NCBI RefSeq assembly: GCF_009712035.1
Contig: NZ_VILB01000004.1
Coordinates: 1 to 64,000 of the forward strand
Direction of reading: 5' to 3'
From: Anabaena sp. UHCC 0187
Lineage (GTDB): Bacteria > Cyanobacteriota > Cyanobacteriia > Cyanobacteriales > Nostocaceae
DNA: 64,000 bases
Shown here: in pieces, positions 1-64,000 of the stretch
Position numbering within the stretch: the first letter of the stretch is position 1
Layout: the number at the start of each line of letters is the position of its first letter
Made by a program: the position numbers and the translations under genes
Notes under the pieces: generated by a model
What the model was told of the DNA's origin: nothing
Database searches by the model: none
What the model saw: only the letters and a program-made list of their open reading frames with translations

Positions 1-6
1 GGGTTC

Positions 7-231
7 TTATCTATTCCTCCTGTGCAGACTAAGGCTTATTTGCAGGGAATCTAACCTTTTGTAGACGCTAGAGAAAGTATCATTAAGACTCTCAGAGGCA
101 ATCCTTAATGCGATTTCTGGGGTCTCTTTGAGGTAAGTGTCAACTAGCGTTATAAGTCTCACAGTTGAAGATAACTCCTCTATGCAAGCCTCTATGTCTT
201 CGGCCATTTCTATAAGAATTGGGTCTTCCAT
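7..231 (-). CDS. Small hypothetical protein of the integrated element
   Basis: Encodes 74 residues with no family I recognise. The protein is acidic in its first half (MEDPILIEMAEDIEACIEEL) and looks mostly helical; there is no signal peptide or membrane segment. The ATG at 229-231 follows an AAGGAAA ribosome-binding site about 5 bases upstream, which supports a real gene. It lies just downstream of the tyrosine integrase on the same strand, 48 bp away, so it is probably cargo or a small regulator of the same integrated element. No function is proposed. Confidence 0.55.
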   Translation of the reverse strand: MEDPILIEMAEDIEACIEELSSTVRLITLVDTYLKETPEIALRIASESLNDTFSSVYKRLDSLQISLSLHRRNR

Positions 232-279
232 TTTCTGTTTCCTTATTTAAGGTTCTAGAGAAAAAAGAGAAATATGAGA

Positions 280-1356
280 TCATAATTCAGGTAGGTGAGA
301 TTTCTTCACAGAACCCAGATAATGATCTAAAAGCACTTTAGGGTTATGCCCAGTAATTGAAGCAACCTCAGCCACAGTTAACCCGCTATCAACACAGTGG
401 CTAACAAATGTATGCCTAGTGGTATATAAAGCCCTATGTTCAATATTTAAAGCCTTGAGAGTATTTCTCCAGCATCTTTGACTTAGGGTGTGGTCATCTA
501 TCGGTAGACCTTTTAAAGAAGTAAATACCAACTCATCCTTACCTCCTTTAGGTCTTTTAATTAACATTTGATAAACATTGTTGTTAATTGGTACAACCCT
601 ATATTTACCAGTTTTAGTAGTCTTGCGCTCCCTCCTGTTGCTACTACCTTTACTTCTGCCTAGAGATTCATAGATGTGCAGCTCTCTTTTGGTCAGATCA
701 ATATTCTTCCACTGCAAACCTATAGCTTCAGAAGTTCTAAGCCCTGTGTTGAAAAGTAGAAGTATAAAGTCATGATAGATGGAGTAATGTTTACTATCTC
801 GAAGATAAGCCAGTATCCTTGTGACCTCAGCTTTTGTGAATGGTTTAGCCATTGGAGTTTGAGGAACCTTTACTTCTAGTTCCCCAAATATGTCTCTTCG
901 AGTTGCTTGCAGAATAGCTAGATATCTTTTTCTACTAGAGGGTTTTAGTTCTCTAGTATCCGATAGCCATTTCATAAAAGCTTTGGCATCTACTTTAGTC
1001 TTAATTTCCTTCCCATAAGCTTTAATCAGCTTTATTAAAGCAAAATCAGCATTGTTATAGGCTTCTACAAGACGCTCTTCAAGTAAGGAAACCAAGGGAG
1101 GGAAGTTCGGTTCAGCAGGCTTTGAGTCACCATTACCGGAGTAAGTGATTCCTTGTAGCCACAAGTTGTACCTATTAAGACTGGTATCAAACTGATTTAA
1201 AAGGCAATCCTGGTATATTAACTTACCACAATACTCTAGCCTTGCCCTTTCTACTTTATCAGACCACTTTCCCCAAGTTAGGGAATAATCTTTTTCTTGG
1301 TAAGTCCACCTCAGCAGGCATCTATTACCATTCTTTCTGACTTTAAGTTCTTTCAT
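280..1356 (-). CDS. Tyrosine recombinase / integrase
   Basis: A 358-residue site-specific integrase. An N-terminal arm-binding-like region (about 1-75) is followed by a SAM-like core-binding domain (about 85-165) and the catalytic domain. Visible catalytic residues are R207 (NTGLRTSEAIGL), K251 (TGKYR), R314 (YTTRHTF), H337 (TGHN) and nucleophile Y346 (LLDHYLG). The first box II histidine is tyrosine (Y311), as in some phage-type integrases. The ATG is preceded by GAGGG. It is transcribed away from the truncated tRNA-Ala 90 bp upstream, the usual position of an integrase next to its attachment site. It probably mobilises the element that extends left beyond the window. Confidence 0.93.
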   Translation of the reverse strand: MKELKVRKNGNRCLLRWTYQEKDYSLTWGKWSDKVERARLEYCGKLIYQDCLLNQFDTSLNRYNLWLQGITYSGNGDSKPAEPNFPPLVSLLEERLVEAYNNADFALIKLIKAYGKEIKTKVDAKAFMKWLSDTRELKPSSRKRYLAILQATRRDIFGELEVKVPQTPMAKPFTKAEVTRILAYLRDSKHYSIYHDFILLLFNTGLRTSEAIGLQWKNIDLTKRELHIYESLGRSKGSSNRRERKTTKTGKYRVVPINNNVYQMLIKRPKGGKDELVFTSLKGLPIDDHTLSQRCWRNTLKALNIEHRALYTTRHTFVSHCVDSGLTVAEVASITGHNPKVLLDHYLGSVKKSHLPEL

Positions 1357-1359
1357 TAC

Positions 1360-1392
1360 CCTCTATGCAAGTTTATGCAAACTGCATGAAGG
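1360..1392. repeat. Short repeats upstream of the integrase gene
   Basis: The sequence just upstream of the integrase start contains three copies of a TGCA-centred word (atgcaagttt, atgcaaact, ctgcatg) within 30 bp, partly inverted. Clusters like this beside an integrase can be arm-type binding sites or an autoregulatory operator. The function is inferred only from position. Confidence 0.3.
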
Positions 1393-1430
1393 CACTTCTA
1401 TTCAACTAACCAAAGAATCAGGCTTCTAGC

Positions 1431-1450
1431 TCTTAAACCCTCTTAAACCC
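1431..1450. repeat. Tandem 10-bp repeat at the tRNA/element junction
   Basis: The 10-mer tcttaaaccc occurs twice in perfect tandem at 1431-1440 and 1441-1450, exactly where homology to the tRNA-Ala gene stops. It may be part of the recombinase core or a remnant of the crossover; this is inferred from position. Confidence 0.45.
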
Positions 1451-1492
1451 CTCAATGCCATTGAGGTGCGCTACCAACTGCGCTATAACCCC
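1448..1492 (-). pseudogene. tRNA-Ala(GGC), 5' half only, probable attachment site
   Basis: Read on the minus strand from 1492, the sequence gives the acceptor arm 5' strand GGGGTTA, a D arm (GCGC-AGTTGGTA-GCGC) and a perfect anticodon arm CCTCA-ATGGCAT-TGAGG with anticodon GGC (Ala). After the anticodon stem the expected variable loop, T arm and acceptor 3' strand are absent and are replaced by TTTAAGAG repeats. No TTCGA/TTCAA T-loop follows. The integrase lies just beyond, so this is best read as a tRNA gene split at its anticodon arm by an integrative element, with the 3' half expected at the far (left) end outside the window. Confidence 0.75.
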
Positions 1493-1596
1493 GAAAAATC
1501 ATAACTCCACCATGATAGCACAGATCACCGGAATTAAGTCAAGAGGTTTGGGGAAAAATGGGAAATTTATTTTCAGTCACAGCTAAAGCCTAGCTA

Positions 1597-2991
1597 TTAT
1601 TTCCCGATACAGAACCTACTGAAAATCCGATCTAAGACTGATTCTGTGACTTCTTCACCGGTGATTTCTCCCAATGCTTGAATTGCTCCTCTTAAATCAA
1701 TTGTCCAAAAATCTAAGGGTAATTTGTCGGTAATTGTAAATTGCACTTGTTCTAGATCAATCTTGGCTTTTGTTAAAGCTGCTGCTTGTCGTTGATTTAT
1801 TGCTAAATCCATATCTGCGGCTTGGACTCTTCCCTGTTGAACTATTTCTAAAATCGCTATTTCTAAACTATCAATTCCTTGATTTATCGCTGCGGCTGTG
1901 ACAATTTTAGATTTTGGATTTTGGATTTTGGATTTCAGGTTTTCTGTTTCTGCTGATGAAATTAGGTCAATTTTATTAATGACTAAAATTACCGGACGGT
2001 GTTTAACTTGTTCATAAATTTCTGCATCTGCTGGAGTCCAACCAGTGGCAGCATCTATAGTCAATAATACCAAATCAGCGGCACTAGCAGCCCGATGTGA
2101 TCGCTCTACACCAATCTTTTCTACTTGATCTGCTGTTTCCCGTATCCCGGCTGTATCAAGCACCTGGATAGGAATTCCGCCCACAACTAACTGCGATTCT
2201 ACCACGTCGCGAGTTGTTCCTGGTAAATCTGTGACAATAGCGCGATCGCTCTGACTCCAAGCATTTAATAAGCTGGATTTTCCCACATTTGGCCGCCCAA
2301 CTATGGCCACTTTTAAACCAGTTCGCAGTAATTCACCTTTGTCTTTTGTGGCTAATAATTTGCTAATTTCCGCCGTCACTTGATCAATGTCTGCAATAAT
2401 TCTTTGTTCGTCTAAAGGTGGTAAATCTTCTTCAAAATCAATTCTAGCTTCAATTTCTGCCAAAATATCTAAACAGTTAGCGCGTAATTTGCGGATAGGT
2501 TGGGCTAATTTACCCTGTAACCCAGCTAAAGCCGTTTGAGCAGCTTGAGGTGATTTTGCTCCCACTAAATCGGCGATACTTTCCGCTTGGGTTAAATCTA
2601 ATCTACCATTTAAAAATGCTCTTAATGTAAATTCTCCCGGTTGGGCTAATCTTGCGCCATTTTCTAAGCATAATTGCAATACTTGTTGTACCGCCATAAT
2701 TCCCCCATGACAATGGAACTCTACCACGTCTTCACGAGTAAAAGAACGGGGGGCGTTCATGATTAGCAATAAAGCTTCATCAATAATTTGCTTGGTTTGG
2801 GGTTGACGGATATAACCGTAAATAATGCGGTGACTTTGCCAAATTTGTCGCCCTGGGGCATAAAATAGGGTTTGAGCGATGGCCATTGCCTGATCACCAG
2901 AAACCCGCACAATACCTACACTACCTTGTTGAGGGACAACAGCAGTAGCGATCGCCGCAATAGTTCCAGTGTTAGCCAATAATTCCGACAT
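1597..2991 (-). CDS. mnmE: tRNA uridine-5-carboxymethylaminomethyl GTPase MnmE
   Basis: A 464-residue tRNA modification GTPase. With MnmG it makes the cmnm5 modification at wobble uridine (U34). The N-terminal formyl-THF-binding domain ([25 protein letters not shown]) is followed by the helical domain with an embedded G domain: G1 [10 protein letters not shown]3 DTAG, G4 NKID. It ends in the conserved C-terminal FCIGK motif with the catalytic cysteine, so both ends are intact. Odd feature: between G4 and G5 the protein carries a low-complexity stretch ([13 protein letters not shown]) encoded by an ATTTTGG heptamer repeat at 1904-1938. It stands alone on the minus strand, upstream of the split tRNA-Ala. 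Confidence 0.97.
1904..1938. repeat. Heptanucleotide repeat inside mnmE
   Basis: Five 7-bp units: ATTTTAG, three perfect ATTTTGG, then ATTTCAG. It belongs to the STRR class common in Nostocales genomes. It is translated in mnmE as lysine/asparagine/proline-rich sequence. The same ATTTTGG unit also occurs between cpcT and pstB near 11013-11030. Confidence 0.85.
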
Positions 2992-3112
2992 GGACAGTTT
3001 TTGAGAAATTCAGAAGGGCGAGTCAAGCTTAATGTTAAACCCTTACAGTACAATAGTTTAAGGAAAAAATTAGGTAAAATTTTTATACACCTAAATTAGA
3101 GAGGAATTAACT

Positions 3113-3313
3113 GTGGAGCAAAAAATTAACTGTGCTGAAGCCTGTGTTAACGGCTGCGTTTTAGGTGATAAGTGTCCCAATATCGAGTTTAGAGAATCAA
3201 CTTCAAAGTTTATTGAAGAAACTTCCCTAGACAAAATGCTAGAAATGGCTGAAGAAAGATTGCGGAAAAAAATGACAGAACCACCTAAATGGGTGTTTCC
3301 AGAAGATTCTTAA
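3113..3313 (+). CDS. Small cysteine-rich conserved hypothetical protein
   Basis: Encodes 66 residues from a GTG start preceded by GAGGAAT, a good ribosome-binding site. The N terminus has four cysteines spaced C-x3-C-x3-C-x5-C (residues 7-20, CAEACVNGCVLGDKC), followed by a charged helix and a short tail PPKWVFPEDS. The spacing suggests a metal or iron-sulfur site, or disulfides; there is no membrane segment. I recognise no named family. It is divergent from mnmE across a 120-bp intergenic region that must hold both promoters. Confidence 0.65.
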   Translation: MEQKINCAEACVNGCVLGDKCPNIEFRESTSKFIEETSLDKMLEMAEERLRKKMTEPPKWVFPEDS

Positions 3314-3358
3314 TAACCTGGAATTTGGCTAGACAAGTTAACAACATCCGAAGTTATC

Positions 3359-3386
3359 AAGCAAAACATCGCTTTTGCTTGCACTT
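3359..3386 (+). terminator. Possible terminator after the small cysteine-rich gene
   Basis: Inverted repeat AAGCAAAA / TTTTGCTT with a 6-nt loop at 3359-3380, followed shortly by a T-rich run. The stem is AT-rich, so the call is weak. Confidence 0.35.
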
Positions 3387-3567
3387 ATTTTTATGCTCGA
3401 CTATTTATAACGTTATAATAGACACTATACTAAAACCAGCACAAGCACTCAAACAGGTCTGAGAATATTACAATCTCAGTCAACGAAAACTAGCAGTTTT
3501 TAGAGTGAATTGACTTTTATTCAGTAAAATCACTGAAAATTTCATATTATTCAATACTTGATAGACT

Positions 3568-4401
3568 ATGGCTAAGATGCAACTACATTTCAACGGTAAT
3601 TTTCCTCTCAAAAAAGAAGAAATTAAGAGAATACTTGACGCTACTGCTGAGAAAGAAGGTTTAAAAGATTCTTTAGCAAATCTCATGACCAGAACAGGGT
3701 TAGGTAATGCAAAAGTTGGTAAAATTAAAAGTTGGTCAATTAGAGCAGGTTTAGTTAAAGATAATTATTTGAGTCCAGAAGGAAAAATAGTTTTAAAACA
3801 TGATCCTTATTTAAAATCAATTACTACTGATTGGTTAATGCACTTTTATTTAAGTTTTGGTACTCAAGGTTTAAAGCAAATCCCAGAAAATCCTGCTGAA
3901 TGGGGAGGGTGGACTTATTTTATTTATACTTTTCTTCCTGAAAATTCAACTTTCACTAAAAATGATTTATTTCAAAATAGTATTCCTATATTTGAAGAAC
4001 TAGATAAAGAAATTCCTAAAAGAATTAAGTATATTTTAAAAGCATATACTCAAGAACAAGCATTAGCTAATTGTCAATTTATCAAAGAAATCAAACCAGA
4101 TACATATCAAACAGGGAATTCTAAACTTCCTAATTCTTATTTGATAGGTTATTTCCTAGCTAAACTGTGGGAACGAGATTTTAACAAGGAAACTTCTGTA
4201 TTAACTGATGATATTTTTTCCCAAAAGATGGGAATTATCCCCGTTTTAGGTATTCAATCTGAAACTTTACAACAACACCTGAATAGGATGGAATCTTTGG
4301 GAATTATTGAACAAAGACGCACAGTTTCACCTTATCAAATTATCCGTCGTTGGGATCAACCTATCAAATTATTAGAAAAAGCTTATGGTAACAATCAATA
4401 A
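3568..4401 (+). CDS. DUF4007-family protein of a defence locus
   Basis: A 277-residue protein that I read as DUF4007: an N-terminal FNGNFPL-type motif, an early helix-turn-helix-like region (TGLGNAKVGKIKSWSIRAGL, residues 45-64), then DPYLKSITTDWLMHFYLSFG, matching the family's DPyLe...tlWllHyhL core. A C-terminal winged-helix-like segment follows (LQQHLNRMESLGIIEQRR). DUF4007 genes are known beside PAPS-reductase-like genes in DNA phosphorothioation (Dnd) and BREX type 4-like loci; the biochemical role is unclear. Here the partner genes are missing: 23 bp after its stop comes the opposite-strand RM gene, and a BrxL remnant in the same orientation as this gene follows. There is no strong ribosome-binding site; the ATG at 3577 is an alternative start. 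Confidence 0.75.
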   Translation: MAKMQLHFNGNFPLKKEEIKRILDATAEKEGLKDSLANLMTRTGLGNAKVGKIKSWSIRAGLVKDNYLSPEGKIVLKHDPYLKSITTDWLMHFYLSFGTQGLKQIPENPAEWGGWTYFIYTFLPENSTFTKNDLFQNSIPIFEELDKEIPKRIKYILKAYTQEQALANCQFIKEIKPDTYQTGNSKLPNSYLIGYFLAKLWERDFNKETSVLTDDIFSQKMGIIPVLGIQSETLQQHLNRMESLGIIEQRRTVSPYQIIRRWDQPIKLLEKAYGNNQ

Positions 4402-4424
4402 TTTATCATTTGTAGATATAAAAC

Positions 4425-7400
4425 CTAGAGATTACCCTCAATGATCGCTTTTTCTGCTTCTGTTAACCCATACAACAAATAAACTATTTCATCAATTAAA
4501 CAATCACATCTTTGCAGTTGCTGTTTGATTGGTAAGAGAATATTTAAACTTGATTGATATTCTTTACCTAATGTTTCCTGTTCTTTTCTGGTGGTAAGAT
4601 CAATTTTGATTTTCTTCTTATTTTTCTTGAGAATATCAATTAATTCATCTAAGGTTAAATGATTATCTCCTTGTTTTTGTTTATAATAATCACCTAAATA
4701 ATTTTGAATTTTCGATTTATTGGTAAGATTGTCAATTTCAGTACCGATTAATCTCTCTAACCATGTTAAAAAGCCTTTAATTTCTGTTTGTTTTTGTTTA
4801 TTTAATTCTATCATTTGTTCGGCTAAATATGCGAGGAAATCATGAATTACATCTGCTTCTGATGGTTGTTGGTGGATATGATGGAAATTCTGTAGAAGTA
4901 ATGATCCTAATTGGTGTAAACCAATTTGTATAAGTAAAGGATATAAAAAAACAATCACTAATTCTTTACTACTACTAAGGTGAAGAATAATGTGAGTAAG
5001 TAAGATATCAGCATTTTGATTATTTTGGAATTGTTGGTAAAGGTTAATTGTGTTTTCTAAATATTCTTGATGTTTTTCTGGGGGAGTGATAAAGGAGATT
5101 TTAGGAATTGGTATTCTCTTTAGTGTATTTTCAAAATATTCATAGCGATAATCTTTAGGTTTAGCAATAAAGCGATAACGATAATTGAGAAGGTTAGAAT
5201 TAAGAAGCGCAAGGATAAACTTAATATCAAGTTCTACTTCAGGAATAGGAAAAATAACAGTTGTGTCAGTTAAACTAATGTATTCAGCTTTTTCATCAAG
5301 TGCAAATCTATTTTCTGGTGCAATATATGGGACAATTATTTTAGGTAGATGATATTTGTCTTTATGTAGAGGCCAAGTGTACTTAAACCATTCACAGTTT
5401 CTTCTAATATATGCTGCTCTAGATGTTAAAATATCCTTTTTTTCTTGTAAATACTTTCCAACTCCTTCATCACATTTTAATTCATCCAAATCATTAGGAT
5501 AAATAATATACAAATCTCTAAAATCTAGACTATATTGTTTAATATCTTGATTTTTAATTAGATTTTTAATGCAATTAGATTCAATAGCATATTCTTTGAC
5601 TGTTTTCTCATCTACTATAAAAACTTCGTTAGATCCAGTTTGCATTCCCTGTCCAATGAATGTTATTTCACCTAAAGGTATACAATTATCATCAATAATA
5701 TCTATTATTTTTATATTCTTCAAATAGCCAAGATTCCAATTATCAGATTCCAGCTTTGATTGTTCAACTTCTGCAAAATCTTCAGATATAGAACTATTAT
5801 CTAATAAATCTTCAACTTCTTGTAATTTGATTTCTCTTTCTAATTGAATAAAACGTACTATTTCTTCTAATTTATTGGTTTGTTGTGCTATTTTTTGTAA
5901 AACTGTTATACAGGTTTTAATACCCAGATTTTCAAATACTACAAAATTACCAAAATCAATAATTTCTTGAATGTGCGTATTTTGAAACAAGAAATTTCTT
6001 AAACTATTCGCAAAATGAGCTTCAAGAAAGTAGCGTGATGTAATAAAAGATGAATAACAGTTATTTTTTACAATATCAATTCCGCGTTTGAAGAAGAAAT
6101 AGAATATATCATTTTTACCCATCCATATTTCAGGATAAGAAAGCCGCAAATAATCAGCGTTCATCTTTTCAGGGTTAGTAGTCATCGCATTTGTACCATA
6201 AACCCGTAAAAAATGATCAGCACGTTTCAAACCAAAATATTTAGAAACATAAATATCTAATAACCGTTTATAAGGTTTCGCAGCCTTATCAAATTCCTTA
6301 AATAACCTTTCGCTAGTTTCCACTTCCGCAAAAGTTGCATCACTTAACGTACTCACACCGCGCATAATTTCCGCAGCACGCAATAACCCCACAAATGGAC
6401 CAGTTAATAAATTTAATTGAAAAGCAGATTGTTTTACTTGAAAACCAGATTGGCCACTTTTCTCTTGTTGCATTTTCGCTTCCGCTTCTTTTGCGGTTGT
6501 ACCAATAAGCGAATTTCCACAACGTAAATGATGATCTAAAAAACTCAAAGGTGCGCCAATTGTAAAAGAATGTAACCATAAACTCACCTTTGCTAATTCT
6601 ACCGCCATCGGGTTTAAATCAACACCATAAATACAGCGTTTCATTACCACCCTTTGTAAAAGTTGAGTGTCTTCTAATTTATTGACATCAATAGTAATTC
6701 CCTGTTGTTGCAAATTCTCTAAAATACTATTGCGGGTAATTTCTAACATCTCCAAAACAGGGTTATGTTCAGGATATTCATTTAAAATATTGATTAATTC
6801 ATCAGTTAAAAAATCAACTGCTTCTACTAAAAAATGTCCGCTTCCCATTGCTGGATCACAAATTTTAATATCTAACAGTGTATTTTGTGCAGTTCTTTCT
6901 AAACGTTGTAAATCTTTTTGTAAACCGTTGCGACTTTGTACACCTAACCTACCATCCTTGAAATTTTCTTGAACTTGATTAATTTGCGTCATTAAATCAG
7001 CAAACCTTTGTTTTCTCTCTGCTAAAATTGGTTTGAGGGTATGACTAACAATATATTTAACAATATAATCTGGTGTGTAATAAGAACCTGTAGCTTTGCG
7101 TTCACCTTTATCATTTTCTAAATGGACTTTTACCGTATTTCCATCTTCAACAACTACTCGATATTCTAATAAACCTTCATAAATTGATCCTAATTGTCGC
7201 ACACCTAAAAAGCTGTAGTCAATGGGTAATTTTTCAAACCTTGCTAATTTATCTAAAGCAGGTGCTAACACTGCATCTGATAATTGATGTTCATACAAAA
7301 AATGATTATCTGGATAATCTTTAATATCTTGGTTTTCATGAAAATCAAAATGAAATAAACCGCCATTATAACGAGGTACTTCTAAAGCTGCATCACCTCT

Positions 7401-8438
7401 ATCCACTATTTCAAATAAACCTAATAAACTTCTATAAATTTTGGTGGAAGTTTGACTCAATGTTCTTTGTTTATCAACACTTTCCGCTATTTCTTGGGTA
7501 ATTTTAATCAAACTATAATCACGGTAAGCAGTGTTTATTGGTAATAAATTTCTGGCTTCGGCATATAATAGAAATAATAATTTATATAAAAATGATAAAG
7601 TTGCCGCATAAACTTGTTTTTCTTGGATGGTTTTTCCCCTTCTTACTGCATCTGCAACAAAACCTCCTGCTAAGTCAGGAAATATCTGATCAAATACTAA
7701 TGTTTTTAGTTCGTTTCCTACTTGAGTCGCGTAGGTTGTACTTCCTTCTCTGACTCGTTCTAAAAAGTTTTTATTATAGCTATCTTTTTCAAAAGCTGCA
7801 CGTCTAAAAAATAACCAAAAATATTTAAAGTTTTCTAATTTATCTACATTTTCACTTTCTAATAATTCTACCAAATCAATGGGATAAAATTCTGTTGCAG
7901 TAGAAGACGCTAACCGATAATATAACCGCCATTCTCTCCCATTGGTTAAAATTCCCCAATCAACATTTGTACCTGTTAAATAACTGGAAATTTGAAAAGA
8001 TGGGTTTTCATTTTTGAAAATATCCCGCTTATCATTAGCAGAAACTTTACTTAACTGTCTTTCCCAATATTTAGCTTCTGCTATGGCTAATACTTGAGTA
8101 TAAAAAGCAGTTTCATTAGTTTGTAATGTGTAAGCAATATCTCTTGTTTCTGTGTTAGAAAATAAGGCATAATCAGGACGTTGGGATCTACCTTTTCCAC
8201 GAGTGACTACTTGAGTAATGTATTTAAACCCTAATATTTTTAATACAGGTTTAATAAACTCTTCTTCTGTTTGGGATTCGTTTAATGTGGGTAAAATGGC
8301 TTTTTTGGCAAAATAGAGTTTATTTAATTGCTCAAATTCTGAGGTAATATCTAATTGCCATTCTGGTAATTCTTGAATCCGAAATTTTAAATAATGTTGA
8401 GAAAATAAGGGTTTATTGGGTTTTTGTGTATCTGTCAT
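4425..8438 (-). CDS. Type IIG-like restriction-modification protein lacking motif NPPY
   Basis: A 1337-residue single-chain RM-type protein. An N-terminal PD-(D/E)XK nuclease (RPDYALF with D89, then AEAK with E121 and K123) is followed by a helical spacer, motif X SYYTPDYIV, SAM-binding motif I DPAMGSGHFLVEA (about 528-540), the conserved NPMAVELAKVSLWL/GNSLIG block, and a C-terminal target-recognition half. The N6-adenine catalytic motif IV (NPPY/F/W) is absent. The chain jumps from TNPEKMNADY (about residue 757) straight to LRLSYPEIWMGKNDIFYFFF, where relatives carry the FHW.LEFPE...GNPPY segment, so an in-frame deletion near 6155-6165 is likely. AGGAG lies 9 bases before the ATG. The start abuts the BrxL fragment head-to-head, leaving no separate promoter region. 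Probably methylation-defective; nuclease status is uncertain. Confidence 0.88.
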   Translation of the reverse strand: MTDTQKPNKPLFSQHYLKFRIQELPEWQLDITSEFEQLNKLYFAKKAILPTLNESQTEEEFIKPVLKILGFKYITQVVTRGKGRSQRPDYALFSNTETRDIAYTLQTNETAFYTQVLAIAEAKYWERQLSKVSANDKRDIFKNENPSFQISSYLTGTNVDWGILTNGREWRLYYRLASSTATEFYPIDLVELLESENVDKLENFKYFWLFFRRAAFEKDSYNKNFLERVREGSTTYATQVGNELKTLVFDQIFPDLAGGFVADAVRRGKTIQEKQVYAATLSFLYKLLFLLYAEARNLLPINTAYRDYSLIKITQEIAESVDKQRTLSQTSTKIYRSLLGLFEIVDRGDAALEVPRYNGGLFHFDFHENQDIKDYPDNHFLYEHQLSDAVLAPALDKLARFEKLPIDYSFLGVRQLGSIYEGLLEYRVVVEDGNTVKVHLENDKGERKATGSYYTPDYIVKYIVSHTLKPILAERKQRFADLMTQINQVQENFKDGRLGVQSRNGLQKDLQRLERTAQNTLLDIKICDPAMGSGHFLVEAVDFLTDELINILNEYPEHNPVLEMLEITRNSILENLQQQGITIDVNKLEDTQLLQRVVMKRCIYGVDLNPMAVELAKVSLWLHSFTIGAPLSFLDHHLRCGNSLIGTTAKEAEAKMQQEKSGQSGFQVKQSAFQLNLLTGPFVGLLRAAEIMRGVSTLSDATFAEVETSERLFKEFDKAAKPYKRLLDIYVSKYFGLKRADHFLRVYGTNAMTTNPEKMNADYLRLSYPEIWMGKNDIFYFFFKRGIDIVKNNCYSSFITSRYFLEAHFANSLRNFLFQNTHIQEIIDFGNFVVFENLGIKTCITVLQKIAQQTNKLEEIVRFIQLEREIKLQEVEDLLDNSSISEDFAEVEQSKLESDNWNLGYLKNIKIIDIIDDNCIPLGEITFIGQGMQTGSNEVFIVDEKTVKEYAIESNCIKNLIKNQDIKQYSLDFRDLYIIYPNDLDELKCDEGVGKYLQEKKDILTSRAAYIRRNCEWFKYTWPLHKDKYHLPKIIVPYIAPENRFALDEKAEYISLTDTTVIFPIPEVELDIKFILALLNSNLLNYRYRFIAKPKDYRYEYFENTLKRIPIPKISFITPPEKHQEYLENTINLYQQFQNNQNADILLTHIILHLSSSKELVIVFLYPLLIQIGLHQLGSLLLQNFHHIHQQPSEADVIHDFLAYLAEQMIELNKQKQTEIKGFLTWLERLIGTEIDNLTNKSKIQNYLGDYYKQKQGDNHLTLDELIDILKKNKKKIKIDLTTRKEQETLGKEYQSSLNILLPIKQQLQRCDCLIDEIVYLLYGLTEAEKAIIEGNL

Positions 8439-8440
8439 GA

Positions 8441-9454
8441 TCCCGACTCCTGAACAATGGTAATTTTAAAGTATCTGTTACTGATTTTGATCCCTTCCAA
8501 TCATCGGAAGTTGATCTACAAGAATATGTAGAATGTCATTCTCATTTTACCACAGAACAATGGCGAAATTTGATGTTTTGTTCAATGGGTTTTAATCCCA
8601 ATCATCCGAGTTATAATTATCGAGCAAAAACCTGGATTTTAACTCGGTTACTTCCCTTAGTAGAATCTAATTATCACCTCATAGAATTAGCTCCGAAAGG
8701 AACAGGAAAAAGTTTTGTTTATGAAAATATTAATAATAAAGTTTCTGTAATTAGTGGAGGTAAAATCACTCCTGCTAAACTATTCATTGATGGTAAAACT
8801 AAATCAGTTGGTTTATTAGGTCGTTACGATGTAGTAGTTTTAGATGAAATTCAAAGTTTAACATTTGATAATCCTGATGAAATTATCGGACCATTAAAAA
8901 CCTATCTTGCGAATGGAAGTTATAATCGTTCAGGGTTTTCTGATATTCCTATTTCTAGTGATTGTTCTTTAGTATTATTAGGTAATATTGAACTTGATGA
9001 ATATCAACGTCCTAAAGATACATATAATTTAATGGCTAAGTTACCGAAATTCTTCTCAGAAACAGCATTTTTAGATCGGTTTGCTGGTGTTTTACCTGGT
9101 TGGGAAATTCCTAAATTTCAAAGAGATATGATTGCTAATCAAATAGGCTTAAAAATGGACTTTTTTGGGGAAGCATTATTATCTTTAAGAAAAGATGGGA
9201 GTTTTTACCAATATGCTCAACAACATACTCAATTTGATCATCATACTACCATTAGAGATCAACAAGCAATTCTCAAAACAGCATCAGGTTTTCTCAAATT
9301 ACTTTATCCTCATCTTCAATTAACTTTACAAGATTATCAACGCGATTGTTTAGAACCTGCGAGAGAACTTCGTCAACAAATTCGTAATTTATTATATAAT
9401 CTTGATGATGAATTTAAGCAATCTGAAAAAGATATTTATGTTGATATTAAATGA
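8441..9454 (+). pseudogene. brxL: BrxL-type ATPase, 5'-truncated
   Basis: The frame is open from 8441, after a TGA at 8438-8440, and reads as internal BrxL sequence from its first codons (SVTDFDPFQSSEVDLQEYVE, FTTEQWRNLMFCSMGFNP). It continues through the Walker A loop ELAPKGTGKS, the GGKITPAKLF segment, Walker B VVVLDEI and sensor-like LLGNIELDE to a natural-looking end. BrxL is the Lon-related AAA+ protein of BREX phage defence. Roughly the first 200 residues expected for the family are missing, and there is no Lon-like protease domain at the C terminus. No ATG or GTG occurs before 8570; TTG 8570 or ATG 8573 have no ribosome-binding site. The P-loop is intact but the product is probably not functional. 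Confidence 0.8.
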
Positions 9455-9485
9455 TTTTTAAATTTAAAGACGAAAGCTAATAATA

Positions 9486-10103
9486 CTAAGTCTTCCGTTG
9501 TTTTTTCCCATTCCCTTGATTAGCCCTAGATTCTAATGTAAACTGTGGTATTTCCTCAAGTTCATCTTCACTCAAACAATACTGTTCACACACAAGACTT
9601 AAGCGATTTCCCACAGTTGTCACTGCATTTACAGAATGAGTTAAATCACCCTGAAAGTAAATTAAAGAATTGGTTTGCGGTTTAACTTGTCCAACTTGGC
9701 GTTTTTGCGATTTTAGCACCAATTCTCCCCCCTCCATTTCCTCTGGTACGCGCACATAAAGCACGCTTACAAATGCAGGTGGTTCAACAGTTTTACAATA
9801 GGAACGCAAAGACCTGTCAATATGGGGGTCAACGCGCGAACCTGCTTTGAGGAGTAAAGGATTCAGATAAAAAGCATTACAATTAGGCAAAAGTGCCAAA
9901 TCTAAATAAGGCTTGAAATAGGGAAATTTTTGGGTAACTTCTGCTAAACCCTGACGCTGAAATACTACAGAAAAGCCTTTAGTATTAATAAAATCTCGAT
10001 TAAGGTTATTAATAGCAAAATAGGGACAAGCTTGGATTTCTCCCCACAAGTCCTGGAGATATTGAAGAGGAAAGGCGTTAGGATGTTGTTGATAGTATTT
10101 CAC
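9486..10103 (-). CDS. 2-oxoglutarate/Fe(II)-dependent oxygenase-like protein
   Basis: A 205-residue jelly-roll oxygenase of the prolyl-4-hydroxylase-like superfamily. The Fe-binding triad is visible as H-x-D in DPHIDRS and the distal H in GDLTHSVNAV, followed by the 2OG-binding arginine in VGNRLSLVCEQY. The core reads VSVLYVRVPEEMEGGELVL, with the usual EGGEL strand. The substrate cannot be told. It has a lysine/arginine-rich tail (GNGKKQRKT). It is a single gene, converging with the BrxL remnant and followed upstream by a repeat-rich gap and tRNA-Cys. Confidence 0.87.
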   Translation of the reverse strand: MKYYQQHPNAFPLQYLQDLWGEIQACPYFAINNLNRDFINTKGFSVVFQRQGLAEVTQKFPYFKPYLDLALLPNCNAFYLNPLLLKAGSRVDPHIDRSLRSYCKTVEPPAFVSVLYVRVPEEMEGGELVLKSQKRQVGQVKPQTNSLIYFQGDLTHSVNAVTTVGNRLSLVCEQYCLSEDELEEIPQFTLESRANQGNGKKQRKT

Positions 10104-10114
10104 GGTCAGTTAAA

Positions 10115-10200
10115 TTAATTCTCGTCTGATAGCGTAGCGTGGCGCAAGCCATATCAAGATTTACAGTTACTTCGACTTCGCTCAGTAACCGTATATTCTG
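10115..10200. repeat. Cyanobacterial interspersed palindromic repeats
   Basis: Two repeat words typical of Nostocales intergenic regions: agcgtagcgtggcgcaagcc near 10129-10148 and the near-palindromic ttacttcgacttcgctcagtaa near 10165-10190. No gene lies here. Confidence 0.5.
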
Positions 10201-10220
10201 ACTCAGACAATATAAATAAA

Positions 10221-10291
<71 letters not shown>

Positions 10292-10412
10292 GCACTCACA
10301 ATTACTAATAGTAGCACCATTTTTCCTAATTTGCACCATCTAGGAGAAATTTTTTTGAATATTCATTTTTTTCATGGACTGGACAGACCCAAAGCCTGTC
10401 CTCCCGTGAATC

Positions 10413-11009
10413 TTAGGGATTTAATTTCACCTCTTCGGCAAAATTCCCCCAGCGCGTAAAGTAAAATGGCCCTGCGACAGAACCCCAAATATGCTCATCT
10501 GTGTCGGGATTTCGCCCTCTGTCGCGGCTGATGAACTGTTCACCATCAAGTTCAAAATCACTATCTAAATAGGTTCTTTGCCCGTCACGGATGACAATGC
10601 AGCCCTTTCCAGGCTCGACTGTACCTTTGAACTTGTTACCAGTCCACTCTACAATCATGTTACAACCACAAAGCCTTTCCAAGCGATCGCTGGTTAACCT
10701 TTGCAACCTTGGTAAATCACGGGAAGCACCGTAAAAGTCTTTTTCTTCCTTGACAGTATAGTTTTCAATATGGATTTTATCCCCCACAGTCGTCAGATGT
10801 AACACCCGCACCCGATAGGGCTTATTCAGCATATAGTCATAAGCTTGTTCCACAAACAAACTTACTCCTGATAATACTCCCCAATCAAGGGGACGCATAC
10901 ATACACGAATATGGGCAAAAAAAGCCGGATTCTCGAAAACTTGGGCTTGATTGCTAAAATCAGCCGCCATCCACCGGGCTAAGGTAGTAATATCTGTAGA
11001 ATGAGTCAT
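10413..11009 (-). CDS. cpcT: CpcT/CpeT-type phycobilin:phycobiliprotein lyase
   Basis: A 198-residue T-type chromophore lyase. CpcT attaches phycocyanobilin to Cys-153 of beta-phycocyanin (and phycoerythrocyanin) during phycobilisome assembly. Family features seen: ADFSNQAQVFENPAFFAHIRVCMRPL at the N terminus (shown in part), LFVEQAYDYMLNKPYRVRVL, the GASRDLPRL / LCGCNMIVEW core and the W-G-S-V-A-G-P-F-Y-F-T-R-W C terminus. Full length for the family. The phycocyanin operon itself is not in this window, as is common for cpcT. No clear ribosome-binding site precedes the ATG. Confidence 0.93.
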   Translation of the reverse strand: MTHSTDITTLARWMAADFSNQAQVFENPAFFAHIRVCMRPLDWGVLSGVSLFVEQAYDYMLNKPYRVRVLHLTTVGDKIHIENYTVKEEKDFYGASRDLPRLQRLTSDRLERLCGCNMIVEWTGNKFKGTVEPGKGCIVIRDGQRTYLDSDFELDGEQFISRDRGRNPDTDEHIWGSVAGPFYFTRWGNFAEEVKLNP

Positions 11010-11087
11010 ACCAATTTTGGATTTTGGATTAGGAATCCTATTGATTTTAAATCCTGATTACCCTCAAACTACGCTTTTCTCATATAT

Positions 11088-11867
11088 TTAACCGAAGCGT
11101 CCAGAAACATAGTCATGAGTCCGAGTATCTAGAGGACTACGAAAGATTTGACCAGTCTCCCCGAATTCCACCATTTGACCAATGCGACTTTCATCGGTAC
11201 TAAAAAAGGCAGTAAAATCAGAAACGCGAGTTGCTTGCTGCATATTATGGGTAACAATCACAATTGTGAATTCTGTTCGCAATTTATGAATTAATTCTTC
11301 TACTTTCATAGTAGCGATCGGATCAAGCGCTGAACAAGGTTCATCCATTAGTAAAACCTTGGGTTTAACTGCTAAAGCCCTAGCGATACAGAGACGTTGT
11401 TGTTGTCCCCCAGAAAGACCTAAAGCCGATTGATTTAGCTTATCTTTAACTTCATCCCATAGAGCCGCACCTTTCAGGGCAGATTCTACAATTTCATCTA
11501 ATACTACTTTCGGGTGTCTCCCGGCAATTCTTACACCATAAGCTACATTTTCATAAATGCTCATCGGAAAAGGATTTGGTTTTTGGAATACCATGCCAAT
11601 TTCTCGACGCAGACGATTAATATTAATCCGAGAATCGTAGATATTTTGACCAAAAAATTCTATCCGACCTTCAACTTTGACTTTTCCTTCTAATTCACTA
11701 ATTCGATTAATGGTTTTGATGAATGTTGATTTACCACAACCACTAGGACCAATTAACGCCGTAACTTGGTTTTTATAGATATCTAATGATATCCCTTCAA
11801 TAGCTTTATAGTTTCCGTAGTAAAAGCTAAGATTTTTGACTTTGATAGCAGTGGTTAGATTACCCAT
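11088..11867 (-). CDS. pstB: Phosphate ABC transporter ATP-binding protein PstB
   Basis: A 259-residue ABC ATPase that powers high-affinity phosphate uptake. Walker [11 protein letters not shown]-loop [10 protein letters not shown], signature LSGGQQQR, Walker [14 protein letters not shown] and H-loop VTHNMQQA are all intact. The PNPFP motif after the Q-loop and the C-terminal [12 protein letters not shown] are typical of PstB. It is the last gene of the pstSCAB cluster on the minus strand, 24 bp after pstA. Confidence 0.98.
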
Positions 11868-11891
11868 GATTGAAGATACAAAAGAAAATTT

Positions 11892-12773
11892 TTAGTTAAC
11901 CTTACTTTTCTTGGCAATTAAGCGAGACAGTAAGCTGAAAAACAAAACCAAAGTCAGGAGAATTATAGAAGTAGTCCACACTAATTGGTTTACTGCTGGG
12001 TCAGGATTATTATACAGATTAAAAATCAATACTGGTAACGAAGCAGTGGGACTCAATAAACTATCTGACCAATTCTGACTAAATAAAGCGGTAAAAAGTA
12101 GTGGTGCTGTTTCGCCAGAAGCACGGGCTATAGCTAAGGAAATACCCGTAGTAATCCCTGGGATAGCCGAACTAACAATAACACGAAAGGTAGTTTGAAA
12201 ACGAGTTCCTCCCAAAGCTGCGGAAGCGAGACGCTGGGGAACGGGAATTAGCTTTAAAGCCTCTTCTGTTGTCAATACTATCACTGGTAGCATAATTACA
12301 GCTAAAGCAAAGCCCCCAGCGATCGCACTAAATCCCTTAGTTAGTAAAACAACTACACCATAAGCAAACATTCCCACGACAATGGAAGGAACACCTGTAA
12401 TAATGCTAGTAATAAACCGAACATACTGTGTAAATGGATTGGTTTGACTAAATTCTGCTAAAAATATTCCTGTAATTACCCCCAGTGGAATACTGAGTGA
12501 TGCACCGATACCTACCATAAGTATAGTACCAAGAATAGCATTAGCAAAACCATTTTCAATTAAAGGACTAAATAACATTTCTAGCTTGAAGCCAGAAAGT
12601 CCTCGTGACATAATTGCCCACAATATGGATAATAATGGCAGGAGTGCTAACGCCGTCAAACCAAAGGCAATCCCATTCATTAAGTATGTAAATACTTGCC
12701 TTGCCGTGGGTAAAGGCTGATATAATTCAGCCGCTATGGATTGATCTATTTCTGAATTGAGAGAATCGCTCAT
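11892..12773 (-). CDS. pstA: Phosphate ABC transporter permease PstA
   Basis: A 293-residue inner-membrane permease with six predicted membrane helices and the ABC-permease EAA-like loop (EEALKLIPVPQRLASAALGGTRFQT, shown as its start EEALKLIPVP), plus ARASGETAPLLFTALF near the C terminus as in PstA. It pairs with PstC to form the phosphate channel. It sits between pstC and pstB in the same orientation; the 45-bp gap to pstC contains one GTCAGTG-type heptamer. Confidence 0.97.
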   Translation of the reverse strand: MSDSLNSEIDQSIAAELYQPLPTARQVFTYLMNGIAFGLTALALLPLLSILWAIMSRGLSGFKLEMLFSPLIENGFANAILGTILMVGIGASLSIPLGVITGIFLAEFSQTNPFTQYVRFITSIITGVPSIVVGMFAYGVVVLLTKGFSAIAGGFALAVIMLPVIVLTTEEALKLIPVPQRLASAALGGTRFQTTFRVIVSSAIPGITTGISLAIARASGETAPLLFTALFSQNWSDSLLSPTASLPVLIFNLYNNPDPAVNQLVWTTSIILLTLVLFFSLLSRLIAKKSKVN

Positions 12774-12818
12774 ATTAATTTTAGTTATCAGTTGTCAGTG
12801 GGAAAAATCTGCTTTCTT

Positions 12819-13811
12819 TTATCTATTCTTTTTACCAACCCACTCCACTATTAATACAGCCATAATATTTATAGCTAAAGTTAAAGCAAATAAAATTAAG
12901 CCTAAATAACTTAATGATCCAATATGTAATCCTGCACCAGCTTCAGCAAATTCATTAGCTAAAATAGCGGGAATTGTATATGCTGGGTCTAGCAAAGATA
13001 AACTAATTTGAGCAGAGTTACCAATTACCATAGTTACGGCCATTGTTTCTCCTAAAGCCCTACCCAGAGATAACATGGCTGCGCTGACCATTCCCGAAAA
13101 TCCTGCTGGTAATAAAACCCGAAAAACTGTTTCCCAACGAGTTCCCCCTAAAGCCATAGATGAGCTACGTAACTCTTTAGGAATAACAATTAATACATCG
13201 CGTGAAATAGCTGCCATCGTCGGCAAAATCATAATTGCCAGAATAATTCCCGCCGTCAACATATTATTAGCGGCTGGGTATTCGGTATTAAATAGGGGGA
13301 TGAATCCAAAGTTTTTACCTAACCAATTTTCTAGGGGTTCGATAATGGGAATAAATACAAAAATTCCCCATAAACCAATAATGACGCTGGGGATAGCTGC
13401 AATTAATTCCACTACAAAAGCTAGGGTTGTTTTGACTGAATTGGGTAAGAAGTCTTCACTGGTGACTAAAGCTATGGATATGCCTACAGGTATAGTTAAT
13501 AAAATAGCGATCGCACTACTTACTAAAGTTCCATAAATATAAGGTAATGCACCAAAAATTTCTGCGCCTGTATCCCAATCTTGACCCCATAAAAAGCCTA
13601 ATCCAAATTCATTAATAGCTGGTTTTGCTTCTTTAAAAATCACCCAAGTCATCAGAAATAGGATGAGTACAGTAATACTAGCAAAGCTATATACTAGCCA
13701 TGTAAATCCTTTGTCAAACCAAAAGTTAACGCCACCAGTGGATGTTAAATCAATATTTCCTTCACTTAAACTAGGCGAACTATCATCCTGAGATTGAAAT
13801 AAATTAGCCAT
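12819..13811 (-). CDS. pstC: Phosphate ABC transporter permease PstC
   Basis: The second permease of the phosphate transporter, with six or seven hydrophobic helices and the conserved segments VIPKELRSSSMALGGTRWET and GRALGETMAVTMVIGN. I place the start at ATG 13811 (MANLFQSQDD), giving 330 residues. The frame stays open upstream to a TTG at 13847, but that extension has no ribosome-binding site and would add an unusual hydrophobic stretch. It lies downstream of pstS across a 150-bp gap. Confidence 0.96.
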   Translation of the reverse strand: MANLFQSQDDSSPSLSEGNIDLTSTGGVNFWFDKGFTWLVYSFASITVLILFLMTWVIFKEAKPAINEFGLGFLWGQDWDTGAEIFGALPYIYGTLVSSAIAILLTIPVGISIALVTSEDFLPNSVKTTLAFVVELIAAIPSVIIGLWGIFVFIPIIEPLENWLGKNFGFIPLFNTEYPAANNMLTAGIILAIMILPTMAAISRDVLIVIPKELRSSSMALGGTRWETVFRVLLPAGFSGMVSAAMLSLGRALGETMAVTMVIGNSAQISLSLLDPAYTIPAILANEFAEAGAGLHIGSLSYLGLILFALTLAINIMAVLIVEWVGKKNR

Positions 13812-13963
13812 GATCAATAAAAAATTTATGGAAGTGGAAATTACCAACCTTCAGACAGAATTAAGAGCATTTTCTTTCTAGGAATACTCTAAGTTGAATT
13901 ATACAAGGAGAAATCAGCGGAACGAATCGTTTATCCGTTCCCTATTCCCTTTCTTTTTGAAAA

Positions 13964-15004
13964 TTATTTGACGGTGCTATTTACTGTATTTAGCACACGG
14001 TTTACAACATCACTAGGTATTTTAGTGTAGTTGAGGTCATCATTAAATTGTTGACCGTCTTTGAGAACCCAGTTAATCCATTTTTTCACAGCTTCAGCTT
14101 TCGCAGGATTGGAATACTGCTTGTAAACCATCATCCATGTTAGACCAACAATAGGATAACCTTGTCCTGGATCTCCTACAAATACACGGTAGTTAGCGGG
14201 AAAAGTTACATTGGATAAAGCTGCGTTAGCAGATGCTAAAGTAGGAGCTACAAATTCTCCCTTTTTATTTTGTATTGCTGCTGAATTTAGTTTGTTTTTA
14301 GTAGCGTAGTCATATTCAACATAACCAATAGATCCGGGGGTGCTTCTCACTAAAGCTGCTACTCCAGGATTACCTTTACCTTTGAGGGCGTTTGGTAAAG
14401 TCCATTTAGGTGCAGTATTAGCTCCAATCCTACCTTTAAAATAACCATTAATAGCACTTAAATGATTAGTAAAAATGAATGTTGTCCCACTACCATCAGC
14501 GCGAACCACAAATTTAATCGGTTGACTTGGTAGATTCACACCAGGGTTATCTGCTTTAATTTTTGGATCATTCCAGTTTTTAATTTGTCCAGAGAAAATT
14601 GCTGGTAATGTCGCTCTAGATAATCTCAGTTTGCTGACACCAGGTAAATTATAAACGACGGAAACAGCACCACCAGCAGTGGGGACTAAGATCACACCAT
14701 TCTTAACTTTAGCGATTTCTGCATCTGTCATTGCTGCATCACTACCACCAAAGTCAACAGTTCCCGCAGTGATTTGACGAATACCACCACTACTACCAAT
14801 TCCTTGGTAGTTAACTTTTAATTCGGGGTGTTTTTTCTTAACTTCACGAGCATATCTTTCGTAAAGAGGAGCGGGAAAAGTTGCTCCAGCACCGTTGATA
14901 GTTTGAGCTTGAGTAGTCGCACTCAACAATGGACTCAATGCAACAGCCCCAGTTATGACTGAAGTAGCAACAACACGATTCAAAATAGTGGATAAAAAAG
15001 CCAT
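13964..15004 (-). CDS. pstS: Phosphate-binding protein PstS
   Basis: A 346-residue periplasmic phosphate-binding protein. A Sec signal peptide with a hydrophobic core is followed by a probable cleavage site after TTQA (residue 33), and the mature start QTINGAGATFPAPLY is the family signature. Phosphate-contact segments are visible: GSSGGIRQI, FGGSDAAM, RADGSGTTFIF. First gene of pstSCAB. Expected to be induced by phosphate starvation through a Pho box; a possible but degenerate one lies upstream. Confidence 0.98.
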   Translation of the reverse strand: MAFLSTILNRVVATSVITGAVALSPLLSATTQAQTINGAGATFPAPLYERYAREVKKKHPELKVNYQGIGSSGGIRQITAGTVDFGGSDAAMTDAEIAKVKNGVILVPTAGGAVSVVYNLPGVSKLRLSRATLPAIFSGQIKNWNDPKIKADNPGVNLPSQPIKFVVRADGSGTTFIFTNHLSAINGYFKGRIGANTAPKWTLPNALKGKGNPGVAALVRSTPGSIGYVEYDYATKNKLNSAAIQNKKGEFVAPTLASANAALSNVTFPANYRVFVGDPGQGYPIVGLTWMMVYKQYSNPAKAEAVKKWINWVLKDGQQFNDDLNYTKIPSDVVNRVLNTVNSTVK

Positions 15005-15328
15005 ACTGCCTCTTAAAGTTATCAGAAATACTTATTTAGGGAATTACATCCTTGTATTAATTTGATTTTTAATTATTAATAATAGATTAAGGAAATGCTG
15101 CTATTAGTTTAAAATAAAATTAAAAATTGAATACTAGGCATGAATATATAAAATATCCTAGCAGTGCTATGTAAATACACGGTTTGCTAGGAATAGATAA
15201 AATTCTTGCCATGTTTAAGCGGATTAGTTTTTATTTATTTAACCATAAATACTTCCTTATCCCTAGATAGAATAAACAAACAAGGTGTATAAATTGGTTA
15301 AGATAATTCATCTATTAAAGAGAATGTT
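15005..15328. promoter_or_regulatory. Divergent pstS/lysC intergenic region with a possible Pho box
   Basis: A 324-bp AT-rich region without a gene, holding the promoters of pstS (leftward) and lysC (rightward). Read on the minus strand near 15060-15092 there are TTAA-centred octamers at 11-bp steps (CTTAATCT, then ATTAATAA), and TTTAATTT/TTTAAACT lies near 15106-15124. Cyanobacterial SphR/PhoB boxes are repeated PyTTAAPyPy octamers with 3-bp spacers, so this is a plausible but degenerate Pho box. Confidence 0.35.
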
Positions 15329-17128
15329 ATGGCGCTCATAGTTCAAAAATACGGTGGTACATCTGTTGGTTCAGTCGAACGGATTCAAGCCGTTGCTCAA
15401 AGAGTTGAAAAAACTGTAAAAGCTGGAAACTCAGTAGTAGTAGTGGTTTCCGCTATGGGGAAAACCACCGACGGATTAGTTAAACTAGCCAATGATATCT
15501 CTAAAAATCCTAGCCGTCGGGAAATGGATATGCTGCTTTCTACGGGAGAGCAAGTTACCATTGCTTTATTAAGTATGGCATTACAGGAAATTGGCCAACC
15601 CGCGATTTCGATGACTGGCGCTCAGGTAGGTATTGTTACAGAAGCCGAACATAGCCGCGCTCGGATTTTAAATATTCAAACAGAACGCTTAATGCGGCAG
15701 ATAAATAGCGGTAAAGTCGTTGTTGTTGCCGGGTTCCAAGGGATTAGCAGCACCGAAGAATTAGAAATTACTACTTTGGGGCGTGGTGGTTCTGACACTT
15801 CTGCGGTAGCTTTAGCCGCCGCAATCGGGGCAGATTTTTGTGAAATTTATACAGATGTACCAGGGATTTTAACTACAGATCCGCGCCTTGTTCCCGAAGC
15901 CCAATTATTAACAGAAATCACCAGTGATGAAATGCTGGAATTGGCGAGTTTAGGGGCGAAAGTATTACATCCTAGGGCTGTGGAAATTGCCCGCAATTAT
16001 GGCGTTCCCTTGGTGGTGCGTTCTAGTTGGACAGATCAACCCGGAACTTGGGTAACAACGCCGCAAAGACAAGATAGAGCTTTAGTAAATTTAGAATTAG
16101 CCCGTCCTGTAGATGCGGTAGAATTTGATATTCAACAGGCCAAGGTGGCTTTATTGCGTGTTCCTGATAAACCAGGGGTAGCAGCCCAGTTATTTGGGGA
16201 AATTTCCCAGCAAAATGTTGATGTGGATTTAATTATTCAGTCTATTCATGAAGGTAATAGTAATGATATTGCTTTTACAGTCAATACATCAATATTAAAA
16301 CGAGCAGAAGCCGTATCATCGGCTATAGCCCCCGCATTGAGAAATTATCCGACTTCAGATGAAGCGGAAGTTATAGTCGAGAAAGATACGGCAAAAGTTA
16401 GTATTGTCGGTGCAGGGATGATTGGTAGACCAGGGGTAGCAGCGCAGATGTTTAAAACCTTGGCTGCGGCTGGTGTGAATATTCAAATGATTTCTACCAG
16501 TGAAGTCAAAGTGAGTTGTGTCGTTGATGCTGTAGATTGCGATCGCGCCATAGCTGCCCTCTGTCACACCTTTGAAATCAACTCTTCCTCTACTTCCCTC
16601 GCCTCTCCTACCGCTGAATCTCCTGCTGTGCGTGGTGTCGCTTTAGACATGAACCAAGCCCGGATTGCAATTCGCCAATTAGCAGATCATCCAGGTATAG
16701 CTGCCAAATTGTTTGGATTTTTGGCAGAACATAATATTAGTGTGGATATGATCATTCAATCCCAACGTTGCCGAATAGTAGATGGTGTCCCGCGTCGGGA
16801 TATTGCCTTTACTGTAGCGAGAATGGACGCAGAAAACGCCCAACAGAAATTACAACAAGTTGCAGCAGAGTTTGATTGGGGTGAAGTAGTATTAGATCGG
16901 GCGATCGCTAAAGTTAGTATAGTTGGTTCTGGAATGGTGGGACAACCAGGTATTGCCGCAAAAATGTTTACAGCTTTAGCCCAAAATCAAATCAACATTC
17001 AAATGATTGCTACTTCAGAAATTAAAATTAGTTGTGTTGTGACACAAGATGAAGGTGTCAAAGCTTTACAAGTCATTCACTCCGCTTTTGATTTAGCCGG
17101 CACTGAAAAATTTGTAGTCCCAGTGTGA
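15329..17128 (+). CDS. lysC: Aspartate kinase with four ACT domains
   Basis: A 599-residue aspartokinase that makes aspartyl phosphate, the first step to lysine, threonine and methionine. The kinase domain (1 to about 245) starts with VQKYGGTSVGS and includes FQGIS, TTLGRGGSDTSAVALAAAIGA (in part) and IYTDVPGILTTDPR. Two pairs of ACT domains follow (about 260-410 and 440-595), each with the paired I-x-G-x-G-M-I/V-G-x-P-G-V/I-A motifs (VSIVGAGMIGRPG and VSIVGSGMVGQPG). The duplicated ACT pair is characteristic of cyanobacterial aspartokinase, which is feedback-regulated by lysine and threonine. Monocistronic by appearance. Confidence 0.97.
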   Translation: MALIVQKYGGTSVGSVERIQAVAQRVEKTVKAGNSVVVVVSAMGKTTDGLVKLANDISKNPSRREMDMLLSTGEQVTIALLSMALQEIGQPAISMTGAQVGIVTEAEHSRARILNIQTERLMRQINSGKVVVVAGFQGISSTEELEITTLGRGGSDTSAVALAAAIGADFCEIYTDVPGILTTDPRLVPEAQLLTEITSDEMLELASLGAKVLHPRAVEIARNYGVPLVVRSSWTDQPGTWVTTPQRQDRALVNLELARPVDAVEFDIQQAKVALLRVPDKPGVAAQLFGEISQQNVDVDLIIQSIHEGNSNDIAFTVNTSILKRAEAVSSAIAPALRNYPTSDEAEVIVEKDTAKVSIVGAGMIGRPGVAAQMFKTLAAAGVNIQMISTSEVKVSCVVDAVDCDRAIAALCHTFEINSSSTSLASPTAESPAVRGVALDMNQARIAIRQLADHPGIAAKLFGFLAEHNISVDMIIQSQRCRIVDGVPRRDIAFTVARMDAENAQQKLQQVAAEFDWGEVVLDRAIAKVSIVGSGMVGQPGIAAKMFTALAQNQINIQMIATSEIKISCVVTQDEGVKALQVIHSAFDLAGTEKFVVPV

Positions 17129-17349
17129 ACATAGGTAAATAGGTTTGCTGAAGTTCCCCAGGAACGGGGAAAAACTCTTCCCCAACCTTAGATTGTGTTG
17201 GAATATACTATTAATACATCAGTTCTATTTTCCCAAGTTGACCGCGAAATCCAAAATTCATCCCTAAGATTTTTTGATCCCCCTTACTCAGTTGCTACAT
17301 ACAGTCCTAAACTGTAGATGAGAGTTGAAAGGCAGTTGGGAGAAATTCT

Positions 17350-18639
17350 GTGAAAAAAGTTTTAGCAATTATTCTGGGTGGGGGTGCGGGGACTCGGCTT
17401 TATCCGTTAACTAAACTCCGCGCTAAACCAGCAGTACCAGTGGCTGGGAAGTATCGTTTAATAGATATCCCTGTTAGCAACTGCATCAATTCGGAAATAT
17501 TCAAAATCTACGTTCTGACTCAATTTAACTCAGCTTCTCTGAACCGGCACATCGCCCGTGCTTACAACTTCAGTGGGTTCAGTGATGGGTTTGTGGAAGT
17601 GTTAGCAGCACAACAAACTCCAGAAAACCCCAACTGGTTTCAAGGTACGGCTGATGCTGTGCGTCAGTACATCTGGATGTTACAGGATTGGGATGTAGAG
17701 GAATTTCTAATTCTTTCCGGTGATCACCTCTACCGCATGGATTACCGGCAGTTTATCCAGCGGCACAGAGATACAAACGCTGATATTACACTTTCCGTAA
17801 TTCCCATGGATGATCGTCGGGCCTCGGATTTTGGCTTGATGAAAATCAATGAATCGGGTAGGGTAATTGACTTTAGCGAAAAACCCAAGGGTGAAGATTT
17901 AGCGCAAATGCGTGTTGATACCACCATATTGGGATTGACAAAAGAACAAGCCGAATTACAACCATATATCGCCTCCATGGGGATTTATGTCTTTAAAAAA
18001 GATGTTTTAATCAAGTTGTTGAAACAATCTTTAGAACAAACTGATTTTGGTAAAGAGATTATTCCCGAAGCAGCTAAGGATCACAACGTTCAAGCCTTCT
18101 TGTTTGATGACTACTGGGAAGATATTGGGACAATTGAATCTTTTTATGAAGCCAATTTAGCGCTAACTAAGCAACCTCTCCCTCCCTTTAGCTTCTACGA
18201 TGAAGCAGCACCAATTTATACTCGCGCTCGTTATTTACCACCCTCAAAATTGCTGAATTGCCAAATCACAGAATCTATGATTGGCGACGGTTGTATTTTG
18301 AAAGATTGCCGCATTCAACATTCAGTTTTGGGAGTGCGATCGCGGATAGAATCAGGATCTGTAATTGAAGAAACCCTGATCATGGGTGCTGACTATTACC
18401 AACCATCTGTGGAAAGACAAGGCAGCTTAGAAGGAAATGATATCCCCGTCGGTATTGGTACAGACACCATTATTCGCCGGGCCATCATTGATAAAAATGC
18501 CCGCATTGGTAACAATGTGAAAATTATCAATAAAGACAACATCCAAGAAGCAGAACGGGAAAAGCAAGGCTTCTACATCCGTAGTGGTATTGTCGTTGTT
18601 CTCAAAAATGCTACAATTCCCCATGAAACAATCATTTAG
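17350..18639 (+). CDS. glgC: Glucose-1-phosphate adenylyltransferase
   Basis: A 429-residue ADP-glucose pyrophosphorylase, the committing enzyme of glycogen synthesis. The start is GTG 17350 with GGGAGA 8 bases upstream. Nucleotidyltransferase motifs: [32 protein letters not shown] (in part), [22 protein letters not shown]. The C-terminal left-handed beta-helix has the cyanobacterial/plant allosteric residues near the end ([12 protein letters not shown]). It is activated by 3-phosphoglycerate in this family. A glycogen debranching enzyme is encoded 4 kb downstream. Confidence 0.98.
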
Positions 18640-18644
18640 TTAGT

Positions 18645-18706
18645 CAGTTGTTCGTTGTTCGTTGTCCGTTGTTTTGCCACTGACCACTGACCACTGACCA
18701 ATAACC
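18645..18706. repeat. Heptanucleotide repeats between glgC and the kinase gene
   Basis: Two STRR blocks: a TTGTTCG-type run (gttgttcgttgttcgttg) followed by CCACTGA units (ccactgaccactgacc). They fill almost the whole 68-bp gap. Confidence 0.75.
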
Positions 18707-18707
18707 A

Positions 18708-19163
18708 ATGACTAAATTAATTTTGCTGATTGGTCTTCCTGGTAGCGGTAAATCTACTTTAGCAACGCAATTACTCAGAGAATGCCCCCAGATGCAGTTA
18801 ATTTCTACAGATGTCATCCGGGGGCAACTTTTTGGTTCAGAAGCCATTCAAGGCCCTTGGCTGCTAATTTGGCGGGAACTGGAACGACAATTGCAACAAG
18901 CCATAACCGCAGATCAAGGGGTGATTTTCGATGCTACCAACGCCCAAAGGAAAAATCGCCGGGAAGTGATTACCCTCGCCCATGATTGTGGCTTTAGTCA
19001 TATCACCGGGATTTGGGTGCAAACTCCAGTTTGGTTATGTTTGACAAGGAATCAAAACCGGATTCGTCAAGTTCCCGAAGATATAATTCTCCGAATGCAC
19101 CGCCAACTCCGGGATGCTCCCCCTAGCCTAGAAGAAGGAATAGATGAGCTTATTTCTGTTTGA
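18708..19163 (+). CDS. P-loop nucleotide kinase (AAA_33 / PNK-like)
   Basis: A 151-residue P-loop protein. Walker A GLPGSGKST (residues 9-17), a DVIRG/DATNAQ pair typical of polynucleotide-kinase-like kinases (VIFDATNAQRKNRREVI), and a lid region RNQNRIRQVPEDIILRMHRQ. The substrate is unknown; relatives phosphorylate nucleic-acid ends or small molecules. Cyanobacterial homologues are of about this length, so it appears complete. It follows glgC by 68 bp of repeat DNA. Confidence 0.82.
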   Translation: MTKLILLIGLPGSGKSTLATQLLRECPQMQLISTDVIRGQLFGSEAIQGPWLLIWRELERQLQQAITADQGVIFDATNAQRKNRREVITLAHDCGFSHITGIWVQTPVWLCLTRNQNRIRQVPEDIILRMHRQLRDAPPSLEEGIDELISV

Positions 19164-19337
19164 TCATGGCAAGAGTACGGGAATTGCGCTGGTACATTCA
19201 GCAAGAACCACACTTGATTTTGGCGATTGTTTGTTAATTTAATATCAGAATCTTTTTGCCTGGCATTAGACCAAATAGAAAGTAAATCTCATATCTTAGC
19301 AGAAAACATAACGTAAATTTCTACAGGAGGCTGGTAG

Positions 19338-20318
19338 ATGGCTGCAACCGACTTTAAAGACTATTATGCAATGTTAGGAATTAGTAAAACTGCCACCTCA
19401 GAAGAAATTAAACAAGCTTTTCGGAAACTAGCCCGCAAATATCATCCTGATGTTAACCCCAATAACAAACAGGCTGAAGCAAAATTTAAAGAAGTTAATG
19501 AAGCTTATGAGGTGCTATCTGATCCAGATAAACGCAAAAAATACGACCAATTTGGTCAATATTGGAAACAAGCTGGTCAAGGTTTTCCCTCTGGTGGTTC
19601 TGGTGTGGACATGGGTGGGGTTGATTTCGGTCAATACGGCAGTTTTAATGACTTTTTAACTGAATTATTTGGTGGCGCAGGGCCCCGCAGTGGGCGACAA
19701 AGTTACTCTTATCGTAGTTCCACAGGTCGAGCAGGTGGCGGTTTTAACGATTTTGGTTTTCAAGATGCTGGCGCTGGTGGCACACAAGATACAGAAGCTA
19801 TTATTACTTTGACTTTCGCTGAAGCATTTTCTGGTGTCCAAAAACGCTTTAGTTTAGGAACTGAAACTATTGATGTGCGGATTCCTGGTGGTGCTAAAGC
19901 TGGTACTCGCTTACGGGTGAAGGGAAAAGGACAAATTAACCCCATGAATCAACAACGGGGAGATTTATATTTAAAGGTGGAATTACAACCCCATACTTTT
20001 TTCCAAATTGAAGGGGATAATCTCGTTTGCGAAGTGTTAATTACCCCTGATGAAGCCACATTAGGCGCGGCTATAGATGTACCAACACCCGATGGTCATG
20101 TTAATGTCAAATTACCGGCGGGAGTCCGTTCTGGTCAATCTCTGCGCCTACGTGGTAAGGGTTGGCCGATAGCTAAAGGTGGACGTGGTGATCAATTTGT
20201 GAAAGTAGCGATCGCTCCCCCAAAAGACCTCAGCCCCCAAGAGAGAGAATACTATGAAAAAATCCGGGCTATCCGTACTTATAATCCCCGCAGTCATTTG
20301 GAGAAAGTTAAATTGTAA
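19338..20318 (+). CDS. DnaJ-family co-chaperone (CbpA type)
   Basis: A 326-residue type II J-protein. An N-terminal J domain (about 8-75) with the HPD motif in RKYHPDVNP is followed by a glycine/serine/phenylalanine-rich linker and two C-terminal substrate-binding beta domains (VRIPGGAKAGTRLRVKGKG, VKLPAGVRSGQSLRLRGKG). There is no CxxCxGxG zinc finger, so it is CbpA/DnaJB-like rather than classical DnaJ. AGGAGG lies 9 bases before the ATG, the strongest ribosome-binding site in this part. It stimulates DnaK ATPase. A perfect hairpin follows the gene. Confidence 0.94.
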   Translation: MAATDFKDYYAMLGISKTATSEEIKQAFRKLARKYHPDVNPNNKQAEAKFKEVNEAYEVLSDPDKRKKYDQFGQYWKQAGQGFPSGGSGVDMGGVDFGQYGSFNDFLTELFGGAGPRSGRQSYSYRSSTGRAGGGFNDFGFQDAGAGGTQDTEAIITLTFAEAFSGVQKRFSLGTETIDVRIPGGAKAGTRLRVKGKGQINPMNQQRGDLYLKVELQPHTFFQIEGDNLVCEVLITPDEATLGAAIDVPTPDGHVNVKLPAGVRSGQSLRLRGKGWPIAKGGRGDQFVKVAIAPPKDLSPQEREYYEKIRAIRTYNPRSHLEKVKL

Positions 20319-20341
20319 CTATCTCCTAAATTTATCCAGAT

Positions 20342-20370
20342 AAAGACGGGAAATTTCCCGTCTTTGTCTT
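20342..20370 (+). terminator. Terminator hairpin after the DnaJ-family gene
   Basis: A perfect 24-bp palindrome at 20342-20365 (arms aaagacgggaaa / tttcccgtcttt) followed by gtctttg. The arms are symmetric, so it could serve both the DnaJ gene and transcription from the opposite strand. Confidence 0.7.
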
Positions 20371-20373
20371 TGA

Positions 20374-20508
20374 CTATGCCGTTCTTGCCATTAACATAGT
20401 TCTAAATCTTTCTATGATTTCTGGTGTCGCTTGGGTAGTTTGCCATGATGGACGGATAAGTAAGCGATCGCACCAAGCACTCAGTTTTGGATATAATTGA
20501 ATTGCTCT
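20374..20508 (-). pseudogene. Glutathione S-transferase C-terminal remnant
   Basis: On the minus strand a 44-residue frame reads AIQLYPKLSAWCDRLL, IRPSWQTTQATPEIIERF, RTMLMARTA, then a stop. This is the C-terminal end of a GST-type protein (the YP.l.aW..R...RPSWQ.T pattern). No N-terminal part or start codon is present: the frame closes at a TAA just upstream. Its first codons overlap the end of the peroxiredoxin gene at 20481. It is therefore a leftover of a deleted gene joined to the peroxiredoxin. Confidence 0.65.
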
Positions 20509-21029
20509 AACAATCTTTCTATAGTGGCATTATGATCTAAAAAGGAAAATAAATGCCTGTAGATTAATCTCCCATCTTTATCTAACACAAATTGCGCTGG
20601 CAAAGGCGCTCCTAATGCTTGTCCAGTATTATAATTACGGAATGTATGGCAACTAGAATCACTTAATAATGGCATTTTTAAACCCAAATCTTGCACGATT
20701 ATTTGACTTTGCTTTTTGTCGGTACTAGTAATTAATAAAACTTCAATTCCCCGATTTTTAAACTGTTCATAGTTCTCATTTAAAGCCTTAATATGGGGAT
20801 AGCAAAATGGGCAATATTGCTTTTCTGTAAAAATTCTAGTAAAAGCCAGTAATACAGGTTGTTTACCGCGAAAATCAGATAATTTGACTACAGTATTCTT
20901 AGTAATATCCGATAATTTAAAATCCGGTGTTCCTACACCTAATCGGAAATTATCTAAGGCAGGTATGGGTAAAAAATTATGAAAAAATCGCTCATTAAAT
21001 AAGCCTGTAAAATCAGTTGAAGTCAGCAT
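20481..21029 (-). CDS. Peroxiredoxin-like (AhpC/TSA) protein
   Basis: About 182 residues from ATG 21029 (MLTSTDFTGLF). The frame remains open to a TTG at 21071, but those extra codons come from a GGGAATT heptamer repeat and are unlikely to be translated. A thioredoxin fold is seen: PDFKLSDI, LSDFRGKQPVLLAFTRIFTE, then the catalytic CPFC pair (C73, C76), and FVLDKDGRLIYRHLF. The C-P-F-C motif differs from the FVCPTE of typical 2-Cys enzymes, so the role is reduction of a peroxide or thiol-disulfide exchange. It lies just downstream of the 2-Cys peroxiredoxin on the same strand, possibly as one unit; its 3' end overlaps the GST remnant. Confidence 0.85.
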   Translation of the reverse strand: MLTSTDFTGLFNERFFHNFLPIPALDNFRLGVGTPDFKLSDITKNTVVKLSDFRGKQPVLLAFTRIFTEKQYCPFCYPHIKALNENYEQFKNRGIEVLLITSTDKKQSQIIVQDLGLKMPLLSDSSCHTFRNYNTGQALGAPLPAQFVLDKDGRLIYRHLFSFLDHNATIERLLEQFNYIQN

Positions 21030-21049
21030 AAAAAATAATTTGTAATTCG

Positions 21050-21082
21050 TAAAATTATTCCCGATTCCCAATTCCCAATTCC
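21050..21082. repeat. GGGAATT heptamer repeat between the two peroxiredoxin genes
   Basis: On the minus strand, repeated GGGAATT units (last unit GGGAATC) occupy 21058-21080. This is an STRR, and it produces the misleading upstream extension of the peroxiredoxin-like frame. Confidence 0.7.
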
Positions 21083-21694
21083 CTAAATAGCAGAGAAATA
21101 AATTTTAGACTTCACAGGATCAGGATTCATCGTTTTATCACCAGGTTGCCAATCAACAGGACAAACTTCATCAGCATGAGATTGCACATACTGAATTGCT
21201 TGTAAATTTCGCAGAGTTTCATCAACACTGCGACCAAAGGCTAGATTATTGATAGTAGCGTGTTGAATGATGCCATCTTTATCGAGAATAAATAAACCAC
21301 GTAAAGCAATACCGGCTGCGGTATCAAGAACGTTGTAAGCAGCGCTAATTTCTTTTTTGATGTCAGAAACTAAGGGATAATTTAAATCACCCACACCACC
21401 GGATTTACGATCTGTTTGAATCCAAGCCAGGTGAGAAAATTCACTATCAACGGAAATACCAAAAAACTCTGTATTTAGTTTGCTAAATTCTTCATAACGA
21501 TCGCTAAATGCTGTCACTTCAGTTGGACAAACAAAGGTAAAGTCTAAGGGGTAAAAAAACAGAACAACGTATTTACCGCGATAATCAGACAATTTAATGG
21601 ATTTAAACTCCTGATCTACCACGGCTGTTGCTGTAAAATCGGGAGCCTGTTGACCAACGCGAAGCCATCCTTCTGTTCCATAGCTGAGAGTCAT
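21083..21694 (-). CDS. Typical 2-Cys peroxiredoxin
   Basis: A 203-residue thiol peroxidase that reduces H2O2 and organic peroxides using thioredoxin. The peroxidatic cysteine C56 sits in [11 protein letters not shown] and the resolving cysteine C178 in [23 protein letters not shown] loop and a long C-terminal arm are present, as in cyanobacterial/chloroplast BAS1-type enzymes, which can be inactivated by overoxidation. Full length. The start ATG has AGGAGAAT upstream. Confidence 0.97.
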
Positions 21695-21893
21695 TAACCT
21701 AATTCTCCTTCAACTTCATACTTGTATTCATTATTCAGTGCAAGTATATCTACTAAGATTAACTTACGTGTTAATACTACTATTATTTAATTTTGAAAAT
21801 CCCAGCGTCTTTAAACACTGAGATTCTTGGCTCAAGGACGGACTGGAAAACCCAGCGGGAAACCTTTTGAGTCTATATCCAATGCCTATTTAG

Positions 21894-22331
21894 CTAGTTA
21901 TTAGCATACTTGCCAAGTATCTTAGCTAAGTCTGGTACCGCTTCTTCCACGTGTTTTTTAGCAGAATTACGGAATTTATCATAGGTTCCTCGGACAACTT
22001 GGCGCTTGGTATTCTTGATCCTTGCGTCAGTAACACCCAGCAGCGCGTCCGCAGTCTGAGAGCTATTAGCGATGAGATATTCTACTGGTTCGCCTTGCTT
22101 CATTCCTTCACTCCAAATGGGGTCAAGGGAGGTGAAGCATGGTGGTAGGAGGGATTCAACGACATCCGGGATATACCCTGGTTTAACGCCCTTAAGGGCA
22201 GCAAAGGCAGCTTTCAGGGCAATGCCGCTCACGCCTGACTTAGATGCTATCTGTAATTCTATCATCTTGCAGCAGTCTTCTACGATCAATACCTTGTTGT
22301 TAGAATTCAACATTTCGTCGCTCAGTCCCAT
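21894..22331 (-). CDS. DUF6918-family protein
   Basis: About 145 residues from ATG 22331 (MGLSDEMLNSNNK), which has AGGAGA 6 bases upstream; the longer TTG-initiated frame would use that same sequence as coding, so the shorter start is preferred. The pattern VEDCCKMIELQIASKSGVSG (in part), ALKAAFAALKGVKPGYIPDVVE and LLPPCFTSLDPIW matches the small DUF6918 family, also known from actinobacteria. Alpha-helical and soluble. Function unknown. Confidence 0.8.
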   Translation of the reverse strand: MGLSDEMLNSNNKVLIVEDCCKMIELQIASKSGVSGIALKAAFAALKGVKPGYIPDVVESLLPPCFTSLDPIWSEGMKQGEPVEYLIANSSQTADALLGVTDARIKNTKRQVVRGTYDKFRNSAKKHVEEAVPDLAKILGKYANN

Positions 22332-22499
22332 CTCGATTCTCCTAAATATCAAATTGCTTGATTTATCAGTTTCTAATTAGTTTCACTTCTGACAACAATA
22401 GTTCCGCTAAAATAAGAGCATACAAAAATTTTGTCAACCCTAGCAAAATAACCTTCATTGATTAGTCATTAAGTAGCCATCATGAACTGTGTACACCAT

Positions 22500-22562
22500 T
22501 ACCCATGAAACAACTTCTTATTCCCCTCTCGAAGAGCGGGGAGGGGTTAGGGGAGGGGTCTT
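22500..22562. repeat. G-rich cyanobacterial repeat upstream of the debranching enzyme
   Basis: A ccctctcgaagagcgggg palindrome followed by aggggttaggggagggg, a repeat family common in Nostocales intergenic DNA. A related block recurs at 26399-26487. Confidence 0.6.
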
Positions 22563-22618
22563 ATTTTCAAGTCAGGTTTTGAAAAAATAGTCAAAACTTG
22601 ATATGATCTATAGGTAAT

Positions 22619-24667
22619 TTGCTCACAGCATTGGTTAATAATATTCAGGAAATTGCGGGCGTGAATATATCAGAATGGTTACTGACTAATGGCTTGGGTA
22701 GTTTTGCCAGTGGTACTATTTCTGATGTCCGTACCCGCACCTATCACGGTTGGTTATTTGCTACTACAAATCCACCGTCAGAGCGAAAACTTTTGCTTTC
22801 TCACTTAGAAGCAAGTTTAGAAGTTGGTGAAAGGGTAATAGCACTGGGAACAAATTTCTGGAGTAGTGGTGAAATTGATCCCCAAGGCTATAAAATGTTG
22901 TCTTCTTTCGAGCTTTATCCTCTTCCTAAATGGACTTGGGGTAAAGAGAATTGGCAGTTAACTAGACAGTTGATTATGCCCTATGGTTTGGTAGAAAAAG
23001 AGTCTAGTCCATCTATATCTTTTGACCAAAGGCTGTTAATTCAGTATCGGTATGAGGGGAAAGAATCAGCAGTTTTAAAGTTGCGGTTATTAATAGGAGA
23101 TCGCGATTTTCATCACCAACAAACTCATAGCCAAGAATTACATTTTTCCCAATTATTGGGCAAACAAGAAGTTTGTCTACAAGCAATTAATTCTGACCAA
23201 TTTGGTACACCTTGGCATCTCCGGTGGACACAAGGAGAGTATAAAGCGGATGCAGTTTGGTATTGGAATTATGGCTTATCAGAAGAGACAAAACGAGGAT
23301 TAGGTGATCGGGAAGACCTTTACAGTCCTGGATATTTAACTGTTCATCTCCAACCAGGAGATACTGTCACCCTCGAAGCAAAAGTAGGTTTACCTAACTC
23401 CCTACAAACTATACTTTTACCCGAAAGCTTTGCAGAAGCAGTAGATAAAGAACAAGAAAGACTGACACAAATTTTTAGCCGAAGTCAAAATCAAGAAGAA
23501 TCATTTCATTTTCTATCACCGACTAAACAGCAACTTATCAAAGCCGGTGATCAGTTTATAGTTTATCGCGCTTCCATTGCTGGTCCTACCATCATTGCTG
23601 GGTATCACTGGTTTAATGATTGGGGTAGAGATACCTTAATTGCCTTACCAGGATTGGCACTTGTTCCCCAGCGATTTGACTTAGCAAAAGGAGTGTTAAA
23701 TACTTTTGGGCTTTATTGTCGTCATGGGCTAATTCCTAATGCTTTTCCTGATCGGGATGGCGAACCTTTTTATAATAGTATTGATGCTACTCTGTGGTGG
23801 ATTGAAACTTTAGGGCTTTACTTAGAAGCAACCGCAGATTGGCAGTTTTTAGCCGCACAATTTCCCATTGCCCAGCAAATTCATAAAGCCTTTGTCGGTG
23901 GTACTCGCTATAATATCCAAGTTGATGCTATTGATGGGCTAGTAAGTTGGGATACCTACGGTGTAGCTTTAACTTGGATGGATGCTGTAGTTGATGGATT
24001 ACCTGTTACACCCCGTCGCGGTAAACCAGTGGAAATCAATGCTTTGTGGTATTCAGCATTATGTTGGTTGAGTCAGTGGGCTGAAAAATTGAGTCAATTG
24101 GATGTTGGTGATGCTGTCCGTCTATCTAAACAGGGACAACGTTATGCTCAACAAGCAGAACAGGTAAAAGCCTCATTGCAACAATTTTGGCATCATCAGC
24201 TAGGCTATTTATACGACACCATTGAACCAGATGATCGCCGTAATTCCCAGATTCGTCCTAATGCAGTTTTAGCCTTATCACTACATCATTGCGGTTTTTC
24301 CCAATGTCAAGGACAACAGGTTTTGGATTTGGCAACTGCTAGGTTACTTACACCCTATGGCTTGCGTAGTCTTGATCCTCAAGATCCGCAATATATAGGT
24401 AAATATGAAGGCAGTCCTCACAAACGCGATCGCGCCTATCATCAAGGTACAGTTTGGAGTTGGCTAATTGGTGCTTATATCCGCGCTTGGCAACGTTTTT
24501 ACCCAGAAAAGCCATTACCTTTTGACTGGCAACCATTATTAGATCACTTTCTCTATAGTGCTTGTCTTGGCTCAATTTCCGAAATTTTTGATGGTGATGC
24601 ACCCCATCCACCCAGAGGGGCGATCGCTCAAGCTTGGTCTGTCGCTGAAATCATTCGTCATATTTAG
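22619..24667 (+). CDS. Glycogen debranching enzyme (amylo-alpha-1,6-glucosidase)
   Basis: A 682-residue archaeal/bacterial-type debranching protein. The N-terminal domain begins with EWLLTNGLGSFASGT and TRTYHGWLFA, family hallmarks. The catalytic (alpha/alpha)6 barrel holds HWFNDWGRDTLIALPGLAL, GLIPNAFPDRDGEPFYNSIDATLWW (in part), RRGKPVEINALWYSAL and YHQGTVWSWLIGAYI. It hydrolyses alpha-1,6 branch points of glycogen, complementing glgC nearby. The first possible start is TTG 22619 with a weak ribosome-binding site. The C terminus is complete (GAIAQAWSVAEIIR). Confidence 0.93.
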   Translation: MLTALVNNIQEIAGVNISEWLLTNGLGSFASGTISDVRTRTYHGWLFATTNPPSERKLLLSHLEASLEVGERVIALGTNFWSSGEIDPQGYKMLSSFELYPLPKWTWGKENWQLTRQLIMPYGLVEKESSPSISFDQRLLIQYRYEGKESAVLKLRLLIGDRDFHHQQTHSQELHFSQLLGKQEVCLQAINSDQFGTPWHLRWTQGEYKADAVWYWNYGLSEETKRGLGDREDLYSPGYLTVHLQPGDTVTLEAKVGLPNSLQTILLPESFAEAVDKEQERLTQIFSRSQNQEESFHFLSPTKQQLIKAGDQFIVYRASIAGPTIIAGYHWFNDWGRDTLIALPGLALVPQRFDLAKGVLNTFGLYCRHGLIPNAFPDRDGEPFYNSIDATLWWIETLGLYLEATADWQFLAAQFPIAQQIHKAFVGGTRYNIQVDAIDGLVSWDTYGVALTWMDAVVDGLPVTPRRGKPVEINALWYSALCWLSQWAEKLSQLDVGDAVRLSKQGQRYAQQAEQVKASLQQFWHHQLGYLYDTIEPDDRRNSQIRPNAVLALSLHHCGFSQCQGQQVLDLATARLLTPYGLRSLDPQDPQYIGKYEGSPHKRDRAYHQGTVWSWLIGAYIRAWQRFYPEKPLPFDWQPLLDHFLYSACLGSISEIFDGDAPHPPRGAIAQAWSVAEIIRHI

Positions 24668-24970
24668 CAAATCACGAATTGATGAGACAAAAACTTTAAA
24701 TATCATGAATTTTCCTGTTGAAATTGTTCAGTTCGGAAGTTATTATGTATGGTAATAAGGTGCAATTCGTAAATATGAAGATAGTCTAAACAATAAAAAT
24801 AATTCAAAAGACACAAATTCAGGAGTTAATCAATTTTGGTTTGAGCATTATTATTCTCCTTTCTCATGTTGATAATACTGTGGGATATTAACCTCATTGA
24901 GATAAATCTTGAATTCTTTGTTGATAAAATTTCTATTCAACTTTAACCGAGCCGAGTAAACAATAACAAT
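24668..24970. other. Intergenic region, nothing recognised
   Basis: 303 bp of AT-rich DNA between the debranching enzyme and the TonB-like gene. I see no RNA, repeat family or clear terminator. Confidence 0.5.
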
Positions 24971-26347
24971 ATGTCTTACGTATCCCTTTTGAGAAACATA
25001 CCAGAACTCCTCAGCCAACCAACGGGAATAGCTGCTATAGCCTCCCTTGGTATCCACGGTGCTATTGCTTTAATTGTGCCATTTATGCCAGCGAACTCTG
25101 GTGCATCTTCAAAGGCTGACTCAGCAAAACCCGTGGGAATCATGGAATTGAGTGCGGCTGATCAAAGCCGATTACCACAAGCCCCCAATACATCCCAGTT
25201 AGCATTGCAGCAACCTCAACTACCGCTACAGCAATCACTTCCGGGTTTTAATTTGGGCAACCCATCAACGATCTATCCTGCTGTACAACCAGAATTATCT
25301 AGTCAGCCAGTATTACCAGCTATTCCTAGCTCACCAACCAATTATAACCTCTCTTATCTGCCCAGCCGACAATCTATTCAGAGATTGACTGGTAACAATT
25401 TACAAACTCAAATTTCTAGATTACCAAGCAGAAGTACATATAATCCTACAACTTCTCCTTTTGTCCATGATCTAGATAGAAAAATCCGAGAAACCGAATC
25501 CCTAGGTATTAATAGGTTGCCAGAACTTCGGCAGAATAATGAAATCCCTGGAGAACCACTCATTAATCCATCCGCTGAACCTATTGATATTGGCAGTACA
25601 ACAGTAGCGGGAATTTCACCACCACAAACAATCGAAGCAGAAAATAATGCCGTTAAAATTCCTCAAGGTGGGGAAAAATTAGCTCTTGCAGATACTTCTA
25701 GCAGAAAATTACCAGAAACCCTCCCCAGTCAGCAGGAATCAACAGGTAAAAAAACGGATCAATTACTGGCTAAACTGAACTCATACAACACTCTCAGACA
25801 AAATATTCGCCAAGAATATCCGAATGTCAAAGAAAAAGGGGTAATTCGTGAAACCATCTCTACAGATACATCAGAGATGGAAGGTACAGTTTTGGGTAGA
25901 TTGGTTGTAGATCCAGATGGTAAAGTTTTAGATATTAAGTTCCAAGAAGGAACAGGATCTCCAAAATTACAATCTAAAGTTCGGGAATTTTTCAGCGCTA
26001 ATCCACCTCAAGCAGATAAGCGGCTAACTAGTTCTTATTCTTTCCAACTGAAGTTCCAAAATAATCAGAATCCTTCTGGAGTGAGTTCTAAGATCAAACC
26101 TTTAGAAACTCCAAATGGTGAAAAAGTATTTACACCCCGAATACAACCGTCACAAACTCCAAATCCTGAAAAAGTATTTGTCCCCCAAGATGCTGAGAAT
26201 CGCCCGGAAAGTCCATCAGCAAATACTCTTAATCCTGTGCCTTCAGCAACGCCAACCAATAATCCATCTACTGTATCTACTGAGTCTAATCAACAACTCA
26301 TCCAAAAGTTACGTCAAATCAAGGAAGAGAGAAAAAATTCTCAATAA
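24971..26347 (+). CDS. TonB-like envelope protein
   Basis: A 458-residue protein with a TonB-like plan. A short cytoplasmic N terminus and one membrane anchor (about 19-40, TGIAAIASLGIHGAIALIV) precede a very long proline/serine/glutamine-rich linker (about 45-300) and a C-terminal TonB-like fold (about 315-370: GTVLGRLVVDPDGKVLDIKF, FSANPPQADKRLTSSYSFQL in part). A further disordered tail with near repeats (KPLETPNGEKVFTPR, QPSQTPNPEKVFVPQ) ends in a charged helix. It probably transmits energy or structure from the inner membrane to an outer-membrane receptor; the exact partner is unknown. Confidence 0.75.
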   Translation: MSYVSLLRNIPELLSQPTGIAAIASLGIHGAIALIVPFMPANSGASSKADSAKPVGIMELSAADQSRLPQAPNTSQLALQQPQLPLQQSLPGFNLGNPSTIYPAVQPELSSQPVLPAIPSSPTNYNLSYLPSRQSIQRLTGNNLQTQISRLPSRSTYNPTTSPFVHDLDRKIRETESLGINRLPELRQNNEIPGEPLINPSAEPIDIGSTTVAGISPPQTIEAENNAVKIPQGGEKLALADTSSRKLPETLPSQQESTGKKTDQLLAKLNSYNTLRQNIRQEYPNVKEKGVIRETISTDTSEMEGTVLGRLVVDPDGKVLDIKFQEGTGSPKLQSKVREFFSANPPQADKRLTSSYSFQLKFQNNQNPSGVSSKIKPLETPNGEKVFTPRIQPSQTPNPEKVFVPQDAENRPESPSANTLNPVPSATPTNNPSTVSTESNQQLIQKLRQIKEERKNSQ

Positions 26348-26398
26348 TCATCTGTCAGAGGTTGTTTGAAAAGTATTAGATGAAACCGATAATATCGA

Positions 26399-26487
26399 GA
26401 AACCTAACCCCCCTTCCCCCTTCCCTAGGAGGGAATGGGGGTTTCAAAGCCTCTCCCCGCGTCGGGGAGAGGTTTGGAGAGGGGTTT
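26399..26487. repeat. Palindromic C/G-rich repeat block
   Basis: Contains ccttcccccttcccta / gggaatgggggt and ctctccccgcgtcggggagag palindromes in tandem. It is an intergenic repeat related to the one at 22500-22562 and may act as a terminator for the TonB-like gene. Confidence 0.6.
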
Positions 26488-26604
26488 ATCTATACATTAA
26501 AAACTTTTCAAACATCCTCTCAGATGGTAAGGGGTAAAGTTAGCTTTATCAATTACCAATTCTGATAGATCCAAGTTAATTAAAAGACCGCAGAAATATC
26601 ATAA

Positions 26605-28146
26605 ATGGACTGGATTACCCTCCTGCGATCCCTACAGTCTGACTTTCTTAAAAGGTTAACATCTGGTTGTCTACTCCACTGTGAAATAGAAAGCCAACAT
26701 AGTGAATTAACTATTATTTCCGGTGATAGATTAAAAACATTACGGGAATTTTGCTGGTTGATGGCGGAAAAATATAAACGCACTTCCCCAGTCCGTGACG
26801 TTTTTATTAATAATCTGAAAGGTAAATTAGGTGAAGAAGTTGTTAAAGAACGATTAGCTGATTTTATTACGGAAATAGATTATGAAAAACGCTTTGGTGG
26901 TGATGGTAAAAGTGATTTTACTCTCACCGCTAATTCTTTGGTAGGTGTTGAAGTCAAATCTCGTCACGGTAGTATTGATAGAGTGAGATGGTCAGTTAGT
27001 GCCGAAGAAGTGGAAAAGAATGCGGTAATTGTCTGTATTTTGATTCAAGAAGAAGTTAATGAAGCGCAATCTGCATATCACCTTTTTTTAGCTGGATTTC
27101 TGCCCACTCAAATGATTAAATTGAAAACTGGAAAAATTTCCTTTGGTATTAATCAATTATTATATGGTGGTGGGTTATTTTCCTATTTAGAACAGTTTCA
27201 AGTTTCCCAAAATTCTCATAAATCTTATTTATCTCAAAATCAATTTATTAAATCCGAATCTACTCCTTATTTAACTCTCGGTGATGAATATTTTCAAAAA
27301 GGGGAGTATGCAGCCGCAATTAATAGTTATAATCAAGCTTTACAGCTTAATAATCATGATGCTGAAATTTATTATAAACTAGGTTTAGTTAATTATCAAT
27401 TAGGTGATTATCACACAGCAATTACTAATTATAGTCAAGCAATAACTATTAATATTAATTATGATAAAGCTTACAACCAAAGAGGTTTAGCACATTATCA
27501 AATAGGTAATTATCAAATAGCTATAGAAGATTACACCCAAGCCATTAGAATTAATCCTCATCTTGCTATTCATTATAAAAACCGTGCTGATGTTCGTTCT
27601 CATCTTGGTGATAATCAAGGGGCAATAGAGGATTATAATCAGGCAATTAAGATTAATCCTCATTATGCAACAACCCAGAAGAATAAACAAATAGCTCGTT
27701 ATTTATTAGATAATCAACAGCAATTAAAGCAAGTAATCAATATTGATCCTGATGATGCTATAGGTTATAAAAATCGTGGATATAATCGGGCTGAATTAGG
27801 AGATTATCAAGGAGCAATTGCCGATTATAATCAAGCAATTAAAATTAATCCTGATTATATTGATGCTTATTATTATCGAGGTAATGCTCACTATGATTTA
27901 GGAAAATATGAAGCAGCAATTACCGATTATACCCAAGCAATTCAAATTAATTCTCACTATGTTGATGCTTATTACAATCGGGGAAATTCCCGGTTAGAAA
28001 TTGCAGATAAACAGGGAGGAATTGAGGATTTTCATAAAGCAGCAAATTTATATTGGCAAGAGGGAAAATTGGCAAAATATAAAGATATACAAGCTAGAAT
28101 TATAGAATTAGAAATAGAAGCATCTTTAGATATTTTAAATTTCTAA
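26605..28146 (+). CDS. PD-(D/E)XK nuclease-like domain fused to TPR repeats
   Basis: A 513-residue protein of two parts. Residues about 55-180 resemble a restriction-endonuclease fold: conserved acidic E79 (GEEVVKERL), D104 in GGDGKSDFTL, then a beta strand with E116-V-K118 (GVEVKSRHG), which matches the D...ExK active site. Residues about 224-500 hold roughly seven tetratricopeptide repeats (for example AAINSYNQALQLNNHDAEIY and AIADYNQAIKINPDYIDAYY). The repeats bind proteins, so the N-terminal domain may act on DNA as a tethered nuclease or be a binding-only relative. It stands alone with no methyltransferase beside it. Membrane segments are absent. Confidence 0.78.
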   Translation: MDWITLLRSLQSDFLKRLTSGCLLHCEIESQHSELTIISGDRLKTLREFCWLMAEKYKRTSPVRDVFINNLKGKLGEEVVKERLADFITEIDYEKRFGGDGKSDFTLTANSLVGVEVKSRHGSIDRVRWSVSAEEVEKNAVIVCILIQEEVNEAQSAYHLFLAGFLPTQMIKLKTGKISFGINQLLYGGGLFSYLEQFQVSQNSHKSYLSQNQFIKSESTPYLTLGDEYFQKGEYAAAINSYNQALQLNNHDAEIYYKLGLVNYQLGDYHTAITNYSQAITININYDKAYNQRGLAHYQIGNYQIAIEDYTQAIRINPHLAIHYKNRADVRSHLGDNQGAIEDYNQAIKINPHYATTQKNKQIARYLLDNQQQLKQVINIDPDDAIGYKNRGYNRAELGDYQGAIADYNQAIKINPDYIDAYYYRGNAHYDLGKYEAAITDYTQAIQINSHYVDAYYNRGNSRLEIADKQGGIEDFHKAANLYWQEGKLAKYKDIQARIIELEIEASLDILNF

Positions 28147-28156
28147 CAATTACATT

Positions 28157-28201
<45 letters not shown>

Positions 28202-28393
28202 AGAAAGAAGAAAGAAGAAATAAAGAAAGAAGAAGTTTCATGAATATCTACGGTATACTAATACGAAAAGTTGATACTTCTAATCTCCTTTTCTGTTGCT
28301 GGATCAGAAAAAGTTTAATGAAAATCAATTTACTCAATGGTAGATCAGAAATTCATAAACTTTATGCTTTTCTTGATGAAAACTTTTTAAATC

Positions 28394-29191
28394 CTACATC
28401 TGGGTTAACATTTTATGGGTTTGGGGAATCACACGCACGGATTTAACAAATCGCTTCATTAAAACTTGCCATTCTAAAACCTGCTCTGGAGTTGGTGCGA
28501 GCATGGCCACAGAACTAAATTGTTGAGAAGGCGTTAAAGGTGTCACAGGTTGTAAAAATACCGGAATATCCTGACTTACCTCCGCAACTAGTAAAGCTGC
28601 CCGTTCCAACTCTTCAACAACTGTACTTTGAGAGACAATTATTTTTACAAATACCTCTAACTTAGTGTTAGAGCATAGTTGAAGAAATTTTGTATGTTCT
28701 GCCCAATAAGTTTCACCACTTACACTGGGTAATTTCAAATCCATCCCCACAGAGTCTAAATAGGGGATAATTATTTCCAACTGTTCTGGGCGATGTCCGC
28801 CAGTTTCCAGATAAATTGGTAAACTAGTAAGTGATCGCACCGCTGGCAGAAATTCCGCCAAAAATGGTGCATGAAGCAAAGGCTCTCCTCCAGTTAAGCT
28901 AATGCTATCGTGGATGTATGGGAGGTTTTGTCTGGCAATCCATTCTAGTAATATAGGTAATTGAACAGGATTTGAATGAACTTCAAAATCCCGTAATCCA
29001 GGAGAACACTCAATTCGGCAAGTAGGGGGTGCATTCCAAGTATGGGCGCTGTCGCAAAAATGACAACGCAAATCACAAAAAGCAAAGCGAATAAAAATCT
29101 GACGTGTTCCGACGTTGAGACCTTCCCCTTGAATGGCAGAAAAAACTTCAATCAGGCGTGCAGTAGAGTTAACTTTATTTTTAGTAATCAT
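28394..29191 (-). CDS. queE: 7-carboxy-7-deazaguanine synthase QueE
   Basis: A 265-residue radical SAM enzyme that converts 6-carboxy-tetrahydropterin to 7-carboxy-7-deazaguanine on the queuosine/deazaguanine pathway. Seen: EVFSAIQGEGLNVGTRQIF, the cluster motif C-x3-C-x2-C (CDLRCHFCDSAHTW), SLTGGEPLLH, the ETGGHRP strand and VGMDLKLPSVSGE. The C-terminal QPVTPL region and VRVIPQTHKML are family-like. Residue insertions fit the long cyanobacterial form. It is divergent from the STAS-sugar transferase gene. Confidence 0.94.
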   Translation of the reverse strand: MITKNKVNSTARLIEVFSAIQGEGLNVGTRQIFIRFAFCDLRCHFCDSAHTWNAPPTCRIECSPGLRDFEVHSNPVQLPILLEWIARQNLPYIHDSISLTGGEPLLHAPFLAEFLPAVRSLTSLPIYLETGGHRPEQLEIIIPYLDSVGMDLKLPSVSGETYWAEHTKFLQLCSNTKLEVFVKIIVSQSTVVEELERAALLVAEVSQDIPVFLQPVTPLTPSQQFSSVAMLAPTPEQVLEWQVLMKRFVKSVRVIPQTHKMLTQM

Positions 29192-29388
29192 ATGATCATA
29201 GGAAGTAACGAGTTAATTCACCTATTCACAACGGCAAAAATCTTGGGCGTTTCTTCTATTGTGAAGCTTTCTTGGTGATATTCTCGCTGATCTTTAAAAA
29301 TCTACCAACTTGTACTTCATCATACAGATTAAAAATAAGGTTAATTGTGTTTTTAAGACAAAATAACGTTTAGCAGATTAGATTGTAG

Positions 29389-30438
29389 ATGGCAACTAAA
29401 GTGCAGAGCTTCATGAGTAGCCAACCCATATCAGTAGATTTTCCAATTACTTACCTAGAAGGCGCGGCAATCTTGCAGGTGCCAGTTCGGTTAACCGTGA
29501 TTGAGGCTGTAAGTTTTAAACAAACTTGCCAAAACTTAATCCAAGCAGATTCACCACCGGGGCAAATTTTCATTGATTTCCAAAATACTACCTTTATGGA
29601 TAGTAGTGGTTTAGGTTCTCTGGTGAGTAACTTTAAAAATTCTCAAGAAAAGGGAATTAGTATTGTACTGCGTCATGTCACGCCCCAAGTGATGGCAGTC
29701 TTAAATCTGACGGGACTAGATCAGGTGTTTCCCATTGAGTCTCTTCAGACTCTAGCACCAGTGCTAACGGATCAACCTCCAGATACAGGAAAAAATAATT
29801 CTCGAAAAGTAGATCCACTCCCTCAAACTCATCCTTCTGTGGCATCTTTGATGAAACGGCTGATTGATATTGTTGGATCATTAGTCGGGTTAGTAATTAC
29901 ATTTATTTTATTAATTCCCATAGCGATCTCCATTCAAATGGATGATCCTGGCCCAATTTTCTTTAAGCAAACCCGTTGTGGTTGGATGGGTAAGCGTTTT
30001 GCTATTTGGAAATTCCGGTCTATGTGTGTAGATGCGGAAGCTAGAAAATCCCAAATCAAAAACCAAGTAGAAGGTGCTTTCTTCAAAAATGACAATGATC
30101 CCAGAATCACTAAAGTCGGCAACTTCTTACGCCGTACCAGTCTCGATGAACTACCACAATTTTGGAACGTCCTTAAAGGTGAAATGAGTTTAGTCGGAAC
30201 TCGACCACCTACGCCTGATGAAGTAGAACGCTATGAAGTCCCAGAATGGCAACGTTTAGATGTTAAACCTGGCATGACTGGTGAATGGCAAGTCAATGGA
30301 CGCTCTAAAGTGCGGAGCTTTGAAGATGTGATTCGTTTAGACCTACAGTATCAGGAAAATTGGAGCTTAGTTTACGATTTAAAGTTAATTTTCAAAACGA
30401 TAACCATTTTGTTTAATAAAAACAGTGGGGCTGTTTAG
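29389..30438 (+). CDS. STAS domain fused to a bacterial sugar transferase
   Basis: A 349-residue fusion. Residues about 15-125 form a STAS (anti-sigma-antagonist) domain with the phospho-site motif FMDSSGLGSL. Residues about 150-349 form a polyprenyl-phosphate sugar-1-phosphate transferase (WbaP/WcaJ C-terminal type): KRLIDIVGSLVGLVIT membrane anchor, FFKQTRCGWMGKRFAIWKFRSM, DPRITKVGNFLRRTSLDELPQ (in part), NVLKGEMSLVGTRPP, and KPGMTGEWQVNGRS. It starts exopolysaccharide repeat units by loading a sugar on undecaprenyl phosphate; the STAS part suggests control by a serine kinase/phosphatase module. A glycosyltransferase gene follows. Confidence 0.92.
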   Translation: MATKVQSFMSSQPISVDFPITYLEGAAILQVPVRLTVIEAVSFKQTCQNLIQADSPPGQIFIDFQNTTFMDSSGLGSLVSNFKNSQEKGISIVLRHVTPQVMAVLNLTGLDQVFPIESLQTLAPVLTDQPPDTGKNNSRKVDPLPQTHPSVASLMKRLIDIVGSLVGLVITFILLIPIAISIQMDDPGPIFFKQTRCGWMGKRFAIWKFRSMCVDAEARKSQIKNQVEGAFFKNDNDPRITKVGNFLRRTSLDELPQFWNVLKGEMSLVGTRPPTPDEVERYEVPEWQRLDVKPGMTGEWQVNGRSKVRSFEDVIRLDLQYQENWSLVYDLKLIFKTITILFNKNSGAV

Positions 30439-30503
30439 TTAATTTTTATTGCCTGGTCATAGGCATACTCAGTAAGCAGCGCTAGAATTTGCCTATTTAA
30501 TTT

Positions 30504-30536
30504 ACCCAAGCTTCCTTTTGGCTTGGGTTTATTTTT
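30504..30536 (+). terminator. Rho-independent terminator after the sugar transferase gene
   Basis: Stem ACCCAAGC / GCTTGGGT with a 9-nt loop, followed by a T-rich tract (tttatttttg). A well-formed intrinsic terminator 66 bp after the stop codon. Confidence 0.85.
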
Positions 30537-30806
30537 GTGGTTCATAAAATACAACAGCTTTCAGCGGTGAGCGGTGAGCCATAAAACCCTTGTGGTGCAG
30601 GCATCTTGCCCGCTACGGGTGTACCTGATTCATGCAAAATTTACTGTATCAAAATTTACTAAATCTTTAACGAAAAGTTACTGAAAATAAAAGAGTCTAA
30701 AAAGACAATATAATTATGTATACCTTACTCACTTAACAAGTGAGATTGAAAATTAAGTATTGACTTTCGTTAAACGAACCACCAGGGTATTCTGATAAAT
30801 TTTGTT
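30537..30806. other. Intergenic region with an interspersed repeat
   Basis: Contains the Nostocales repeat word cttgtggtgcaggcatcttg with cccgct near 30590-30617. Otherwise it is AT-rich leader DNA before the glycosyltransferase; I see no RNA gene. Confidence 0.5.
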
Positions 30807-32078
30807 ATGCGAATTTTAATTTACTCCTACAACTATCACCCCGAACCCATTGGTATAGCCCCACTCATGACTGAGTTAGCAGAGGGACTAGTCAAACGTG
30901 GACACCAAGTCCGTGTAGTTACAGCTATGCCTAACTACCCCGAACGACAAATTTATGAGGAATATCGAGGTAAATTTTATGTGGACGAAAATATTAATGG
31001 TGTGCAAATTCAACGTAGTTATGTATGGATTCGTCCCCAACCAAATCTTTTAGATCGAGTATTGTTAGATGCTAGTTTTGTTGTTACCAGTTTCTTTCCC
31101 GCCTTGATGGGTTGGCGACCGGAAATAATTCTTTTAACTTCACCATCTCTACCAGTCTGTATTCCTGCGACTTTCTTAGGCTTCTTACGTTCCTGTCCTG
31201 TAGTCCTCAACTTACAAGACATTTTACCAGAAGCAGCAGTGGCGATGGGTCTACTAAAAAATAAATTACTGATTAAAGTATTTACAGCCTTAGAAAAATT
31301 TGCTTACGCTTCTGCGAATAAGATTAGTGTCATTACCGAAGGGTTTGCTGATAATCTAGTCGCTAAAGGTGTACCAGCCCAAAAAATTGTGCAAATTCCC
31401 AATTGGGTTGATGTCAATTTTATCCGTCCCTTATCCAAGGAAGAGAATCCTTTCCGGGCTATACATAACCTCAAGGGGAAATTTGTAGTTTTGTATTCTG
31501 GTAATATAGCCTTAACCCAAGGTTTAGAAACTGTGATTCAAGCCGCTGCTAAACTGCGAGATATTCAAGATATTGCCTTTGTAATTGTGGGAGAAGCCAA
31601 AGGTTTACAGCGATTACAACAGGAATGTTTAAACTATGGTGCAGATAACGTTTTATTATTACCTTTTCAAGCCCGTCAAGAGTTACCACAAATGTTAGCT
31701 GCTGCTGATGTTGGCTTGGTGGTGCAAAAGAAAAATGTGATATCTTTCAATATGCCATCAAAAATCCAAGTGCTACTGGCCAGCGGTAGAGCCTTAGTAG
31801 CGTCTGTTCCTGAAAATGGCACTGCATTTAAAGCCATCAAAAAAAGTGGTGGTGGGGTGTTAGTTCCCCCAGAAGATCCTCAAGCTTTAGCTACAGCAAT
31901 TTTGGATTTATCTCAAAATCCTGAAAAGGTGAAAGAATTAGGGGATAAAAGTCGCCAGTATGCGGTTGATTATTATGCTTTTGAGCAAACCTTAAATCAG
32001 TATGAGACATTATTTAACTCAATGACAGCAAATGGTAAAGCAATCAAGTCTTCAACCATCACCAAACAGGAAGTTTAA
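30807..32078 (+). CDS. Glycosyltransferase family 4 (WcaI-like)
   Basis: A 423-residue GT-B glycosyltransferase. The N-terminal part YSYNYHPEPIGIAPLMTELA and VTAMPNYPERQIYEEYRGK is typical of colanic-acid WcaI-like enzymes; the C-terminal donor-binding half has LYSGNIALTQGLETVIQAA, VIVGEAKGLQRL, FQARQELPQMLAAADV and KIQVLLASGRALVAS. It is expected to transfer a sugar during exopolysaccharide assembly on the cytoplasmic face of the membrane, probably working with the STAS-sugar transferase upstream. Confidence 0.93.
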   Translation: MRILIYSYNYHPEPIGIAPLMTELAEGLVKRGHQVRVVTAMPNYPERQIYEEYRGKFYVDENINGVQIQRSYVWIRPQPNLLDRVLLDASFVVTSFFPALMGWRPEIILLTSPSLPVCIPATFLGFLRSCPVVLNLQDILPEAAVAMGLLKNKLLIKVFTALEKFAYASANKISVITEGFADNLVAKGVPAQKIVQIPNWVDVNFIRPLSKEENPFRAIHNLKGKFVVLYSGNIALTQGLETVIQAAAKLRDIQDIAFVIVGEAKGLQRLQQECLNYGADNVLLLPFQARQELPQMLAAADVGLVVQKKNVISFNMPSKIQVLLASGRALVASVPENGTAFKAIKKSGGGVLVPPEDPQALATAILDLSQNPEKVKELGDKSRQYAVDYYAFEQTLNQYETLFNSMTANGKAIKSSTITKQEV

Positions 32079-32258
32079 CAAAATTTGGCAAATAAACATG
32101 AGGACTTATATAGCAGCCTGCATTGTGCAGATTGCAGTGTAGGATATGTTACTATTCAGAAAAAACCTATTCACACAATTGCAGTTAAGTTATTTGTTAG
32201 ATATTTGTAAGTAAGTTGAACAAGTAGTTCCTTCCATGAAAAAAGCACTTGAGGTTGA

Positions 32259-32696
32259 ATGACTGAATCTTTTTCCAGAAATTTCCCATTGACACAGAAC
32301 CCTGTGAACAGACCTAAAACTGCCACAGAAGCTACGAGCCACAATTTAGCTCTAACCATTGCCGAAGCAGCTTTAGACCGCAAAGCTGTAGAAATTATCT
32401 TGCTCAACGTGGCAGAGATTTCTTCCCTGTCTGATTACTTTGTGATGATGACCGGTTATTCTAAGGTCCAAGTTAGAGCGATCGCTGACGCAATTCAAGG
32501 ACAAGTTGACATTGACTGGCAACGACGACCGATTAGAACAGAAGGAAAAGCGGAAGGAACTTGGGTATTGCAAGATTATGGTGATGTTATCGTCCATATC
32601 ATGATGCCAAGGGAACGGGAGTTTTATAATTTAGAAGCGTTCTGGGGACACGCGGAACGTATTTCCATACCAAGCTCCGATAATATTGGGGGTTAA
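32259..32696 (+). CDS. rsfS: Ribosomal silencing factor RsfS
   Basis: A 145-residue RsfS/YbeB/Iojap protein that binds L14 on the large subunit and blocks subunit joining in starvation. Motifs: AEAALDRKAVEIILLNV, SSLSDYFVMMTGYSKVQVRA, GKAEGTWVLQDYGDVIVHI (in part), REFYNLEAFWG. The first 30 residues are a variable extension. It is followed after 5 bp by the CGLD27-type gene, a pairing typical of cyanobacteria and likely one operon. Confidence 0.96.
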   Translation: MTESFSRNFPLTQNPVNRPKTATEATSHNLALTIAEAALDRKAVEIILLNVAEISSLSDYFVMMTGYSKVQVRAIADAIQGQVDIDWQRRPIRTEGKAEGTWVLQDYGDVIVHIMMPREREFYNLEAFWGHAERISIPSSDNIGG

Positions 32697-32701
32697 CCAG
32701 T

Positions 32702-33202
32702 ATGACGCGATCCTCCCTGGAGAATTGCCCTGTTCCTACAGAACAACAACCGCTAAACGAGTACGAAGAGTTAAAAAATGCTTGGCTATTTCGGGATAGT
32801 ACCTTAAGCTTAAGCCACTACACCAAGAAGATTTTTTGGGTTTGGGCTTGGTCTTGGTTGGTAGCCGGACCTGTAGCAGCAGCCAGTTTTCCGCCACAAA
32901 AACAGATTTTTAATTTTCTCCTTTGTGGATCTGGTGCTGCTAGTGTAGCTGTAGTGCTGGTATTGGTGCGTTTGTATTTGGGTTGGTTCTATGTGCGCGA
33001 TCGCCTTTACAGTCCCACCGTATTCTATGAAGAATCTGGTTGGTACGACGGACAGACTTGGACAAAACCCCAAGCAGTCATTAGCCGCGATCGCTTAATT
33101 GTTACCTACGAAATCAAACCCATTTTCCAACGCTTGCAAATTACCTTTGCTGTCTTGGCTCTCACGTATCTTATTGGTACTATAGTTTGGCATTTCTTGT
33201 AA
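32702..33202 (+). CDS. CGLD27/DUF1230 (Ycf36-like) membrane protein
   Basis: A 166-residue protein conserved in oxygenic phototrophs (CGLD27, Ycf36 in some plastids). It has CPVPTEQQPLNEYEELKNAW at its N terminus, two membrane helices around residues 48-70 and 75-97, the YVRDRLYSPTVFYEESGWYDGQ signature (in part) and a C-terminal helix. In algae the family is linked to acclimation to metal stress and photosynthesis, but the molecular function is unknown. Probably co-transcribed with rsfS. Confidence 0.93.
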   Translation: MTRSSLENCPVPTEQQPLNEYEELKNAWLFRDSTLSLSHYTKKIFWVWAWSWLVAGPVAAASFPPQKQIFNFLLCGSGAASVAVVLVLVRLYLGWFYVRDRLYSPTVFYEESGWYDGQTWTKPQAVISRDRLIVTYEIKPIFQRLQITFAVLALTYLIGTIVWHFL

Positions 33203-33221
33203 ATAGTCATTGGTCATTGGT

Positions 33222-33275
33222 AAAACAACTGACAACTGACAACCGACAACTGACAACCGACAACTGACAATTCAC
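33222..33275. repeat. CAACTGA/CAACCGA heptamer repeat
   Basis: About seven 7-bp units alternating CAACTGA and CAACCGA between the CGLD27-type gene and the asparaginase gene. Confidence 0.85.
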
Positions 33276-33292
33276 AACATAGATATAAACCC

Positions 33293-34246
33293 ATGATAAT
33301 GGGAAAACGAACTCAAGCCGCAGCATTGGAAGTCCGGTTGCTGCGGGAAGGTATTATCGAATCTCGGCATATAGTCCAGGCTGTGGTTAGCGACGACAGG
33401 GGACGGGTACTTTCCGTTGCTGGTAACGCTGAAACTGCTACATTTGTCCGTTCTGCCCTCAAACCATTTCAAGCCCTGGCTGTCACCAGTACAGGCACAA
33501 TGGAACGCTATGGTTTGAGCGATAGAGACTTAGCCATTATCACCAGTTCCCACAAAGGCAGCATGGAACAGGTGAGACAGGTATTTAACATCCTGTGGCG
33601 GGCAGATATTGACATAAATGCTTTACACTGTCCAATCCCTCAAGGCAAACGTAGCTCTCTAGAATATAACTGCTCTGGTAAACACGCGGGAATGTTAGCT
33701 GTTTGTCAGCAACGCCATTGGCCGTTAACTAACTACTTGGATCGTAAACACCCAGTCCAGCAGTTAATTATCTCCAAAGTAGCAGAATTGCTGCGAATGC
33801 CCGCAGAAGAATTTCTCACGGCCCATGATGACTGTGGCGCACCCACATATCTGATGCAGCTTAGTCAAATGGCCTCTTTATATGCTGTGTTGGCTTCTAG
33901 TAATAGCGTGGATATGGAAAGGATTGTTCGCGCTATGAACCATCATCCCACGATGGTAGCTGGAGATGGAGAATTCGATACAGAGTTGATGCGTTTAACT
34001 CCTAGCGAATTGGTTAGTAAATCTGGGGCGGAAGGGGTACAATGCGTTGGCAGACTTGGTGAAGGTATGGGATTAGCTATTAAGGTTATGGATGGCTCAA
34101 AACGCGCTAAATATGCCGTAGCTATTCACATCCTCCAACAAATGGGTTGGATTAGTCCCAGCATTGCCCAAAGCCTCTCCGAAAAGTTTATGAACCTAGG
34201 GAAATACAAGCGTTTGGAAGTAATTGGAGAATTATCGCTTTTGTAG
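33293..34246 (+). CDS. L-asparaginase (Rhizobium-type asparaginase II)
   Basis: A 317-residue protein of the thermolabile asparaginase family known from Rhizobium etli, unrelated to E. coli AnsA/B. Seen: RSALKPFQALAV near the start, ITSSHKGSMEQV, the nucleophile/zinc region EYNCSGKHAGMLAVC, AHDDCGAPTYLMQLSQMA and MVAGDGEFDTELM. It converts asparagine to aspartate and ammonia. The start may be ATG 33293 or 33299; neither has a strong ribosome-binding site. Confidence 0.92.
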   Translation: MIMGKRTQAAALEVRLLREGIIESRHIVQAVVSDDRGRVLSVAGNAETATFVRSALKPFQALAVTSTGTMERYGLSDRDLAIITSSHKGSMEQVRQVFNILWRADIDINALHCPIPQGKRSSLEYNCSGKHAGMLAVCQQRHWPLTNYLDRKHPVQQLIISKVAELLRMPAEEFLTAHDDCGAPTYLMQLSQMASLYAVLASSNSVDMERIVRAMNHHPTMVAGDGEFDTELMRLTPSELVSKSGAEGVQCVGRLGEGMGLAIKVMDGSKRAKYAVAIHILQQMGWISPSIAQSLSEKFMNLGKYKRLEVIGELSLL

Positions 34247-34306
34247 TTGACAAACTTTTGACTTCGCGCTATATTAAAGGAGTCGAGAGAAACGCGACAC
34301 AAGCGA

Positions 34307-34383
<77 letters not shown>

Positions 34384-34398
34384 AATGAAAAAAATGAG

Positions 34399-34434
34399 TC
34401 CCTGTAATCTGAAAAGGTTGCAGGGATTTGTTTT
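34399..34434 (+). terminator. Terminator of the initiator tRNA
   Basis: A 9-bp stem TCCCTGTAA / TTGCAGGGA with one G-T pair and a 10-nt loop, followed by tttgtttt. Confidence 0.8.
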
Positions 34435-34453
34435 ATGAAAAAAAGAAGTCATA

Positions 34454-34573
34454 ATTTCATCTCGTTCCCAGTCTCTGACTGGGAATGCTATCACAGAGGC
34501 TCTGCCTCTACTATATCTTGAAGGCAGAGCCTTCTGTAATTCATTCCCATACAGAGTATGGGAACGAGAAATT
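34454..34573. repeat. Palindromic repeat element with terminal inverted repeats
   Basis: About 120 bp. The ends are inverted copies (ctcgttccca at 34461-34470, tgggaacgag at 34559-34568, with flanking aattt/aaatt). Inside are three hairpins: CCCAGTC/GACTGGG, AGGCTCTGCCT/AGGCAGAGCCT and CCCATAC/GTATGGG. No coding capacity; a REP/MITE-like cyanobacterial element. Confidence 0.75.
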
Positions 34574-34605
34574 AATTTGCTTTAACTGACTGCTATAGAA
34601 ATCAA

Positions 34606-34920
34606 CTACTCACAACAGGAACGAGGGGATAAAAGTCCGGAATTGAGGCGAAATTCTGCTAGGTATGTTTCTAAAATCTGAAATTGGGAAATATTCAAGC
34701 TGTAATAAATCCAGCGTCCTTCTTGACGGGAATTTACTAAACTTGCTTCTTTGAGGGTTTTGAGATGAAAAGAAAGTTTTGACTGATTTATTTTTAAAGC
34801 ATCACATAAGTCACATACACATAGTTCGCGCTGACGCAGGAGTTCTATAACACTGATTCTAATGGGATCTGATAGGGCATGAAAACCCGATACTATTAAA
34901 TTGTGAGTGGCAATTGGCAT
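34606..34920 (-). CDS. arsR: ArsR-family arsenic-type repressor
   Basis: A 104-residue winged-helix repressor. The helix with ELCVCDLCDAL carries C34, C36 and C39, the As(III)/Sb(III) site of classical ArsR, followed by the recognition helix NQSKLSFHLKTLKEASLV and a wing RQEGRWIYYSL. A CC pair near the C terminus may add metal contacts. No arsenic efflux or reductase gene lies nearby, so it is an orphan in this window. Metal specificity is inferred from the motif. Confidence 0.9.
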   Translation of the reverse strand: MPIATHNLIVSGFHALSDPIRISVIELLRQRELCVCDLCDALKINQSKLSFHLKTLKEASLVNSRQEGRWIYYSLNISQFQILETYLAEFRLNSGLLSPRSCCE

Positions 34921-34991
34921 TATTTTAAATTGAAGCCTAATTTTTATCTTGTGTAGTGTGGTGCGCTATAGACATCACTTAATAAACTGAA

Positions 34992-35312
34992 CTAGATTAG
35001 AGAAATTTCTTTATAATCACTAGATTCAGTTGTATTGATAATAGAACAAATTTTATCAACTTGTGTCCGAATTTTTGGCCATGAAGTTGACAGTAAAACA
35101 ATAATTGCAATTTGGCGTTCGCTCAAATTCTGTTGATAACGCAAATTCTGATCCGTTGTAACAAGTATTTTATATCCTTTATTTTCAGCAGCTTTTAGTA
35201 AATCTCCATTTGATAAATTAGACCATCCTTCTTCATAAGCTGTTGTTACAGAATGGTTTATTAAATATTTTCGTAGTGGTACAGGAGTTCCCTGATCAAA
35301 AAGAATTTTCAT
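34992..35312 (-). CDS. DUF5615 PIN-like toxin candidate
   Basis: A 106-residue protein starting MKILFDQGTPVPLRKYL, with a YEEGWSNLSNGDLLKAAENKGYKILVTTDQNL core (in part). This is the DUF5615 PIN-like pattern: D6, the E/D residues and TTDQN near the end form the expected acidic site. It follows its DUF433 partner by 2 bp on the same strand, the standard order of this toxin-antitoxin-like pair. RNase activity is inferred. Confidence 0.85.
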   Translation of the reverse strand: MKILFDQGTPVPLRKYLINHSVTTAYEEGWSNLSNGDLLKAAENKGYKILVTTDQNLRYQQNLSERQIAIIVLLSTSWPKIRTQVDKICSIINTTESSDYKEISLI

Positions 35313-35314
35313 AT

Positions 35315-35530
35315 CTAAGCAGCTAATTTTTCAAGCTCATAATTAAGTACAGCTTCAACTTGCGATCTTTGCACAGGTGGAAACCATTCCAAAAATTCAT
35401 CTACTGTTGCACCATCACGTAAATTTTCAAATAATGCAGCAACGGGAACTCTTGTTCCTCGAAATACCCATGCACCACTTACTTTATCAGGTTGTCTTTC
35501 TATAGCATCTAAAGTTTCCCATCCTTTCAT
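35315..35530 (-). CDS. DUF433 antitoxin-like protein
   Basis: A 71-residue DUF433 protein: a short N terminus, then KVSGAWVFRGTRVPVAALFENLRDG and ATVDEFLEWFPPVQRSQVEAVL (both in part), a helix-turn-helix-like fold. The gene comes first and is followed by the DUF5615 gene, so it probably neutralises that protein and autoregulates the pair. Confidence 0.88.
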   Translation of the reverse strand: MKGWETLDAIERQPDKVSGAWVFRGTRVPVAALFENLRDGATVDEFLEWFPPVQRSQVEAVLNYELEKLAA

Positions 35531-35893
35531 CGCTTATTCCTCTTTGGTAAATGGAAAAGTTACACTTGGATTAATTATAAACTAGCAATTGTCAGAATCA
35601 GGATATCCAGGATTTGAGGATTTTCAGGATGTGATTGTTAAATGTTCCCTCAGTAAATTAGACTAGATTCTAGTCGGTTTTAACCGACTTTGGCTTTGAG
35701 ACAGGGAATTTATTCCCTGGATTATTAAAATAATTTAATTTTTATGTATTTAATTTAAAAAAGTATCAGAAAAATTAATAAAACAAGTATTGACAATTAC
35801 ACTTAAACATAGTTGCATTGGTATTGTAAGCGTCTTGTTTATGTCCGTGTTTTCAATATTAGTTGTTTTTACTTTGATAGTTAAAGGGTTAAT
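35531..35893. other. Intergenic region with a palindromic repeat
   Basis: 363 bp. It contains paired palindromes GTCGGTTTTAACCGAC and CAGGGAATTTATTCCCTG at about 35674-35719, a known style of cyanobacterial intergenic repeat. The rest is AT-rich leader of the dynamin gene; no RNA gene seen. Confidence 0.6.
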
Positions 35894-38242
35894 ATGTCTT
35901 CCAAACAATTCCAATCAGCACATGGCAGTATTTACAAACTCGGTACAAGGCTTTTAAAATATATTGAGGAAATTCGCCAAAGTCGTCTTAGCGAAGGTGA
36001 TGATACCAAAAGTTTAGAAAGTGTAGAAAATAATATAAATAAAGCATTAAACGCCCTAAAGGAACAAAAATATCAAGTAGCTGTTATTGCAGCTATGAAA
36101 GCTGGTAAAAGTACATTTCTTAACGCTGTTATTGGTGCAGATGTTTTAGCTAGTGAAACCGCAGCTTGTACTATTTGTCGTACTGATGTCCGTCACATTC
36201 CCTCTAATCAAGATTCCAGACTGTTAGAATATCAAGCAGGAGCAAGAAAACCCATTGTGATAGCTGAAGGGGATGAAGGAGAAATTCAACACAAATTTTT
36301 ACTGAGAACCCGTAAAATTAGAGAAACCGGAAATCCTGATAATACCATCCGGTTTGAAATAGAACATCATATAGAAGCAATTAGTGGACTTTCTTCCCTT
36401 GATGGTTTTACCTTAGTAGATACACCTGGACCAAATGAATGGGAATCAGCTAATTTTAACACAGTTGCATTAAAACAAACAGCATTAGAAGCATTAAGAA
36501 CTTGTAACGCCATTTTATTTGTTTTAAATTACGCATCTTACAAAGATAGTGCTGTTTCTGACTTATTTAAAGAGGTCTTAGAAAATCGCCAGGAAATTTT
36601 AGAACAGGAAAAAGGTAAGATTTACTTTATCCTTAATAAAGTTGATCAGAAAACTGAAAGAGATAGAGAAATTGAAGATGTAATTCAAGATTTACAACGG
36701 GAATTATCTAATTTTGGTTTTCCCAACCCCATTATTTATCCTGCAAGTTCCAGACAAGGATTATTAGCAAAATTAATTCAACAACAAAAAGCTACAGAAA
36801 GTCAAACCAAAGACTTTAAAAAATTCTTTAGTGCGAGATATGCAATTGAAGATGAAGAAGGAACTCAAACTATTCCAGCACCTCGGAAAATAGCACCACA
36901 AGCATTAATAGATAGTGGTATTCCTACTATTCAAGAAACAGTCATTGAAACTATTACTAAAAATGCAGGTTGGAATCTTTTGAGTGATGTTTTAGCAATA
37001 ATTGATAAATCAGCTAAAACAGTTGAAGATACTCTCAACACAAAAATTAGTGGTTGGGAAATGGATATTGCATCATTAAAGAAAAAAATTGAAGAATACA
37101 AAAAACGTTCTGATAATGCTAGAAGTAAAGTAGAGAATGTAAAAAAGTCCGTAGATAGACAAAAACAAATACTCATCAATGGTTTTAGTCAAGGTATTGA
37201 TATATTTGCAGAAGAAACTAAAGCAGAAATTCAATATCAAATTGATCAAATTGCTGAATCTCAATCTACAAAATTATCTACCACCCAAAAAGTGAAAGCT
37301 CATCGCTCACCAATTATGAAGACAAGTCAAAATATTGATTGGGGTAATATTGGTGATATTGTTGCTGATGTGGGAGGCGGTATTTTGGAACTTTTTAGTA
37401 AACGTTTGGGAAGTATATTTAAAGCAGGTGTAAAAGGAGGTACATCTTTACTGTCATCTCTTTCTAAAGAAACACCTCAAGTTTTCAATTCTTCTTCAAA
37501 TGATGATATGGGTGAAATACAAAAAAATTCTGATCCATATATCATTAGAGTTCGCAGTAAAAATGAAGCTGAGAAGATTAGTAAAACAATTAATGAATCT
37601 TGCGCTTCTCTAATTCAAAAGTTCTGGTTAGATACTCAAGATACATTGGTAAGAGATGGTACTAATATTCGTGAAATTCTGGCTTTGAAAATTGAAAATG
37701 ATATCCAAGAGATATCAAATGAACTATCTGATTATCTGGGGAAAGAATTACAAGTCAAATTAAATATTAATAAAATTCAATTTCCTAAATTTGAATTTCC
37801 CGGTATTGACGCAAGAATTAAACAACAGCAAGGAGTATTTAAAAGGACAAAAACAGAAGAGAAGAAAAAGTGTTGTTCTGAAGAAACTTACACTGTTAGT
37901 ATTCCGTCTGAAGAAAAAGGAGAATTGCATGAAGTATATTTACGTGAAACAACAAAGTTAATTCATCAAAAAATTGATGAACAAGTTTTAAATAATCGAG
38001 AATTACTACAAAGGGTGATTGAAAAACAGATTGCAGATGATTTCAAAAAAGCGGAACAACAAATTAATGAGTATATTAAGAAATTTCAGGATGATTTTGA
38101 TAGTCTACTAAAAAAAAGAGAGACAAAAGAAGCAGAATCAGATAAAATCATTAATAGCTTGAATCTGCAAAAAGAGAAATTGAATGAATATCTACAGGAA
38201 TTAATATTAATTCGTCAATCTCTCAACAGTTGGAAACCTTAA
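35894..38242 (+). CDS. Bacterial dynamin-like GTPase
   Basis: A 782-residue dynamin-family protein. GTPase motifs: G1 AAMKAGKSTFLNAVIG (about 66-81), a candidate G2 region ETAACTICRT, G3 LVDTPGPNEWES and G4 NKVDQ. After the G domain there are long helical stretches predicted as coiled coils (about 385-430 and 680-780), with a glycine-rich, possibly membrane-inserting segment GGGILELFSKRLGSIFKAG near 490-515. Bacterial dynamins remodel or repair membranes, and some act in phage resistance. A cluster KCCSE occurs near 655. Monocistronic, near a toxin-antitoxin-like pair on the other strand. Confidence 0.87.
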   Translation: MSSKQFQSAHGSIYKLGTRLLKYIEEIRQSRLSEGDDTKSLESVENNINKALNALKEQKYQVAVIAAMKAGKSTFLNAVIGADVLASETAACTICRTDVRHIPSNQDSRLLEYQAGARKPIVIAEGDEGEIQHKFLLRTRKIRETGNPDNTIRFEIEHHIEAISGLSSLDGFTLVDTPGPNEWESANFNTVALKQTALEALRTCNAILFVLNYASYKDSAVSDLFKEVLENRQEILEQEKGKIYFILNKVDQKTERDREIEDVIQDLQRELSNFGFPNPIIYPASSRQGLLAKLIQQQKATESQTKDFKKFFSARYAIEDEEGTQTIPAPRKIAPQALIDSGIPTIQETVIETITKNAGWNLLSDVLAIIDKSAKTVEDTLNTKISGWEMDIASLKKKIEEYKKRSDNARSKVENVKKSVDRQKQILINGFSQGIDIFAEETKAEIQYQIDQIAESQSTKLSTTQKVKAHRSPIMKTSQNIDWGNIGDIVADVGGGILELFSKRLGSIFKAGVKGGTSLLSSLSKETPQVFNSSSNDDMGEIQKNSDPYIIRVRSKNEAEKISKTINESCASLIQKFWLDTQDTLVRDGTNIREILALKIENDIQEISNELSDYLGKELQVKLNINKIQFPKFEFPGIDARIKQQQGVFKRTKTEEKKKCCSEETYTVSIPSEEKGELHEVYLRETTKLIHQKIDEQVLNNRELLQRVIEKQIADDFKKAEQQINEYIKKFQDDFDSLLKKRETKEAESDKIINSLNLQKEKLNEYLQELILIRQSLNSWKP

Positions 38243-38394
38243 TCGTAAACCTGAAAACTGATTTTACTTACCTATGTCAGAAAATTTCAACTTGGAAAAA
38301 GCATTTTCTCTATATGTAAGATTATCACTAATTTAAACAGATTTGAGGTGATTGGTAATTGGTGATTTCCCCCTATCCCATATCACCTTAATGA

Positions 38395-39600
38395 TCACGC
38401 AGAAACAGAAACTTCCGACTGATAGCAAATACCCGCTTCCTTGAATCTTTGTAAAGCTTCACCCAAGCGATCGCAATCTGCAATTAAACTAATTCTCACA
38501 TAGCCTTCACCACCCACACCAAAGGCATTTCCAGGAGTCAGAACCACCCCAGTTTGCTGTAAAACATTTAAAGCAAAATCTGTAGAATTCATTCCCACCG
38601 GACATTTTATCCACAAATACATAGTTGCTTCCGTTTTGGGAATATTCCACCCCAATTTACCCAAACCATCAATTAAAAAATCTCGACGGGTGCGGTAACG
38701 TTGTTGAACTTCATGTAAATAAGAATCAGGGAGACTAAGGGCAGTTTCTGCTGCTGTTTGCAAAGCCGAAAAAATGCCATAATCTAAATTGGTTTTGAGA
38801 GTTCGCAAACCTTGGATAACGTGACGATTTCCCACCACAAAGCCAACGCGCCAACCTGCCATATTATAGGTTTTAGAGAGTGTGTGAAACTCTACACCAA
38901 TCTCCTTTGCACCAGGAATTTCTAATAAGCTAGTGGGTTGATAACCATCAAAAGCTAATTCTGCATAACATAAATCATGGACTAAAAGGATTTCATACTT
39001 CCGCGCAAAGGCCACAATTTCTTCAAAAAATTCGCGGGGGGCAGTTGCAGCGGTTGGATTACTGGGATAATTGAAATAGAGGATTTTCGCTTTTCTGGCT
39101 ACTTCGTCAGGAATAGCCGCTAAATCAATTAACCAATTGTTTTCTTCCTTGAGAATTAAATTATGGATAACTCCCCCAGCAATAATCGGACCACGAAAAT
39201 GCACAGGGTAAGATGGTGAAGGTACTAATACAGTATCACCAGGATTAATATAGGCGATCGCTAAATGCCCCAAACCTTCCTTAGAACCGAGTAACGGTAA
39301 AGCCTCACTATCAGGATCAAGAGTCACACCATAACGGCGATGATACCATTGGGTAATAGACTTACGGAAACTAGCAGTTCCTTCAAATGGGGGATAACCG
39401 TGATTAGCCGGATTTTGCATAGCTGCTATGGCTGCATCTATGACTGGTTGAGGTGTGGGGCCATCAGGATTACCCATACCCAAATCAATTAAATCTAATC
39501 CCTGTTCTCTAGCCTTAGCTTTTAATTCGTCCAAACGGGCAAACACATAAGGCGGCAATTTTTGTATCCGTTCTGCGGGAGAAATCCAACTTAAACTCAT
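38395..39600 (-). CDS. Class I/II aminotransferase (aspartate / LL-diaminopimelate type)
   Basis: A 401-residue PLP-dependent fold-type I aminotransferase. Seen: LIDLGMGNPDGPTPQPVIDA, GYPPFEGTASFRKSI, ILYFNYPSNPTAATAP with the N-P-T motif, LVHDLCYAELAFDG and the PLP lysine in TLSKTYNMAGWRVGFVVGN. The SLS-type C terminus has YVRISLIADCDRL. Relatives are annotated as aspartate or LL-diaminopimelate aminotransferase; substrate is not decidable from sequence alone. It is single, upstream of a G-rich repeat block. Confidence 0.88.
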   Translation of the reverse strand: MSLSWISPAERIQKLPPYVFARLDELKAKAREQGLDLIDLGMGNPDGPTPQPVIDAAIAAMQNPANHGYPPFEGTASFRKSITQWYHRRYGVTLDPDSEALPLLGSKEGLGHLAIAYINPGDTVLVPSPSYPVHFRGPIIAGGVIHNLILKEENNWLIDLAAIPDEVARKAKILYFNYPSNPTAATAPREFFEEIVAFARKYEILLVHDLCYAELAFDGYQPTSLLEIPGAKEIGVEFHTLSKTYNMAGWRVGFVVGNRHVIQGLRTLKTNLDYGIFSALQTAAETALSLPDSYLHEVQQRYRTRRDFLIDGLGKLGWNIPKTEATMYLWIKCPVGMNSTDFALNVLQQTGVVLTPGNAFGVGGEGYVRISLIADCDRLGEALQRFKEAGICYQSEVSVSA

Positions 39601-39670
39601 TCTTTCACCTCGAAATAGGGAACAGGGAGGGGGCAGGGGGTAGGGAGCAGGGGGCAGGGGGCAGGGGGAA
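39601..39670. repeat. G-rich heptamer repeat
   Basis: Tandem GGGGCAG/GGAGCAG-like units immediately upstream of the aminotransferase start, followed by short degenerate units (attaccc, accaatc). Confidence 0.75.
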
Positions 39671-39721
39671 AATAATTTACCTATTACCCGTTACCAATCA
39701 CCAATTACCCATTTTTAACTT

Positions 39722-40870
39722 TTAATTTTTAACTTTTAATTGATTTGGTGCAGTGGTGGAAACCATTGCGGCCATCAAATGTTCCAACGCTACGTTAAAG
39801 GGTAAACGGTGGATATCGGAATTAGGTTCTAAACTAATTTCTGCTGCTGTTTGTAACTCACCTAGAGTGATATTACCTAATCCCAAATCTGCTAATTTTT
39901 GGGGTAATCCAATCTCTGCATAGAATTTCAATAATTGCTGTCTTGCTGACGCTGCTAATTGATTTCCCTGGATCATTTCTTCTAACCGCAGTTGTACCAG
40001 GATACCATAAGCGACCTTTTCCCCGTGAATACTCCCATGTCCAGAAAGATGGGTTAAGCCATTATGGACTGCATGGGCGGCAACTGTGCGACATTGCGCC
40101 CCTCCTAGTCCCCCAATTACACCAGCTAGGAGTACAGTTGCATCTACAACTTGTTGCCAAACTTCGCTACCGGGAGACTGTAAAGCATCAGCAGACTTTT
40201 GTAATAAAATATCTCGTAAAACTCGCGCTTGTTGGACTGCGGCAATAATGAGAGTTTGTTGTAAATGTCCACTACTCACTGAGGCTTCATACCATTTAGC
40301 GATCGCATCCCCAATTCCTGCTATTAATGTTCTTTGGGGTGCAGTCTGAATTAAATCATAATCCAAAATTAGTAAATCAGGACAGCGAGATAAAGTCACA
40401 TCATACAAAAACGCCCCCGTCTCTGAATAGACATTAGAAAGGGCAGTCCAAGCCGCACAGGTAGCCCCAGAAGTGGGAATGGTCACAACGGGTAATGTCA
40501 ATTGGTGGGCGACTAATTTAGCCGTATCCAGGGCTTTACCACCGCCAATCCCGATAATCAGATCAGCTTTATGTTCTTTAGCCGCTTTGCGTAAAGTCTT
40601 CAAACTAACTTCACAACAATCAGCACCATAAGAAACCAAAATAGGATGCAATTCTGAAGATTGGAAAAGAGGTTGTAAACTCTCTTGACTCAGATTGAGA
40701 GTCTGATTTCCAGCAATAATTAACGGACGAGTTCCCAAATTAGCGACTTCACCCGCAATGGTTGATAACACACCCGCACCGCGAATCACTTTTCCAGGGG
40801 AAACAGAAAGGCTGAAGAATGAGTTAGGGGTTTGGGTAGATAAAGTTTCAGTAGAATGTTGATTAGGCAT
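39722..40870 (-). CDS. Iron-containing alcohol dehydrogenase, glycerol-dehydrogenase-like
   Basis: A 382-residue protein of the GldA/Fe-ADH family. NAD-binding GIGGGKALDTAK, PTSGATCAAWTALSNVY, and metal ligands in GIGDAIAKWYEA (Asp), CRTVAAHAVHNGLTHL (His) and GSIHGEKVAYGILVQL (His) are all present, matching GldA. The first 18 residues are variable. It probably oxidises a polyol or reduces a ketone with NAD(H) and divalent metal; the natural substrate is unknown. Confidence 0.88.
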   Translation of the reverse strand: MPNQHSTETLSTQTPNSFFSLSVSPGKVIRGAGVLSTIAGEVANLGTRPLIIAGNQTLNLSQESLQPLFQSSELHPILVSYGADCCEVSLKTLRKAAKEHKADLIIGIGGGKALDTAKLVAHQLTLPVVTIPTSGATCAAWTALSNVYSETGAFLYDVTLSRCPDLLILDYDLIQTAPQRTLIAGIGDAIAKWYEASVSSGHLQQTLIIAAVQQARVLRDILLQKSADALQSPGSEVWQQVVDATVLLAGVIGGLGGAQCRTVAAHAVHNGLTHLSGHGSIHGEKVAYGILVQLRLEEMIQGNQLAASARQQLLKFYAEIGLPQKLADLGLGNITLGELQTAAEISLEPNSDIHRLPFNVALEHLMAAMVSTTAPNQLKVKN

Positions 40871-40980
40871 GATCTCTATTTTGCCAAAACTATTGATATT
40901 TCTTAATCAAATTTTAAAATAATCCTTATTGTATTGTATATAGCAAAAAAATTGTGTAATAGGGAACAGGGAAAAATATA

Positions 40981-41086
40981 CAGCAGGAGGAAAGAGGTAG
41001 GGGAGCAGGGAGCAGGGAGCAGGGGGAAATAATTTGCCAATTACCAATTTACTGTCACCTGTCACCTGTCACCTGTCATCTGTTAC
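40981..41086. repeat. Heptamer repeats between ycf51 and the dehydrogenase gene
   Basis: A run of GGAGCAG units (near 41003-41024) and a second run of ACCTGTC units (near 41055-41084). Two STRR types sit side by side. Confidence 0.8.
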
Positions 41087-41611
41087 CTATGAAGCTGTAG
41101 GTTTTGGTAATGAGGCAAACTTGTCTAGATAAACTTCTACTGCCATTGCTGGGTCTTCACGACTGACTAAAGTGCGGTTGACTTGACCCAAGTACAGGGG
41201 TACAGATAACCCGATTTCTGGGTGGATAATGGTGCGGGCGCGGACTGTTAATTGCTTGTTTCCACCGCTACCTAAGCGACCATAGGAATAAAGGTTACTA
41301 GCTGCTTGACGTAAAGTGGCTTCTAATTCTGTGGGAGTGATTTGTGGTGTGACTGCAATTACTGTTTGGTTAGAACCGTTGTCATAAACTAGGGTGTACT
41401 TGACAGCACCGGGAATAATTGTGCGACTCAGGGGAACGAGGGAAAGTGAAAATAACCCCCCTGTCAGTACCAGCATAAAGCCAGTTGCACCCACCAGCCG
41501 AAAGCGAAAGCCCCATTTGAGAATGAAAGCCAAGATTGTCAGAACTGCAAATACTATTGTCGCAATACCACACCATTCGGTGTATTGCAGAAAATTAGCT
41601 GTACTAGGCAT
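41087..41611 (-). CDS. ycf51: Ycf51-family protein
   Basis: A 174-residue conserved cyanobacterial/plastid protein (Ycf51, DUF2518). Two membrane helices at about 14-34 and 39-60 are followed by a soluble domain with VKYTLVYDNGSNQTVIAVTP, ELEATLRQAASNLYSYGRLG and the VRARTIIHPEIGLSVPLYLG strand. It is presumably in the thylakoid or plasma membrane. Function unknown. Confidence 0.92.
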   Translation of the reverse strand: MPSTANFLQYTEWCGIATIVFAVLTILAFILKWGFRFRLVGATGFMLVLTGGLFSLSLVPLSRTIIPGAVKYTLVYDNGSNQTVIAVTPQITPTELEATLRQAASNLYSYGRLGSGGNKQLTVRARTIIHPEIGLSVPLYLGQVNRTLVSREDPAMAVEVYLDKFASLPKPTAS

Positions 41612-41818
41612 AAGGTTTTAATTACGGACATTCCCATTTTACCTATTGTTTACACCAGTATTGCAGGACGGAATAAAAAAAGAAAGATTGTTAATTATTT
41701 TTAATTGCTTTTTATGAATCATTGCCATCTATAATAGCCGATTATGTTACCCTTTTTCCGATATTCAAGATTTGTGACAATTACCTATTAACAATGTTAA
41801 AAAAGTAGTAGTTTGATT

Positions 41819-42310
41819 ATGGAAAATTCTCCAATTTTCTCGAAGTCTTTAAACTTTCAAGAAGATTATCCATGTCCAGTATGTCGCATTGGTAAAGTTT
41901 CTCAAATGCCGATGATGGAGTCAATGTATTGTGATTTTTGCAACGAAATTTTTACAATCAACTTAGAACTACAGCAAATCAAAATGCCTTCCAGAGAACC
42001 AGCATTAGTTTGGAAATGGAATGGATTTAAGTGGACACAATCCCAATTAGTTGGTGTAGATTTAGGTTGGGGTTATGGTTTAGCTGCCATGGCTTTTATT
42101 ATTTTACCAACTACTTTAATCGGTGTTACCGCATATTATTTTCCCCCTCAGTCTCATGTTCCCCTTTCATGGATTCCATCTATTTGGACAGGGCTAACTT
42201 TTATATCGCACTTAGCAATTATTGTTTGGATTTTTATTGAAGTTTATCAGATTCCCTTTATAGCATATTGGCGAGGGATAACTCGCTGGCGAGATGAATT
42301 AATTAGGTAG
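41819..42310 (+). CDS. Zinc-ribbon membrane protein, unknown function
   Basis: About 163 residues from ATG 41819. The N-terminal half has a four-cysteine zinc ribbon CPVCRIGKV...YCDFC (CxxC-x~20-CxxC, YPCPVC and MYCDFCNEIF), followed by WKWNGFKWTQ and two membrane helices (about 84-106 and 125-150). The C terminus is basic. This type is conserved in Nostocales with no assigned role. The upstream TTG at 41813 is in frame but less likely. Confidence 0.75.
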   Translation: MENSPIFSKSLNFQEDYPCPVCRIGKVSQMPMMESMYCDFCNEIFTINLELQQIKMPSREPALVWKWNGFKWTQSQLVGVDLGWGYGLAAMAFIILPTTLIGVTAYYFPPQSHVPLSWIPSIWTGLTFISHLAIIVWIFIEVYQIPFIAYWRGITRWRDELIR

Positions 42311-42497
42311 AAAAATTTGGACAAACATGAGGAAATACTGGTATCAAAACCAAGCTGTAAATAATTTTGCGGTATGATCTTAATAAAGCAAAAGTCAGAG
42401 TTAAAAGGATAGCAGTAGCAATCAATCGTTATACTGAACAAATGACTGCATAAATCATCATTTGTTCAATTATTATATTAATATTCACGAATACACC

Positions 42498-43148
42498 ATG
42501 ACGAGCGAACTGGAGCGGTACTACAGAATCTTAGAATTAGAGCTAGGGGCCACACTCGAAGAAATTAACCAGGCTTATAAAGATTTAGTGTTTGTTTGGC
42601 ATCCGGACCGCCTCCCCAAAGATAACCTGCGTTTGCAAAATAAAGCACAGGAAAAGCTAAAATCATTTAATGAAGCTCGTGATAAATTGCGCTCTTTACG
42701 AGATAAACAGCCTACTCCCTCTTATTCTCCACCACATCACACGGATAAATCCTCCTCTACCCATGCTTACTCACCACAGGCAAATTCAGATTTAAGTGGT
42801 AAAGATTTTAGCCGCGCCAATTTGAGTAATCGGGATCTATCAGGAAGAAACTTGAGTTATGCAAATTTAAGCGGTTCTAATCTCAGTGACACTTTTATGC
42901 ACAAGGTGATTCTCAGAGGTGCGGATTTGTCAGAAGCCAATTTATTTAGAGCTAACTTACTGTTAGCAGATTTAAGAGATGCCAATTTACGCTCGGCAAA
43001 TTTGATTGGTGCGGATCTTAGCGGTGCTGACTTGCGGGGTGCTGACTTGACAGGAGCGAGAATTCGTTCAGGCGATCGCCTGCTGGTAAAATTGATTGGT
43101 GCTAAATTAGCTGGAGCTATCATGCCTGATGGTATAATTCATACCTGA
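42498..43148 (+). CDS. J-domain protein with pentapeptide repeats
   Basis: About 216 residues from ATG 42498 (MTSELERYYRILEL). A J domain (about 5-70) with HPD in FVWHPDRLP is linked by a proline/serine/histidine-rich stretch to about 18 pentapeptide repeats of the A(D/N)LSX type (for example ANLSNRDLSGRNLSYANLSG, in part, and ADLSGADLRGADLTGA), which form a right-handed beta-helix. The J domain should recruit a DnaK; the beta-helix may bind a client. The in-frame ATG at 42462 would add 12 residues with no ribosome-binding site. Confidence 0.9.
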   Translation: MTSELERYYRILELELGATLEEINQAYKDLVFVWHPDRLPKDNLRLQNKAQEKLKSFNEARDKLRSLRDKQPTPSYSPPHHTDKSSSTHAYSPQANSDLSGKDFSRANLSNRDLSGRNLSYANLSGSNLSDTFMHKVILRGADLSEANLFRANLLLADLRDANLRSANLIGADLSGADLRGADLTGARIRSGDRLLVKLIGAKLAGAIMPDGIIHT

Positions 43149-43522
43149 AAACAATTCCCAGGGCTAAAAAGCAAGTTAGCATTACCTATAATATACAAAA
43201 CTTAGTAATATTGCTTGCTAACTAGATTACCAGTGAGTAACATAGTAGTTAATAGTCACTAAAAATAATAATATAGCCATGCTCCATGATCTGTGAGAGA
43301 ATCTACTTCCTGCTCGTTGACTCCATAAGTCGAGTTTACATACAAAATAGGAATGCTATGTTAACAAAATTTAATTATTAATGTGGCTTCCTCCTAGCGT
43401 TATATAGCTAAATAGGCAGAAACAACAAGTTAAACTAATACCTATTAGTCAAAAAATCTGTATTCCTGTACTATTGATGATTGAGCGGTAATTGTTAAAA
43501 ATAATTTATTTTAGTTCTATTA
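43149..43522. other. Intergenic region, nothing recognised
   Basis: 374 bp of AT-rich DNA. A weak inverted repeat (agttagca / tgctaact) spans about 43170-43224. I see no tRNA, no open frame of note and no repeat family. Confidence 0.5.
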
Positions 43523-44353
43523 ATGATCATGAACATTGCAATTATTGGCTGTGGTTATGTGGGTTATGCAGTTAGCAAATATTGGCAGTTAAACAGTAAT
43601 TTCAAACTAACTGTAACTACAACTAGCCCAGAACGTATCCCCACCTTAGAAACAGTAGCACAAAGAGTTATCGTCACTTCAGGTAATGATTCAGAAAGTC
43701 TCAAAGCCGTATTAAAAAATCAAGAAGTTGTCTTATTAAGTGTTGGTGCAAAAAATGCAGATTCTTATGAAGAAACTTATATAAATACTGCTAAAACTTT
43801 AGTTTCTATTTTACCCCAATTCCCTAATATTCACCAAGTCATATATACAGGTAGTTATTCAATTTATGGAGATAGAAATGGTGTATGGGTAGACGAAGAA
43901 ACTCCACCCGCGCCAGCTAATCGCAATTCTCAACTACTACGCAAAACAGAGGATATATTATTATCAGCAAATAATGATAATACCCGTGTTTGTATTTTAC
44001 GTTTAGGGGGTATTTATGGACCGGGTAGAGAACTGGTAAAAATATTTGGTAGAGCCGCAGGAACAACCCGTCCCGGTAACGGGGAAGATATCACCAATTG
44101 GATTCATCTTGATGATATTGTTGGCAGTATAGAATTTGCCCGTGAGCATCGCTTACAAGGTATTTATAATCTTGTAGATGATAGTCATCTCACAAATAAA
44201 GAATTACTTGATAATGTGATGACAAAAAATAATTTACCTCATGTTACTTGGGATGCAGATAATAAAAATACCCGCCCATATAATGCCTGGGTGTCTAATC
44301 AAAAACTGAAAGATGCAGGATATAAATTTATTCATCCTCGCATAATTTTTTAG
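43523..44353 (+). CDS. NAD(P)-dependent epimerase/dehydratase-like protein
   Basis: A 276-residue extended short-chain dehydrogenase. The N terminus MNIAIIGCGYVGYAVSKYW has the G-x-G-x-x-G nucleotide loop; then IYTGSYSIYGDRNG, with the catalytic S/Y-x3-K arrangement degenerate (the expected Tyr-x-x-x-Lys appears as NRNSQLLRKTED), LRLGGIYGPGREL, and the TNWIHLDDIVG motif. This is like YeeZ/atypical SDR5. The start is ATG 43523 or, closer to the family, ATG 43529. It is followed 20 bp later by an alpha/beta-hydrolase-fold gene, likely one operon. Confidence 0.83.
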   Translation: MIMNIAIIGCGYVGYAVSKYWQLNSNFKLTVTTTSPERIPTLETVAQRVIVTSGNDSESLKAVLKNQEVVLLSVGAKNADSYEETYINTAKTLVSILPQFPNIHQVIYTGSYSIYGDRNGVWVDEETPPAPANRNSQLLRKTEDILLSANNDNTRVCILRLGGIYGPGRELVKIFGRAAGTTRPGNGEDITNWIHLDDIVGSIEFAREHRLQGIYNLVDDSHLTNKELLDNVMTKNNLPHVTWDADNKNTRPYNAWVSNQKLKDAGYKFIHPRIIF

Positions 44354-44373
44354 TTACTATTAAAATTGCCATC

Positions 44374-45300
44374 ATGTCATCATCTACAGTCAGCAACAAA
44401 ACAGCCTCTCCAACCCAGTATTATACTTGGGGAAAATACCGCTGTGCTTACGAAATTCATCAACCTCTCAATTCTCCTGCAACGGGCATTCCTTTACTTT
44501 TAATTCATCCCATTGGTGTCGGATTATCACGGCAATTTTGGCAGCGATTTTGCCGAGAATGGTATGATAAAAATCACCAAAATCCTATTTACAATCCCGA
44601 CTTATTGGGATGTGGTGAAAGTGATATGCCAGCCTTAGCGCATACACCAATTAATTGGGCAAAACAGTTACAATATTTCTTGCAAACTGTGGTGAAACAA
44701 CCCGTGATTATCGTCGTGCAAGGAGCTTTGTTACCAGTTGCCATTGAATTAGTGAAACTGGAAAAAGACTTAGTTTCAGGGTTAGTATTATCTGATCCTA
44801 CATCTCGTCCCGTTATTACTAAAAATGCCCCTAAATGGCAACAAAAACTACTTTGGAGTATTTTCACATCTCCTATAGGTAATGCTTTTTTCCGCTATGC
44901 CCGTACCCGCAAATTTTTGTATTCTTTCTCGGTTGAAAAATTATTTGCTGTCCGTGAAAATGTTGATGACGAATGGTTAAATACGCTCATGGCAGATGCT
45001 AAAAACATGAAAGGGCGTTATGCGGTATTTGCTTTTTTAGCGAGATTTTGGCAAAGAGATTACAGTAGTGATATTGCCTCAATTCCCCAGCGAACATTAT
45101 TAGTGGTGGGAGAACAAGCTCGCGGTATTAGTAAAGAAAGCAAACCAGAAGCTCCCGATGAAAGATTAGCATATTATCTGAATTGCTTACCTCAAAGTCA
45201 GGGAGTAAAAATCATTGGGAAAAATGTCATGCCCTATGAATATACTCAGGCATTCGTTGAGGCTATATCACCATTTATCGCTGCTATTTCCCATAATTAA
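44374..45300 (+). CDS. Alpha/beta-hydrolase-fold protein lacking the usual nucleophile
   Basis: A 308-residue alpha/beta hydrolase fold. The oxyanion region LLLIHPIGVGLSRQFWQRF and the PDLLGCGESDMP strand are normal. However, the nucleophile elbow, expected as G-x-S-x-G, reads VIIVVQGALLPVAIEL, with glycine/alanine where serine should be. It may be a non-catalytic relative. A late YEYTQAF replaces the usual catalytic histidine context. It is co-directional with the epimerase upstream. Confidence 0.8.
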   Translation: MSSSTVSNKTASPTQYYTWGKYRCAYEIHQPLNSPATGIPLLLIHPIGVGLSRQFWQRFCREWYDKNHQNPIYNPDLLGCGESDMPALAHTPINWAKQLQYFLQTVVKQPVIIVVQGALLPVAIELVKLEKDLVSGLVLSDPTSRPVITKNAPKWQQKLLWSIFTSPIGNAFFRYARTRKFLYSFSVEKLFAVRENVDDEWLNTLMADAKNMKGRYAVFAFLARFWQRDYSSDIASIPQRTLLVVGEQARGISKESKPEAPDERLAYYLNCLPQSQGVKIIGKNVMPYEYTQAFVEAISPFIAAISHN

Positions 45301-45335
45301 GATGGGATTTTTAATGGCCATTGCTATTGAAAATT

Positions 45336-46229
45336 TCAGGATTTATGCACAGTAGGAGTTAAGCTGATTAAATCATCAATATTCCGTTTCATAGTTTTAC
45401 AAATTGCGTCTAAAGGTAAGTCATTTTCATCATGTCCAAAGGGATTTTCTATTTCTAACCCAATGGCTTCAATCCCTAACAAAGTAAAGCTAATCAAAGC
45501 AGAAATTAACCCAGTCCACCAGCCAAGACTCTGGACTATTTGAAATGGTAAAAGGAAGCAGTATAGTAATAATAATTGTTTGAGGTGAATAGAATAAGCT
45601 AGAGGTATTGGTGTTTTTAAAATTCGTTCACAAGCACCTAAATTATCTACCAGCATATCCAATAATTTTTGCATAGATGCTAGTTGATAACTATTAATAC
45701 AATTACGGTTATATTGCTGTTGTAAATAATCGCTAATCCAGAAAGCCACTTCTAAAGGAGGATTATTCATAATCTTGAGAGTGATATATTTAGAATCTGG
45801 CATTAATGCTTCTAAATCACTATTTATAGGTTCACCTCGTAAATGTAGTTTTGTGGATACTCCAAAAGCCACAAGTAAGTTTAAGGCATCAATTTTATTA
45901 TCTTTATCTTCTGGTTCTTTTTCATCAATAGATACCCAAATTTGTCTGGCTAAATTACGGATAGTATTGACTATTGCACCCCAGCATTTTCTCCCTTCCC
46001 AAAAGCGGTCATAAGCTGTATTTGTGCGAAATACTAATAATAAACCTAAAACGATACTGGGAATAACAGTCCCTAAAATTGGTTGGGAAACGGGTACTTT
46101 AAAATGATAAAGTATAGAAATTAATACTCCAAAAGCACCACACAAAAGCACCCGTTTGTAAATAGCAGCAATGACTGAACCTTTGACTTGTAAAGCGATT
46201 TCAAACCATTGCGGTTTTTTCTCTACCAT
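45336..46229 (-). CDS. Bestrophin-family membrane protein
   Basis: About 297 residues from ATG 46229 (MVEKKPQWFEIAL), which has GAGGA 5 bases upstream; the frame continues upstream to 46289 without such a signal. Bestrophin/UPF0187 features: four membrane helices, LGLLLVFRTNTAYDRFWEGRKCWGAIVN (in part), and IENPFGHDENDLPLDAICK near the C terminus. In cyanobacteria and chloroplasts the family includes bicarbonate or chloride channels of the thylakoid membrane; the ion is not determined here. Divergent from oplAH. Confidence 0.93.
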   Translation of the reverse strand: MVEKKPQWFEIALQVKGSVIAAIYKRVLLCGAFGVLISILYHFKVPVSQPILGTVIPSIVLGLLLVFRTNTAYDRFWEGRKCWGAIVNTIRNLARQIWVSIDEKEPEDKDNKIDALNLLVAFGVSTKLHLRGEPINSDLEALMPDSKYITLKIMNNPPLEVAFWISDYLQQQYNRNCINSYQLASMQKLLDMLVDNLGACERILKTPIPLAYSIHLKQLLLLYCFLLPFQIVQSLGWWTGLISALISFTLLGIEAIGLEIENPFGHDENDLPLDAICKTMKRNIDDLISLTPTVHKS

Positions 46230-46342
46230 AAAATCCTCTAATATATTGAATATGAGATAAAATATACAGGCAACCGCTACACCTGCCAATACCTAATTAA
46301 CGTTTTAAAATATTATAAATGTTGCAAAGGGTGTAATCTAAC

Positions 46343-49300
46343 ATGACTTGGGAATTTTGGATTGATAGGGGTGGTACATTTACTGATATTGTCGCTAAAC
46401 GCCCCGATGGCAAGTTACAAATTTACAAACTATTATCCGAAAATCCCGAACGTTACACCGATGCAGCAATCCAGGGAATTCGGGAAATATTAGGCATTTC
46501 TGATCATGCAACTATTCCTGCTGAGGAAATCGCCGTTGTCAAAATGGGAACAACAGTAGCCACAAATGCCCTACTGGAAAAAAAAGGGGATAGAACAGTT
46601 TTAGTCATCACCAAAGGCTTTGGGGATGCTTTAAAAATCGCCTATCAAAACCGTCCTGACATTTTTGCCCGGCAGATTATTTTACCAGAAATGTTGTATG
46701 AGCAAGTCATTGAAGTAGAAGAACGTTATAGCGCCCAAGGTGAAGTATTAATAAATTTAAATTTAGATGATATTTATCCCCAACTGCAAAGAGCTTATCA
46801 TAGCGGTATTCGTTCCTGTGCAATTGTGTTTATGCACGGTTATCGCTACACCAATCACGAAAAACAGGTTGCTAACCTAGCGAAGAACATTGGCTTTACT
46901 CAAGTTTCCGTATCTCATGAAGTTACTCCGTTAATGAAATTAGTGAGTCGGGGTGATACAACGGTAGTTGATGCTTATTTATCGCCGATTTTACGAAGAT
47001 ATGTCAATCAGGTAGCGAGTCAGTTGGGAAAAAACGTCACTCTCCAGTTTATGCAATCTCATGGGGGCTTAACTGACGCGGAAACTTTTCTTGGTAAAGA
47101 TAGTATCTTATCTGGCCCTGCGGGGGGCATTGTTGGGGCGGTGCAAACTAGCCTTATGGAAGGATTCCATAAAATTATTAGTTTTGATATGGGTGGTACA
47201 TCTACGGATGTAGCTCATTACAATGGTGAATATGAACGCACATTAGAAACAGAAGTAGCTGGAGTGAGATTGCGGACTCCAATGATGGCTATTCATACCG
47301 TCGCCGCAGGTGGTGGTTCAATTTTACACTTCGATGGTTCTCGTTATCGCGTTGGACCAGAATCAGCCGGTGCAAATCCCGGACCTGCTTCCTATTCCAA
47401 AGGCGGACCGCTGACGGTGACAGATTGTAATGTGATGGTAGGTAAGTTGCAACCGGCTTTTTTCCCCCAGGTATTTGGCGCAAATGCTGACAAATTATTA
47501 AATACAGAAATTGTCAAGGGTAAATTTGCGGAATTAATAGAGAAAATTGGTGATGATCGCACAGCGGAAGAAGTAGCAACCGGTTTTCTTACCATTGCTG
47601 TTGATAAAATGGCCAATGCGATTAAAAAAATCTCCCTCCAGCGGGGTTATGACGTATCTGAGTATACTCTATGCTGTTTTGGTGGTGCAGGTGGGCAACA
47701 CGCTTGTTTAATTGCTGACGCTTTGGGAATGAAGCAGGTATTTATTCATCCCTATTCTGGGGTTTTATCTGCCTATGGTATGGGTTTAGCAGATGTGAGG
47801 GTGTTAAAAGAAAAAGCTATTGAAGCAATTTTAGAATTAGGGTTATTGTCAGATTTAAAAGTAGTATTCACGGAATTAGCCGCAGCAGGAAAACAAGAAT
47901 TAAACCGCCAAGATCCTGGTAATCCTCAAATAAAGTTGTATCAAAAACTGCTTTTAAGATATGAAGGAACAGATGCACCTTTAGTTGTGGATTTCGGCGA
48001 TTTAGCAGCAATGCAGAATCAGTTTGCAGAGTTACATCGTCAGCGTTATGGCTTTATTGCGCCGGAAAAAAGGTTAATTGTGGAAGCGGTGACAGTGGAG
48101 TTAGTATTACATCATCAGGCCCCATCTACATCTGTAATTTCTCGGATAAATGATGATTTGCCTGTTGCGGAGACAACCGTGCAGATGTTTACCGCTGGGA
48201 AATGGTGGGATACTCCAGTTTATCGTCGGGAGAATTTACAACCGGGAGACTGTATTTCTGGGCCTGCAATTATTGTCGAAGCGACGGGTACAAATATTAT
48301 TGAACCCCACTGGAAAGCGGAATTAACTAATATTCAAAACTTAGTTTTGTCAGTTGTCAGTTGTCAGTTGTCAGTGGCAAATACAAATGAGAAAATTGAA
48401 AATCCTGATGCTGTCATGTTGGAAATTTTCAATAATTTGTTTCGGGCAATTGCTGAACAAATGGGGATAACATTACAAAATACTAGTTCTTCTGTAAATA
48501 TCAAAGAAAGGCTAGATTTTTCCTGTGCAATTTTTGATCATCATGGACAATTGGTAGCAAATGCCCCCCATATTCCTGTACATTTAGGTTCTATGAGTGA
48601 AAGTGTCCAGGCTTTAATTTCCACCCATGAAAATAATATTCAACCTGGTGATGTTTTCGCTGCTAATAATCCCTACAATGGGGGAACTCATCTTCCAGAT
48701 ATTACAGTGATTACTCCTGTATTTCTAAATTCCCATCTTCCTATTTTTTATGTGGCTTCACGGGGACATCATGCAGATATTGGTGGAATAACTCCCGGTT
48801 CTATGCCACCTTATAGTACAAGCATCACAGAAGAAGGAATTTTATTAGATAATTTTCAATTAGTTAATTCTGGGATTTTCTGTGAACAGGAATTAATTAA
48901 TTTACTCAGCAGTGAACCTTACCCAGCTAGGAATATTCCCCAAAATATCGCCGATTTAAAAGCGCAAATTGCTGCGAATGAACTGGGAGTTAAAGAATTA
49001 TTGAAAATGGTAGAACACTATAGTTTAGAAACTGTCCAAGCTTATATGGGTTTTGTGCAAGATAATGCTGAATCCTCAGTGCGTCGGGTAATTGAAGTTT
49101 TAAAAGATGGTAGTTTTAGTTATGCTTTGGATGATAAAAGTATGATTAAAGTGAAAATTACGATTGATAAAAAACTCAGAAATGCCAAAATAGATTTTAC
49201 TGGAACTTCACCCCAATTAAATAATAACTTTAACGCGCCGTCAGCAGTTTGTAAAGCAGCAGTTTTATATGTTTTCCGCACTTTGGTAAATGATGATATT

Positions 49301-49984
49301 CCTTTAAATGCAGGATGTATGAAACCTTTAGAAGTGATTATTCCTGAAGGTTGTATGTTAAATCCCCATTATCCGGCTGCGGTAGTTGCAGGAAATGTGG
49401 AAACTTCCCAAGCAATTACTGATGCTTTATATGGTGCTTTGGGTGTGTTAGCTGCTTCCCAAGGAACAATGAATAATTTCACTTTTGGTAATGAAAAATA
49501 TCAATATTATGAAACTATTTGCGGTGGTTCTGGTGCGGGTGCAGATTTTCATGGAACAGACGCAGTTCATACCCACATGACTAATTCTAGATTAACAGAT
49601 CCTGAAGTTTTAGAATGGCGTTTTCCAGTGATTTTAGAAAGTTTTTCCATTCGTAAACATAGCGGAGGAAAAGGTAAATATCACGGTGGAAATGGTGTAA
49701 TTCGGCGTTTGCGGTTTTTGGAAAATATGACAGCGGGAATTTTAGCAAATCATCGCGTTATTCCTCCTTTTGGTTTATGTGGTGGGGAAGCAGGTATGAT
49801 AGGTAAAAATTATGTGGAAAGAAATAATGGAACTGTGGAAGAATTTGGAAGTAAAGCTGTGGTGGAAATGAATTCTGGGGATATATTTGTGATTGAAACT
49901 CCTGGGGGTGGTGGTTATGGGGAGATAAATGCAGACTTTGTACACTCTGTCTCCCTTTTTACTTCTGCCCCTTCCTCTCATTAG
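46343..49984 (+). CDS. oplAH: 5-oxoprolinase (HyuA-HyuB fusion)
   Basis: A 1213-residue ATP-dependent 5-oxoprolinase that opens 5-oxo-L-proline to glutamate. The HyuA half (1 to about 665) has [50 protein letters not shown] and [19 protein letters not shown]; the HyuB half (about 685-1190) has [28 protein letters not shown] (in part), [37 protein letters not shown] and [13 protein letters not shown]. The two halves are joined by a linker containing [11 protein letters not shown], encoded by GTCAGTT heptamers. The last ~17 residues after the family's closing ETPGGGGYG come from the adjoining IS630 remnant, which also supplies the stop codon. Confidence 0.95.
48349..48376. repeat. GTCAGTT heptamer repeat inside oplAH
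   Basis: Four 7-bp units (three GTCAGTT and one GTCAGTG) in the linker between the HyuA and HyuB halves. Elsewhere in the window the same unit is intergenic, for example at 63361-63385. Confidence 0.9.
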
Positions 49985-50115
49985 TCCTAGTAATATTCAC
50001 ATTTCATCCAGGAAAACCAGGTCATCTGCCAGAACATCTCGGATGCTTGTTCAGTAATTCAACCGTTTATTTTGTGTAATTTCTGTCCCTGCTTGACTGC
50101 TTCGTACTGTTTTTT
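49931..50115 (-). pseudogene. IS630 orfB (DDE transposase) fragment
   Basis: One frame on the minus strand, reached by slippage at the A8 run (50110-50117) inside orfA, reads KKTVRSSQAGTEITQ, then a TGA (50051-50053), then SIRDVLADDLVFLDEM, a second TGA (49997-49999), then [23 protein letters not shown] carries the first catalytic aspartate and the rest matches IS630 ORFB. Two stops and loss of the remaining ORFB make it inactive. Confidence 0.75.
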
Positions 50116-50456
50116 TTGATGGTGAGCTTCTGTTTTTGAAGAAATCTGCACATTGCACTTTCACTTAGTCTTACCCCGGTTTTTTCTCCCCAATACTCAC
50201 AGTATTCGGCTAGGGTATAGTCTAGATGTTCTGCTACCATTTCCTCTATCTGTTGTTCATAACCAGATAGTTGGCTCGGTTTTCCTCCAGTCGCTACACT
50301 TGGCTCTAGTGTCCCTTGTTCTCGTTTTCGCTTCACTAGGTCTTGTACTGTATTTTTATTTACCTTGAATCTTTCTGCTACTTTCCTAATAGATGTATTT
50401 CCCGCTTCGTAAACGCTAATAATTTTCTCCCGCAGATCTATTGAGTAGGGTTTCAT
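50067..50456 (-). CDS. IS630-family transposase ORFA
   Basis: A 129-residue N-terminal part of an IS630/Tc1 transposase: MKPYSIDLREKIISVYEAGN, helix-turn-helix TSIRKVAERFKVNKNTVQDL, then a second HTH LAEYCEYWGEKTGVRLSESA. The KKN at the end corresponds to the A8 slippery run where ribosomes would shift to ORFB. The DDE catalytic part is not in this frame, so alone it cannot transpose. Confidence 0.88.
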   Translation of the reverse strand: MKPYSIDLREKIISVYEAGNTSIRKVAERFKVNKNTVQDLVKRKREQGTLEPSVATGGKPSQLSGYEQQIEEMVAEHLDYTLAEYCEYWGEKTGVRLSESAMCRFLQKQKLTIKKNSTKQSSRDRNYTK

Positions 50457-50515
50457 CTTATTTTTACTTTTATCTTCTCAACTATTGTACCAAACCGTTG
50501 CACAAAGTGCTGTAA

Positions 50516-51487
50516 TTACGTGATGAATTTTTGGAAAAATCTTCTAATTTTTAAAGTTTCTAAATAAAAAGGACTAATTATAGTAGCTCTTAATCGTTCC
50601 ATTTCACAAGCGGTAACAGTATCACTATTTATTAAACTATGGTAACGAATATAATATAACACAAATTTGCGTATATCATTAATAAGATAGGTAAAAAAAG
50701 CAAAAGGTCTTTGCCAATTTGGTAATATTAGCATTCGTAAATGATGACGAGTTAAACCAACGGATTGCATGAGAGAAATTAAGTAATTTCGTTCTAACCG
50801 TGATGCTGGGATAAGATGCTCTATTTGCATAGCTGGATTATACCAAATTTCCCACCCAGCTTTTTGGATATAACATAAAGCTTCTGCATCTTCACTACCT
50901 AACATTGATGAACCAATTCTACCAATAAAAAAAGGTTTTTTGGGAACGTTATCTTGCCATGCTTGACGACGCACTACCAACCCAGCAGTTGGGGGAAACC
51001 CCTGTTTTCGAGGTTGAAATAAATGGGGATTTTCACCTCTTTCCGTAATTGCTAAATAAAATATGATTGGTTTAATGTTTTCTGGGGGATTTACTTCAAA
51101 ATCACCCTTAATTCTGCTGGCTATAGCTCCAGATTGGGGATTATTGACAGCAAATTTATAAGCTTCTAAAATCCAATTTTGTGCGGGTAAATTATCATCA
51201 TCTAAGAAACAGATAATTTCACTTTGAGCTTCTTGAATAGCTTTAGCTCTAGCAAAGGCTGCACCTTGTTGGCTCTCTGATAAATACTTTAACAAATATG
51301 GCTGATTCCAGTTAGTTTGGTAATTTTTAACTAACTGTGCTGTGCTATCTATACTGTTATTATCAACAACTAAAATTTCCCAATTCAGGTTTTCTATACC
51401 TTGTTGCTTTTGCAAATGCTCTATAACTTTGGGTAAACGGCTTTCCCCATTATAGGTAGGTATGGCAACAGTCAAGTCAAAAGACAT
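50516..51487 (-). CDS. Glycosyltransferase family 2 (HpsE-like)
   Basis: A 323-residue GT-A glycosyltransferase: LTVAIPTYNGESRLPKVIEHL, VVDNNSIDSTAQLV, QQGAAFARAKAIQEAQSEII (in part), the FLDDDNLPAQNWI metal-binding motif and GSEDAEALCYIQKAGWEIWY (in part). The pattern fits cyanobacterial HpsE, a hormogonium polysaccharide transferase, but I keep the general name. It is paired with the methyltransferase gene 10 bp upstream. Confidence 0.88.
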   Translation of the reverse strand: MSFDLTVAIPTYNGESRLPKVIEHLQKQQGIENLNWEILVVDNNSIDSTAQLVKNYQTNWNQPYLLKYLSESQQGAAFARAKAIQEAQSEIICFLDDDNLPAQNWILEAYKFAVNNPQSGAIASRIKGDFEVNPPENIKPIIFYLAITERGENPHLFQPRKQGFPPTAGLVVRRQAWQDNVPKKPFFIGRIGSSMLGSEDAEALCYIQKAGWEIWYNPAMQIEHLIPASRLERNYLISLMQSVGLTRHHLRMLILPNWQRPFAFFTYLINDIRKFVLYYIRYHSLINSDTVTACEMERLRATIISPFYLETLKIRRFFQKFIT

Positions 51488-51497
51488 AATTAAAAAC

Positions 51498-52127
51498 TCA
51501 GTTTTTTTGTAAAATTAAGAAATAATGGTATGGATTGGTAGGGTCTATAAATTCGTGTTTTACAGTTAAACCAGCTTTGACAACGGAATTTAAAAACCGC
51601 TGTTTGGAATATCCTTTCAGTCCAATTTCCCAATAGTGTTGGTCACATAAAGGCTTTTTAGTCCAAAACTTAGGAACATTAATTAATAAATGCCTTGACC
51701 TACGCAGAAAAGAAAATTTTACTTGTATTGCTAAGTGTTCAGTATTATAGGGAATAGAGATCAACAAGTATTTTTTTGTTGACACTGCGAGTTTTTCCAA
51801 TGCCAATTCTGATTGCTCATAGGGAAGATGTTCTAGAACCTGAAACAGGACAATCACATCAAATGTGTCTTTTGGTAGTGTAAAATCCTGTGTAAGATCC
51901 AAAATTATGTCTGGGTTAAGATGAGGATCAATATCAGCGGTAGTGACCTTATAGTCATTCCTTTTCAGAATATCTGTGAACAGAGAATTAAAAATTCCGA
52001 TTTCCAGGACGTTTTTCACCTGTTTACCAAGTGAAAATAATAGGCGTAACTGGTGATGGTAACTAATAAACCTATGTTTAGAAAAGTATTCTGAGTTTCT
52101 AAGGTTTAGAGACGTGATTAATTCCAT
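51498..52127 (-). CDS. Class I SAM-dependent methyltransferase
   Basis: A 209-residue Rossmann-fold methyltransferase: motif I VKNVLEIGIFNSLFTD (a variant of E-x-G-x-G-x-G), acidic loop TTADIDPHLNPDIILDL, motif IV DTFDVIVLFQVLEHLPYEQ (in part) and LLISIPYNTEHL. The substrate is unknown. Sitting upstream of a glycosyltransferase on the same strand, it may methylate a sugar of the same polysaccharide. Confidence 0.85.
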   Translation of the reverse strand: MELITSLNLRNSEYFSKHRFISYHHQLRLLFSLGKQVKNVLEIGIFNSLFTDILKRNDYKVTTADIDPHLNPDIILDLTQDFTLPKDTFDVIVLFQVLEHLPYEQSELALEKLAVSTKKYLLISIPYNTEHLAIQVKFSFLRRSRHLLINVPKFWTKKPLCDQHYWEIGLKGYSKQRFLNSVVKAGLTVKHEFIDPTNPYHYFLILQKN

Positions 52128-52323
52128 AATACAACACTTTGCTCAACTATCTGGTACAAAACAAAATCAACTCTTTCCACTCGTAGCAAGTTACATATCG
52201 CTCTATAAGTTACTACAATTTACAGTTTTGATCAAACTTCTAACAATTTTATACTAGCAAGTACGGATATGTGTGCTTTTGTATTAAAACTTAACTCAGT
52301 CTCACCAATTACCTATTAAATCT

Positions 52324-52701
52324 CTACTCAAGTCCTAAATTTTCCATGAGTTTAGTTAAAGAAATACCATGTATTTTTGCCAATTCTGCCATATATTCTA
52401 TGCGTTGTGCTTGTAGTCTATCTATTTGCTCACCTAGATATAATAAGGCTTTATATTCTTCTTTGGTTAATGATTCTACTTCTGTTTTGTCTATCAATTT
52501 TTCATTATTATCTATAATCATATGTTGATGTGACTGCACAAATAATTGTGATTCATTTTCCACCAAAGAGGCTGCTGCTTTGTGAGTATACAAAACCACA
52601 ATTTGAGAGAGAAACTGCTCTAAATTTGGTTGGGTTAATTGTTCAACAGCTTTAAACAGTTGCTCTGAAGATAATTGCACTTCAACGTTTATACTTGGCA
52701 T
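52324..52701 (-). CDS. Conserved hypothetical protein
   Basis: Encodes 125 mostly helical residues: MPSINVEVQLSSEQLFKAVE, then LTQPNLEQFLSQIVVLYTHK and a C-terminal helix ALLYLGEQIDRLQAQRIEYM with AELAKIHGISLTKLMENLGL. The pattern is common among cyanobacterial small genes of unknown function, sometimes found next to PIN-type toxins, but none is next to it here. No signal peptide or membrane helix. Confidence 0.65.
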   Translation of the reverse strand: MPSINVEVQLSSEQLFKAVEQLTQPNLEQFLSQIVVLYTHKAAASLVENESQLFVQSHQHMIIDNNEKLIDKTEVESLTKEEYKALLYLGEQIDRLQAQRIEYMAELAKIHGISLTKLMENLGLE

Positions 52702-52770
52702 TGTTTTTAACTCAGCAGCTATATTGCCAATATCTTATCAAGTTTCTGGTATCTTTACCAAGAGAAAATC

Positions 52771-52840
52771 AGTGCGATGTGGTAGTTCTCTTGTAATAAT
52801 GGAAACCTGGGATTGATGAAAGTTCAAGCACACCGCACTA
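52771..52840. repeat. Imperfect inverted repeat, candidate structured element
   Basis: The arms agtgcgatgtggt (52771-52783) and agcacaccgcact (52828-52840) are imperfect inverted copies around about 44 bp that include gggattgatgaaagttcaag. The right portion has a style seen at ends of IS200/IS605-type elements, so it may be a remnant of one; no transposase or TnpB frame is near. Confidence 0.35.
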
Positions 52841-52903
52841 AAAAATTAAATGTTAAGTAAAGTCTTTTTTTTGTAAATTAATGTTAAGTTTGGGACGCAG
52901 ACT

Positions 52904-53278
52904 TTATCCAAACCAATAGGAGGTTTGACAATTTGGTTCAATTGTTTCACAAAGGTAATTACTAATCCAATCTGATTTGTCTCTGATAATCGAGGAAATA
53001 CCTTGATGAATTAACTTTTGTAAGTGTATTTTTTGCTCTAAAGGATGACGAGATAACTTGTTATGAAAAGAGTTAACTTTGTCATCATCATTTATTAGTA
53101 AACTATCAGCAATTTGGCTGTTAAAGCCAGGAAGACGCTGAATAACAAAGGAAATTAGCTCTTGACGTAAATCAGGAATTGCAAAAGTCTGTTGATACGG
53201 TTGGTATGGATATGTATCTAACACACTATTAATTTCACCGATAACTGATTGTTCCGTGAGTTTAACTACTGTTTCCAT
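52904..53278 (-). CDS. Conserved hypothetical protein
   Basis: Encodes 124 residues: an N-terminal half with METVVKLTEQSVIGEINSVL and TYPYQPYQQTFAIPDLRQEL, then FVIQRLPGFNSQIADSLL and a C-terminal helical part ending YLCETIEPNCQTSYWFG. The ATG has AGGAGAT upstream, a good ribosome-binding site. I recognise a cyanobacterial hypothetical protein with no assigned role. Confidence 0.68.
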   Translation of the reverse strand: METVVKLTEQSVIGEINSVLDTYPYQPYQQTFAIPDLRQELISFVIQRLPGFNSQIADSLLINDDDKVNSFHNKLSRHPLEQKIHLQKLIHQGISSIIRDKSDWISNYLCETIEPNCQTSYWFG

Positions 53279-53874
53279 AATTTGTATCTCCTGTTTTCTT
53301 GAAGTGAATAAAATTGGACAACAAAGTTTTTACTGCCATTACCCCAAATGTATAGCAAAGGCTTAATGACTAGATTTTGTACTTCCGTCGTTAAGCTATT
53401 GTGAATTCTACCCTATGGTACTAGTCCATCATTAATGTTTTAGTTAAACTGATGAATATTTATACTTCTTATTTAAAAGAAACCTAAGTATTAACCAATT
53501 TTTTCACAAATATGATGGTTTTATGCCCACAATAGTAATTATTGCAAATTCCTATGAATTTGCCAAAAAACTATACAAAACGCAGTATTAACCATTAGGG
53601 ATCAATTTTCAGCAACAATCATCTATCTTAATAATAGTCAAAATCACAGTGATTTCCAACTCATTATGTACGTTACATTACTTATATAAATTACGAAAAT
53701 TTCTGATTTATTTTTGAATTGTTGAATCATGAATTGACCCTTGATAATAACCAAAAACTCAGAAATATTTTTCTGATACCCGATAGCCTAAACCTAGTGG
53801 TTATGGAAAAATTTTTGATTGACAAGATAGTAGAATAGGTTACAGATCAGCTGCACCGAAGAGAGGAAGGGAAA
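53279..53874. other. Long intergenic region with one perfect palindrome
   Basis: 596 bp without a gene. At 53641-53655 there is a 15-bp perfect palindrome AAATCACAGTGATTT, which could be a protein-binding site. A TTGACA occurs near 53819 ahead of the next gene, but no well-spaced -10 follows. No RNA gene seen. Confidence 0.5.
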
Positions 53875-54717
53875 TTGGAAGAACTCAGGGCGGTATTGGA
53901 ACTAGCCACCGAAGAGGAACTACAGGACTTAACAGCAATTCTGTTTAGTCGCAAGTTTAACCCCTTAGATTATGTTCGCACACCCGAACCCATGACAGTG
54001 CAAAGCCAAGATCGTCAAGCTTGGTTAGATACAATAGAAAATCGCTTTCGTTTTTTAGCTGCTGACGGGATAACAGTATTACGGGGACGCACTAATCAAG
54101 TAACTTACCGACAAGCTTTAATTCAAGTATGTAAATATTTGAAAATTCAATATTATCAAGAACTAACAACAATTGATTTAGAAGCAGAAGTATTTTTGCA
54201 TCTCCTGGGAAAAGTTTGGAAAAAGCTACCAAAACAGGAAAAGCAACAACTAACTATTAATGTCCAACGTCAATTAGCACAATCAAAACTTAAACAACCA
54301 TTACCATTATCATTACAACGTGATCCTTTAGGATTAATATTTAAAGGTGGTAGTGCCTTGGCTGTAACTTCTGTAATCCAACCTTTTGTTTTGCAACAAA
54401 TCGCCCGTCAATTTGCTATTCATTTTGCTACCTATCAAGTAGCTAAAGAAGCAGCAATTACAGGTACAGGATTAGCAACCAAACAGTTTCAAAACTATCT
54501 AGCTTTACAAATGTCCCGTCGGGGTATGACCATGAGTGCAGCCCGTTATGGTGCGGTTCGCAGTGCGTTTGCTTTTGTCGGTCCAGTGATGTGGGCTTGG
54601 TTTTTTGCTGATTTAGGTTGGAAAGCGATCGCCACAAACTATGGGAGAATTATTCCTACAGTCTTCACCCTCGCGCAAATTCGTCTTACCCGTACAGAAT
54701 GTTGGGAACTAGCTTAA
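53875..54717 (+). CDS. YaaW/UPF0174-family protein
   Basis: A 280-residue protein starting at TTG 53875 with a strong GAGGAAGGG ribosome-binding site. The N-terminal LRAVLELATEEELQDLTAIL resembles the DUF3944-type start of the YaaW family, followed by DYVRTPEPMTVQSQDRQAWL (in part), then a C-terminal domain with hydrophobic helices (ALAVTSVIQPFVLQQIARQF; AFAFVGPVMWAWFFADLGW). E. coli YaaW has no firm function. The end overlaps the O-antigen-ligase gene start by 19 bp. Confidence 0.8.
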   Translation: MEELRAVLELATEEELQDLTAILFSRKFNPLDYVRTPEPMTVQSQDRQAWLDTIENRFRFLAADGITVLRGRTNQVTYRQALIQVCKYLKIQYYQELTTIDLEAEVFLHLLGKVWKKLPKQEKQQLTINVQRQLAQSKLKQPLPLSLQRDPLGLIFKGGSALAVTSVIQPFVLQQIARQFAIHFATYQVAKEAAITGTGLATKQFQNYLALQMSRRGMTMSAARYGAVRSAFAFVGPVMWAWFFADLGWKAIATNYGRIIPTVFTLAQIRLTRTECWELA

Positions 54718-56042
54718 ATAAAAGTTTTTATCATCCAAATTATCGCTTACAAACCCCTTGGAATTGGCTGCAATTTGGATTACTATCTTTCCCCCTGAGT
54801 CCATTTTTGGGCGGTATTTCTATAGTTGTGGCATCATTGCTAACTTGGCGCAAACAACACCATATTATTAGTAACCGCCCAATTCACAAGGGATTTGCTA
54901 TTTTGAGTATCTTACTACTCATTACCACCGGATTTGCCTCTCACAAATTAGAGGCTTTTTTAGGTTTATTTAACTTATTACCCTTCTTTTTCTTTTTTAC
55001 GGGACTCACTTCCCTGGTGCAAACACCTGCTCAATTACGACAAATTTCTTGGATAATGGTGTTTGGTTCTGTACCTATTTTAATAATAGGTTTTGGGCAA
55101 TTATTTCTCGGTTGGAATTTCCAATTTCAGGTTTTATGGATTGTCTTTGATTGGATAGTTGCCCCTGAAAAATCATTATCAGGACGCATGGCTTCTAACT
55201 TCATGCACCCGAATATTTTAGCTGCATATTTAGTAACTATTTTTATTTTGGGTTTAGGCTTATGGCTAGAAAATTTTCACAAACTCAAGCAAAAAAATCG
55301 CCTGATTATCTTTTTGACAATCACGGTATTTGCTAACTTTATCGCCATAGTTTTAACCAATTCTCGGAATGGTTGGGGAATAACTATTTTTGCCTGTTTA
55401 GCATACACTTTATATCAAGGTTGGCGATTAATTGTGGCTGCGGTTGTCAGTATTACCAGTAGTTTTTTCTTGGCAGCTTTTGCACCTTTACCTATAGCCC
55501 AATTTTTCCGCAACTTTGTTCCCTACGGCATTTGGGCGCGGTTAAATGATGATATGTTTCCTGGTAGACCAGTGGCATTAATGCGGAAAACCCAATGGGA
55601 ATTTGCCTGGAATTTAACTCAGCAACACCCTATAACTGGTTCGGGTTTACGTAGTTTTGGTGGACTGTATAAAACCCAAATGCAAATTGATGTCAACCAT
55701 CCCCATAACCTATTTTTAATGCTGTCTGCGGAAACTGGTTTAATTACTACTTTGATATTTTGTGGTTTATTAACTTGGATATTAATTACCGCTAGTCAAC
55801 TTTTATTTATTAACAAGATCCCCGACTTTTTCAAGAAGTCGGAAATCTCTGCATCTTTAGAACCAGAAAATCGCTTAATCTTTTTTAGTTATCTGATCAC
55901 CTTTATAGGATGGATATTATTTAATACTGTTGATGTCACTACTTTTGATATTCGGTTAAATACTCTTTCCTGGGTTTTTGTCGCTGCATTATGCGGAGTT
56001 ATCTATCAATATCAATCCCGTCATCAATCGAGAGATAATTAA
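54699..56042 (+). CDS. O-antigen ligase-like (Wzy_C) membrane protein
   Basis: 447 residues from ATG 54699 (MLGTSLNKSFYHPNYRL). The frame runs further upstream to 54618 but those codons lie inside the preceding gene, and the family starts here. About ten membrane helices. The conserved block with VLTNSRNGWGITIFACLAY and, after a large periplasmic loop, QHPITGSGLRSFGGLYKT and HPHNLFLMLSAETGL matches O-antigen ligase/polymerase, which joins glycans or exports polysaccharide. Likely translationally coupled to the gene upstream. Confidence 0.88.
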   Translation: MLGTSLNKSFYHPNYRLQTPWNWLQFGLLSFPLSPFLGGISIVVASLLTWRKQHHIISNRPIHKGFAILSILLLITTGFASHKLEAFLGLFNLLPFFFFFTGLTSLVQTPAQLRQISWIMVFGSVPILIIGFGQLFLGWNFQFQVLWIVFDWIVAPEKSLSGRMASNFMHPNILAAYLVTIFILGLGLWLENFHKLKQKNRLIIFLTITVFANFIAIVLTNSRNGWGITIFACLAYTLYQGWRLIVAAVVSITSSFFLAAFAPLPIAQFFRNFVPYGIWARLNDDMFPGRPVALMRKTQWEFAWNLTQQHPITGSGLRSFGGLYKTQMQIDVNHPHNLFLMLSAETGLITTLIFCGLLTWILITASQLLFINKIPDFFKKSEISASLEPENRLIFFSYLITFIGWILFNTVDVTTFDIRLNTLSWVFVAALCGVIYQYQSRHQSRDN

Positions 56043-56073
56043 AATTACACTCTTGCCGCTATATAGGGAAAAG

Positions 56074-56092
56074 TAGTATAAGAAACATACTA
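56074..56092. promoter_or_regulatory. Inverted repeat upstream of the chemosensory operon
   Basis: Arms TAGTAT and ATACTA separated by 7 bp, 38 bp before the first cheW start. A candidate operator. It does not fit the NtcA site GTA-N8-TAC: the gap there is 9. Confidence 0.35.
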
Positions 56093-56129
56093 TGATAGTA
56101 TATTTACAATTACCTTCAGTTTGACTATC

Positions 56130-56612
56130 ATGTTAATGCTGCTTTTCTACATTGGTAAAGATTTATATGCTATCGAAAGTTCTCGTGTAGTGGAAGTTAT
56201 CCCTAGAGTAGCGTTAAGAAAAGTACATCATGTCCCCGAATATGTTGCTGGTTTATTTAATTACCGGAGTAAAATTGTCCCGGTCATAGATTTGTGTCAT
56301 TTAATTCGTGGTACACTTAGCCGCTTTTGTCTCAGTACCCGCATTATTATGGTAAGCTACCCTAGTCAGCATGATGGACAACAATACTTAGGATTAATTG
56401 CTGAAAAGATTACAGAAACTTTAAATAAACCAGAAACCGCTTTTGTAGATTCTGGTATTCGGGTGAAAGAAGCACCATATTTAGGTGGAATATTAATGGA
56501 TGAAAAAGGAATAATTCAGCGCATTCACTTGGAACAATTGTTTACTGATGTTCAAAATACCTACTTATTAACAGGGGGAGAAGGTTTTATAAATGAGTTG
56601 TCTAGAAATTGA
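56130..56612 (+). CDS. CheW-like scaffold protein (WspB-type)
   Basis: About 160 residues from ATG 56130 (MLMLLFYIGKDLYAIESSRV); an upstream in-frame TTG is unlikely. A single CheW domain: YAIESSRVVEVIPRVALRKV, PEYVAGLFNYRSKIVPVIDL and a C-terminal APYLGGILMDEKGIIQRIHL. It couples the receptor to CheA. First gene of the six-gene set; overlaps cheR by 20 bp. Confidence 0.92.
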   Translation: MLMLLFYIGKDLYAIESSRVVEVIPRVALRKVHHVPEYVAGLFNYRSKIVPVIDLCHLIRGTLSRFCLSTRIIMVSYPSQHDGQQYLGLIAEKITETLNKPETAFVDSGIRVKEAPYLGGILMDEKGIIQRIHLEQLFTDVQNTYLLTGGEGFINELSRN

Positions 56613-57876
56613 GAACTTATTACGCAAAAAAATCGGCATTGATGCCAATATTATTGGTTCTAGAAAAATTGTTAAAGCTGTGGAAACTCGTCGTGTTATC
56701 TGTGGTGTCAGTAATATAAATGATTATTTACAAATTTTACAGAACTCCACCGAAGAATTTAATGAATTAGTGGAATTGATAGTTGTTCCTGAAACTTGGT
56801 TTTTTCGTGATAGTCAACCTTATCATGCTCTGATCAACTATGTTAATTCTCAATGGTTAAATAAATTTCACCACAGCAAACTTCGCTTATTAAGTGTTCC
56901 TTGTTCTACTGGAGAAGAACCTTATTCTCTGGCTATGACATTATTAGATTTAGGCTTAAAACCAACTCAGTTTCATATTGATGCCATAGATATTAGTAAC
57001 AAATCTTTAGCTAAAGCAAGAAGAGGAATTTATAGTTGTAATTCTTTTAGAGGACATAACTTAGAATTTCAAAGCCGCTACTTTAAACCTATAAATAAAG
57101 AGTATCAAATATCTGATTATGTAAAAACTAGTGTTAACTTTAGTCAAGGTAATTTGCTTGATTCTCAGTTTTTATTGAATAGACAATCCTATGATATTAT
57201 TTTGTGTCGGAATGTTTTAATTTATTTTGATTCATTATCTAGAAAAATAACTTTAAAAAGTTTAAATCGTTTATTAAAGACGGCAGGTTTAATCTTAGTT
57301 GGAGCATCAGAAACAGGAGAATTAGCTAATTTAGGCTTAGAAATAATTCGGTTAGATGGTGTGTTTGTAGGACGAAAAAAACTCACAAATACAGAAAATA
57401 CCAATTTACATTACTCATCTCTAGATGATCACAAGCCAAAAGAGCATAAAAAATATCTAACACCAGCAATTAAATCCACACAAATACCTCAAGTTTCACT
57501 TGAAAACTCCCAAATCAATAATAACCAAAATATAGAAAATAAAAATATAGCAACCAAGGTAACAGAAAGAATTGATCATACTCTAAATACAATTCGTAAT
57601 TTAGCTAATGAAGGTAATTTAACAGAAGCTGCATCACAATGTCAAAGCTATTTATACAACAATTCAACCAATGCAGAAGCATATCTTTTGCTTGGCGAGA
57701 TTTATCAGGCTCAAAAACGAGAATTACAAGCAGAAGAATGCTTCCAAAAAGCCATTTACCTTGATCCAAAAAACTCAGAGGCTTTACTACATTTAACTTT
57801 ACTCACAGAAGAAAGAGGAGATATAAGCAAAGCAAAAATTTTACGGCAAAGATTACAAAGATTACAACAATTGTGA
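56593..57876 (+). CDS. cheR: CheR methyltransferase with TPR repeats (WspC-type)
   Basis: A 427-residue MCP glutamate methyltransferase. The N-terminal helical domain is followed by VPETWFFRDSQPYHAL, SAM-binding LLSVPCSTGEEPYSLAMTLL (in part), DAIDISNKSLAKARRGIYSC and ILCRNVLIYFDSLSRK. The C-terminal part (about 325-427) has two or three TPR motifs (AEAYLLLGEIYQAQKRELQA). A CheR-TPR fusion is typical of the Wsp system. GGGGGAG lies ahead of the ATG, within the end of the upstream cheW. Confidence 0.96.
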   Translation: MSCLEIENLLRKKIGIDANIIGSRKIVKAVETRRVICGVSNINDYLQILQNSTEEFNELVELIVVPETWFFRDSQPYHALINYVNSQWLNKFHHSKLRLLSVPCSTGEEPYSLAMTLLDLGLKPTQFHIDAIDISNKSLAKARRGIYSCNSFRGHNLEFQSRYFKPINKEYQISDYVKTSVNFSQGNLLDSQFLLNRQSYDIILCRNVLIYFDSLSRKITLKSLNRLLKTAGLILVGASETGELANLGLEIIRLDGVFVGRKKLTNTENTNLHYSSLDDHKPKEHKKYLTPAIKSTQIPQVSLENSQINNNQNIENKNIATKVTERIDHTLNTIRNLANEGNLTEAASQCQSYLYNNSTNAEAYLLLGEIYQAQKRELQAEECFQKAIYLDPKNSEALLHLTLLTEERGDISKAKILRQRLQRLQQL

Positions 57877-57926
57877 GATAATGAATCTCAATAAATTTCA
57901 TTTAAACTAAAAAATTAGGGTATTTT

Positions 57927-59786
57927 ATGCTAAAGAATTTAAGTTTACAAGCTCGTTTAATTAGTGGATTTTTATTTATTGGTTTAATTGTTTTAATTGT
58001 AGCTATAATCGGCTGGAGTGTGAATACACGCCTAAGTCATGCTATCAATGTTTTAAGTACAAATACTGTTCCCAGTATTTCAGGGTTGTGGAAAATAAAT
58101 GAAGGGCAAACCCAGATCCAATCTTCAGAACGGGCTTTACTAAAAGACCATCTCAACCTAGAACAAAGAAATGCTCAAGTAATAAGAATAAAGAAAGCAT
58201 GGGAACAAATTGATGGGGGATTTAAAGAATACGAAGTAACAGATAAAACTGATGAAGAAAAGAAATTATATGCTCAATTCCAGAATATTTGGGATGAGTG
58301 GAAAAAGAATCATGAAACATTGATGGAAATGAATCAACAGTTTCAAAGCATGGGTATTCTTAGTCCACTTGCTAGGGAGCTAGAATTAATTAAATCAAAT
58401 CAAGCCAATAGTCCAGAAATACAATTAGTTAGAAGAGCAAATAATTTTTTATCACAATTAAGAGAAAAAGCTCTGGGTAATCGCCCTTTATTTGATGGAG
58501 CTAAAGAATTACTCATTAAAAATATCCAACTTAATGAAAAAGTTGGTATGGAAACTTATCAACAAGCACAGAAAGATGCAGCATCTGGTTCATTTTTGTT
58601 GTTACTTGCATTGGTAATTGGTCCTATAACTGCCGTTGTCTTTGGATTTGTTTTTAGTAAACCAATTGTCAAAAATGTGGAAGAATTAGTCAAAGTTTCT
58701 AAGTCTATAGCTAATAGTAATTCTCCCGCACAGATGCAATTAGCTGATGGACAAGATGAAATAGGTAAACTACAAACTGCTTTTTACACAGTCGCATCTA
58801 AGATTGGTGAGTTAGTGAATATTGCCCAAACAATATCCAGTGGTGATTTAACAACACAAATTCAGCCAGCAGAAGGAACAGATGAAATAGGTAAATTACA
58901 AAATGCCTTTTACACCATGAACAAGGATTTAAATTCTTTGATTCGCCGGATTCAACATTCAGGGGTGCAAATTACCACTTCCAGTACACAAATTGCCGCT
59001 TCTGGAAAACAATTAGAAGCCACAGTCACAGAACAATTAGCTTCTACAAATGAGGTTGCTGCTACTGCTCAAGAAATTGCTGCTACCTCCAGAAATTTAG
59101 TGAAAATGATGGATCAAGTAGCAGATATGACAAAACTAACTGCTGCTGGTGCAAGTGAAAGCCGCAATGAATTACAAGAAATGGAAAACACCATGCGGCA
59201 ATTAACAGAAGCGACAAATTCGATTACTTCCAAATTAGGAATAATGAATAAAAAAGCCGGCAATATTAATAATGTCATTGTCACAATTACTAAAGTTGCC
59301 GATCAAACCAGTATTTTGTCCTTAAACGCCGCTATAGAAGCAGAAAAAGCGGGAGAATATGGTGCAGGTTTTGCAGTAGTAGCGCGAGAAATTCGGCGGT
59401 TAGCAAATCAAACTGCGGTGGCAACTTTAGAAATTGAGCAAATTGTTAAAGATATGCAATCGGCTGTTTCTGTGGGTGTAATGGAAATGGATAAATTCAA
59501 CAACTCTGTGAATAATAGTGTTGAACAGGTAAATAGAATTAGTAACCAAATTGGTAAAGTTATCAATCAAGTACAAAGCTTACCACCGCAATTTATCCAA
59601 GTAAGTGAAAGTATGGAAGAACAGTCTCAGGGAGCAACACAAATTAGTGAAGCAATGGAACAATTAACGGATGCTTCCCAACAAACTGTTGATGCTTTGC
59701 GAGAAACTAATGGTGCTTTGGAACAATTGGAAGAAGCAGCACAATTATTACGCTCAGAAATTTCACATTTTCACGTGAAAAATTAA
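57927..59786 (+). CDS. Methyl-accepting chemotaxis protein (WspA-like)
   Basis: A 619-residue receptor. TM1 (about 11-31), a periplasmic four-helix-bundle sensor (about 35-215, 4HB_MCP type with RRANNFLSQLREKALGNRPL), TM2 (about 218-240), then two HAMP-like units (about 242-295 and 300-340, each with DGQDEIGKLQ / EGTDEIGKLQ). The signalling domain follows, with hairpin tip ADQTSILSLNAAIEAEKAGE and FAVVAREIRRLANQ. The bundle is for a surface or small-molecule cue; which one is unknown. Confidence 0.96.
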   Translation: MLKNLSLQARLISGFLFIGLIVLIVAIIGWSVNTRLSHAINVLSTNTVPSISGLWKINEGQTQIQSSERALLKDHLNLEQRNAQVIRIKKAWEQIDGGFKEYEVTDKTDEEKKLYAQFQNIWDEWKKNHETLMEMNQQFQSMGILSPLARELELIKSNQANSPEIQLVRRANNFLSQLREKALGNRPLFDGAKELLIKNIQLNEKVGMETYQQAQKDAASGSFLLLLALVIGPITAVVFGFVFSKPIVKNVEELVKVSKSIANSNSPAQMQLADGQDEIGKLQTAFYTVASKIGELVNIAQTISSGDLTTQIQPAEGTDEIGKLQNAFYTMNKDLNSLIRRIQHSGVQITTSSTQIAASGKQLEATVTEQLASTNEVAATAQEIAATSRNLVKMMDQVADMTKLTAAGASESRNELQEMENTMRQLTEATNSITSKLGIMNKKAGNINNVIVTITKVADQTSILSLNAAIEAEKAGEYGAGFAVVAREIRRLANQTAVATLEIEQIVKDMQSAVSVGVMEMDKFNNSVNNSVEQVNRISNQIGKVINQVQSLPPQFIQVSESMEEQSQGATQISEAMEQLTDASQQTVDALRETNGALEQLEEAAQLLRSEISHFHVKN

Positions 59787-59805
59787 GTAAAAAAAGGAAA
59801 TGCTG

Positions 59806-60600
59806 ATGAAAGAAGATAGCTATGTCAGCAATGCTAAAGAAAACAATGGTTCAATATTAAATACTGTCAATATTGAACCACCAGTTTTCAATGATTGCTG
59901 GAACCAAATTGGCGTAAAAGGCGATCGCACTTGTGGCGAGTTAAAAACCGTTATTCATTGCTATGAATGTCCAGTTTATGCCGCAGTGGGTGATAGTTTA
60001 TTAGAAAGAGAACCACCAGCAGATTATCTAGAAAACTGGATTAACATTCTCGAAGAAACATCCATAACTCCTCATATTTCCGACAGTAATGAAGCAATTA
60101 TTCGCACTGCCGAAGCTGTTTCTATCATTATATTTCGACTCGGAAAAGAGCAATTAGGCTTACCAGTTAAAATGTTGCAAGAAGTTACCCATCCTTGCAT
60201 CATTCAACCTCTACCCCATCGCAGCAACGAATTATTTTTAGGTTTGGTAAACATTCGTGGGGAAACCTTACTTTGTGCTTCTCTAAGTTATCTTTTACAT
60301 ATCCAACCAACTCAGGAGAATATTAACAATAAACCAAATCAAGAACCTAAATCCCCAGTTAAACCAATTAATCTGCAACGGATGATTGTCGCTGGACAAG
60401 GAGAGGATAAATGGGTATTTCCAGTAGATGAAGTCCATGGAATTTTCCGCTTTCACCTTAACGAATTGCAAGATGTACCCGTTGTTATTAGCAAATCCGA
60501 AGCAGGTTACACCAAAGGAATTGTCTACTGGGAAGGTAAGAAAATAAATTATCTTGATTCTGATTTATTATTTTATACCCTCAATCACAAAATTTTGTAA
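59806..60600 (+). CDS. Cysteine-rich CheW (WspD-type)
   Basis: About 264 residues. AAGGA at 59794-59798 is 7 bases before ATG 59806 but only 1 base before ATG 59800, so I choose 59806. The N terminus (about 25-60) carries the WspD signature DCWNQIGVKGDRTCGELK with HCYECPVYAA, containing four cysteines that could bind metal or an iron-sulfur cluster. A CheW domain follows (about 100-260): IIFRLGKEQLGLPVKMLQEV, FLGLVNIRGETLLCASLSYL. Second coupling protein of the system. Confidence 0.93.
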   Translation: MKEDSYVSNAKENNGSILNTVNIEPPVFNDCWNQIGVKGDRTCGELKTVIHCYECPVYAAVGDSLLEREPPADYLENWINILEETSITPHISDSNEAIIRTAEAVSIIIFRLGKEQLGLPVKMLQEVTHPCIIQPLPHRSNELFLGLVNIRGETLLCASLSYLLHIQPTQENINNKPNQEPKSPVKPINLQRMIVAGQGEDKWVFPVDEVHGIFRFHLNELQDVPVVISKSEAGYTKGIVYWEGKKINYLDSDLLFYTLNHKIL

Positions 60601-60648
60601 TTCGTAATTCATAAACTTCTATTCCTAATCCCCAATACCCACATACTT

Positions 60649-63360
60649 ATGAGCGAATACACCATTTTGGAACTGTTTCGTCAGGAAGTAGAAACTAATA
60701 TTACTATCCTGAAACAATGTCTTTCTTTATTAAAAACTCAGCCAGTTTCTCAGCATGAAATTGAGCAAGGAATAAAAACGGCTCATTCTCTGTGGGGAAC
60801 TAACCGCATTGTGGAAATGGAAGCAGCTTCCCACTTAGTGCAATTAATAAAAGATTGCTTAATTGCTGTTCAAAAACAAAGTATTACCTTAAAAGAAGAA
60901 GAAATTGATACCTTACTTCATGCCAGCGATTTACTTTTGGATATGAGTAAAGCGGCTAAAGGTAATTTAGATACATGGATAACAGATCGCGCTTGGGATT
61001 GGCAAACTACTCAGAAAACAATTGCTAATTTACTTACAAAGGAACAGATAATAGATAATTCTCCTCCTGCTGTTCCTACTCCTGTAGAAGTACCACAGAT
61101 GAGTAGCGATAATGATTCGATGATGGATTTATTCAAGTTGGAGGCTGAAGCACAAGTTACCATCCTCAATCATGGATTATTAGTAATAGAAAACAAGCCT
61201 CAATCAGTACAGGAATTAGAAGCATTGATGCGAGCGGCTCATTCTATCAAAGGTGCAGCCAGAATTGTTGGGTTAGATGAAGTAGTAGAATTAGCCCACG
61301 TCATGGAAGATTGTTTTGTAGCAGCCCAAGAGAAAACCATTAATTTAACTCCCAATGATGTAGATTTATTGTTGCAAGGTGTGGATTTGTTGCAAAGTAT
61401 TAGTCAACTGAATAATGCAGAACTACTAGGTTGGTTAAGACAACATCAAGCCGATTTCAGAAATATTCGTGATCATGTAGCCGCAATTTTACAACCGGGA
61501 GTCAGAAATCACAAGGCACAGATACTTGATATCCAATCCCCCATTCCCAGTTCTCAATCCCTAGTCCCTAATTCTCAATCCCCAGTTGCTACTCGTGAAG
61601 TGGAAAATACTGAAAACAATCAAGACCGTGTGGTGCGGGTAAGTGCTGATAATTTGAATCGGATTATGGGTTTAGCGGGAGAATCATTAATTGAGGCTAA
61701 CTGGTTACAACCTTTTGCTGATTCGATGATGTCTCTAAAGTCGCGGATGTTAGAAATTTCCCGCAGTTTAGAACAATTACAAGAATCTCTTGATCAGAAC
61801 TTATATGAGCAAGAGGGAAAAGAATATTTAGTGCAAGCGCGACAGCAAAAACAGGAATGTATTGATTATATCGGCGATCAATTAGGTGAATTAGAGTTAT
61901 ATGTGCGTCGGACTGCTAGTTTATCAGATCGTCTTTATCGGGAAGTAATTAATTCCCACATGAGACCTTTTGAAGACGGGTTACAAAGTTTTCCTCGCAT
62001 GATTCGGGATTTAGCACGAAACTTAAATAAACAGATAAAGTTAGAAATTCTCGGCAAATCTACACCTGTTGATCGGGATATTCTCAAAAAATTAGAAGCA
62101 CCTTTAACTCATATTCTTAGAAATGCTCTAGATCATGGCATTGAACCTCCAGAAAACCGCATTTCCTCCGGTAAATCCCCTGAAGGGACAATTCGTTTAG
62201 AAGCCTTTCATCGTGGGGGAATGTTAGCAATTACTATTAGTGATGATGGCAAAGGTATCAATCATGAAGAATTACGTCAGAAAATCATTCATAAGAATTT
62301 ACTCACATTAGATATGGCTGCCCAACTCTCAGATGCAGAGTTGATAGAATTTCTATTTTTACCTGGTTTCTCCACAACTAAACAGGTAACGGAAATTTCT
62401 GGACGGGGTGTAGGTTTGGATATTGCCAAAAGTATGGCACAAGATGTAGGGGGAACAGTCCGGGCAACTTCTCAACTGGGAAAAGGCACAAGTTTTCATT
62501 TTCAACTGCCGCTGACTTTGTCAGTAGTTAGAACACTATTAGTAGAAATTTCTGGCAAACCCTATGCTATTCCTTTGGCGCGAATTGACCAAATCGTTAC
62601 TTTAGAAAGATCCGAAATTACTGATGTAGAAAATCGGCAATATTTCACTATGAATAACCAAAATATTGGATTGATTGCTGCTCATCAGGTGTTAGAATTA
62701 CCAACACCAAAACAGCAAAATGGCGCAGTTTCTATTGTTGTGATTAGTGATCAAAATAGTACCTATGGCTTAGTAGTAGATAAGTTTTTAGGTGAGCGAG
62801 ATTTAGTTGTTAGACCCCTAGATCCCCGCTTAGGTAAAGTTCCTGATATTAGTGCTACTGCTTTATTAGGAGATGGTTCACCTATTTTGATAGTTGATAT
62901 TTCTGATATAGTCCGTTCTATGGATGCCATCCTCAAAGATGGGAATTTATCTAAGGTGATGATGCAAGCTGAATTAGAAAGCTTTACTGAACCGCGCAAA
63001 ATTTTGGTTGTTGATGACTCTATTACTGTGCGAGAAATGGAACGCAAACTATTAGAAAATCGTGGTTATCAAGTAGATACTGCTGTTAATGGTGTGGAAG
63101 GTTGGAATGCAGTTCGTACTAAGGAATATGATTTAGTCATTAGTGATATTGATATGCCCCGAATGAATGGCATTGAATTAGTCAAGCAAATCAAAAATAA
63201 TCCCCGTTTACATGATTTACCTGTGATTATTATTTCTTATCGTGACAGAGAAGAAGATAGAATGCAGGGTTTAGAAGCTGGGGCTGATTATTATTTAACT
63301 AAGAGTAGTTTTCATGACGATACTTTAATTAATGCAGTAATTGATTTAATTGGTCAATAG
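60649..63360 (+). CDS. cheA: Hybrid chemotaxis kinase CheA-REC (WspE-type)
   Basis: A 903-residue kinase. Two HPt domains: the first (about 5-110) has its histidine H46 in TAHSLWG, where W49 replaces the usual lysine; the second (about 155-260) is canonical AAHSIKG (H198). After a repeat-encoded linker (QSPIPSSQSLVPNSQSPVA, about 295-313) come the dimer region, an ATPase domain (HILRNALDHGIEPPENR, SDDGKGINHEEL, GRGVGLDIAKSMAQDVGG) and a CheW-like domain. A C-terminal receiver (about 780-903) has DD and phosphoacceptor D833 in VISDIDMP and K in YYLTKSSF. It phosphorylates its own receiver and, normally, CheB and an output regulator. Confidence 0.96.
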   Translation: MSEYTILELFRQEVETNITILKQCLSLLKTQPVSQHEIEQGIKTAHSLWGTNRIVEMEAASHLVQLIKDCLIAVQKQSITLKEEEIDTLLHASDLLLDMSKAAKGNLDTWITDRAWDWQTTQKTIANLLTKEQIIDNSPPAVPTPVEVPQMSSDNDSMMDLFKLEAEAQVTILNHGLLVIENKPQSVQELEALMRAAHSIKGAARIVGLDEVVELAHVMEDCFVAAQEKTINLTPNDVDLLLQGVDLLQSISQLNNAELLGWLRQHQADFRNIRDHVAAILQPGVRNHKAQILDIQSPIPSSQSLVPNSQSPVATREVENTENNQDRVVRVSADNLNRIMGLAGESLIEANWLQPFADSMMSLKSRMLEISRSLEQLQESLDQNLYEQEGKEYLVQARQQKQECIDYIGDQLGELELYVRRTASLSDRLYREVINSHMRPFEDGLQSFPRMIRDLARNLNKQIKLEILGKSTPVDRDILKKLEAPLTHILRNALDHGIEPPENRISSGKSPEGTIRLEAFHRGGMLAITISDDGKGINHEELRQKIIHKNLLTLDMAAQLSDAELIEFLFLPGFSTTKQVTEISGRGVGLDIAKSMAQDVGGTVRATSQLGKGTSFHFQLPLTLSVVRTLLVEISGKPYAIPLARIDQIVTLERSEITDVENRQYFTMNNQNIGLIAAHQVLELPTPKQQNGAVSIVVISDQNSTYGLVVDKFLGERDLVVRPLDPRLGKVPDISATALLGDGSPILIVDISDIVRSMDAILKDGNLSKVMMQAELESFTEPRKILVVDDSITVREMERKLLENRGYQVDTAVNGVEGWNAVRTKEYDLVISDIDMPRMNGIELVKQIKNNPRLHDLPVIIISYRDREEDRMQGLEAGADYYLTKSSFHDDTLINAVIDLIGQ
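61533..61589. repeat. 21-bp (3 x 7) repeat inside cheA
   Basis: Two full and one partial 21-bp units beginning CAATCCC, each three heptamers long, translating to QSPIPSS, QSLVPNS, QSPVA in the linker after the second HPt domain. A 21-bp unit keeps the frame. Confidence 0.85.
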
Positions 63361-63386
63361 TCAGTTGTCAGTTGTCAGTTGTTAGT
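63361..63386. repeat. CAGTTGT heptamer repeat between cheA and cheB
   Basis: Three to four CAGTTGT units directly after the cheA stop, the same STRR unit found inside oplAH. Confidence 0.85.
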
Positions 63387-63414
63387 GACCAATTACAAAT
63401 TACTAATTCCCTAT

Positions 63415-64000
63415 ATGAAAATTGCCATTGTTAATGATACAGTTATCTCTCTAAACACACTACGGCGGATTGTCCAATCTGTACCATACTATCAATTAAT
63501 TTGGACTGCTAAAAATGGTAAAGAAGCTATTAGTAAATGTCAAGAAAATACCCCTGATTTAATCTTGATGGCTTTACTAATGCCGGTGATGGATGGGGTA
63601 GCAGCAACCCAACATATTATGAAATATTCTCCTTGTGCCATTCTTATTGTCACTAAAAGTACAAAAGATAATATTTCGCACGTTTATGCAGCAATGGGTT
63701 ACGGGGCTTTAGATGTTGTTGATACTCCAGTAATGGATACAGAAAAATATGCAGATATGACTGATAAATTACTAAATAAAATAGCTAGAATTGCCAAGTT
63801 AATTAAAAAGAGTTCAACAATCAGCAAAATAAAATCAGGAAGTCAAAATCCAATATTTACATCACTGGAATTAGTGGCAATTGGTTCTTCCACTGGCGGA
63901 CCTAAAGCACTAGCTACGATTTTATCAAAACTACCAACTAATTTTAATGCTGCTGTTGCTATTGTCCAGCACGTTGATGGCCATTTTTCTAGCAGTTTTG
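63415..64000 (+). CDS. cheB: CheB methylesterase, 3' end beyond the window (WspF-type)
   Basis: The first 195 codons of a receiver-methylesterase. The receiver (about 1-115) starts MKIAIVNDTVISLNTLRRIV and has PDLILMALLMPVMDGVAATQ: the phosphoacceptor aspartate of LMDLLMP is alanine here (A53, codon GCT at 63571-63573). The lysine in VTKST is kept. The esterase domain begins LELVAIGSSTGGPKALATIL with the nucleophile serine, and AIVQHVDGHFSSSF reaches the window edge. It removes methyl groups from the receptor; with A53 it should not be switched by CheA. The last gene seen of the operon. Confidence 0.93.
   Translation, partial: MKIAIVNDTVISLNTLRRIVQSVPYYQLIWTAKNGKEAISKCQENTPDLILMALLMPVMDGVAATQHIMKYSPCAILIVTKSTKDNISHVYAAMGYGALDVVDTPVMDTEKYADMTDKLLNKIARIAKLIKKSSTISKIKSGSQNPIFTSLELVAIGSSTGGPKALATILSKLPTNFNAAVAIVQHVDGHFSSSF

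Follow-up and report, generated by a model that had tools for sequence, protein, structure and literature searches.

The described systems that come closest to the locus considered here are BREX type 4, the Ssp (SspABCD-SspE) and Dnd (DndABCDE) systems, and restriction-modification (RM) genes that change place. BREX type 4 is recognised by DUF4007 (SspB), by a BrxC/SspC ATPase together with PglZ, and by a BrxL of the short kind. A PAPS reductase (BrxP) is present in 406 of 457 published type 4 taxa according to the available portion of PMC12839542, which means that 11% of the taxa there also lack it. For mobile RM genes, the accessible part of the work on PaeR7I movement (PMC3031569) describes products that were mostly IS-linked, with a minority (2/28) having 1-3 bp of identity at the joints. 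In PbeABCD, as far as the available text of PMC6459918 and PMC10853773 goes, a helicase-nuclease (PbeA) is accompanied by PbeC, a CxC ABC ATPase, and by PbeD, which is related to DndE.

The locus lies in the window, the first 64,000 nucleotides of contig NZ_VILB01000004.1 of Anabaena sp. UHCC 0187, and was compared with loci of other genomes, denoted by G numbers. Its features are as follows.

3332..3398, no strand: left break; homology of the BREX locus to relatives begins to the right of it, at 3399
3399..4345, + strand: putative resident left arm, the DUF4007 upstream region and most of the gene, G045/G048 type
3568-4401, + strand: DUF4007/SspB-like gene, 277 aa, intact (Pfam, PADLOC)
4357..4440, + strand: putative incoming left arm, the DUF4007 3' end and following bases, G007 type
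4436..4445, approximate, about 4440: joint of RM 3' end and BREX DNA (homology boundaries)
4425-8438, - strand: type IIG-like RM gene, 1337 aa (Pfam and PADLOC profiles)
5113..6146, - strand: RM recognition (TRD) part, with no close relative among the loci compared; its N-terminal edge lacks motif IV
8441-9454, + strand: BrxL remnant, open frame of 337 codons (ORF reading and Pfam)
8455..8458: joint of RM 5' flank and BrxL (homology boundaries), common to G196
8459..8545, + strand: putative incoming right arm, the start of the BrxL remnant, G007 type
8592..9454, + strand: putative resident right arm, the remaining BrxL ATPase, G045 type

The first-pass annotation had given the order DUF4007 (+), RM (-) and BrxL remnant (+), with the 5' part of BrxL missing right at the joint; order and coordinates are confirmed, and homology boundaries against G045 are as sharp as was claimed. 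The sequence comparison suggests, with a probability of roughly 0.8, that the core of a BREX type 4-like operon lacking a PAPS reductase gave way to a solo type IIG RM gene through a two-step transfer.

Profile searches place the three proteins in the families first proposed for them. The DUF4007 protein matches Pfam PF13182 (1.2e-10; 41.4 bits against a cut-off of 27) and, in PADLOC, SspB; a structure-database search found no solved relative of it (best E 0.45). The BrxL remnant matches PF13337 (1.9e-109), TIGR02688 (1.1e-106, the match starting at model position 144) and the BrxL models of PADLOC, has 8emc/8emh as structure matches, and retains APKGTGKS, which we take to be its Walker A motif. 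It is a BrxL of the short kind, 485 aa long in G045 and truncated here, where about 152 N-terminal codons and with them the N-terminal domain are gone. The ORF listed for it begins with a TTG at 8570 and encodes 294 aa; since the frame is open from a stop just 5' of 8441, the remnant comprises 337 codons.

The RM protein combines nuclease, N6-methyltransferase and recognition domains in a single chain, as a type IIG enzyme does (Pfam order HSDR_N, N6_Mtase/Eco57I, TaqI_C; Eco57I 1.8e-19). It is matched by the REase_MTase_IIG models of PADLOC, yet its two best matches there are DrmMI; its structure matches are 8cxz, 7lni and 7qw5. Methyltransferase motif IV has the form N/D/S-PP-Y/F/W. This motif (NPPY) is absent from the window protein, which in this respect departs from type IIG, whereas GNPPY stands at that place in the six genus homologues listed and in nearly all frames of a further comparison, and complete homologues from other genomes carry motif IV where the window copy lacks it. 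That the core was exchanged for a working RM is therefore doubtful. In the genus the gene is single-copy and changes position; it occurs in five settings, with homology stopping near the ends of the ORF. The last few codons of the window copy derive from BREX DNA. A scan of GTDB contigs found two loci with the RM gene, both in Dolichospermum. No plasmid source of 4340-8600 was found, the 7 plasmid records that match doing so across only 2-3% each.

An undeleted operon was predicted to exist in close relatives, and it is present in G045 and G053, of the same genus, as DUF4007, a 145-aa protein, a BrxC-like ATPase, PglZ and BrxL. The PAPS-reductase gene that had also been expected is not there: none of the 19 complete operons has one, and they hold no extra ORF of at least 80 aa between DUF4007 and BrxL. 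Proteins of PF01507 number exactly two (237-277 aa and 536-571 aa) in all 10 genomes that have the operon or its remains. The PglZ of G045 is matched by PADLOC at 3e-20 and by Pfam at 21.8 bits, below the cut-off of 25; the BrxC-like protein scores as SspC for G007 (4.9e-18) and as BrxC for G045 (1.3e-3); the protein of about 145 aa has no Pfam match at 0.01. The parent operon thus resembles BREX type 4 in its DUF4007, BrxC/SspC-like ATPase, PglZ and short (about 485 aa) TIGR02688-type BrxL, and differs from it in the missing PAPS reductase, the extra protein of about 145 aa and the Dnd-type PT genes that lie apart from or around it. With Ssp it shares a DUF4007 protein that scores with SspB models and, in G007, a BrxC-like protein that scores with SspC models, but it has no SspD. 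Identity with PbeABCD was rejected, as none of the five operon proteins matches such families. The genes upstream in relatives were likewise rejected as operon members: Pfam identifies them as dxr and a mannosyltransferase-like gene. The dxr gene stands upstream of DUF4007 in G045 (the copy run against Pfam), G053, G048, G005, G006, G007 and G168, while in the window strain the place is taken by a small ORF and a further gene, presumably mnmE-like, in the same order as in G058.

In G045 the DNA absent here, which encodes the 145-aa protein, BrxC, PglZ and the BrxL N-terminus, spans 7.8 kb. Window positions 3399-4440 and 8455-10165 are homologous to the BREX locus of G045 with its right flank, and homology to the G045 RM gene, which lies elsewhere on that chromosome, away from the BREX locus, covers 4440-8458 except for the recognition part at 5113-6146. 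Nor were brxC and pglZ, when sought elsewhere in the genome, found: PF08665 has no match (a profile that could miss a PglZ this divergent), BrxC has no protein match in a search run without a positive control, and the core DNA has none either. The BrxC/SspC ATPase and PglZ characteristic of type 4 were thus not found in the window strain but are present in its relatives, and the intact operons of G045 and G053 imply that the core was lost here. Because BrxC and PglZ were not found, BrxL is truncated and the RM lacks motif IV, the locus is probably now without a defence function.

The sequences flanking the RM gene are mosaics of G045 and G007, which belong to different genera. In the left arm, 83 of 87 diagnostic sites before the switch are of G045 type, with the 4 exceptions at 4183-4299, as against 0 of 16 after it (4357..4440); the segment 4350-4440 is 92% identical to G007 and at most 81% to six other loci matched. 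The left switch, at 4345-4357, is not clean, a mixed zone reaching back to 4183. In the right arm, the G045 type accounts for 1 of 23 diagnostic sites at 8458-8545 and for 88 of 97 from 8592 onwards (6 BrxL sites matching neither base were left out), and 8459..8545 is 97% identical to G007 and 73% to G045. Shuffling, in which sites were treated as independent, gave no pattern as strong for either arm in 2000 trials. These arms bear on the first-pass view that recombination put a type IIG-like cassette in place of a BREX type 4-like core. The loss of the core and the mosaic arms uphold it; the joints hold too, but the exchange in this strain was probably not at about 4440 and 8455-8458. Instead, to judge from the switch points farther out (4345-4357 and 8545-8592), the RM/BREX joints probably sit inside an incoming segment, a ready-made stretch of DUF4007 tail, RM and BrxL that homologous recombination in the two arms probably brought in.

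The RM/BrxL joint is also found in G196, of a third genus. There the composite is more broken, lacking DUF4007 and most of the RM, and adjoins dxr, the usual BREX neighbour. Its RM is 94-95% identical to that of the window (83-89% for genus-mates). Its BrxL tail is 82% identical, with 29 of the 34 bases past the joint shared, and is nearest to G197, G005, G007 and G036 (87-89%).

From these comparisons we infer the order of events and the direction of transfer. In another lineage, the RM, moving as a unit whose ends lie close to its start and stop codons, would have landed between the DUF4007 3' end and BrxL codon ~152 of an operon of G007/G196 type; this landing would have been a near-blunt event of end-joining type, with loss of the core. 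That composite would next have reached the Dolichospermum lineage of the window strain, where homologous recombination, crossing over in DUF4007 (about 4345-4357) and in BrxL (8545-8592), put it in place of the resident core. A donor operon with G007-type arms around the window RM was not found among the loci compared. The RM would resemble PaeR7I (in the portion of that report at hand) as a single-ORF gene with several settings and joints sharing few bases, and differ in that the window ORFs include no transposase gene at the joints and that the last move apparently used the homologous arms of another defence operon. The locus would thus be a case, resolved nearly to the base, in which one defence system displaced another without a transposon or phage, by recombining within flanking genes common to both.

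As the G196 RM is 94% and its BrxL tail 82% identical to the window, a composite inherited as a single unit can be upheld only if the RM part was exchanged afterwards; otherwise the RM must have landed twice at the same place. Two such landings would amount to a homing-like, site-directed insertion of the RM at a fixed place in brxL, independently in G196 and in the donor of the window strain, with separate core losses. An identical joint between sides that diverge unequally is what it would predict, but truncated BrxL copies in other loci start at other points, and no repeat pair flanks the RM from arm to arm among the 25 of 31 inverted and 20 of 26 direct repeat families listed. Exchange of the RM part within an older composite is simpler, and the homing-like insertion is unlikely. 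Slightly less likely still is a direct jump of the RM from its usual site in the strain's own genome into the operon, deleting the core. The gene does change place within the genus, and the site where it is frequently found there (F5-F3) is empty here, with 17 bases between the matches; however, F5 and F3 are near each other in G058 as well, a genome devoid of the RM, so that the site may long have been empty. The mosaic arms disfavour such a jump, as the BREX DNA that adjoins the RM is on either side of G007 rather than the resident G045 type, and the RM N-terminal part is closer to G196 (95% identity) than to genus-mates (83-89%).

It is improbable that the three genes form a working reduced system, with DUF4007 as scanner, a type IIG-like effector and BrxL as ATPase motor. 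All frames are open, and dN/dS against G045 (BrxL remnant 0.05, DUF4007 0.36) is not raised over G045-G053 (0.09 and 0.34); a recent truncation would yield equal ratios, however, so that they cannot tell recent loss from retained function. The methyltransferase lacks a motif kept in complete homologues, and the composite of G196 is broken further. The joints may be an assembly chimera, although mosaic arms would then be odd.

The case also suggests that this cyanobacterial family has a BREX type 4-like operon that is free of a PAPS reductase and may be linked to Dnd. Tentatively, the parent operon could be the restriction half of a Dnd-BREX hybrid, apparently undescribed as such, and its end genes the arms of an exchange slot used across genera. 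DndBCDE would make the phosphorothioate mark and the five-gene operon would act on unmarked DNA, while the conserved end genes would serve as homology arms through which defence genes such as the RM are swapped in. For the window strain, the dnd modification genes would have lost a possible restriction partner. Of 35 loci examined, 12 have the operon, whole or decayed, with dndE on one side of it and dndD on the other; in the window strain, DndB, DndC, DndD and DndE are together on another contig (C54), apart from the locus and uninterrupted by the operon.

Open reading frames and profile searches bear out all three genes that the first-pass annotation had named at the locus, a DUF4007 gene, an RM gene and a BrxL remnant, near the beginning of contig C44 of a genome of 5.1 Mb in 57 contigs.

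Genes of the window locus
3568-4401, + strand: DUF4007 gene
4425-8438, - strand: type IIG-like RM gene, 1337 aa
8441-9454, + strand: BrxL ATPase remnant, open frame

With the BrxL remnant as query, 58 of 217 genomes of the family match, the strain's own included. Comparison with the same locus in close relatives, which that annotation had proposed as a check, recovered the undeleted operon. It is intact in G045 and G053, both of the same genus, where it comprises DUF4007 (277 aa), a 145-aa protein, a BrxC-like ATPase (1566/1565 aa), PglZ (738 aa) and BrxL (485/478 aa). A third member of the genus, G048, keeps PglZ, with a shorter BrxC (1325 aa) and a broken BrxL. The right flank of the window locus is common to G045 and G048, while the left differs: these relatives carry dxr there, and the window a gene which we take to be mnmE-like. 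A tyrosine integrase at 280-1356 adjoins the latter gene, an arrangement common to G058. A search for brxC and pglZ elsewhere in the strain's own genome had also been suggested; it yielded no PglZ profile match, no BrxC match in a search run without a positive control, and no DNA match to the operon core anywhere. Because the PglZ profile places even the PglZ of G045 at 21.8 bits, under its cut-off, the core-DNA negative is the stronger evidence for the loss of pglZ.

Homology to the BREX locus of G045 and its right flank covers window 3399-4440 and 8455-10165, and homology to the RM gene of G045, found elsewhere on that chromosome, covers 4440-8458, the recognition part excepted. Pairwise alignments locate the left joint to approximately 4436-4445; the final RM codons there consist of BREX DNA in reverse orientation. 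The right joint falls at 8455-8458, within the 5' flank of the RM gene.

The two BREX arms are themselves mosaic. In sixty-base profiles the DUF4007 arm is 92-100% identical to G045 and G048 at 3428-4147; there follow some 180 bases in which G007, of a different genus, is about equal to them, and from 4328 the window is closest to G007. The start of BrxL is likewise closest to G007 (97% vs 73% in the 8501 bin), and from 8561 BrxL is 93-100% identical to G045. At 103 left-arm sites where G045 and G048 agree against G007, the window has the G045 type at 83 of 87 up to 4345 and at none of 16 from 4357. In BrxL, where 126 sites separate G045 from G007 and six at which the window has neither base were dropped, it has the G045 type at 1 of 23 sites up to 8545 and at 88 of 97 from 8592. 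None of 2000 shuffles gave an equally strong switch in either arm. Among the operon loci that matched, G007 fits the incoming pieces best (92% and 97%) and G045 the resident pieces (100% and 98%). To judge from these sequences, the pattern is the footprint that would be expected of a double crossover. The four exceptions in the left arm all lie at 4183-4299, and the left exchange may therefore be ragged or start earlier.

A related junction is found in a third genus, in G196, where the 5' part of an RM gene, 94% identical over window 6752-8492, crosses the same joint into BrxL DNA. Of the 34 bases that directly follow the joint, 29 are identical to the window, and further on the BrxL tail matches window 9227-9458 at 82%; this tail is nearest to those of G197, G005, G007 and G036. 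The G196 copy adjoins dxr, its RM is broken, and DUF4007 was not found beside it within the stretch examined. Over residues 1-564 the RM protein of G196 is 95% identical to that of the window; the corresponding values are 83-89% for members of the window strain's own genus and 86% for G066, which belongs to another.

The RM gene is present in 13 of the 16 genomes of the genus, as a single copy in each, although it is interrupted in G049 and divided between two contigs in G052. Other RM matches among those listed (E up to 1e-30) are paralogues at 28-34% or pieces of the same gene. Within the genus it occupies five settings.

Settings of the RM gene in the genus (F0, F3, F4 and F5, flanks in the first setting)
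F4/F5/F0-RM-F3: G045, G053, G049, G055; G056 and G052, with only part of the neighbourhood on the contig
Setting of G047: G047, and one RM piece in G052
Setting of G044/G050/G051/G057: these four genomes
Setting of G046: G046
Setting of the window: the window strain

Between settings, homology ends within about 30 bases upstream of the RM start codon (leaving aside the displaced starts of G046 and G049) and 67 downstream of the stop. At the first setting the window strain has F5 and F3 17 bases apart and no RM; in G058, also without RM, they are about 460 apart. In G006 an IS630-type transposase gene (L035:13685-14650) stands at the position of the RM gene, between DUF4007 and a truncated BrxL.

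The window RM protein lacks the motif IV segment GNPPY, which is present in six genus copies compared, and contains no match to [NDS]PP[YFW]. Among 51 homologous frames of at least 400 aa, many of them repeats of one gene, 42 match [ND]PP[YFW]; one of these (L137) does so through a spurious earlier NPPF and has a further NPP close to where the motif would be expected. Of the nine frames without a match, seven are copies of the window gene; the other two are L142, a fragment of 775 aa, and the truncated frame of G196. The recognition domain is 20-28% identical to those of the loci compared and has no close relative among them. From its gene content, no defence would be expected of the window locus, because BrxC and PglZ were not found, the BrxL N-terminus is gone and the RM is without motif IV. 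Against G045, dN/dS is 0.05 for the BrxL remnant and 0.36 for DUF4007 (0.09 and 0.34 between G045 and G053), values which fit a recent loss of function without proving it.

Besides the window strain there are 57 matching genomes; operon loci were taken from 37 of them, the rest having mostly 27-41% matches. After exclusion of L098 and L104, whose BrxL is more distant, 35 loci were annotated with profiles made from the better copies. All five genes are whole in 19, three of them with a short PglZ; L096, in which PglZ and BrxL are fused, is kept out of this number. Other decayed operons occur in L096, L099, L100, L102 and L103; their defects are this fusion, split frames, and a BrxC-BrxL join next to a DUF4007 gene that is itself short. 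The first-pass annotation had placed a PAPS reductase (BrxP) within the operon, an expectation that fails here: no further ORF of at least 80 aa lies between DUF4007 and BrxL in any of the 19 whole operons. The family operons differ from most published type 4 BREX, for which PMC12839542 gives a PAPS reductase in 406 of 457 taxa.

Variant forms of PglZ were also seen. A 'mini-PglZ' of 201-219 aa occurs in five genomes (L036:5478-6137, L037:11965-12615, L038:12846-13502, L039:1601-2248 and L097:2155-2760); in the three compared (L036-L038) the first ~70 and last ~122 residues are kept, the middle part, which carries the PglZ domain, is gone, and the four remaining operon genes are whole. The PglZ at L083:7351-12054 is 1567 aa long and contains protein kinase domains as well as a NERD nuclease domain at its N-terminus, an architecture described for PglW in BREX type 2; PglZ is of similar length in L082, L085, L090 and L094, the domain scan being of L083.

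All ten genomes tested with the operon or its remains encode two PAPS-reductase proteins, of 237-277 and 536-571 aa. The larger is 66-87% identical to the DndC-like protein of G215 in the seven further genomes for which the comparison was made, a set without G005 and G081, and it neighbours DndB, DndD and DndE; DndE and DndB of the window strain were confirmed by Pfam. In 12 of the 35 loci (L078, L084, L086, L087, L088, L089, L092, L093, L095, L096, L099 and L103) dndE and dndD flank the operon on its two sides, whether it is whole or decayed, and L102 is a thirteenth dnd-linked locus, with dndE only. Neither 'DndE' nor 'DndD' occurs at the start of a word in the text of PMC12839542, and no paper joining BREX, dndE and Nostoc was found in the open-licence literature. 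Downstream of BrxL, three loci scanned (L079, L081, L083) carry a class-V aminotransferase (cysteine-desulfurase-like) gene. The DndC of the window strain (L149:11214-12827) reads SWGKDS where the relatives compared have SGGKDS. Close to its dnd genes is a second SMC/AAA-type ATPase of 690 aa (L149:16577-18649), possibly part of a CxC/Pbe-like module.
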